From positions 1-27,415 of the IMG/VR virus record IMGVR_UViG_3300006108_000049: a DNA stretch of 27,415 nucleotides; one strand, written 5' to 3'. Positions 1 to 27,415 of the stretch are shown here, piece by piece. The notes beneath the pieces are model-generated. The model was not told where the DNA came from. It made no database searches and saw nothing but the letters and a program-made list of their open reading frames with translations. This DNA comes from a virus. The first letter of the stretch is position 1; each line of letters starts with the position of its first letter. Both the position numbers and the translations under genes were made by a program.

Positions 1-1176
1 TTCATGCCAGAGATGGTTGAGAAGATGTTTGCTGATCGTAAGAAGTATAAGAAGGAGATGTTAGATGCCGAAGCGGCCTATGAAAATGAAAAAGACCCTG
101 AGAAAAAGAAAGAACTTAAAAACAAAATCGCCAAGTATAACAATCTTCAACTCTCTAAAAAAGTATCACTCAACTCCCTCTATGGTGCGCTTGGCTCCAA
201 GTTTTTCAGGTTTTTTGATTTACGTAACGCGATTGCGGTCACGACGACTGGCCAACTCAGCATACGGTGGATCGAAAGAACACTTAACCAGTATCTCAAT
301 AAAATACTAAAGACAACAGGAGAGGATTATGTCATTGCGCTTGATACAGACTCGGTTTACCTACGCCTTGGTCCGCTTGTGGGCAAGACTATTGGTGAAG
401 ACCTCGGCACTGGTGATACGGCAAGAGTCATCTCCTTCCTTGATAAAGTATGTGAGAGTAAAATTCAACCTGTTATTGATACCGCTTGTGGAGACCTTGG
501 TGACTATACTAATGTATTTCAACAAAAAATCTTTATGAAGCGAGAAGGTCTATGTGATAAGGCCATATGGACTGCCAAGAAACGATACATTCTCAGTGTA
601 TGGAACAATGAAGGTGTTCAATACGAGAAACCAAAGAAGAAAAGTATGGGTTTGGAACTTGTGAAAAGTTCTACTCCATCATATTGTCGTGAAAAATTAA
701 AGGAAGTTGTTGATGTTATTTTTGATAAGGATGAATCGGCCGTTCAAGAGTTTATTAAAGAAGTCCGTTGTGAGTTTAAAAAACAGCCTATCGGTGATAT
801 ATCATTTCCTAGAGGACTCAATGGTCTTACTAAATATGCTGATAAAAAAACTATCTATGGAAGCGGCACCCCTATTCATGTCCGTGGTGCTCTCGTATAT
901 AATCACTTTCTATATAGTAATAAGCTTGATACTAAGTATCCATTGATTAATAATGGTGAGAAATTGAAGTTTATATTCCTAAAAGAACCTAATACCATTC
1001 AGTCCAATGTTATTAGTTTTCCACAAGGTGGAATTCCAGAAGAGTTTCGGTTAGACCAATATATTGATTATGAAACCCAATTTGTTAAGTCTTTTCTGGA
1101 TCCATTAAAACTAATTTTGAACTCAATTGGATGGAAAGATGAAAAAACTTCTTCTCTTGAAGATTTCTTCACTTGA
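1..1176 (+). CDS. 43: DNA polymerase family B (gp43), C-terminal part; 5' end outside window
   Basis: Palm-thumb part of the replicative DNA polymerase, which copies the phage genome. The frame is open from base 1, so the gene starts upstream and only about 391 codons are seen. Visible family B motifs are the region II/motif B helix (KKVSLNSLYG, nt 157-186) and the catalytic motif C DTDS (nt 343-354), whose aspartates bind the catalytic metals. A thumb-like C-terminus follows, and the gene ends with an acidic, aromatic tail (SSLEDFFT) like the clamp-binding tails of T4-type polymerases; that last point is inference. A putative promoter and a GIY-YIG gene follow directly. The coding frame is intact to its stop, so the endonuclease is not inside an intron of this gene as far as visible. 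Identification is secure from the motifs and from uvsX and gp41 downstream. Confidence 0.95.
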   Translation, partial: FMPEMVEKMFADRKKYKKEMLDAEAAYENEKDPEKKKELKNKIAKYNNLQLSKKVSLNSLYGALGSKFFRFFDLRNAIAVTTTGQLSIRWIERTLNQYLNKILKTTGEDYVIALDTDSVYLRLGPLVGKTIGEDLGTGDTARVISFLDKVCESKIQPVIDTACGDLGDYTNVFQQKIFMKREGLCDKAIWTAKKRYILSVWNNEGVQYEKPKKKSMGLELVKSSTPSYCREKLKEVVDVIFDKDESAVQEFIKEVRCEFKKQPIGDISFPRGLNGLTKYADKKTIYGSGTPIHVRGALVYNHFLYSNKLDTKYPLINNGEKLKFIFLKEPNTIQSNVISFPQGGIPEEFRLDQYIDYETQFVKSFLDPLKLILNSIGWKDEKTSSLEDFFT

Positions 1177-1179
1177 TTA

Positions 1180-1210
1180 TTGACTTCAATACCTCAAAAT
1201 ACTATATAAT
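1180..1210 (+). promoter_or_regulatory. sigma-70-like promoter for the GIY-YIG gene
   Basis: TTGACT (1180-1185), a 19-base spacer and a perfect TATAAT (1205-1210) start four bases after the gp43 stop. The predicted +1 is near 1217, inside the Shine-Dalgarno region GGAGG (1216-1220), so the mRNA would have a leader of only about 11 bases. The spacer is longer than the ideal 17, so strength is uncertain. Confidence 0.55.
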
Positions 1211-1227
1211 GGTATGGAGGTGGTCAA

Positions 1228-1896
1228 ATGCTTTATAACTTCTATTGTATAACTAATATCAAAAATAATAAAAAGTATATAGGAATGTCCAAGAGAGATG
1301 TAAAAATAAGATTTGAGGAACATATCAAATATGCTTTATCAGAACATGATATACGAAACGACTACTTTATGCCACTGATGAATGCCATTCGTAAATATGG
1401 AAAAGATAGTTTTGTGTTGTCTTTGATAGAACAAAAAGAATATGATAAATTCAATGATGCGGAAATAAATGAAGGAAATTTAATAAAAATCAATCGTTCA
1501 TTCCTATCAGAAAATGGATATAATATAAACTATAGAGAAAAAGACGGCCAACGATATTATGTTGAAGAAATAAGAGAAAAGATAATTAGAAATAACACAG
1601 GAGAAAACAATCCTTTCTATAATAGAACACACACAAAAGAAGTTAGGAAAATATTATCAGATAAGGCAAAAGAAAGACTTGCTACACCCGAAAATAATCC
1701 AAGATATGGATATAGATATACAGAAGAGGATAAAATTAAGTCTAGAAAATCTAAAGAAAAATATGGAAGACCTTTTTATGCTGAAGGAACTTTATATAAA
1801 ACATTATATGAAGCTTCCATAAAATACGACTTGACAAAACAAGCGATAAAGTATAGAATAGAATCATCTAATTATAAGGACTGGTATTATAAATGA
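1228..1896 (+). CDS. GIY-YIG homing endonuclease with NUMOD-type DNA-binding repeats
   Basis: Free-standing homing endonuclease, 222 residues. The N-terminus carries a divergent GIY-YIG core: FYCITN at residues 5-10, KKYIGMS at 16-22 and the following R-rich helix. The middle has a NUMOD3-like segment (GENNPFYNRTHTKE, then a second NNPRYGYRYTEED). The C-terminus (about 184-222, LYKTLYEASIKYDLTKQAIKYRI) looks like an IENR1/NUMOD1 helix-turn-helix ending in WYY. Such enzymes cut cognate alleles lacking the gene and spread by repair; position directly after gp43 is a classic site. It is AT-rich compared with gp43, and its stop overlaps the next start in ATGA. Unlike the other homing-type genes here it has its own sigma-70-like promoter and lacks the structured leader. 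Its target site is unknown. Confidence 0.85.
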   Translation: MLYNFYCITNIKNNKKYIGMSKRDVKIRFEEHIKYALSEHDIRNDYFMPLMNAIRKYGKDSFVLSLIEQKEYDKFNDAEINEGNLIKINRSFLSENGYNINYREKDGQRYYVEEIREKIIRNNTGENNPFYNRTHTKEVRKILSDKAKERLATPENNPRYGYRYTEEDKIKSRKSKEKYGRPFYAEGTLYKTLYEASIKYDLTKQAIKYRIESSNYKDWYYK

Positions 1897-2078
1897 CCAA
1901 GAAACAAGACAAACACCACAAACATTCCCCTGCCCGTTTGTATGAGTTCACACCTGATACTACAATAGATACCAATAACATTATAGAGTTGGCCAACATT
2001 GTAAGAGTTGGTATTGGCGGTCATCTATTAGAGAAGTTATCACCAGAGTTACAGAAATACTTCAAGGAAGTGGCATGA
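1893..2078 (+). CDS. small conserved-type phage protein, function unknown
   Basis: 61 residues, not recognised. It starts with a basic, His-rich stretch (KKQDKHHKHS), followed by a mixed segment with a hydrophobic helix-like part (IIELANIVRVGIGGHLLEKL) and an acidic end. There is no signal peptide or membrane span. It is placed by tight coupling: the start overlaps the endonuclease stop (ATGA) and its own stop overlaps the glycosyltransferase start (ATGA at 2075). The upstream Shine-Dalgarno is weak, so translation probably depends on re-initiation. Before the endonuclease arrived, this gene was presumably the one following gp43. Confidence 0.7.
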   Translation: MTKKQDKHHKHSPARLYEFTPDTTIDTNNIIELANIVRVGIGGHLLEKLSPELQKYFKEVA

Positions 2079-2857
2079 TACCTAATATAATACATTCTAC
2101 AGGACCTACAGATAAATCTAAATGGCATCCTGTATGGAATCATTGTATGAAGTCTTGGAAAAATAAATTTACAGAAGATAAATTTACTCATATATTATGG
2201 AATGATGAACAGTTGGATCAACAAGTGAGACAATATTATTCAAAATATTGGGAATTTTATCAATCATTACCATTTCATATTATGCGCATAGACTTTGCCG
2301 AATATTGTTTAATGCACAAGTATGGTGGTATATATCACGACCTTGATATGTATTGTTATAAAAACTTTTATAATGATATAAAGAATCAAGATTTTGTTGT
2401 ATTAGAATCTTGTATGCCTGATGAGTTTATACAAAACTGTATGATGGCATCGTCACCTGGTGATCTTTATTGGATCGATCTGATGGATGAAATTGTAAGA
2501 ACTTTTTATAATTATCCAGATGTACCTGATGTAGAAAAAGGAAAAACCTTAGACCAAAGTTTCTATGTCAAAGACACAACTTCATGCTATATGATGTCTA
2601 GATTTACATTAAGGTATCATAGACCGGTTGCCATTTTGTCAAAAGATCAGTATAATCCATCTTGTAATACATATTGTGATACACATAAAACAAAACATAT
2701 GCTTACTAATATTTGGGGTAAAGATTATATTGAAGGTAACATAAAGAATATGGGAACTTGGGAATCAGGTAGATTCAAAGATTTGCAAGATTGGTATATT
2801 CACTTTTACAAACAACGTAATAACTTAGATAAAGATGCATTAGGCGAGAATGCCTAA
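2075..2857 (+). CDS. GT32/OCH1-like glycosyltransferase
   Basis: 260 residues. IPNIIHSTG at the N-terminus and the YGGIYHDLDMY block (residues 83-93) with DLD at 89-91 are the hallmark of the Gly_transf_sug (DXD) family, which moves a sugar from a nucleotide-sugar in a metal-dependent way. FAEYCLMHKYGG just before it is the usual family context. No membrane segment or signal peptide is seen, so it acts in the cytoplasm. The acceptor could be modified phage DNA, a virion protein or a host surface glycan precursor; the sequence does not say which. It lies between polymerase and recombinase genes and overlaps its upstream neighbour by 4 bases. It is AT-rich and uses many ATA codons compared with uvsX, consistent with acquisition as cargo. 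Family assignment is firm, substrate is not. Confidence 0.82.
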   Translation: MIPNIIHSTGPTDKSKWHPVWNHCMKSWKNKFTEDKFTHILWNDEQLDQQVRQYYSKYWEFYQSLPFHIMRIDFAEYCLMHKYGGIYHDLDMYCYKNFYNDIKNQDFVVLESCMPDEFIQNCMMASSPGDLYWIDLMDEIVRTFYNYPDVPDVEKGKTLDQSFYVKDTTSCYMMSRFTLRYHRPVAILSKDQYNPSCNTYCDTHKTKHMLTNIWGKDYIEGNIKNMGTWESGRFKDLQDWYIHFYKQRNNLDKDALGENA

Positions 2858-2877
2858 TCTATTATAAGGAGAAACTT

Positions 2878-3930
2878 ATGTCTGATATTTTTCAAAAGTT
2901 GTTGGAAGAAACCAACAACGAATATGCCTCTATTGCCGAAAACGGTATTGAGGCAGGAGATGTTTCAGGATTTATAGGCACTGGTTCATATGCAATGAAT
3001 GCCTTATTATCAGGTTCTATCTTCGGTGGGCTTCCACAAAACAAAGTAACAGCATTTGCCGGTGAACCATCTGTTGGTAAAACTTTTTATGCACTCAACG
3101 TATGTTACCAGTTCTTAGAAGATCATTCAAATGGATTTGTATTCTACTTTGAATCCGAATCCGCAGTCTCTAAAGATTTTCTTGCAGGCCGCGGAATTGA
3201 CACTAAGCGTATGGCAATTGTACCAGTTGCTACGGTCCAGGAGTTCAGGACGCAAGCGGTCAAAATTCTAGATCGGTATCTAGAACAAAAAGGTGAGCGA
3301 CCACCAATGTTATTCGTCCTTGATAGCCTTGGTAATCTTTCTACAGATAAAGAAATGACTGACATTGCTGATGGTAAGGACACCCGTGATATGACCCGTG
3401 CCCAACTGGTGCGTGGTGCTTTCCGTGTCCTTACTCTCAAGTTAGGTAAGGCCAAGGTGCCTTTGATTGTTACTAACCACGTTTATGATGTGGTCGGTTC
3501 CTATGTACCTGTGAAGAAGATGGGTGGTGGTTCTGGCCTTGAATATGCGGCATCAACTATCATCTTTCTATCTAAGAAGAAGGATAAAGCATTGGACGAC
3601 GATGGTGGTCGTACCGGTGCTGTTATCACCGCACACCTCAAGAAGTCTCGTATGACCGTGGAAGACAAGAGAGTAGAAACCTGGTTGAACTATTCCTCAG
3701 GTTTAGATCCTTACTATGGTCTCCTTGACCTTGCCGATAAGTTTGGCCTTGTTAAAAAGGTATCAAACAAGTATGAGTTCCCAGACGGAACAAAGGCATT
3801 TGAAAGTCAGGTAAAGAAGAACCCAGAAAAGTATTTTACCACAGACCTTCTACAAAAGATTGATGAGGCCTGTCAAGGTGAGTTTATGTATGGTAAAACA
3901 AATGCTACTGATGAGGTCAGAGATGACTGA
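2878..3930 (+). CDS. uvsX: UvsX RecA-like recombinase
   Basis: 350-residue strand-exchange protein of T4-type phages; with ATP it coats single-stranded DNA and drives homologous pairing for recombination-dependent replication and repair. Walker A is GEPSVGKT (residues 62-69). The catalytic-Glu strand is FYFESESA (about 89-96), Walker B is MLFVLDS (144-150), and the glycine-rich DNA-binding loop with GGGSGLEYA follows the TNHVYDVVGSY segment. It is somewhat shorter than T4 UvsX (about 390 residues). The start has a good Shine-Dalgarno, AAGGAG, 7 bases upstream. It ends overlapping the oxygenase start by 8 bases. It belongs to the replication block with gp43 and gp41. Confidence 0.95.
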   Translation: MSDIFQKLLEETNNEYASIAENGIEAGDVSGFIGTGSYAMNALLSGSIFGGLPQNKVTAFAGEPSVGKTFYALNVCYQFLEDHSNGFVFYFESESAVSKDFLAGRGIDTKRMAIVPVATVQEFRTQAVKILDRYLEQKGERPPMLFVLDSLGNLSTDKEMTDIADGKDTRDMTRAQLVRGAFRVLTLKLGKAKVPLIVTNHVYDVVGSYVPVKKMGGGSGLEYAASTIIFLSKKKDKALDDDGGRTGAVITAHLKKSRMTVEDKRVETWLNYSSGLDPYYGLLDLADKFGLVKKVSNKYEFPDGTKAFESQVKKNPEKYFTTDLLQKIDEACQGEFMYGKTNATDEVRDD

Positions 3931-4591
3931 ATATAGAAAAATATTTGAAGAATATGGATGTTTATATCTCGGCCAATTGTTAAGTGAAAATGAATGTAAA
4001 GAAGCATTACTAAAACTTTTTATCGCAAAAGAAAATGGTGAAAGTATTCATGATGGTATGAATTTTAGTTGTTCTTTTCCGGATAGGCAACTTGATTATC
4101 TATTATCAAAAGTGCAACCTGTTATTGAAAAATTAATAGATGTTAAACTTTTCCCAACATATACATATAGCAGAATTTATCATAGAAGTGATATAATGCA
4201 ACTACATGTTGATAGAAATGCGTGTGAAATTTCAGTGACTATGACATTAGGATATGGAGGAGATTCAATATGGCCACTCATTATTTTACCCAAAAAAGAA
4301 ACTAAAAAATTAACAAATTATACTAATGATGGGTCATTATATGAAGGTGAAAAAATAGAAATCACATCTTATGTAAGAGAAAGATTGGAAAAAATTACTA
4401 TAGGAATTGGAGATGGTATTTTATATAAAGGTATGGAATTAGGACACGGTAGAGATAAATTTGTTGAAGGCGATTGGCAAGCACAAGTTTTTTTACATTT
4501 TGTAGATGCTAATGGTTTATACAAAGAACACAAATATGATCAAATTAAAAGAGGAACAATAAATGGAAGCGGGTATGGAAGCGGGTATTGA
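3923..4591 (+). CDS. 2OG-Fe(II) dioxygenase, prolyl-hydroxylase-like
   Basis: 222 residues from ATG 3923, chosen because GAGG (3913-3916) lies 6 bases upstream; upstream in-frame ATGs lie inside uvsX without such a site. The double-stranded beta-helix signature is visible: TYSRIYHRSD leading to H95-V-D97 (metal-binding HxD), and a distal H175 in LGHGRD with R177 as a candidate 2-oxoglutarate ligand. The enzyme class uses Fe(II), O2 and 2-oxoglutarate to hydroxylate proteins, nucleobases or small molecules; the substrate is unknown. It is strikingly AT-rich next to uvsX, suggesting separate origin. The C-terminal (GSGY)x2 tail is encoded by a 12-base tandem repeat that also encodes the start of the next gene. 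Confidence 0.72.
   Translation: MTEYRKIFEEYGCLYLGQLLSENECKEALLKLFIAKENGESIHDGMNFSCSFPDRQLDYLLSKVQPVIEKLIDVKLFPTYTYSRIYHRSDIMQLHVDRNACEISVTMTLGYGGDSIWPLIILPKKETKKLTNYTNDGSLYEGEKIEITSYVRERLEKITIGIGDGILYKGMELGHGRDKFVEGDWQAQVFLHFVDANGLYKEHKYDQIKRGTINGSGYGSGY
4563..4586 (+). repeat. 12-base tandem repeat read in two frames
   Basis: ATGGAAGCGGGT occurs twice without change (4563-4574 and 4575-4586). In the oxygenase frame it gives GSGY twice before the stop; in the next gene's frame it gives MEAG twice, so each copy offers a start codon. Confidence 0.9.
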
Positions 4592-4895
4592 TTATAAATT
4601 TAGAGATGATTTGTTCAACCCAAAAGAAGATGGTTCAACAGTTCCTATTGAATTAATGGTTGACCCGTTCGCGGGAGTGTGCTATCGTTATACCTATGTC
4701 AAGTTTAGAATGGACGAGGATAATGTTCCTCGGATTGGTTATGACTATGAAATCCTCAAGACCAATGACTTGTCTATGATGACACTAAGAAAGAATGAAA
4801 AGTTTAACACGGCATTAGGGCTTATTTTAAACTCCTTATTGCTAGATGCGTCAGAAGTGGAAGGTGCTAGTGAGATGAAAGAAGAGGAATCCTAA
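4563..4895 (+). CDS. hypothetical T4-type phage protein between uvsX and gp41
   Basis: 110 residues, not recognised. It overlaps the oxygenase by 29 bases. ATG 4563 is preferred over the repeat-derived ATG 4575 because GAGGA (4551-4555) lies 7 bases upstream. The protein is acidic, with a beta-rich centre (CYRYTYVKFRMDEDNVPRIGYDYEIL) and an acidic C-terminus (KEEES); there are no membrane segments or metal-binding patterns. Its place between the recombinase and the helicase suggests a replication accessory role, but this is only context. The stop codon TAA is part of the CTAAATA late box that precedes the GIY-YIG gene. Confidence 0.7.
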   Translation: MEAGMEAGIDYKFRDDLFNPKEDGSTVPIELMVDPFAGVCYRYTYVKFRMDEDNVPRIGYDYEILKTNDLSMMTLRKNEKFNTALGLILNSLLLDASEVEGASEMKEEES

Positions 4896-4898
4896 ATA
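4892..4898 (+). promoter_or_regulatory. late-promoter box CTAAATA upstream of GIY-YIG gene
   Basis: CTAAATA overlaps the stop of the preceding gene. T4-type late promoters consist of a TATAAATA-like -10 box only; CTAAATA/NATAAATA versions are known from T4-like cyanophages. The predicted +1 is near 4903-4905, exactly at the base of the first leader helix. Confidence 0.6.
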
Positions 4899-4902
4899 GA
4901 TT

Positions 4903-4958
4903 GTAGGCCACGGTGCTACCAACACCTGCCTACTCTAATACTGTTTGGGAGTATCAGC
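4903..4958 (+). promoter_or_regulatory. structured 5' leader, copy A (shared by three homing-type genes)
   Basis: Helix P1 is GTAGG (4903-4907) with CCTAC (4929-4933). Inside it P2 is GGTG (4912-4915) with CACC (4923-4926). After a conserved TCTA linker, P3 is ATACT (4938-4942) with AGTAT (4950-4954), with a 7-base loop. The Shine-Dalgarno GGGAG straddles the P3 loop and 3' arm, 7 bases before ATG 4959. The same architecture precedes 20619 and 11976, with compensatory changes in P1 and P3. I do not recognise it as a named RNA family. Confidence 0.72.
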
Positions 4959-5513
4959 ATGTCTATTTATCCTACCGGTTATTATGTTTATGCGTATCTA
5001 AGAAAATCCGATAATACACCATATTATATTGGTAAAGGAAAACTACACCGTGCTTGGCGTAGAACATATCATAATGTTTCGGTTCCAAAAGATAGAACTA
5101 AAATAGTGATTATGGAATCAAATCTCACAGAGATTGGTGCCTTAGCATTAGAGAGGTTCTATATTCGTTGGTATGGAAGACAAGATTTAGGAACTGGTAT
5201 TCTAAAAAATCTAACAGACGGTGGTGAAGGAACCTCAGGATATAAACCATCTGAAGAAACATTAAAGAAAAGAGGCGAAGCAATATCCAAGGGTAAAAAA
5301 GGTAAACCTGCGTGGAATAAAGGTATGATTATGTCTTATAAGGGTAAAAAGACCGGCCCAAACCCTAAACTAAGTTTATTGAAAAAAGGTGTTGCCTTAG
5401 GCCCTCAAAAGGTTGTAAAATGTCCTCATTGTGGCCTTAGTGGAGGAATCGCTAATATGAAAAGATTCCATTTTGATAACTGTAAATCTAAGGTGAAAGA
5501 TGAAAAGTATTGA
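4959..5513 (+). CDS. GIY-YIG homing endonuclease with C-terminal zinc finger
   Basis: 184 residues. The nuclease core is YYVYAYL (residues 8-14), YYIGKG (23-28), the RAWRR arginine helix, and the catalytic-Glu helix [11 protein letters not shown] followed by [17 protein letters not shown]3-like linker ([20 protein letters not shown]) follows. The protein closes with a zinc finger CPHCG...MKRFHF..C (about 154-175), a frequent DNA-binding tail of phage homing nucleases. Expression is expected late, from the CTAAATA box and structured leader. The 3' end overlaps gp41 by 14 bases and contains the helicase Shine-Dalgarno (AAGGTG), so the insertion is fused into the helicase start. It is a close relative of the protein at 20619 through the nuclease domain, but the two C-termini are unrelated. 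Confidence 0.9.
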
Positions 5514-6879
5514 AAAGATTATTATAAAAAACCTGATTACCGATTCTAACTTCCTTAGAAAAGTTTTACCTTTCATAAAGTCTGAATACTTCAAGTCAAA
5601 TGAAGACAGATTACTTTTTGATGAGGTTAAAAACTTTGTGGATAAGTATAATCATTCACCAACATATGAATCCCTATCTATTGAGATTGATAATGTTAGA
5701 GGTTCAACTGATGATACTATTAAACATATTCAGAATACAATAAACGAGTTTAAGGAAGACAAATCAGAAACTAACTTTCAGTGGCTGGTGGATTCCACAG
5801 AAGACTTCTGCCAAACGGCCGCTATATACAATGCCATAACATCATCACTAGAAATAATGAACGGCAAACATAAACTAGAGAAGGGTGCTATACCCGGTCT
5901 TTTATCCGATGCTCTATCCATTTCTTTTGACCCGAATGTTGGCCACGATTATTTGGAACAGTTTGAGGATCGCTATGAGTATTATCACCGTGTTCAAGAA
6001 AAGTTGGCATTTGACCTCGACTTCTTTAACAAGATCACTAAAAACGGGGTACCTAGAAAAACTCTTAATGTGGTTATGGCCGGTGTGGGCGTTGGCAAGT
6101 CTTTGTTCCTTTGCCATCTTACTAGCAGCTACCTTAATCAAGGAAAAAATGTTCTCTATATTACCTTGGAGTTAGCAGAAGAGGAAGTATCAAAGAGAAT
6201 AGATGCCAATCTTCTGAACATCACCTTTGATGACCTGATGGTTCTACCAAGAGATATCTACAAATCACGACTTGATAAACTGAAAGCAAAGACAAACGGC
6301 AAGCTTATTGTAAAAGAGTATCCAACTTCCTCGGCATCTGCCACACATTTCAGGTCTTTGCTAAATGAACTACACCTGAAAAAGAACTTTGTTCCAGATG
6401 CCATTATGATTGACTATCTTAACATCTGTTCAAGTTCCCGTATCAAACCAGGTGTGGCAAATAGTTATACATATATCAAGGCCATTGCCGAAGAACTAAG
6501 AGGTCTGGCAGTTGAGTTTAATGTTCCTGTTTGGTCTGCTACACAGCTTACCAGAGGTGGTTATAACAGTTCTGATCCAGATATGACCGATACTTCCGAG
6601 TCCTTTGGTTTGCCTGCTACTGCCGATTTGTTCTTGGCACTCATTACAAACGAAACTATGGAACAGTTGAAACAGGTTCAGGTAAAACAGTTGAAGAACC
6701 GTTATAATGATCCATCACAGAATAAAAGATTTGTGATTGGTATTGACAAAAGCAAGATGAAGTTGTATGATGTAGAACAATCGGCCCAAGACATTGTGGA
6801 CTCAGGACAGGAAGAAGTGAAACCTATTCCTAGACAGTTTGATGGTGGTAAGAACAAGTTCAAAGGATTGAAAGTATGA
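5500..6879 (+). CDS. 41: replicative DnaB-like DNA helicase (gp41)
   Basis: 459-residue hexameric replicative helicase that unwinds the fork ahead of gp43 and recruits primase in T4-type phages. The N-terminal about 150 residues form the helical DnaB-N-like domain. The RecA-like motor has Walker A AGVGVGKS (194-201), the [12 protein letters not shown] segment (224-234) and Walker B AIMIDYLN (301-308, D305), then SATQLTRGG and a [13 protein letters not shown] stretch of the motor core. Length fits T4 gp41 (475). The start at 5500 is set by AAGGTG (5490-5495), which lies inside the upstream endonuclease gene. It ends overlapping the next gene by ATGA. Confidence 0.94.
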
Positions 6880-7109
6880 AGCAACTATACAAATACTATC
6901 CAGATTTTGATGAAGATGATAACCTATTGTGGTATGTCCATGAGATATCAACTGATCAAATTGTTGCCGAGTTTTTCTTTGAGGATGATGCCGAGGCCTT
7001 GTGTATATTCTTGGAACGTGGAGGCGCCTTTGCTGGACATACTCCATCTTTTATGATGGTCAAAGTTCCCACCAATATCAATGATGCTTTTGCAGCGGAG
7101 TTTTCATAA
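6876..7109 (+). CDS. small acidic hypothetical protein
   Basis: 77 residues, not recognised. It is acidic and aromatic, with a first half rich in D and E (YYPDFDEDDNLLWYVHEI), a segment resembling a short alpha/beta unit (AEFFFEDDAEALCIFLERGGAF), and no signal peptide. It overlaps the helicase stop by ATGA and is followed by a TAATG junction, so it is translated as part of the gp41 operon. A role with the helicase is possible but rests only on position. Confidence 0.7.
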   Translation: MKQLYKYYPDFDEDDNLLWYVHEISTDQIVAEFFFEDDAEALCIFLERGGAFAGHTPSFMMVKVPTNINDAFAAEFS

Positions 7110-7315
7110 TGAATGATTCTGCCACACTAAAATATGCAATAGAAACTTTTAATTCTTTTAGAAATTGCGGTCAGTTTAATAATGATGAATTACTAATCAT
7201 CGAATGGTTCCTTCAAGAACTTTTTGATACTGATGTTGAAAATGGTGAAAGTATGTCAGATTATTTAAATACATCAAACTATGTTAGTAAAGAACAAAAG
7301 AAAAGAGCAAATTAA
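7109..7315 (+). CDS. small hypothetical protein
   Basis: 68 residues, not recognised, predicted mostly helical and acidic (DELLIIEWFLQELFDTDVENGES) with a basic C-terminus (KEQKKRAN). It is coupled to both neighbours by TAATG overlaps, so it is probably translated by re-initiation. It is more AT-rich than the helicase. Confidence 0.65.
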   Translation: MNDSATLKYAIETFNSFRNCGQFNNDELLIIEWFLQELFDTDVENGESMSDYLNTSNYVSKEQKKRAN

Positions 7316-7428
7316 TGGATAAAAACCAACTAAAACGACAAGCATATTTCCGAATGGCGATATTCTTTGCAATTACTATTGTCATTGGATTTATCGCTAG
7401 CGATATCAATATGTTATCAAGCCAATAG
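7315..7428 (+). CDS. 37-residue single-span membrane microprotein
   Basis: The frame starts at the TAATG junction at 7315 and ends at TAG 7426-7428. It encodes a basic N-terminus (MDKNQLKRQAYFR) followed by a hydrophobic span (MAIFFAITIVIGFIA) and a short polar tail. By the positive-inside rule it would have a cytoplasmic N-terminus. Support comes from the tight junction upstream and from the next gene's Shine-Dalgarno (AGGAG) placed right after its stop. Function is unknown; small inner-membrane proteins of phages often alter host membrane functions, but nothing here shows that. Confidence 0.55.
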   Translation: MDKNQLKRQAYFRMAIFFAITIVIGFIASDINMLSSQ

Positions 7429-7438
7429 GAGAAAAAAT

Positions 7439-7597
7439 ATGTTTGAGATTTCTGATGAAACAAAAGCAAATGCTATTGCTGCAATTAAAGAAGTTCTAAG
7501 AGCGGATGGTGTCCATGATATTCATCTGACTGATGATGTTCTTGGAAGAGCATTTGATGCCGCCGTGGCCGCAGTCAAAGCACAATTTGGTATGTAA
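7439..7597 (+). CDS. small hypothetical protein, 52 residues
   Basis: ATG 7439 is chosen because AGGAG (7427-7431) lies 7 bases upstream; the frame is open further upstream, but that part lies inside the membrane microprotein gene. The product (MFEISDETKANAIAAIKEVL..) is acidic, soluble and mostly helical, with an Ala-rich second helix (FDAAVAAVKAQFGM). Not recognised. It is followed after 15 bases by the RlpA-like gene. Confidence 0.65.
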   Translation: MFEISDETKANAIAAIKEVLRADGVHDIHLTDDVLGRAFDAAVAAVKAQFGM

Positions 7598-7612
7598 TAA
7601 AAGGAAAATAAT

Positions 7613-8080
7613 ATGAGAAAATATCTAATGATCGCCGCATTTCTATTCACCACTCCTGCTATGGCAGATCCAGTAGGAGATTTTTTTGGTGGTATCTTCG
7701 GCGAACAACCACAATCACAAGTGAAGAGAGGTAAACGTGCGAGAGCAGTTCAAAGCAACGATGATTTTAATATCAGTAATGCTTCTTATGGTGACCATCA
7801 TTCTGGTAGCAAAATGGTTGCTTCTTACTACGGGCATGGTGAAAGACTTTCCAGACATACGGCCTCGGGAGCAGTTTTCAATCCTCACGGACACACCGCT
7901 GCCCACAAAACACTTCCATTTGGCACGGTTCTCCGTGTCTGCCATAGAGGTTGCGTAAATGTTACCGTCAATGACAGAGGTCCATTCGTTCGAGGTCGTC
8001 ATCTTGATTTGTCTTACGGTGCTGCTAGGGCTATCCATATGGGATCGACATCGACGGTAACGGTAGAGAGATTGAACTAA
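7613..8080 (+). CDS. exported RlpA-like double-psi beta-barrel protein
   Basis: 155 residues with a clear Sec signal peptide (MRKYLMIAAFLFTTPAMA, likely cut after residue 18). The C-terminal about 95 residues match the RlpA double-psi beta-barrel: VASYYGHGERLSRHTASG, LPFGTVLRV, VNDRGPFVRGRHLDLS and the GAARAI helix. Cellular RlpA acts on denuded peptidoglycan at the septum, in some species as a lytic transglycosylase. The SPOR domain of cellular RlpA is absent, as is the lipobox, so this is a minimal soluble periplasmic version. A good Shine-Dalgarno (AAAGGA) precedes the start. It overlaps the next gene by TAATG. A role in wall weakening or late lysis is inferred. Confidence 0.85.
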   Translation: MRKYLMIAAFLFTTPAMADPVGDFFGGIFGEQPQSQVKRGKRARAVQSNDDFNISNASYGDHHSGSKMVASYYGHGERLSRHTASGAVFNPHGHTAAHKTLPFGTVLRVCHRGCVNVTVNDRGPFVRGRHLDLSYGAARAIHMGSTSTVTVERLN

Positions 8081-8886
8081 TGGCATTTGATAATTCATAC
8101 CTACAAAGAAATAATGGATACCTTGCTAGAAAAGAGATTAATAATATAAAAGAGCAACTTTTAAATGTAGATCACAAACGATTGGAGATTTATGGTTGGA
8201 AAGTTTATAGTCAAGGAGATGAGGATGGTATTATTGATACCATCTTTCATCGTTTAGGTATTGAAAAAGGAACTTTTGTAGAAATAGGTGTGGAAAATGG
8301 TTTAGAATGTAATACTCTTTTACTATTACACCAAGGTTGGAAAGGTTTCTGGTTTGAGGCCAATGAAGATTATGCAAAACAAATACAATCAAAATTTTCA
8401 TCTATAAAAGAATTAGGCCTTGGTATAGGTAAGATTACAAAAGAAAATATCAATGAGATTTTTAAAAATGCTGGAATTAAAGATTTAGATTTTTTATCCA
8501 TTGATATTGATGGTATGGATATTTATCTTTTAGAATCCTTAGAAATTAAACCAAAAGTTATTTGTATTGAATATAATGCCAAATGGCCAGCACATATTTC
8601 AAGAAAACCTGTTTATGATCCTAATTATATATGGTCTGGAACCGATTATATGGGATCAAGTCTCAAGGCAATTACAGAAGTTGCTGATCAAAAAGGATAT
8701 GAGTTAGTTGGTACTAGCATAACTGGTGCTAACGCATTTTATGTGATAAAAAATTTAATTAATGATAAGTTCTCAAAAAATAAAGAAATTACTGATCTAT
8801 ATAATCCACCAAGATATTGGTTGATATACGATCATTTTTGGCATATAGGACATCCTGCTGATTTTGGACCATATACAGATGCTTGA
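8080..8886 (+). CDS. FkbM-like SAM-dependent methyltransferase
   Basis: 268 residues. Features of the FkbM/methyltransf_21 group are YSQGDEDGII near the start, the SAM-binding loop FVEIGVENGLECNT (about 67-80), an acidic strand end WFEAN, FLSIDIDGMD (Asp motif IV region) and the ICIEYNA strand. The domain usually O-methylates sugars or glycolipids. No export signal is seen. The start overlaps the RlpA-like stop and the end overlaps the cupin-like gene by 8 bases, so the three form one unit. Codon use is AT-rich with many ATA and AAT codons, unlike the RlpA-like gene, which suggests arrival together with the following oxygenase. The substrate is unknown. Confidence 0.75.
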   Translation: MAFDNSYLQRNNGYLARKEINNIKEQLLNVDHKRLEIYGWKVYSQGDEDGIIDTIFHRLGIEKGTFVEIGVENGLECNTLLLLHQGWKGFWFEANEDYAKQIQSKFSSIKELGLGIGKITKENINEIFKNAGIKDLDFLSIDIDGMDIYLLESLEIKPKVICIEYNAKWPAHISRKPVYDPNYIWSGTDYMGSSLKAITEVADQKGYELVGTSITGANAFYVIKNLINDKFSKNKEITDLYNPPRYWLIYDHFWHIGHPADFGPYTDA

Positions 8887-9541
8887 ACTACTAAAAGACA
8901 GAATAGCAAAATTAGAACCTTTTTATGAGAGAAATGCTATTAAAGGTATTTTCTCATGGAAAGATTTAGAAAATTCATTCAATTTCAGACCTTCAAATAC
9001 ACAGAGTAGATTTAAGGTATTTTTTGAAGAAGGTGATGGATATGAATGGCCTAGCCAAGCATGGATATCGGATATTAATGCTTTTCCACCATCCATCATA
9101 CAAAGAATAACCAAAAAATACCTTTGTCATATTATGGACTCTTCAAGGGTAAATGAAACAATTAATACTATATGTGGTGAATTGGAATCAATAACAAATT
9201 TACCTACAGATGCTCATATATACTTTGATTTGACCGACCAACAAAATGTAGGATTCGGAATACATTTTGATTTGGCGCACAATTTAATAGTTCAGGTTGA
9301 AGGTAAATCGAATGTAAGAATGTGGGATGTGAAATGTTATGATGATGAAAAGAAAAATGTAAAAGACTTAGAAGAAGAACCACTATTTGAAATAGTAATG
9401 AAACCAGGTGATATTTGCTATGCTCCTGCTCATTATTACCATGAAGTCAAGTCCTTAACTAAAAGATTATCGGTTAGTTTTCCTAGTCATACATTGATGA
9501 CAGAACCTTTCCAAGAAAGAGAGTGGATAAAAATTACTTGA
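8879..9541 (+). CDS. cupin/JmjC-like 2OG-Fe(II) oxygenase
   Basis: 220 residues from ATG 8879; an upstream in-frame TTG (8864) is possible, but neither has a good Shine-Dalgarno, so coupling to the upstream gene is likely. Metal-site pattern: H129-F-D131 in GFGIHFDLAHN and a distal H188 in KPGDICYAPAHYYHEV, the cupin_8/JmjC-type arrangement seen in protein hydroxylases such as ROXA. LIVQVEGKSNVRMWD between them is the usual beta-strand with the family WxGxK-like turn. It pairs with the methyltransferase upstream and shares its AT-rich codon use. Its stop TGA is part of the TTGACA -35 box of the next promoter. The target is unknown. Confidence 0.68.
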   Translation: MLELLKDRIAKLEPFYERNAIKGIFSWKDLENSFNFRPSNTQSRFKVFFEEGDGYEWPSQAWISDINAFPPSIIQRITKKYLCHIMDSSRVNETINTICGELESITNLPTDAHIYFDLTDQQNVGFGIHFDLAHNLIVQVEGKSNVRMWDVKCYDDEKKNVKDLEEEPLFEIVMKPGDICYAPAHYYHEVKSLTKRLSVSFPSHTLMTEPFQEREWIKIT

Positions 9542-9566
9542 CAAACCTTCCTGGTGCCTATATACT
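9538..9566 (+). promoter_or_regulatory. strong sigma-70-like promoter for exported protein gene
   Basis: TTGACA (9538-9543), 17-base spacer, TATACT (9561-9566): 11 of 12 consensus bases at ideal spacing. The -35 overlaps the upstream TGA stop. The predicted +1 near 9573 gives a leader of about 54 bases before ATG 9627. Confidence 0.8.
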
Positions 9567-9626
9567 AGTGTATGTTGCATTGCAGCATTGTTTCGCTAAC
9601 TTTAGGAAACTAGGAAAGGAAAAGAA

Positions 9627-9869
9627 ATGAATAAGGTTATTTCTCTTATCGCACTATTCTATTTCGCCAACCAGGCCGTCGCTGCCGATGCTGGCGAATA
9701 TAACAAAGACACATACCAAAACTACGGATATGCCGCTGGTGCTTCCGTATTCGGTGGTTCAGAACTAAAGGGTGGTCTTCGCGGTGCACATGTAGCATCA
9801 AACCATCACACCTCAAACTTCTATTATCCTGGATACGCGGTAGTGCCTAATAAAGAGGATACTAAATAA
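9627..9869 (+). CDS. small exported protein, function unknown
   Basis: 80 residues with a Sec signal peptide (MNKVISLIALFYFANQAVAA, cut after about residue 19-20). The mature part of about 60 residues is rich in Gly, Tyr, Ala and His (NYGYAAGASVFGG, ASNHHTSNFYYPGYA) and has no Cys. It has its own sigma-70 promoter and a good Shine-Dalgarno (AGGAAAGG, 9613-9620), so it is probably transcribed by the unmodified host polymerase early in infection and acts in the periplasm or outer membrane. No family is recognised. It resembles in composition the exported protein at 10857. The stop is inside a CTAAATA box. Confidence 0.72.
   Translation: MNKVISLIALFYFANQAVAADAGEYNKDTYQNYGYAAGASVFGGSELKGGLRGAHVASNHHTSNFYYPGYAVVPNKEDTK
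9862..9868 (+). promoter_or_regulatory. late-promoter box CTAAATA upstream of Ntn-hydrolase-like gene
   Basis: CTAAATA overlaps the stop of the exported protein and lies 28 bases before ATG 9897. A small inverted repeat AGAT-ATA-ATCT (9869-9879) follows directly. The class assignment rests on similarity to T4-type late boxes. Confidence 0.5.
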
Positions 9870-9896
9870 GATATAATCTAAATCTCTAGGGTTAAA

Positions 9897-10799
9897 ATGT
9901 GTATCATCGCCGCAAAATATTTTAAAGATACAGGTTGGGTTTTAGCCAAGAATAGAGATCAAGATTATGTCTCCCACGTATCATTCAAAGACGAGCAAAA
10001 AACTAAGGTCGGAGAAATTCTAGTTATGTTTGATCATGACATCTCATACCAAGAAGGTATGAACCACGATGGTTTGGTTATAATGACAACTAGTTTAACT
10101 CCGGTCCTTACTCAAGAGACAAATAAAAAAGACGGTGATGATATCTACAAAGCACTCCATATGGAACAAATGGATGCCGTCAAATACCTAATTGACCAGA
10201 AAATGACTGGTTTCATCTTTGTAGCAACTCCAAAAAAATTAGTATTGATTGAGGCTACCAGAGAAGATGATGGCACCGGTGAATACAAGTCCGTTGTTCG
10301 TGTAATCCCCACCACAGAAATCGTTGTTAGAACCAATCATGGTGTCCGATTACCATGGGCAGGATTTCAGTATGGTATTGATGAGAAGCAGGACGTATGG
10401 AGAAAGTCCAGCGAGATTAGGAAGAGACTAACAGAAAAGGTTATGGTAAAAGCCAATTCACCGGAAGAAATGTTAGATGCTCTTGCCGAGTGGCAGATAG
10501 ATGACTTGCAAATGAACCCGTTCCGTGTTGAAAACAAACCAAGGCAAATGAGAACCATTTTCCAGTGGGCATTAGTTCCATCTGAAGACATAGCAATCAT
10601 ACGCCCTATACAAACTAAAATGCATCTAAAGGTTTCCCATCAAAAACTCCATATAAAGATGCTAGATAATGAACCAATTGAAAAAATATATAATGGAAGG
10701 ATTAAACATTTTTCCTGTATCAAAGTAGTTGATAACGGAAAAGAATGTAAAACGATAATCCGAGAAGATAGAAAATCATTCAAGGATTTCATAAACTAG
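9897..10799 (+). CDS. Ntn-hydrolase-like protein (choloylglycine hydrolase / TANGO2 NRDE-like)
   Basis: 300 residues. The protein begins MCIIAAKYF, which after Met removal leaves an N-terminal Cys nucleophile, followed by GWVLAKNRDQDY, the conserved Asn-Arg-Asp block seen in penicillin V acylase/choloylglycine hydrolases, C45 acyltransferases and TANGO2-type (NRDE) proteins. EGMNHDGLVIMTTS and VRTNHGVRLPW fit the alpha-beta-beta-alpha fold with a conserved Asn in TNHG. These enzymes cleave linear amide bonds or process themselves. No signal peptide is seen. It may amidate or deacylate a host metabolite, for example a quorum-signal or wall-linked amide, but this is conjecture. AGGG (9887-9890) serves as Shine-Dalgarno; a late box precedes it. 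Confidence 0.68.
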   Translation: MCIIAAKYFKDTGWVLAKNRDQDYVSHVSFKDEQKTKVGEILVMFDHDISYQEGMNHDGLVIMTTSLTPVLTQETNKKDGDDIYKALHMEQMDAVKYLIDQKMTGFIFVATPKKLVLIEATREDDGTGEYKSVVRVIPTTEIVVRTNHGVRLPWAGFQYGIDEKQDVWRKSSEIRKRLTEKVMVKANSPEEMLDALAEWQIDDLQMNPFRVENKPRQMRTIFQWALVPSEDIAIIRPIQTKMHLKVSHQKLHIKMLDNEPIEKIYNGRIKHFSCIKVVDNGKECKTIIREDRKSFKDFIN

Positions 10800-10828
10800 T
10801 TGACAAGATTTGTTCCTTAGTGTAGGAT
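10800..10828 (+). promoter_or_regulatory. sigma-70-like promoter for Gly/Tyr-rich exported protein
   Basis: TTGACA (10800-10805) directly follows the upstream TAG stop; a -10 candidate TAGGAT (10823-10828) is at 17-base spacing. TATAAC at 10833 is a better -10 by sequence but is 27 bases away. The predicted +1 is near 10835. Confidence 0.5.
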
Positions 10829-10856
10829 ATAGTATAACTCATGAAAGGTTATGGAA

Positions 10857-11195
10857 ATGAAAAAGCAAATTATCGCAATTGTTGCTGCTATCGGAATTAG
10901 TTTTGCTGCTGCTTCTCCCGCTAAGGCCTGGGGTTATGGTTACGGCGGTTGGGGTGGATGGGGATATGGCGGATGGGGTTACGGCGGCGGTTATGGTGCT
11001 GCTATGCTCGGCGCTGGCCTTGTAGGTGGTATCATTGGTGGTGCCCTTGCTGCTCCTTATGGTTATGGATACGGTTATGCTGTTCCTGTTGCTCCTGCAT
11101 ATGGTTATGCTCCACAGCGTCCAGTCCGTAAGAATGTAATTATTAAGAATAGTCCTGGTGCTACGGTTATTGAGGAAGATGATTTCGGTTGGTAA
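10857..11195 (+). CDS. exported Gly/Tyr/Trp-rich repeat protein
   Basis: 112 residues from ATG 10857, preferred over ATG 10851 because AAGG (10845-10848) is 8 bases before it. The Sec signal peptide MKKQIIAIVAAIGISFAAASPAKA is followed by a low-complexity stretch of GYGG, GWGG and GYGGG units, a glycine-zipper-like segment (GAGLVGGIIGGALAAP) and a second GYGYGYA-P-rich stretch. The C-terminus is polar and acidic. The glycine zipper suggests membrane insertion or oligomerisation in the envelope. It has its own sigma-70-like promoter. Superficially it resembles small exported Gly/Tyr-rich proteins of Alphaproteobacteria; a host origin is possible. Function is unknown. Confidence 0.72.
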   Translation: MKKQIIAIVAAIGISFAAASPAKAWGYGYGGWGGWGYGGWGYGGGYGAAMLGAGLVGGIIGGALAAPYGYGYGYAVPVAPAYGYAPQRPVRKNVIIKNSPGATVIEEDDFGW

Positions 11196-11205
11196 GAGGT
11201 AAACA

Positions 11206-11490
11206 ATGTGCTATTATACAATCACCACTAATGTAGAAAATAAAGAAGGTCATCTACAGGCAATTATGATTATTGATGCCACAGATGAAGAGATGGCCAA
11301 ACGAGAGTATATCAAGACGTTCAAGTTATATGAATATAACCTTATAGAAGGTATTCGTATACCAGATGGATTTGCTGGGTTGGTAACTGAACCTATCAAA
11401 AAGGTACTATATAAACATGCAACTGGCCGGTCCAATTTACCATTGGTAAGTTATAGTAATTGTGTTCACATGAAATATGATGAGGAATGA
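11206..11490 (+). CDS. hypothetical protein, 94 residues
   Basis: Not recognised. It is a soluble, mixed alpha/beta protein (MCYYTITTNVENKEGHLQAIMIIDATDEE..) with three Cys residues at 2, 90-region and none paired in a metal motif. AAGAGG is a good Shine-Dalgarno 6 bases upstream. It shares the operon of the exported protein upstream; the next gene's Shine-Dalgarno (GAGG, 11482-11485) lies inside its 3' end, so the two are coupled. Confidence 0.68.
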   Translation: MCYYTITTNVENKEGHLQAIMIIDATDEEMAKREYIKTFKLYEYNLIEGIRIPDGFAGLVTEPIKKVLYKHATGRSNLPLVSYSNCVHMKYDEE

Positions 11491-11494
11491 AAAA

Positions 11495-11836
11495 ATGAAA
11501 AAGTTAATCACGCTTGCCGCCATACTTGCCTCTTTCTCGGCACAGGCTAAGTCTCAACCTAAAAAGGAAGAACTACCTATCTGTGACAAGAGAGAAAGCG
11601 TTCTGAAGTTAATGGAAGACTCCAAGTTCTTCTCTTTACTCAACATGACTAACAAGGAAGGTGTGGTAGAGACCATTTGGATTTCAGGTACTTCTATTGC
11701 TGTCACCACCAATCCACCTAAAAGTGAGATGACTTGCCTTATTGCTATGATGAGTGATGTTGTTTATAATTCTGATACAGTAACAGGTTTATATAAAGTA
11801 TTTGAGGCACAATTAAATAAAGAAAAAGGTATCTAG
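11495..11836 (+). CDS. exported protein, 113 residues, function unknown
   Basis: ATG 11495 is chosen because GAGG at 11482-11485 is 9 bases upstream and the product then begins with a typical Sec signal peptide, MKKLITLAAILASFSAQA. The upstream in-frame ATG 11477 would add six polar residues. The mature part has a conserved-looking ICDKRESVLKLMEDSKFFSLLNMTNKEG start and two Cys (near 23 and 78) that could form a periplasmic disulfide; SGTSIAVTTNPPKSEMTCLIAMMSD forms a beta-rich part. This pattern is common in small phage periplasmic proteins, but no family is recognised. The late box of the next gene begins 4 bases after its stop. Confidence 0.7.
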   Translation: MKKLITLAAILASFSAQAKSQPKKEELPICDKRESVLKLMEDSKFFSLLNMTNKEGVVETIWISGTSIAVTTNPPKSEMTCLIAMMSDVVYNSDTVTGLYKVFEAQLNKEKGI

Positions 11837-11840
11837 GTGC

Positions 11841-11847
11841 CTAAATA
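11841..11847 (+). promoter_or_regulatory. late-promoter box CTAAATA upstream of leader copy C
   Basis: CTAAATAGAT is identical here and in leader copy A, and lies 4 bases after the upstream stop codon. The predicted start is at the foot of the hairpin ATTCC/GGAAT (11851-11869). Confidence 0.6.
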
Positions 11848-11975
11848 GATATTCCATATTCTTCGGAATGTGGTAGCCACCTGACCACGAAGGTACTGGC
11901 CGGTGGCACTTAACTATTACTGTAGGTCGCGGATGGCCGTCCCACCTACTCTAATGCTTTTCTGGAGCACCAGCA
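11848..11975 (+). promoter_or_regulatory. structured 5' leader, copy C, with extra 5' hairpins
   Basis: This 128-base gene-free stretch is a chain of hairpins. The common core is P1 GTAGG (11922-11926) with CCTAC (11945-11949), a short inner helix GGA (11931-11933) with TCC (11940-11942), and P3 TGCT (11955-11958) with AGCA (11966-11969), with GGAG at the loop edge and ATG 11976 after CAGCA. Compared with copies A and B it has about 70 additional bases holding ATTCC/GGAAT (11851-11869) and GCCACC (11876-11881) with GGTGGC (11902-11907). P3 shows a compensatory A-T to G-C change relative to copy A. Confidence 0.65.
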
Positions 11976-12500
11976 ATGGATATTTATAAGTCTTTATCAG
12001 ACACCTTAGGTGTAGAATATATACCTTCTTCCGATTCATCTCCCCAAAACAACTTTATTCCTTTATTTTCTAATAGGAGCGGATTTGAGGGAAAAAATCA
12101 TACGGATGAAACTAAGTTATTGCTATCTAAACCAAAGTCGGAGGAGACAAAACAAAAGATTAGTGCTACTATGAAGTCACTAGGATATATACCGCCTTCT
12201 CAAAAAGGTGTAAAAAGAACAGAAGAAACAAAAGCAAAGATAAGTATTTCTATAAGAAAATCTATATCAAAAGGAAAAAATAAAAATATTATTAGAAATA
12301 AGGATCCTAAAACAGATACACACAAACAAAAGATTAGTATATCGGTAAGCGCACGATTGAGTTGTCCGGAAATAAAAGAAAAGATGTGTAAACCAAGAAA
12401 AGAAATGTGTTGTCCTGTTTGTGGATTAGTTGGTCGTGGTGGTATTATGAAGAGATACCATTTCACCAACTGTAAAAGCATCCCCAAATCAATGGGGTGA
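11976..12500 (+). CDS. homing-endonuclease relative lacking the nuclease domain (NUMOD3 plus zinc finger)
   Basis: 174 residues. It begins MDIY, like MSIY of the 4959 and 20619 proteins, right after the same leader, but no GIY-YIG core follows. Instead there are NUMOD3-type repeats (KNHTDETKLLLSKPKSEETKQKIS, then GVKRTEETKAKIS and TDTHKQKIS) and a C-terminal zinc finger CCPVCG...MKRYHFTNC, like that of the 4959 protein. It could therefore bind DNA but not cut it. The frame is intact, so it may be a retained DNA-binding protein rather than a decaying pseudogene; it could also be a recent internal deletion. The first 35 residues after MDIY are not recognised. It is AT-rich and Lys-rich. Confidence 0.7.
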   Translation: MDIYKSLSDTLGVEYIPSSDSSPQNNFIPLFSNRSGFEGKNHTDETKLLLSKPKSEETKQKISATMKSLGYIPPSQKGVKRTEETKAKISISIRKSISKGKNKNIIRNKDPKTDTHKQKISISVSARLSCPEIKEKMCKPRKEMCCPVCGLVGRGGIMKRYHFTNCKSIPKSMG

Positions 12501-12502
12501 AG

Positions 12503-12528
12503 TCCAAAGGCTAACCTTAGGTTTTGGA
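12503..12528 (+). other. hairpin between zinc-finger gene and M15-like gene
   Basis: TCCAAA (12503-12508) pairs with TTTGGA (12523-12528), with a nested ACC/GGT. A second small hairpin CCCCA/TGGGG (12482-12497) covers the end of the upstream gene. No T-run follows, so it is not a typical terminator; it may shape the leader of the next gene. Confidence 0.4.
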
Positions 12529-12551
12529 TGGATAAAAGGAAGGAAATACCA

Positions 12552-13076
12552 ATGAAGAAGATTATTCTAGCCGCCATGGCGGCATCTGTTATGTTTGCGG
12601 TATGCGGCATGGCAGAAGCCAGAGTCCATTACGGCAAACATAGTCAATATTCAGACCAATCCGTGCAAGAGGAATCCGATCCACTCGCCAGCGTATTTGG
12701 CGGAGAAAATTGGAGTGTCTCACCTCAACCACGTTATAAGAACAAGAGACAGGTCCGCCAGTTCCACGAGGAGCAGGAAGAAAACTGGGGTTTCGCCGCA
12801 GCTTCTACATCCTTGGTGGAATACGGACACCAACTACAGCGACAGGGGTTCCGTGTTTCGGAACATCCCGCATTTGGTGGAGTCCATCGTGTCCATCACG
12901 GGTGGGCCCATTACGCTGGCCGAGCCATTGATGTGAACGTTGGGCGCGGCGTTGTAGAAGCACGTTCTGGATATGCTCATAAGTTTGACCAGCTGGCCGC
13001 CGATGCTAGAGCGGCTGGTTACACCGTCCTATGGCGGGTTCCTGGTCATTATAACCATATACATATTCAGCGATAA
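12552..13076 (+). CDS. exported M15-like D,D-peptidase (zinc)
   Basis: 174 residues from ATG 12552, chosen because AAGGAAGG lies 8-15 bases upstream and a Sec signal peptide follows (MKKIILAAMAASVMFAVCGMAEA, cut after about residue 23). The upstream in-frame ATG 12528 would spoil the signal. The C-terminal domain has the M15-type zinc pattern: H120-YAGRAI-D127 (HxxGxAxD) and a late H169-I-H171 (NHIHI). This fits D-Ala-D-Ala carboxypeptidase or L-Ala-D-Glu endopeptidase folds used by phage endolysins. Export by Sec rather than holin would place it in the periplasm while cells live. The middle is Arg/Glu-rich linker. It ends in the ATAATAAATAG box and a terminator. Confidence 0.8.
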   Translation: MKKIILAAMAASVMFAVCGMAEARVHYGKHSQYSDQSVQEESDPLASVFGGENWSVSPQPRYKNKRQVRQFHEEQEENWGFAAASTSLVEYGHQLQRQGFRVSEHPAFGGVHRVHHGWAHYAGRAIDVNVGRGVVEARSGYAHKFDQLAADARAAGYTVLWRVPGHYNHIHIQR

Positions 13077-13082
13077 TAAATA
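13076..13082 (+). promoter_or_regulatory. late-promoter box ATAAATA
   Basis: ATAAATA begins at the last base of the M15-like stop codon and lies 1 base before a GC-rich hairpin. If active, it would start an mRNA carrying that hairpin at its 5' end and then ClpP. Weak evidence because the same bases could be coincidental A/T next to a stop. Confidence 0.4.
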
Positions 13083-13083
13083 G

Positions 13084-13112
13084 AGGCGGGGAGCAATTCC
13101 CGCCTTTCTCTT
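13084..13112 (+). terminator. rho-independent terminator after the secreted-protein island
   Basis: AGGCGGGGA (13084-13092) pairs with TTCCCGCCT (13097-13105), with one G-T pair and a GCAA tetraloop of the GNRA type, followed by a pyrimidine-rich TTTCTCTT. It separates the M15-like gene from ClpP. Confidence 0.8.
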
Positions 13113-13130
13113 ACAAAATGGAGAATGAAA

Positions 13131-13706
13131 GTGGCGTTAGTAGAAAAAAACGAAAAAGACTCACCTAATATTCCAAGTTTAGAAGACCATCACTATTACA
13201 TTTTCTCATCCGACTTTGATAATGGTTCCACATCCGATGCTATGAGTTTTATCATTGCTCGTAACCTTATGAATGGCAAAGACCGTCCTAAGTTTATGAA
13301 GTTCATTATCAACTCACCAGGTGGTAATGTGGCATCGGCATTTGCCCTCATTGATACGATGAAGGGTTCCAAGATCCCAGTCTATACATACGGCATGGGC
13401 GAGATTGCTTCCTGTGGTCTATTGACCTTTATGGCAGGTGCTAAGGGCAAGCGTTTCATTACACCTAATACTGCTATTCTCTCTCACCAGTTTTCTTGGG
13501 GTACCATTGGCAAGGAACACGAACTGATGGCCTCAGTAAAAGAGTTTGAGAATACCAGTGCCCGTATCATCTCGCATTATAAGAAATGTACCGGACAGAC
13601 CGAGGCGACAATCAAGAAGTATCTGTTACCTGCCGAAGATGTTTGGCTAACTCCAAAAGAGGCAATCAAGTATGGCCTGGCCGATGAGATTGTGGACTTT
13701 TACTAA
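13131..13706 (+). CDS. ClpP-like serine protease
   Basis: 191 residues from GTG 13131; ATG 13125 is also in frame, but the only Shine-Dalgarno, GGAG (13120-13123), is 7 bases from GTG and just 1 from ATG. The crotonase-like ClpP fold is clear: FIINSPGGNVASAFALIDTM, the nucleophile loop GEIASCGLLTFMAG (Ser), and LSHQFSWGTIG (His). The region that should carry the catalytic Asp reads IKKYLLPAEDVWLTPKEAIKYGLADEIV; Tyr sits where ClpP has the Asp, with nearby Asp/Glu as possible replacements. No Clp ATPase is encoded in the window. In phages this fold serves as prohead protease or as a protease of unknown target; with late boxes nearby, either is possible. It joins the next gene by TAATG. Confidence 0.85.
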   Translation: MALVEKNEKDSPNIPSLEDHHYYIFSSDFDNGSTSDAMSFIIARNLMNGKDRPKFMKFIINSPGGNVASAFALIDTMKGSKIPVYTYGMGEIASCGLLTFMAGAKGKRFITPNTAILSHQFSWGTIGKEHELMASVKEFENTSARIISHYKKCTGQTEATIKKYLLPAEDVWLTPKEAIKYGLADEIVDFY

Positions 13707-13930
13707 TGCTGGAACTAAATACCATCGGTGAAAAACGCCGTAAGGTAGCGGCAGAAAGAATAAAGATTTGTGAAGAGTGCCCGGAACTGGAGACAACTTT
13801 GTACCAGTGTAAGGTGTGTATGTGCTTTATGAAAGGTAAAACTCTCTTTATGGACTCTAAATGTCCACTAGGTAAATGGGGAAAACATGAAGAACATAAC
13901 AGACCTACCATGGATGAAAATAGCAAGTAA
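13706..13930 (+). CDS. small Cys-rich, probably zinc-binding protein
   Basis: 74 residues. It carries CEEC-P (about 22-26), CKVCMC (35-40) and a late SKCPLGKW, giving six Cys in paired arrangement typical of a zinc ribbon; small proteins ending CPxGKW are frequent in T4-like phages (DUF6171-like, from memory). The N-terminal half is a basic helix (GEKRRKVAAERIKI), suited to nucleic-acid or protein contact. It overlaps ClpP by TAATG and the endolysin gene by 44 bases in another frame. Confidence 0.72.
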   Translation: MLELNTIGEKRRKVAAERIKICEECPELETTLYQCKVCMCFMKGKTLFMDSKCPLGKWGKHEEHNRPTMDENSK

Positions 13931-14381
13931 GTATATTGGACTGCACGAAGGCACAAGCACAAAGGCCAATCCAAAAGTGGTCAAGTTCTTTGCTGAAGCA
14001 GACCATCCAGAAATCAAGAACGACCATACAACACCTTGGTGTGCCGCATTTGTCGGTGCCGTATTAGATGAAGCAGGACTATCTCATACAGGTTCATTAT
14101 TGGCATTAAGTTATGCCAAGTATGGACAGAAACTAACCAAACCAATGGTTGGTTGTATTGCCACTAAGAAACGAAACGGTGGCGGTCACGTATTCTTTGT
14201 CGTCTCTTTTGATGCTAAGTATGTCTATGGTTTAGGTGGAAACCAGAATGACCAAGTATCAATAGCAAGATTTCCCCGTTCAGTTATCAACTCATATTGC
14301 TGGCCTGCTGGAGTGCCTATTCCTGACAATGTTATAAATACGGTGGTAGCAAATACAACAACCAACGTAAAAGAGACCTGA
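13887..14381 (+). CDS. TIGR02594-type cysteine peptidase / endolysin
   Basis: 164 residues. The family pattern is complete: PWMKIASKYIGLHEG at the N-terminus, the catalytic Cys in TTPWCAAFVGAVLDEAG (about 49-65), SLLALSYAKYG, and the His in GGGHVFFVVSF. This CHAP/NlpC-like group cleaves peptidoglycan peptides and is common as phage endolysin or virion hydrolase. No signal peptide, so it needs a holin or virion delivery. GGGGA (13878-13882) lies 4 bases before ATG 13887. The exact T4 late octamer TATAAATA lies in its 3' end (14333-14340). Confidence 0.83.
   Translation: MKNITDLPWMKIASKYIGLHEGTSTKANPKVVKFFAEADHPEIKNDHTTPWCAAFVGAVLDEAGLSHTGSLLALSYAKYGQKLTKPMVGCIATKKRNGGGHVFFVVSFDAKYVYGLGGNQNDQVSIARFPRSVINSYCWPAGVPIPDNVINTVVANTTTNVKET
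14333..14340 (+). promoter_or_regulatory. late-promoter octamer TATAAATA upstream of Dps gene
   Basis: TATAAATA is the exact T4 late -10 octamer, inside the codons for VINT of the endolysin and 42 bases before ATG 14383. That gives a plausible leader of about 35 bases for the Dps gene. Confidence 0.45.
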
Positions 14382-14382
14382 A

Positions 14383-14823
14383 ATGGATGAAGTAGTAGAA
14401 AAGGCAAAAGTATTATTAGGTAATGTGTTCGTGATGTATATGAAGTCACACGCATACCACTGGAACTATATCGGTTCCGACTTTCCACAATACCACAAGT
14501 TTCTAAATGACCTCTATGAAGAACTACACGATTCCGTAGATGACATTGCTGAACAGATCCGTGCTATGGATAACTTTGCTCCAGGTTCACTTGCTCGTAT
14601 GGTAGAACTATCCGAGATTAAAGAAGACGCACAGATTCCTAAACCAGATAAAATGTTTTCTAATCTCTACGACGCCAACGAAACTGTATTGGCCTGCCTT
14701 GATGAATGTTATCGTCTATCAGGAGAACAAAAGGCTTGGGGTTGGCAGAACTTTGTTGCTGACCGTATTACTACACACCGCAAACACCGCTGGATGTTAA
14801 AGGCAACCTTAGGAAATAAATAA
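14383..14823 (+). CDS. dps: Dps-type ferritin-like protein
   Basis: 146 residues. Dps proteins form 12-subunit cages that oxidise and store iron and shield DNA from peroxide. The signature is YHWNYIGSDFPQYHKFLNDLYEELHDSVDDIAEQ. The four ferroxidase ligands of E. coli Dps (H51, H63, D78, E82) match H26, H38, D53 and E57 here with identical spacing, so the iron site should work. The basic N-terminal tail used for DNA binding in E. coli is absent. A late octamer precedes it, so Dps may protect replicated phage DNA or be made late. It is followed at TAATG by a Trp/Tyr-rich protein; an AATAAATA box (14815) overlaps its stop. Confidence 0.85.
   Translation: MDEVVEKAKVLLGNVFVMYMKSHAYHWNYIGSDFPQYHKFLNDLYEELHDSVDDIAEQIRAMDNFAPGSLARMVELSEIKEDAQIPKPDKMFSNLYDANETVLACLDECYRLSGEQKAWGWQNFVADRITTHRKHRWMLKATLGNK
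14816..14822 (+). promoter_or_regulatory. possible late-promoter box ATAAATA at the Dps stop
   Basis: ATAAATA overlaps the TAA stop and lies directly on the next ATG (14823), too close to serve that gene; it could drive only genes further downstream. Low weight. Confidence 0.25.
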
Positions 14824-15467
14824 TGTTTCTATTCTCTGATTATTGGCCACAACCAAAAGTAGGTGAACTGGCCGTATTTGACTTTGGTAAAGGTGCTGAC
14901 GGATTACCATACTCATACATATGCTGGAACTCTGGCGACAACCGACATTACTATCAAGAAGATTACCATGACAGCAAGTGGACTTCCACTTGGCATATGG
15001 ACTATTTCTCACCTCGTGGTATTATAGAAACTGCCGACGAATATCCAAAGTATTCTTATCAGTGGTGGACAAGTTATCGCACCACATCATTCTATAGTGG
15101 TAAAGAAATCTTTTGGGGTGGTACGCAAAAGATTGGTGATGAGTTTAACGCCGTATGCCAGATTGATCCAGTAGCATCAACAAAGTTTGAGGCTCCTACA
15201 ATAGGTAACCAACGAGTTAAGTTTACTGCTCTCTATAGTTCCCTTACCACTCATTCAGGCACCAAGTATAATGATGTCCTTGAAATAGAATACGACCAGT
15301 CCTGGAATGGCGGTGCTTCCACAGGCTGGCGCGGATGGTATGCTAGAGGAATCGGTGTGATTAGAATTATATGGCGCTATAAAGGAATAGATGTTGGCCA
15401 GAACTATGACGCCACCATTACCACACTCAAAGGAACAATAAAGAACAAATACCCAGTATTGACCTAA
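14823..15467 (+). CDS. hypothetical Trp/Tyr-rich protein
   Basis: 214 residues, not recognised. It is soluble, beta-rich and unusually rich in aromatic residues (YQWWTSYRTTSFYSG, WNGGASTGWRGWYARGIG). Two GG-containing turns alternate with T/S-rich strands, as in carbohydrate-binding or virion adhesion modules, but no family motif is seen. It is translated from the TAATG junction with Dps. The last codons carry the -35 box of the next promoter. Confidence 0.65.
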   Translation: MFLFSDYWPQPKVGELAVFDFGKGADGLPYSYICWNSGDNRHYYQEDYHDSKWTSTWHMDYFSPRGIIETADEYPKYSYQWWTSYRTTSFYSGKEIFWGGTQKIGDEFNAVCQIDPVASTKFEAPTIGNQRVKFTALYSSLTTHSGTKYNDVLEIEYDQSWNGGASTGWRGWYARGIGVIRIIWRYKGIDVGQNYDATITTLKGTIKNKYPVLT

Positions 15468-15487
15468 TGCTTTCTTTGTGCTATAAT
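15459..15487 (+). promoter_or_regulatory. strong sigma-70-like promoter with extended -10, leaderless start
   Basis: TTGACC (15459-15464), 17-base spacer, TATAAT (15482-15487), preceded by TG at 15479-15480 (extended -10). The last -10 base is 6 bases before ATG 15493, so the predicted +1 is at 15493-15495, on the start codon. Confidence 0.82.
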
Positions 15488-15492
15488 ACATT

Positions 15493-15906
15493 ATGAAAGT
15501 GAAAAAGGACATACTGGATACTCTCTGTAAGATTGCCGAGGCAAATGACGGTTCTAACATCCGTTTCGCAGCGGCCATTGTGCGTGGAAACAAAATAGTG
15601 TCCGTAGGATTTAATCATAGAAAGTCCCATCCTTTACAGGCTCGTTTCTGTAAGAACGAACACGCCGTATTCCTTCACGCAGAAATCCACGCAATCAAAA
15701 ATGCTCTAAAAGAAATAAATGTAGAGGAGTTGGCTAAGACCGACCTCTATATAACCAGAGTAAAGAAACCAAAATCATTTTCTAAAAAGTTTGTATGGGG
15801 ACTGGCAAAGCCGTGTTGCGGTTGCCAAAGGGCCATAGAAGAGTTTGGTATTCGTGGTGTTGTTTATACCACAGATGAACATGGTGAATATGAGGTTATG
15901 AAATGA
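15493..15906 (+). CDS. cytidine/deoxycytidylate deaminase family protein
   Basis: 137 residues. The zinc site is H62-A-E64 (FLHAEIHAI) with the catalytic Glu, and P107-C108-x-x-C111 (PCCGC). The fold includes FAAAIVRGNKIVSVGFN at the N-terminus. T4-type phages carry dCMP deaminase to feed dTMP synthesis, but dCMP deaminases are usually longer with an allosteric part; this one could act on a nucleoside, nucleotide or tRNA base. There is no Shine-Dalgarno before the only good start, and the promoter places +1 on the ATG, so the mRNA is probably leaderless. It overlaps the next gene by ATGA. Confidence 0.8.
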   Translation: MKVKKDILDTLCKIAEANDGSNIRFAAAIVRGNKIVSVGFNHRKSHPLQARFCKNEHAVFLHAEIHAIKNALKEINVEELAKTDLYITRVKKPKSFSKKFVWGLAKPCCGCQRAIEEFGIRGVVYTTDEHGEYEVMK

Positions 15907-16499
15907 TTATAGAATGGTTTCCAAATCCAATATACTCAGAAGATTTATCATCAATTTTTGATAATGATTATAATAATAAGATTTACGATCTGGCATTAGA
16001 ATTAAGAAAAAATACACAAACAGGACAAAATTGGAATTGTGATACTTGGAACTCTTCCAAAACCAACATATTAGATGAAAGTATAATTTCAGATTTATAT
16101 AGGGTGTGCTATGAACATGTTGAAGAATTTGCAAAGTCTTTTAAAATTGATAAAAATTTCAAATTAATTGCTGATAATGAACCATGGATCAATGTTGCTT
16201 TTCCTGGAGAATATCAAGAATATCATACACATTCACATAGTCATTTTAGTTTAGTGTATTATGTTAAATCTCCAGAAAAATGTGGAAACATAATTTTTAG
16301 AAGACCTGATTCATTTAATAATATGCTTCCTTTACCAATTGAAGAATTTAATAATATTAATTCAGAAACATGTTTTTATATACCTAAAGAATCCAATATA
16401 CTTATATTCAGATCAAATCTTATACATATGGTAAATAAAAACATGAGTAATGAAAATAGAGTGAGTATGGCATGTAATTACAAATACGAAAGGATATAA
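15903..16499 (+). CDS. 2OG-Fe(II) oxygenase, TIGR02466-like
   Basis: 198 residues. The family pattern is PWINVAFPGEYQEYHTHSHSHFS (metal-binding His cluster at 108-114), LVYYVKSPEKCGNIIFRRP, and the C-terminal ILIFRSNLIHMVNKN..NENRVSMACNYK with the distal H175 and an Arg for 2-oxoglutarate. Homologues with this layout are widespread in T4-like marine phages and annotated as putative 2OG-Fe(II) oxygenases; their substrate is unknown. This gene is much more AT-rich than the deaminase it is coupled to (ATGA). Confidence 0.8.
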   Translation: MIIEWFPNPIYSEDLSSIFDNDYNNKIYDLALELRKNTQTGQNWNCDTWNSSKTNILDESIISDLYRVCYEHVEEFAKSFKIDKNFKLIADNEPWINVAFPGEYQEYHTHSHSHFSLVYYVKSPEKCGNIIFRRPDSFNNMLPLPIEEFNNINSETCFYIPKESNILIFRSNLIHMVNKNMSNENRVSMACNYKYERI

Positions 16500-16501
16500 A
16501 A

Positions 16502-17248
16502 ATGACCGAGAGAAAGTATGGTTGGAGACCTGATCTACCAGACCATAGAGACCATATCTGTAAATTAGAGGCTATGCCAGGTGTTTCACGCAATATCGAT
16601 TTGCGCACCACAGGTCATATGCCACCTGTATATGACCAAGGCCAACTAGGTTCTTGCACTGGTAATGGTGTTGGTGCCTGTGTTGAATATGGTCTAAAGG
16701 CACAAGGCCGACATGATTATGTTCCTTCACGATTATTCATTTACTATAATGAACGTGTAATGGAAGGCACAGTTGATTCCGATGCTGGTGCTGAAATCCG
16801 CGACGGCATCAAGGTTGTTGCTAACATCGGTGCCGCACCAGAAGATTTGTGGCCATATGATACTAATAAGTTCACAGTAAAACCGGATGATAACGTTTAC
16901 ACCGAGGCTAAGAAAGGTATCATTAAGCAATATTCTAGAGTGCCTGTAAAGTTGGCAAACATCGTAAATGTCCTAACACACGGTATTCCTATTGTGTTTG
17001 GTTGCACTCTATATGACTCCTTTGAGAGTAGAGAAGTAGCAAACTCTGGTATGGTTCCTATGCCTGGTGCAAATGAGAATACTGTAGGTGGTCATTGTAT
17101 GGTTATAGTTGGTTCTAATGATACACATTTCATTGTTCGCAACTCTTGGGGCACAGGTTGGGGTGATGGTGGTTATTGCTATATGCCACATGAGTATTTG
17201 ACTGATCCAAATTTAGCAGATGATTTCTGGGCCATCTTCTTGGTCTAA
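16502..17248 (+). CDS. papain-like (C1A) cysteine protease without propeptide
   Basis: 248 residues. The complete C1 peptidase site is visible: Q48 and C52 in YDQGQLGSCTGNG, H198 in GGHCMVIVG, and N214 in VRNSWGTGWGDGGYCYMP. The N-terminal 35 residues (YGWRPDLPDHRDH...NIDLR) are the short leader typical of bacterial and viral C1 homologues; the inhibitory I29 propeptide is missing, and there is no signal peptide, so a cytoplasmic or virion protease is expected. AAAGGA lies 8 bases before ATG. The target is unknown; degradation of a host protein or processing of a virion protein are the main options. Confidence 0.88.
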   Translation: MTERKYGWRPDLPDHRDHICKLEAMPGVSRNIDLRTTGHMPPVYDQGQLGSCTGNGVGACVEYGLKAQGRHDYVPSRLFIYYNERVMEGTVDSDAGAEIRDGIKVVANIGAAPEDLWPYDTNKFTVKPDDNVYTEAKKGIIKQYSRVPVKLANIVNVLTHGIPIVFGCTLYDSFESREVANSGMVPMPGANENTVGGHCMVIVGSNDTHFIVRNSWGTGWGDGGYCYMPHEYLTDPNLADDFWAIFLV

Positions 17249-17264
17249 ACTGAAGGATTATATT

Positions 17265-18098
17265 ATGAGTAGATTGAAAACACCTTTACGATATCCTGGT
17301 GGTAAAAGTAAGGCGACTACTAAAATGGCACCTTACTTTCCACCAAAGGATAGAGTGAAGCATTATAGAGAACCTTTTATAGGTGGTGGTTCTGTTGCTT
17401 TATGGATGTGCCAGAACTATAATCTGGAGTCGGTATGGGTGAATGACCTATACTGGCCTTTGTATAACTTTTGGATTTATCTAAGAGACCATGGTGATTC
17501 CTTATCTGTCGCACTAAACTATGTTAAGGTGCGTTATGATACACCAGAGAAGGCAAAAGAGTTATTTCTAATAGCAAAAGAAGAAGTGAATAATACCGAT
17601 AATACAGATTTGGAAAGGGCTATGTATTTCTGGATCGTGAATAAATGCTCCTTCTCTGGTCTTACCGAGTCCTCATCCTTTTCTAAGGCAGCAAGTGAAG
17701 GTAACTTTACTTTAAATGGTATTGCCGACCTCAAAGAATATAGTAAGATTATTAAGAACTGGAAGATTACCAACCAATCCTATGAAACACTATTGGATGG
17801 CGCGGCCGATGACGACCTATTCATCTACCTTGACCCACCTTATGAGATTAGTTCCAATCTGTATGGTAAGAAAGGTGCTATGCATAAGGGGTTTGACCAT
17901 GACCTATTCGCACAGAATTGTAATCTAAACGGGCCTATGACTGCCATCTCTTACAATGCCGACCAGTCGGTCAAAGAGAGGTTTCCTGAATGGAACCAGA
18001 ATGAGTTTCCATTGACTTACACTATGAGGTCTAACTCGGCCAACTATCGCAAGAACCAACCGAAACGACTGGAACTGCTGCTTACCAACTATGACTAA
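17265..18098 (+). CDS. dam: DNA adenine methyltransferase (Dam, D12 class)
   Basis: 277 residues from ATG 17265, chosen for GAAGGA (17252-17257) upstream; the upstream in-frame ATG 17220 is inside the protease gene. Class D12 N6-adenine methylases show PLRYPGGKSK (7-16, SAM-binding), FIGGGSV (38-44) and the catalytic DPPY (190-193), all present in order. T4 Dam methylates GATC; the D12 family as a whole mostly methylates GATC, so that is the best guess for specificity. The methylation would protect phage DNA from host restriction or mark it. The stop TAA is part of a CTAAATA box. Confidence 0.9.
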   Translation: MSRLKTPLRYPGGKSKATTKMAPYFPPKDRVKHYREPFIGGGSVALWMCQNYNLESVWVNDLYWPLYNFWIYLRDHGDSLSVALNYVKVRYDTPEKAKELFLIAKEEVNNTDNTDLERAMYFWIVNKCSFSGLTESSSFSKAASEGNFTLNGIADLKEYSKIIKNWKITNQSYETLLDGAADDDLFIYLDPPYEISSNLYGKKGAMHKGFDHDLFAQNCNLNGPMTAISYNADQSVKERFPEWNQNEFPLTYTMRSNSANYRKNQPKRLELLLTNYD

Positions 18099-18101
18099 AT
18101 A
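18095..18101 (+). promoter_or_regulatory. late-promoter box CTAAATA upstream of 18126 gene
   Basis: CTAAATA overlaps the dam stop and is 24 bases before ATG 18126. Confidence 0.55.
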
Positions 18102-18125
18102 TGGAGTAAAACTAATAGGGTTGAA

Positions 18126-19316
18126 ATGGCATCGGTAAAAAAATCTAATCCAAAAACATCAGGACAACCTGACGGTGATACTACAAGAAAGCAAGAGTTA
18201 GGATCGGCTTGGATATTTCGCCGAGCCTTGAATGATAACAAGCGATACAAGTCCCCGGATGATATAGAAAAAGATCCAAAATTCCCAGAACTTAAAGCAT
18301 TGTATCCAGAGATTAACAAGCAATGGTTGGCATCTTACTATGCACAACACAAAACTATGCTTGAAGAGTTTTCTGGTTCTAGATTTACAGAATTTAATCG
18401 TGACGGTGGATTCATGGATTATATTTCTAATCTCATTAAAGAGAAATACGGTATTGCTAAGAAAGATACTTGGGATCCAGCTGATATATGGTGTATAAAA
18501 GATGAAGGTCAAGTTATTGGTGCTCTAGATAAGAAAATCAAAAATTCTAAGGCCACTGAACTGGGTGAACTCAATTCTCTTCTACGAACATTTTTTAAAC
18601 AAAGAAAAGTGGTTGGTATATCATTAAAACTTATTTCAGGTAAAGAAGCAAAATATGAAGAAGTGAATGTTGACGGCGATGAATTTGTTGATAAAGCACA
18701 TTATAATTTTAACGTATCAAGAATGACTTGTCCACTTGGTTTAAAACCATCTACTGTTCGTCCTAAAAAAGGTGATAAAGCATATACTTTTTCAACTCAA
18801 GATTCAAGGGTGTATGTTGATGCTATAGAAAAAGGACAAAAAGTAGTTTATAATTTTCAAATCAAAGCAAATAGCACCTCAGGATTTAACAATCTTAAAT
18901 GGGAACCAACATCCAGTTTAGGTGCCAAAGCAAGATTAGGTAAATCTCCTATTGCAATGGTTCTAAACTTATTAAAGAACTATGGTATCAATTTCAGTAA
19001 TAATAATGGTGATTATCCACATTCACTAGAAGATTTTATGCAAGCAGGTTATCAAAAGAAAGCAAAAGCGATGTATACCGCTATCAAAGCCGCTGGTGTA
19101 GAAACAGGTATTTCTTCAGCAAAAGAATTTATTGATAATATGGCAAGTGTATTTAAGTATGAACCACACACAGCCAATTCCAAATTAATGCAAATGACCT
19201 TTCTTTATGAAATTTGTAAGTTAAAGAAAGAAGAAAGGGACGATCTGATGACCGATATGGTTTTTGTAGCACAAAAGAAAGGTCCTCAGTTTGGTCCATT
19301 TGGAAAGATTTACTGA
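18126..19316 (+). CDS. conserved-type late phage protein, function unknown
   Basis: 396 residues, not assigned. It starts with a Lys/Asp-rich flexible region (MASVKKSNPKTSGQPDGDTTRKQE), then a mostly helical domain. The block TWDPADIWCIKDE, followed by LLRTFFKQRKVVGISLKLISGK (about 117-180), has the look of a PD-(D/E)xK nuclease core (xxPADIW, then GxSLK) and is the best clue to a nucleic-acid function, though I cannot verify the fold. The rest is basic. It overlaps the ligase-like gene by TGATG. A late box precedes it, so it is a candidate virion or packaging-time protein. Confidence 0.6.
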   Translation: MASVKKSNPKTSGQPDGDTTRKQELGSAWIFRRALNDNKRYKSPDDIEKDPKFPELKALYPEINKQWLASYYAQHKTMLEEFSGSRFTEFNRDGGFMDYISNLIKEKYGIAKKDTWDPADIWCIKDEGQVIGALDKKIKNSKATELGELNSLLRTFFKQRKVVGISLKLISGKEAKYEEVNVDGDEFVDKAHYNFNVSRMTCPLGLKPSTVRPKKGDKAYTFSTQDSRVYVDAIEKGQKVVYNFQIKANSTSGFNNLKWEPTSSLGAKARLGKSPIAMVLNLLKNYGINFSNNNGDYPHSLEDFMQAGYQKKAKAMYTAIKAAGVETGISSAKEFIDNMASVFKYEPHTANSKLMQMTFLYEICKLKKEERDDLMTDMVFVAQKKGPQFGPFGKIY

Positions 19317-20560
19317 TGCTTAAACTATCACAGTTCATCACCGAGTCCGCTGCCGAGAAAGACCGTCACCTCACACATATTGAGGATGCCGTGTTGGAAG
19401 GTGGTGTTGCTGGTACAAGAAATGCTATACAGTTTTTAATCTCTCTAAGAGATATGTTTGCCGATGATGGCAAAACTCTGAATGAGGCCCGTGGTGGTCT
19501 TATTCTTCGAACTAAGTTCGATGGCGCGCCCGCACTCTATGCCGGTATCAACCCTGATAACGGTAAGTTCTTTGTCGGTTCTAAAAGTATCTTTAACAAA
19601 GGTGCCAAACTAAACTATACCCAAGCGGATATTCGGAGTAACCATTCGGGTGGTTTGGCTGATAAACTATCTTTGGCATTAAAGTATCTTCCAGAACTCG
19701 GCATTACAGGTATCATACATGGTGATTTTATGTTTTCGCATGATGAACTGAAATCGGAGACCATTGATGGTAAGAAGTATATTACATTTAGGCCTAATAC
19801 GATTACATATGCTGTACCAGAAGGTACTACACTTGCCAGACAAGTTATGACAGCTAAGATGGGAATTGTTTTCCATACTTCTTACATCGGTAATAGTATG
19901 GCCAATCTTCAAACTCACTTCGATGTTGATATTGGGCGGTTACATTCATCACGCAATGTCTGGTATAGGACAAATCGTTTCATGGATGTCACAGGTAAGG
20001 CCACACTAACCAAGGCAGAGAATGAAAGATTGTCTGGTATTCTATCACAGGCAGGCAATCTATTCAGACAAATACCTGCGGCACTACTAAACGAGATTGC
20101 CTCTAACGACACATATCGTATTCCTATTATGACTTATTACAACCAGAAGGTCCGCGCAGGCGAACACATGGGTGCTAATCATGTGAATGAGATTATCAAA
20201 TTCGTTTCCGACAAGTATGATAAACAGATTGCCGATGCCAAGATGCCTGCTACAAAACAAAAAAGAACTATGGAAAAGAATAAGGTTGTTGGTTGGTATC
20301 GTAGAAATGCTGTCGGACTCAAAAACATATTCCAACTACAGAACCTCTTTATTGATGCCAAGACAATGCTCATTCGCAAATTTGATGAGGTAAACGATAT
20401 TGGAACTTTTCTACATACTCCGGATGGTGGATATAAAGTTACTACACCAGAAGGATATGTTGGTTGTCTTTCAGTTGATGGCCAAGCGTGGAAATTGGTA
20501 GACAGGATGAACTTCTCAAGGTCCAATTTCCTTGCGCAAAAATCATGGAAGCCTAAATAG
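19316..20560 (+). CDS. DUF6267-like protein with ligase-type nucleotidyltransferase motifs and capsid-targeting-like N-terminus
   Basis: 414 residues. Residues 1-10, [10 protein letters not shown], match in length and pattern the T4 capsid-targeting sequence (MKTYQEFIAE, cut by prohead protease gp21 after Glu10). The body shows the layout of covalent nucleotidyltransferases: motif I-like K67-F-D-G70 ([14 protein letters not shown]), VGSKSIF (87-93), a motif III-like GIIHGDFMF (132-140), and near the C-terminus [19 protein letters not shown], which resembles motifs IV-V of RNA/DNA ligases. I recall this type as DUF6267 of T4-like phages; the ligase reading is my inference. The last codons contain the CTAAATA box for the GIY-YIG gene. 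Confidence 0.72.
20553..20559 (+). promoter_or_regulatory. late-promoter box CTAAATA upstream of leader copy B
   Basis: CTAAATAG overlaps the TAG stop of the ligase-like gene; the predicted +1 is at the base of P1 (20564), as in copy A. Confidence 0.6.
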
Positions 20561-20563
20561 GAT

Positions 20564-20618
20564 GTCCGTCACGGTGCGACAACACCCACGGACTCTAATA
20601 CTGTTTAGGAGTATCAGC
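20564..20618 (+). promoter_or_regulatory. structured 5' leader, copy B
   Basis: P1 is GTCCG (20564-20568) with CGGAC (20589-20593); relative to copy A two base pairs have changed on both sides (A-T to C-G and G-C to C-G). P2 is GGTG (20573-20576) with CACC (20583-20586). P3 is ATACT (20598-20602) with AGTAT (20610-20614), identical to copy A; the loop ends in the AGG of the Shine-Dalgarno AGGAG. Downstream of P1 the leader and first four codons match copy A at all but one position. Confidence 0.72.
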
Positions 20619-21248
20619 ATGTCTATTTATTCCACCACAAATCCGCCACCACATTTCTACATTTACGCCTATCTAAGATCGGATGGAACTCCTTATTACA
20701 TAGGAAAAGGAACTAATTGTCGGGCCTGGAGAAGGAATAAAAAAGACTTGATAAAAAGACCCACCTGTGATAGAATAGTTATTATGGAATCAGGATTAAC
20801 GGAATTAGGATCTCTCGCTTTAGAACGACGATATATTAGATGGTATGGAAGAAAAGATAATGGAACAGGTATTCTAAGGAATAAAACTGATGGTGGTGAA
20901 GGAATGATTGGTCCATCGGATGAGTTTAGAAAAAAAAGGAAAGAATTATGTGAAAAATCCATATGGATCAATAACGGAAAGAATGAAAAGTTTATAGTAA
21001 ATGGAAATATTCCTAAAGGTTGGAACAAAGGTAGATTACCTGAAAAAATAGGTGAATGGTTGAAGAAAAGAAGAAATTATAATGGTTCTAATAACCCAGT
21101 ATTTGGTATGAAAAGACCTGATTTAGTAGAAAGAAACAAAGTTCCGCAATATTGGATAAATAATGGGATAGATTGTAAAAAGATCCTTGTTTCGGATTTT
21201 GGTAAATACCAAGAACTGGGATTTGTTAGAGGGAGATTACCTTATTGA
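20619..21248 (+). CDS. GIY-YIG homing endonuclease with WINNG/GW-GR repeats
   Basis: 209 residues from ATG 20619; the frame is open upstream, but the leader homology and AGGAG 7 bases before this ATG fix the start. The nuclease domain ([39 protein letters not shown]) is closely related to that of the 4959 protein. The C-terminal half is different: two units of WINNG...F/I...GW/GF..GRLP (about 113-135 and 183-209) around a NUMOD3-like NPVFGMKRP, a DNA-binding module found in phage homing nucleases, and no zinc finger. It sits between the ligase-like and HAD genes, both intact, so it is free-standing. Confidence 0.88.
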
Positions 21249-21874
21249 GACGGTTTGGAGAATATATGACTGAAGTAAACAAAAACCAAGTGAAAAAAGG
21301 AACCTTAAATGTCCTGGACATTGACGATACCTTGTTTATGCCTAATGCCAAGACAAACGTTGTAAAAGACGGCAAGGTTGTTACCCGTCTTTCATCCGAA
21401 GATTTAAAACATTATAAACCAAAACCAGGTGAACGACTAGACTTTGGTGAGTTTAGGTCTGGTAAGTATTTCCATGATAAAGCAGAACCTATTGAGAAGA
21501 TGATTAGACGGGCACAGTTGGTTGTTGGTCATCAAGGCGCACATTCTCGTACCATTATCGTAACCGCAAGAGCAGACGTATCCGACAAAGATATGTTTCT
21601 CAAAAAGTTCCGTGACCATGGATTTCCTATTGACCAGGTCCATGTAGAACGTTCTGGTAATGTATTTGGTGGTGGTAATGCGGCACCATTATCTAAGGCT
21701 GTTGTTATTCGTAAGTATATTGACAGCGGTAAGTTCAATAAGATCCGAATGTGGGATGACCACGAAGGTAACTTGTCTATGCTATTACAACTGGCAAAAC
21801 TACATCCAGAAATAGAGTTTGAGGCTTATTTGGTGAATCCAAAAACTGGTGTACCTACGAGGTTTAATAAATAG
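21245..21874 (+). CDS. HAD-superfamily phosphatase, possibly capsid-targeted
   Basis: 209 residues from TTG 21245 or 202 from ATG 21266. GAGGGAG (21229-21235) is 9 bases before TTG and GGAG (21257-21260) 5 before ATG, so both are possible. I prefer TTG because the extra residues give [10 protein letters not shown], which matches the T4 capsid-targeting peptide MKTYQEFIAE at aromatic 4, E6, aromatic 7 and E10. HAD motifs: LDIDDTLF (D25, D27, T29), TIIVTARAD (T107), K151 in the SKAVVIRKY helix, and MWDDHEGN (D171, D172). This order and the inserted [10 protein letters not shown] fit nucleic-acid 3'-phosphatases or 5'-nucleotidases. It overlaps the GIY-YIG stop. Confidence 0.78.
21867..21873 (+). 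promoter_or_regulatory. possible late-promoter box ATAAATA upstream of 21878 gene
   Basis: ATAAATA overlaps the HAD stop codon but lies only 4 bases before ATG 21878, so it would give a leaderless or downstream transcript. Low weight. Confidence 0.3.
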
Positions 21875-21877
21875 AAG

Positions 21878-22495
21878 ATGGAAAAAATATTCAATCCTAT
21901 AAACACAATCAAAAAAGTAGTCAAAGAGGCCCGTCTTCGTGAGAAGTATGGTTGTGAAGATGTTATACAAGAAAAAGTTCTCAATATAGGATTCAATCCT
22001 AGTCATGAAGGTCATCGTGAGAAGTATAGAAATCAAATACATGATGTTATTCAACGATCTTATAAAGATGTAGAAGGTGGATATGGCGGCCACGGATCTG
22101 GTTCCGATGCCGAGTCCAAAGCAATACATTCCGACATATCCGATCATGCTATCAAAGCAACACGCCGCGGTGACACTATTACACATGCCACTATTTACAA
22201 GAAACAACACGGTCGTAAAATCATTGCTCTAGGACATTCTGGCACAGATCAAGGTCGTAAAGATTTCAATAAAAATGCTGCCGAAGATAAATCAAAAAGA
22301 AGGGCCTGGGGTGAGTTTTCAGGTAATGCGGAACGAGCATATAAAAAACGTGGATTTGTTCAAAGGTCTTCCGGCCGGGCCGCTGGACTGACTGGTAAGA
22401 ATGTAAACATTATAGATCGGAAAAGGTATTCCAGGAACATTGGTGGTCAGGAACACGACAAAACGATACTTGGATACCCTAGTAAAAACAAGTAG
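21878..22495 (+). CDS. hypothetical phage protein, possibly GNAT-like
   Basis: 205 residues. The centre (SYKDVEGGYGGHGSGSDAESKAIHSDISDHAIKATRRGDTI) leads into HATIYKKQHGRKIIALGHSGTDQGRKDF and then WGEFSGNAERAYKKRGF. The strand-turn-helix order with a QGRK turn recalls N-acetyltransferase-like phage proteins, but key GNAT motif A (Q/RxxGxG/A) is not clear, so the call is weak. The N-terminus has VVKE-A, a site like those cut by T4 prohead protease. It is Arg/Lys-rich. Confidence 0.55.
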   Translation: MEKIFNPINTIKKVVKEARLREKYGCEDVIQEKVLNIGFNPSHEGHREKYRNQIHDVIQRSYKDVEGGYGGHGSGSDAESKAIHSDISDHAIKATRRGDTITHATIYKKQHGRKIIALGHSGTDQGRKDFNKNAAEDKSKRRAWGEFSGNAERAYKKRGFVQRSSGRAAGLTGKNVNIIDRKRYSRNIGGQEHDKTILGYPSKNK

Positions 22496-22506
22496 TTAGA
22501 TACTGG

Positions 22507-22535
22507 TTGACAAGTGAGGAATAGTGTAGTATAAT
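22507..22535 (+). promoter_or_regulatory. perfect sigma-70 consensus promoter, leaderless start
   Basis: TTGACA (22507-22512), 17-base spacer, TATAAT (22530-22535): 12 of 12 consensus bases. Counting the last -10 base as -7 puts +1 at 22542, the A of the ATG. No Shine-Dalgarno precedes the gene. Confidence 0.85.
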
Positions 22536-22541
22536 GCTTTT

Positions 22542-23066
22542 ATGACTGAGAAAACAATCATTTACTTCCACGGGTATGGTTCCTCTCCTGCGACCGATAA
22601 GGTCCAGACGCTAAAAGAACATTTTAGCGAGGTTCATGCTTTCCCTATAAACATAGATCCAGATTTTTCTCTTCCTTATCTAGAGGAAGAGATTGACAAC
22701 CTGATCGTTTCCAACCTGAACTCCGAAAAAGAGTTGGTGTTTATCGGAACATCTTTGGGTGCCTGGTATGCTGGTCAAATGGCTAGTAAGTTCCGTCTTG
22801 AAGGTTCTAGGTGTGTGCTTATCAATCCCGCACATTCTATGGAATCCATCAAGATTGATCTTCCTATTCCTGAGAACATCAAAGAGAAATATAATCATCT
22901 AGGTTTTATTTGTCCTCTCCACACTAAGTTTTTTATCGCCAACAATGACGAGGTGATTGACTTTACAAACTTTCATCCTAAAAATGCTACATATGTCAAA
23001 GAGGCAGATCACCGTTTTAACGGCAAACCTTTTGAGAATGTTATAGAGTATGTAAAAGGTTTGTAA
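22542..23066 (+). CDS. YqiA-like alpha/beta-hydrolase esterase
   Basis: 174 residues. The YqiA/UPF0227 pattern is IIYFHGYGSSPATDK at the N-terminus (oxyanion region), nucleophile elbow GTSLGAWYAGQMA (S71), an Asp in FIANNDEVIDF (D136 or D140) and the His in EADHRF (H157), so the catalytic triad is complete. Cellular YqiA cleaves short acyl or CoA esters. It has a perfect sigma-70 promoter with no room for a Shine-Dalgarno, so it is probably expressed early from a leaderless mRNA. It stands between late genes, like an acquired expression unit. The physiological substrate is unknown. Confidence 0.82.
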   Translation: MTEKTIIYFHGYGSSPATDKVQTLKEHFSEVHAFPINIDPDFSLPYLEEEIDNLIVSNLNSEKELVFIGTSLGAWYAGQMASKFRLEGSRCVLINPAHSMESIKIDLPIPENIKEKYNHLGFICPLHTKFFIANNDEVIDFTNFHPKNATYVKEADHRFNGKPFENVIEYVKGL

Positions 23067-23102
23067 TAGCAAACCTCTTCCGGTTGTGAGATAAAAAGAA
23101 AC

Positions 23103-23109
23103 ATAAATA
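23103..23109 (+). promoter_or_regulatory. late-promoter box ATAAATA upstream of the fusion gene
   Basis: CATAAATA lies 6 bases before a GC-rich hairpin and 62 bases before ATG 23171. It is the only late-type box upstream of the 666-residue fusion gene. Confidence 0.45.
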
Positions 23110-23114
23110 ACAAT

Positions 23115-23147
23115 AACCCCCTCGCCTGCGGGCGCACCTGGGGGTTT
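23115..23147 (+). terminator. hairpin, probable terminator after the esterase
   Basis: AACCCCC (23115-23121) pairs with GGGGGTT (23140-23146), enclosing CGCC/GGCG (23123-23126 with 23131-23134). The T-run is short (TTT), and on the other strand it is TTATTGTTATTT. It lies 48 bases after the esterase stop. Confidence 0.6.
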
Positions 23148-23170
23148 ACTCACATACCGCAGAGGTAATA

Positions 23171-25171
23171 ATGAAAAAAATAGTATTTACATTCGGCCGT
23201 TATAATCCACCAACAACAGGCCACGCAGAACTAATCCATTATGCCGTCAATCTAGCACACAGAACCGGTGCCGAACACCGCATCTATACTTCTCAGTCAC
23301 ACGACTCCTCCAAGAATCCACTATCACCAAAACAAAAGATGGCCTTTCTACGCCAGATTTTCCCTGGTGTAAACTTTGTGGATGATCCATCTATGAAGAC
23401 CGCATTTGCTATCTGTAAGAAACTAGCAGATGATGGTTATGAAGATGTAACATTTGTGGTTGGTGATGACCGTGTCAATGAGTTTAGAACACAACTTGGC
23501 AAGTATGTTATGCCTAAGACTGCTAAAGATTTTGATCCTAAGAAGCATTATCCATTCAAGAAGTTTAAGGTCGTATCATCTGGTGCCCGCAAGCAAGGCA
23601 TCTCCGGTACAGACCTACGTGCGGCAGTTCGTAAAGGTGACTTTGCTACCTTTGCTAAGGCCTCGGCTGCCAAAGATAAAACACTCGCTAGAAAAATCTT
23701 TACAGCAACCAGAACACAACTAAAAGAATGGTATCTTAGAGAAGAAAGAGGACTCTCTCGCCAAGACTTCCACGACAAACTAATGTCCTTTGTTGACTTC
23801 ACCTGTGCCCATCTTGGTATTGATGATAAACCAACCATCAAGTATAAAGAAGACCGCAAAGAAGGTCAACCATCATTCGCGGCCTATTCACCACACTCTA
23901 AAGAAGTTTATGTAAGCACCAAGAACCGTCATCCAATGGATATCTTCCGTTCAGTAGCACATGAGTTGGTACATCATAAACAGAACCTTGACGGACGCCT
24001 TGGTAAGAACATTGCTAAAGAAGGTGCGACTGGTTCTAAGATTGAGAACGAGGCCAACTCTGAGGCCGGCAAGGTCATGCGTTATTTTGGACAAGACAAT
24101 CCATTCTACTTTGATATGACTTATGTTGGTGAAGAAAAGGCAATCATTCTTTCTGGCACACCTGGTTCTGGTAAAGATAAAATCCTAAAAGAGGCCATTC
24201 TACCATTTGGTTTCACCGAGGTTTCAGCAGATACTTTCCATAATCAGAAACTCCAAGGTGCTATTGTAGTGAATGGTGCCTCTGATTATTTAACAGTAAA
24301 GACAATCAAAGAGGCCTTGGAAATCCAAGGATACGAAACTATTATGGTGTTTGTGAATACCAGCAACGAGGTATCCAAACAACGAAACGAATCCAGAGCA
24401 ACTAAAGGTGGTCGTGTAATCACCGAGGCGGTTCGCTTTGCCAAGTGGAAAGGTGCTCAAGAGGCCCTTGACCGCTTTGACCAGTTATTTGAGAAGGTTA
24501 TTGAGGTCAAGAATGACCTTGATCTAAACCTAAACGAAAGCGTTATTGATGAGACATATAAAAAACTTATCAATAGTGTATCAAAAGAAATCGCAGAGTT
24601 TGCCTTAAACGAGGCTGACAAGAGATTTGAGAATATGTTAAACGAAGTTGGTGGTGCTGGTAACTGGGGCACACAGCAACTTACAGACAAATATAAACTA
24701 GACACACCAGGCCAAGAACCTGGTAAGTTCGCAAAAATGAAGGTATTGAAATTGAAAAATGAGAATAATGTAAAATCATCACTTGACCCGAGAAATCAAA
24801 ATCCTGGTCCTGTTGGTGGTGATAGAATAGGAGACGAAGCCGGTATGCCTAAGGGCCCTGGTTTCGGTGATAACCAAAGTTTAGATTTCACCGGTGTAAA
24901 TGGTAACAGACAGATTGACCGTTGGATGGTGAAAGAAGAAACACGAAAAAGGTTCATGGCAAAGTATGGTGCCCTGGCCGACAAGAAAATCAAAGAGACT
25001 GCCGAGCGTCTGAAGAGAGAAAGTTTGGATGATCCATTTTCTGGAACTATGGCATCGGCATCTGCTACATTAGGTAATGATGATGTCCGTACCAATACAG
25101 TTGGTGCTGAGGATGAAAAAACATCATTATTTAAGAAAAACAAATATAAGAAAAAGAAATATACTAAATAG
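23171..25171 (+). CDS. three-domain fusion: nucleotidyltransferase, HExxH metallopeptidase-like, P-loop kinase-like
   Basis: 666 residues. Domain 1 (1-190) is an NMN-adenylyl/cytidylyltransferase fold: FTFGRYNPPTTGH (6-18, HxGH-type site) and GISGTDLRAAV (143-153, ISSTxxR-type). Domain 2 (about 190-320) carries the zincin motif H264-E-L-V-H268 in SVAHELVHHKQ, with IENEANSEAG (291-300) as candidate third-ligand helix. Domain 3 (about 322-460) is a P-loop kinase: AIILSGTPGSGKDKILKEAI (324-343) and a later TIMVFVNTSNEVSKQRNESR lid-like segment. The C-terminal about 170 residues are Lys/Gly-rich and disordered. It has a late box and hairpin upstream. The combination suggests a late-made NAD/nucleotide or polynucleotide-modifying protein; the actual reactions are not known. 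Confidence 0.75.
   Translation: MKKIVFTFGRYNPPTTGHAELIHYAVNLAHRTGAEHRIYTSQSHDSSKNPLSPKQKMAFLRQIFPGVNFVDDPSMKTAFAICKKLADDGYEDVTFVVGDDRVNEFRTQLGKYVMPKTAKDFDPKKHYPFKKFKVVSSGARKQGISGTDLRAAVRKGDFATFAKASAAKDKTLARKIFTATRTQLKEWYLREERGLSRQDFHDKLMSFVDFTCAHLGIDDKPTIKYKEDRKEGQPSFAAYSPHSKEVYVSTKNRHPMDIFRSVAHELVHHKQNLDGRLGKNIAKEGATGSKIENEANSEAGKVMRYFGQDNPFYFDMTYVGEEKAIILSGTPGSGKDKILKEAILPFGFTEVSADTFHNQKLQGAIVVNGASDYLTVKTIKEALEIQGYETIMVFVNTSNEVSKQRNESRATKGGRVITEAVRFAKWKGAQEALDRFDQLFEKVIEVKNDLDLNLNESVIDETYKKLINSVSKEIAEFALNEADKRFENMLNEVGGAGNWGTQQLTDKYKLDTPGQEPGKFAKMKVLKLKNENNVKSSLDPRNQNPGPVGGDRIGDEAGMPKGPGFGDNQSLDFTGVNGNRQIDRWMVKEETRKRFMAKYGALADKKIKETAERLKRESLDDPFSGTMASASATLGNDDVRTNTVGAEDEKTSLFKKNKYKKKKYTK
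25164..25170 (+). promoter_or_regulatory. late-promoter box CTAAATA upstream of prohead-core-like gene
   Basis: CTAAATAG overlaps the fusion gene stop and is 51 bases before ATG 25222, with AAAGGA (25208-25213) as Shine-Dalgarno. Confidence 0.6.
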
Positions 25172-25221
25172 TAGGAACACTTTATATTATCCGACTAGGA
25201 CAACTTTCAAAGGAAACTAAC

Positions 25222-26985
25222 ATGGTATTCTCTAACAAATTTAACTCAAAGAAAGCAGACCCTTTGGTGGAAGCCGCCAAAGCCGCTATGGAACTAGGCC
25301 AGAAGCGCCGTGATGCTATCAACGCCGTCAACGAAGAGTTCGGTGTTTATTCACGCAACGCAGTCGTTCGTGAACAACTTGCGGCATATGATGCTCGTAT
25401 TGAGGAAGTCTATAAGGGCATGATGGCAGGCAATCTTACAGAAGGCAAAAAACTTGCTGACAAAGACTATGACAAAGACGGCAAGATTGAATCTCCAAAA
25501 GACGAAGTATGGGGTTCACGCTTCCGTGCTGCTAAGGCTGCTGGCAAGATGGAAGAAGGATCACAATGGCGTAAACCAGGCCGTGAAGGTAAAACTTGGG
25601 GTACCGACTCATCAGAAGATCGTGAAGACGGACATGAAACTAAGTTTCAACTAAACAAAAAAGGTAAGATCAGTGATGGTCCGAATAAAGATGTGTTGGC
25701 TCACAGAAAAGATCCAGATAAATGGTACAGTAAAGCACAGCAGAAAAAGCACGGTGTTGATCTAAAAAGTCAGATCAAAAACCAAATCGGTAAGCATACA
25801 AAGCCACATCTACCAGAAGAGATCGATTACTCTGCTCCAGATCGTGCTGCCGTTACAAAAGATAATAAACCATCTGTTTCACCTACAGCACCAAAAGCAG
25901 ACACATCAGGACCATCTGCCGCAGATAAGGCAGGCCTTGCTGCTAAGATTGGTGCTATGAAAGAAGCAAAGTTGGATGAAGTTTCTCATAAACTCGCACT
26001 AAAGGCTATGAAGAAATCTGAAAAACGTGGTGATGATGAATATGATGATGATATGACATCCGATAGACTGAGTGATCCAAGGACACATTGGGATCGTGCT
26101 AAACGTCTTCGCGGTCATATGAAAAAAAAGTTCGGTAATCCATCACACAAAACAAGCGGCCGTGATCTTCTATCACCTAAACCAGCCGATCAAGATGGAA
26201 TGGAAAGACATAAGGCTGACAAATTAGTAAAAGGTCCAAGAGCAGGTAAAATCTCTGCTAAACACAGAGAAAATCTAAAAGGTAATATTAAATACTCTCT
26301 TGGTAAACATACAAAGCCACATCTACCAGAAGAAACAATTGAAGAAGCAGTTTCACGCAAGCATTTTCAACAAGTCGCAGACCTAATCAAAGGTCATGAG
26401 TCCCAAGAAAAGAGAAATGAACTTGCTTCACACCATGCTGGCATTTTCTCAAAGCAGAATCCTCGTTTTGACCATGGCCGTTTCCATAAGGCTGCTGGTT
26501 CAACCGCACACGAAGCACCTAAGAAAATGGAAGAGGCAGCATATTCAGCAAAGGCTGGCCGTGCTGGTAAAGACCTCGGCAAACCAGGTAAATCATTCAA
26601 AATGATTGCTAAGAAGGCTGGTAAAGAATATGGTTCAGAAGAAAAAGGTAAGAAGGTAGCAGGTGCTATCCTTAAAAAGATCCGTGCAAAGCATATGAAA
26701 GAAGATGATATGAAATTGGGTGATCCTGCTGCTATGGATGCAGTAAAGAAAGCTGGTAATCCACCTCTTGCATCAACCGCAGATCCTAAAGGTTTAGGTG
26801 TTGCTCAAAGTGCAGTAAGTCAGGGTAAAATGGATAATATTGCTAATGACACAATTGAAAAACAACATGGTCCAGATGTAGCACAAGCATACAAAAATAT
26901 GCAATCACAAAGATACAACTGGTCAATGAAAGAAGATATTAATGAGTCCGTCCAAGTTGGCGCAAACAAATATAGGATCGTCTAA
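25222..26985 (+). CDS. large Lys-rich structural or prohead-core-like protein
   Basis: 587 residues, Lys/Asp/Ala-rich and largely disordered or helical, as prohead scaffold and internal proteins are. The N-terminal part (LVEAAKAAMELGQKRRDAINAVNEEF, then SRNAVVREQLAAYDARIEEVY) is a helical domain of a type I associate with T4-like cyanophage virion proteins. An EF-hand-like D82-x-D84-x-D86-G stretch leads into IESPKDEVWGSR. Sites fitting the T4 prohead protease consensus (L/I-x-E before A or G) include LVE17-A and LTE74-G, plus IEE-A near 375. KHTKPHLPEE is repeated at 191-200 and 362-371. It joins the next gene by TAATG. Exact role unknown. Confidence 0.68.
   Translation: MVFSNKFNSKKADPLVEAAKAAMELGQKRRDAINAVNEEFGVYSRNAVVREQLAAYDARIEEVYKGMMAGNLTEGKKLADKDYDKDGKIESPKDEVWGSRFRAAKAAGKMEEGSQWRKPGREGKTWGTDSSEDREDGHETKFQLNKKGKISDGPNKDVLAHRKDPDKWYSKAQQKKHGVDLKSQIKNQIGKHTKPHLPEEIDYSAPDRAAVTKDNKPSVSPTAPKADTSGPSAADKAGLAAKIGAMKEAKLDEVSHKLALKAMKKSEKRGDDEYDDDMTSDRLSDPRTHWDRAKRLRGHMKKKFGNPSHKTSGRDLLSPKPADQDGMERHKADKLVKGPRAGKISAKHRENLKGNIKYSLGKHTKPHLPEETIEEAVSRKHFQQVADLIKGHESQEKRNELASHHAGIFSKQNPRFDHGRFHKAAGSTAHEAPKKMEEAAYSAKAGRAGKDLGKPGKSFKMIAKKAGKEYGSEEKGKKVAGAILKKIRAKHMKEDDMKLGDPAAMDAVKKAGNPPLASTADPKGLGVAQSAVSQGKMDNIANDTIEKQHGPDVAQAYKNMQSQRYNWSMKEDINESVQVGANKYRIV
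25789..25822 (+). repeat. direct repeat copy 1 in prohead-core-like gene
   Basis: 34 bases encoding GKHTKPHLPEE; 32 match the copy at 26302-26335. It marks an internal duplication in the protein. Confidence 0.8.
26302..26335 (+). repeat. direct repeat copy 2 in prohead-core-like gene
   Basis: Second copy, 513 bases downstream, two base differences (both G to A) from copy 1. The flanking protein sequence (KxQ/N-IK-x-x-x-GKH) is also similar, so the duplicated unit is longer than the nucleotide match. Confidence 0.8.
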
Positions 26986-27218
26986 TGAATAGACCTCCAC
27001 AAAAAGGAGCAAACAATCAAGGCAGCGGGTCTCTCGGTGCCTTGGAACATCGTTATGGTTCATCCAAAAAGTTGGCACAGGAAGCAACTAAGGTTGCCTT
27101 GCAGAAAGCGACTGATCAAAAGATGCTAAACCCTGGCAAAACTGCCACAGGTCAACCAGCGGATCCAATTGAACTAGACCCTGTTAAGCAGGGTATGCAA
27201 TCACAAACTTACAGCTAA
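26985..27218 (+). CDS. small hypothetical, probable late protein
   Basis: 77 residues, not recognised. It is hydrophilic, Gln/Gly/Lys-rich and without a hydrophobic core (NRPPQKGANNQGSGSLGALEHRYGSSKK), so probably extended. It starts at the TAATG of the previous gene with weak Shine-Dalgarno and is followed by the CTAAATA box of the next structural gene. Confidence 0.65.
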   Translation: MNRPPQKGANNQGSGSLGALEHRYGSSKKLAQEATKVALQKATDQKMLNPGKTATGQPADPIELDPVKQGMQSQTYS

Positions 27219-27221
27219 ATA
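27215..27221 (+). promoter_or_regulatory. late-promoter box CTAAATA upstream of the last gene
   Basis: CTAAATA overlaps the upstream TAA and is 27 bases before ATG 27249; Shine-Dalgarno AAGGA follows. Confidence 0.6.
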
Positions 27222-27248
27222 AACCTATCATAGAGAAGGAAAACTAAA

Positions 27249-27415
27249 ATGCCACTTTGGGGAACTAATAACAACGCAGCTAACTCAGATTTGGCTGTTC
27301 TAACACAGATGAGCAAAAGTCTAACATCTGCTAATCAATCAGCATTATTTGAGAGTGTATCAACAGGTAATGGTCCACATAACAATCCAAACGTCATCTA
27401 CGGTCAGTTTGGTGT
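27249..27415 (+). CDS. probable structural protein, 5' part only
   Basis: 55 codons are visible, open to the window end. MPLWGTNNNAANSD is reminiscent of short virion proteins of T4-like marine phages that begin MPLWG or similar; this is recollection, not proof. GAAGGA lies about 10 bases before the ATG, and a late box precedes it. Nothing further can be said. Confidence 0.6.
   Translation, partial: MPLWGTNNNAANSDLAVLTQMSKSLTSANQSALFESVSTGNGPHNNPNVIYGQFG

Follow-up and report, generated by a model that had tools for sequence, protein, structure and literature searches.

Why should three homing-endonuclease-type genes that lie far apart in one phage genome each be preceded by the same short leader, with the Shine-Dalgarno sequence held in a hairpin? 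The window, by which we mean the whole stretch of DNA analysed, is an uncultured virus record of 27,415 bases that comes from a T4-like phage. The UvsX of this phage shows 58.7% identity to that of cyanophage P-TIM40, and close IMG/VR relatives exist for its gp41 and other core genes. A sequence-only reading of the window had described the leader before the genes at 4959, 20619 and 11976 (copies A, B and C, respectively) as a helix P1 enclosing P2, a linker and a hairpin P3. It had proposed that the RNA structure is under selection, and that it may time the translation of a DNA-cutting enzyme or be part of a mobile unit.

Three leader copies and their shared anatomy

The three copies are present where that reading had placed them, and a covariance model (R1), built from 92 aligned non-redundant environmental copies, returned exactly these three in the window with E values of 3e-19 to 6e-17. 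The matches are located at 4891-4973 for copy A (81.1 bits, E = 2.8e-19), 20552-20633 for copy B (80.8 bits) and 11909-11990 for copy C (72.7 bits). The pattern of linker and P3 occurs three times in the window and in none of 100 shuffles. Both helices pair as claimed: P1 is GTAGG/CCTAC in copies A and C and GTCCG/CGGAC in copy B, while P3 is ATACT/AGTAT in copies A and B and TGCT/AGCA in copy C. The features of the window are as follows.

4876-5524 (+): inserted unit A, approximate limits; missing from close relatives (empty sites in L283, L287 and L288), where orf4563 and gp41 overlap directly
4892-4899 (+): copy A, late-promoter-like CTAAATAG; the TAA within it terminates the upstream gene
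4903-4933 (+): copy A, P1 (4903-4908 / 4928-4933) around the C-R-C internal loop and P2 (4912-4915 / 4923-4926), from the fold and family covariation
4933-4958 (+): copy A, linker CTCTAA, P3 (ATACT 4938-4942 / AGTAT 4950-4954), GGAG 4948-4951 and CAGC 4955-4958, from the model match, the fold and P3 covariation
4959-5513 (+): copy A, GIY-YIG-like homing endonuclease gene, 184 aa (PHROG homing-endonuclease families); TATTTAT at 4964-4970 is part of the shared unit
20552-20560 (+): copy B, CCTAAATAG, containing the stop codon TAG of the upstream gene
20564-20593 (+): copy B, P1 (20564-20569 / 20588-20593) around P2 (20573-20576 / 20583-20586), from the model match and the fold
20593-20618 (+): copy B, linker, P3 (20598-20602 / 20610-20614), GGAG 20608-20611 and CAGC 20615-20618, from the model match and the fold
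20619-21248 (+): copy B, GIY-YIG-like homing endonuclease gene, 209 aa (PHROG homing-endonuclease families); TATTTAT at 20624-20630
11840-11848 (+): copy C, CCTAAATAG, ~74 nt 5' of P1
~11849-11908 (+): copy C, extra stem-loop segment between CCTAAATAG and P1, from the fold
11922-11949 (+): copy C, P1 (11922-11927 / 11944-11949) around P2, from the model match and the fold
11949-11974 (+): copy C, linker, P3 (TGCT 11955-11958 / AGCA 11966-11969), GGAG 11964-11967 and CAGC 11971-11974, from the model match
11976-12500 (+): copy C, NUMOD3/zinc-finger nuclease-type gene, 174 aa, without a recognisable catalytic domain; TATTTAT at 11981-11987

The description of one identical unit before all three genes holds in part, as CTAAATAG lies directly 5' of P1 in copies A and B and not in copy C. 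There, CCTAAATAG is found ~74 nt 5' of P1 with an unrelated stem-loop segment in between, and the normal promoter position reads TTAACTAT. A hairpin is likewise inserted between promoter and P1 at locus L092. The nuclease genes of copies A and C have a C-terminal zinc-finger-like motif in common (CPxCG...MKRxHFxNC) and differ in their N-terminal parts, so both ends of the cassette look modular. The window also contains a fourth GIY-YIG/NUMOD3 nuclease gene (1228-1896, +), directly 3' of a gene 43-like ORF, for which the R1 search found no leader, and a 587-aa ORF (25222-26985) with an internal repeat (...KHTKPHLPEE) at 25747-25820 and 26260-26333.

From 5' to 3', the consensus unit consists of NTAAATA, 3-5 nt, P1 beginning with a purine, an internal loop with invariant C-R-C, P2 and the second strand of P1. 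These are followed by the linker YCUAAY, P3 with the Shine-Dalgarno sequence across its loop and 3' strand, CAGC, 0-3 nt, AUG, about 2 nt and UAUUUA. The unpaired C21, C23, CU(A) and CAG are conserved in 59-60 of 60 copies collected genome-wide. In copies A and B, the predicted fold alone pairs the CU of the linker with the AG of CAGC, bases that do not vary. UAUUUA is conserved in 213 of 237 copies; because it occupies three reading frames relative to the AUG (82, 14 and 7 copies), it is conserved as nucleotides and not as Ile-Tyr. In three variant leaders with an enlarged P3, the AUG lies within the P3 stem (UCAU/AUGA) and CAGC forms codons 2-3. The start codon shifts in these variants, and the RNA elements stay in the same order. 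These leaders precede three different GIY-YIG-like genes.

L143, 8307-9122: variant leader and GIY-YIG-like gene
L158, 2403-3116 (-): variant leader and GIY-YIG-like gene
L196, 10932-11633: variant leader and GIY-YIG-like gene

An additional helix, P0 (ATAAATA/TATTTAT), was considered and is unproven: its outer pair shows no covariation (Fisher p = 0.17), and the TACTTA/TATATA variants are uncompensated.

Covariation and distribution of the family

The folding energies of the single copies are unremarkable (z-scores of -1.0 to -2.0, those of copies A and C not being significant), and the claim of structure therefore rests on covariation. P1, P2 and P3 were recovered by RNAalifold without any prior structure. 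In the 92 copies, standard pairs occupy 97.4% of the cells, compared with 75.8% for shuffled and at most 52% for slid partners, and the covariation score is 0.570, compared with 0.164 ± 0.008 and at most 0.092, respectively. The 60 genome-wide copies, which were found with R1 and taken to reduce search-pattern bias, hold all 15 model pairs and show both-side changes in 14 of them, P3 included. Since the alignment of these copies was fitted to the model, P1 was additionally tested from sequence anchors alone. All four inner P1 pairs form in 227 of 259 copies, where 1000 shuffles gave 63 on average and never more than 80, and the 259 copies contain 34 distinct fully complementary P1 combinations. 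GGAG is absent from 13 of the 60 copies, in which P3 is still paired (e.g., ATGTC/GACAT and TGATT/AATCA); some P3 changes give up the canonical GGAG while pairing persists. Compensatory changes in P1, P2 and P3 thus extend far beyond the three copies of the window, and the proposal that the RNA structure is under selection is upheld. The sequence-only reading would have been abandoned had a covariance-model search found no further covarying copies; that search was run, and it found them in large number.

Three scans of IMG/VR with partly complementary patterns each gave at least ~120 stretches, and the three batches of fetched loci contained at least 108, 109 and 89 R1 matches (some from redundant contigs). 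As a lower bound that includes some redundant contigs, the fetched loci hold more than 300 R1 places. Twenty whole records carry 116 copies dispersed on both strands, with up to 16 in one 360 kb phage, and an 88.9 kb contig near-identical to the window (G026) has six. Leaders of several dialects had no credible BLAST hit among the 50,697 records of isolate phages. Among 10 isolates chosen for an R1 search, one, Pseudoalteromonas phage vB_Psh_XG4, carries a divergent but significant member at 56131-56220 (E = 2.3e-6) 5' of a GIY-YIG gene, with P1 as GCTAA/TTAGC and the same TCGCGG core; R1 found no member in T4, Aeh1, HTVC008M or S-SRM01. A strict-pattern scan of 84,980 prokaryote genomes yielded one genuine copy (L512), in a metagenome-assembled bin. 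Two other candidates were dismissed as chance matches: L513 from the prokaryote scan, which lies inside a bacterial gene, and a blastn match in Marine virus AG-345-E15, whose locus (L279) has no R1 match. The isolate and prokaryote scans indicate that the leader is essentially a phage element, mainly of uncultured phages. It constitutes a large structured-RNA family that seems to be undescribed and that is common in uncultured T4-like and jumbo phages but nearly missing from isolates.

That the leader belongs to no named RNA family, as the sequence-only reading had supposed, is borne out by Rfam 15, which gave no match in the window at the gathering threshold and, up to an E value of 1, nothing at the leader of 20 additional loci. 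A group I intron or other self-splicing element was rejected, as there is no Rfam intron match and the insertion lies between genes, not within one. HEARO, the omega RNA of IscB/IsrB, is a structured RNA next to a mobile HNH nuclease gene. The leader differs from it in having no Rfam match and in being the mRNA leader of several nuclease families (GIY-YIG, HNH or NUMOD3), and Rfam and protein profile searches detected neither a HEARO covariance-model match nor an IscB/IsrB-type nuclease. In the openly licensed literature, we found no report of a shared RNA family 5' of such genes.

Mobility and the downstream nuclease genes

Two sites support the suggestion that the leader is part of a mobile unit, since close relatives have neither the leader nor the nuclease gene there. 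At site A, relatives with flanking proteins of 88-91% identity have orf4563 and gp41 overlapping directly; the window has both leader and nuclease gene, and the insert begins within ~20 nt of the promoter. At site B (after the DUF6267 gene), four different leader-nuclease units are found among relatives and other relatives are empty. The leader and the nuclease gene are gained together. Other inserted sequence without the leader occupies the same hotspot in the site B relatives L367 and L369.

The window-type unit and that of L363 at site B have identical leaders and different nuclease genes. Such pairs, the several units in one hotspot and the many copies per genome would be expected if the element were kept mainly as a DNA-level seam for recombination or homing, with the RNA structure secondary. 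We regard this as very unlikely, because the compensatory changes, present at every helix, disrupt identity at the DNA level and preserve pairing, whereas selection for recombination homology would act the other way.

Almost all copies lie 5' of a homing-endonuclease-type gene, and these genes are of unrelated kinds (GIY-YIG, HNH and NUMOD3-only). Their classes were taken from profile searches; a motif-based protein classifier left many ORFs unclassified. Among 149 non-redundant downstream ORFs, 99 match phrog_314 and 61 match phrog_655, both homing endonuclease families, and the Pfam matches include HNH, SegE-type GIY-YIG, I-TevI DNA-binding and NUMOD3. Endonuclease-family matches were obtained for 8 of 10 doubtful ORFs from the genome-wide copies. 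In the profile search, no such match was found for the ORF of L496, which reads like a divergent GIY-YIG protein, or for that of L455, which is short and has a degraded promoter. Permuted tmRNAs are located near leader-nuclease units in two jumbo phages (L496, 36-346, +, E = 1.2e-18; L440, 904-1123, -, E = 1.1e-15), and in L496 a skipping-rope RNA match overlaps the tmRNA.

Leader similarity tracks the phage genome and not the nuclease family. Within a genome, leader identity is 0.73 whatever the nuclease; between genomes it is 0.70 whether the nucleases are homologous or not (p = 9e-7 for within versus between genomes and homologous nucleases, with pairs that are not independent). Gene conversion between copies could be a source of the within-genome similarity.

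Late promoter and proposed control of translation

NTAAATA ends 3-5 nt 5' of P1 in 242 of 259 copies, most commonly with a spacing of 5 nt (164 of 259), and fits the cyanophage/T4 late promoter motif. The TATAAATA box of T4 extends from about -13 to -6, which with the 5-nt spacing places the predicted +1 at the first P1 base. This base is a purine in all 60 genome-wide copies, as expected at a start site. A gp55-like late sigma gene was detected in 10 of 12 carrier records (match to T4 gp55, E = 2e-20 to 2e-5), and both marks of a T4-type late transcription unit are therefore found, namely a promoter at a fixed distance from the predicted start and a phage-encoded gp55. Copy C and L455 have no promoter at the usual place. 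T4-like cyanophages have NATAAATA as their late promoter motif, and S-PM2 and T4 share it (PMC2984593).

We consider the leader to be, probably, a mobile, late-expressed cis-regulatory 5' element of a nuclease cassette that controls translation initiation. The cassette would comprise the late promoter, P1 with P2, the CUAAY linker, P3 with the Shine-Dalgarno sequence, CAGC, the start codon, UAUUUA and one of many unrelated nuclease genes. A phage gp55-type RNA polymerase would start at the first P1 base, so that the late mRNA would begin with a closed stem-loop. P3 would restrain the Shine-Dalgarno sequence, and translation would begin only once P3 opens, either by the ribosome alone or by a factor acting on the invariant unpaired bases (C-R-C loop, CUA linker and CAGC). 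The DNA-cutting enzyme would thus appear low and late wherever the cassette inserts. The position of the leader between late promoter and start codon, and the placing of the Shine-Dalgarno sequence in the predicted P3, fit such control of timing. The predicted accessibility of the Shine-Dalgarno sequence and AUG is moderate (~0.4) in late and read-through RNA alike, and P3, with 4-5 pairs, is short and might not suffice alone to block ribosomes.

A shared binding factor is plausible given the unpaired bases that never vary and the dialect particular to each genome, although gene conversion among copies could also give rise to that dialect; such a putative factor, if any, would probably be common to all cassettes of one phage. 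It is conceivable, and we suggest it tentatively, that a phage- or host-encoded RNA-binding factor, or another ligand, recognises all nuclease-cassette leaders of a phage as one regulon, and that the unrelated selfish nucleases came to use the same control RNA, fitted to the phage in question, by convergence or exchange. If so, the leaders would represent a new class of trans-regulated translational operator. In T4, the RegA and gp43 operators are cases in which a protein at the initiation region regulates several phage mRNAs, or one (PMC3014915); the leader differs in that it targets only mobile nucleases and in that its binding factor is putative.

A simpler role, in which the leader mainly stabilises the mRNA and aids initiation without any switch, would agree with the predicted start at the P1 base, as the mRNA would open with a closed stem, and would let the cassette bring its own robust expression signals to new sites. 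It seems improbable to us, since a plain stem could do without the invariant unpaired bases in the P2 internal loop, the linker and CAGC, and without a P3 that is maintained over part of the Shine-Dalgarno sequence.

T4 I-TevI, cited by the sequence-only reading as a precedent for purpose, offers a more specific mechanism, in which an arm from the promoter region, present in read-through transcripts only, closes the start region, and late transcripts lack the arm. Here the arm might be ATAAATA, paired with TATTTAT 3' of the AUG, or CCTAAATAG, paired with the loop of P3 and the Shine-Dalgarno sequence. TATTTAT, the element conserved in three frames, corresponds exactly to the reverse complement of the promoter core. 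CCTAAATAG pairs with the P3 loop in the read-through fold of copies A and B, and in the CTAAATA class, to which the window belongs, natural partners give -3.56 kcal/mol versus -3.14 ± 0.18 kcal/mol for shuffled ones. I-TevI, gene e and mobE are established cases of the mechanism (PMC3014915, PMC2988022). When read-through and late RNAs of 150 copies were folded, however, the mean Shine-Dalgarno/AUG accessibility did not differ between them (0.37/0.42 and 0.40/0.43, respectively), and the promoter/TATTTAT helix had a mean pair probability of only 0.24. In the common ATAAATA class, promoter-loop complementarity is no better than in shuffles, and the promoter does not compensate for the TACTTA and TATATA variants. 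The precedent thus fits in purpose, while its specific mechanism is unsupported in general by folding and shuffles, and we judge it unlikely for this family. Among the hallmarks of I-TevI and mobE control, an RNA structure at the ribosome binding site is found, as P3 pairs part of GGAG and covaries; an inhibitory structure restricted to transcripts from upstream promoters is not found generally, with a weak signal in the CTAAATA class only.

We rate the leader as a new RNA family within a class that is already known, the translational-control leaders of phage homing endonucleases. T4 I-TevI, I-TevII, I-TevIII and segB and Aeh1 mobE are alike in having a homing endonuclease gene, a late promoter and an RNA structure over the ribosome binding site, and in T4 reviews such hairpins are described gene by gene, with no shared family (PMC2988022, PMC3014915). 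The inhibitory arm of I-TevI lies 5' of the late start site, whereas the leader family described here is wholly 3' of the promoter. The T4 and Aeh1 hairpins are individual and without R1 match, in contrast to one covarying family before unrelated nucleases. The leader hairpin of seg43 in Aeromonas phage 25 is a single case, with the Shine-Dalgarno sequence outside the stem and no conserved family reported.

As unrelated homing endonucleases travel with one expression leader, how selfish nucleases limit harm to the phage becomes testable with one element. The motif also offers a way to detect and annotate these genes, of which many have no Pfam match, and is a candidate late-phase translational control part. 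In S-SRM01 (L500) and phage B23 (L502), nuclease-like genes without the family RNA are annotated as 'translation initiation factor 2', an annotation that looks wrong. Just 5' of these genes, long inverted repeats surround a late promoter (e.g., AATCGTGGTT ... AACCACGATT in B23), an arrangement resembling that of I-TevI.
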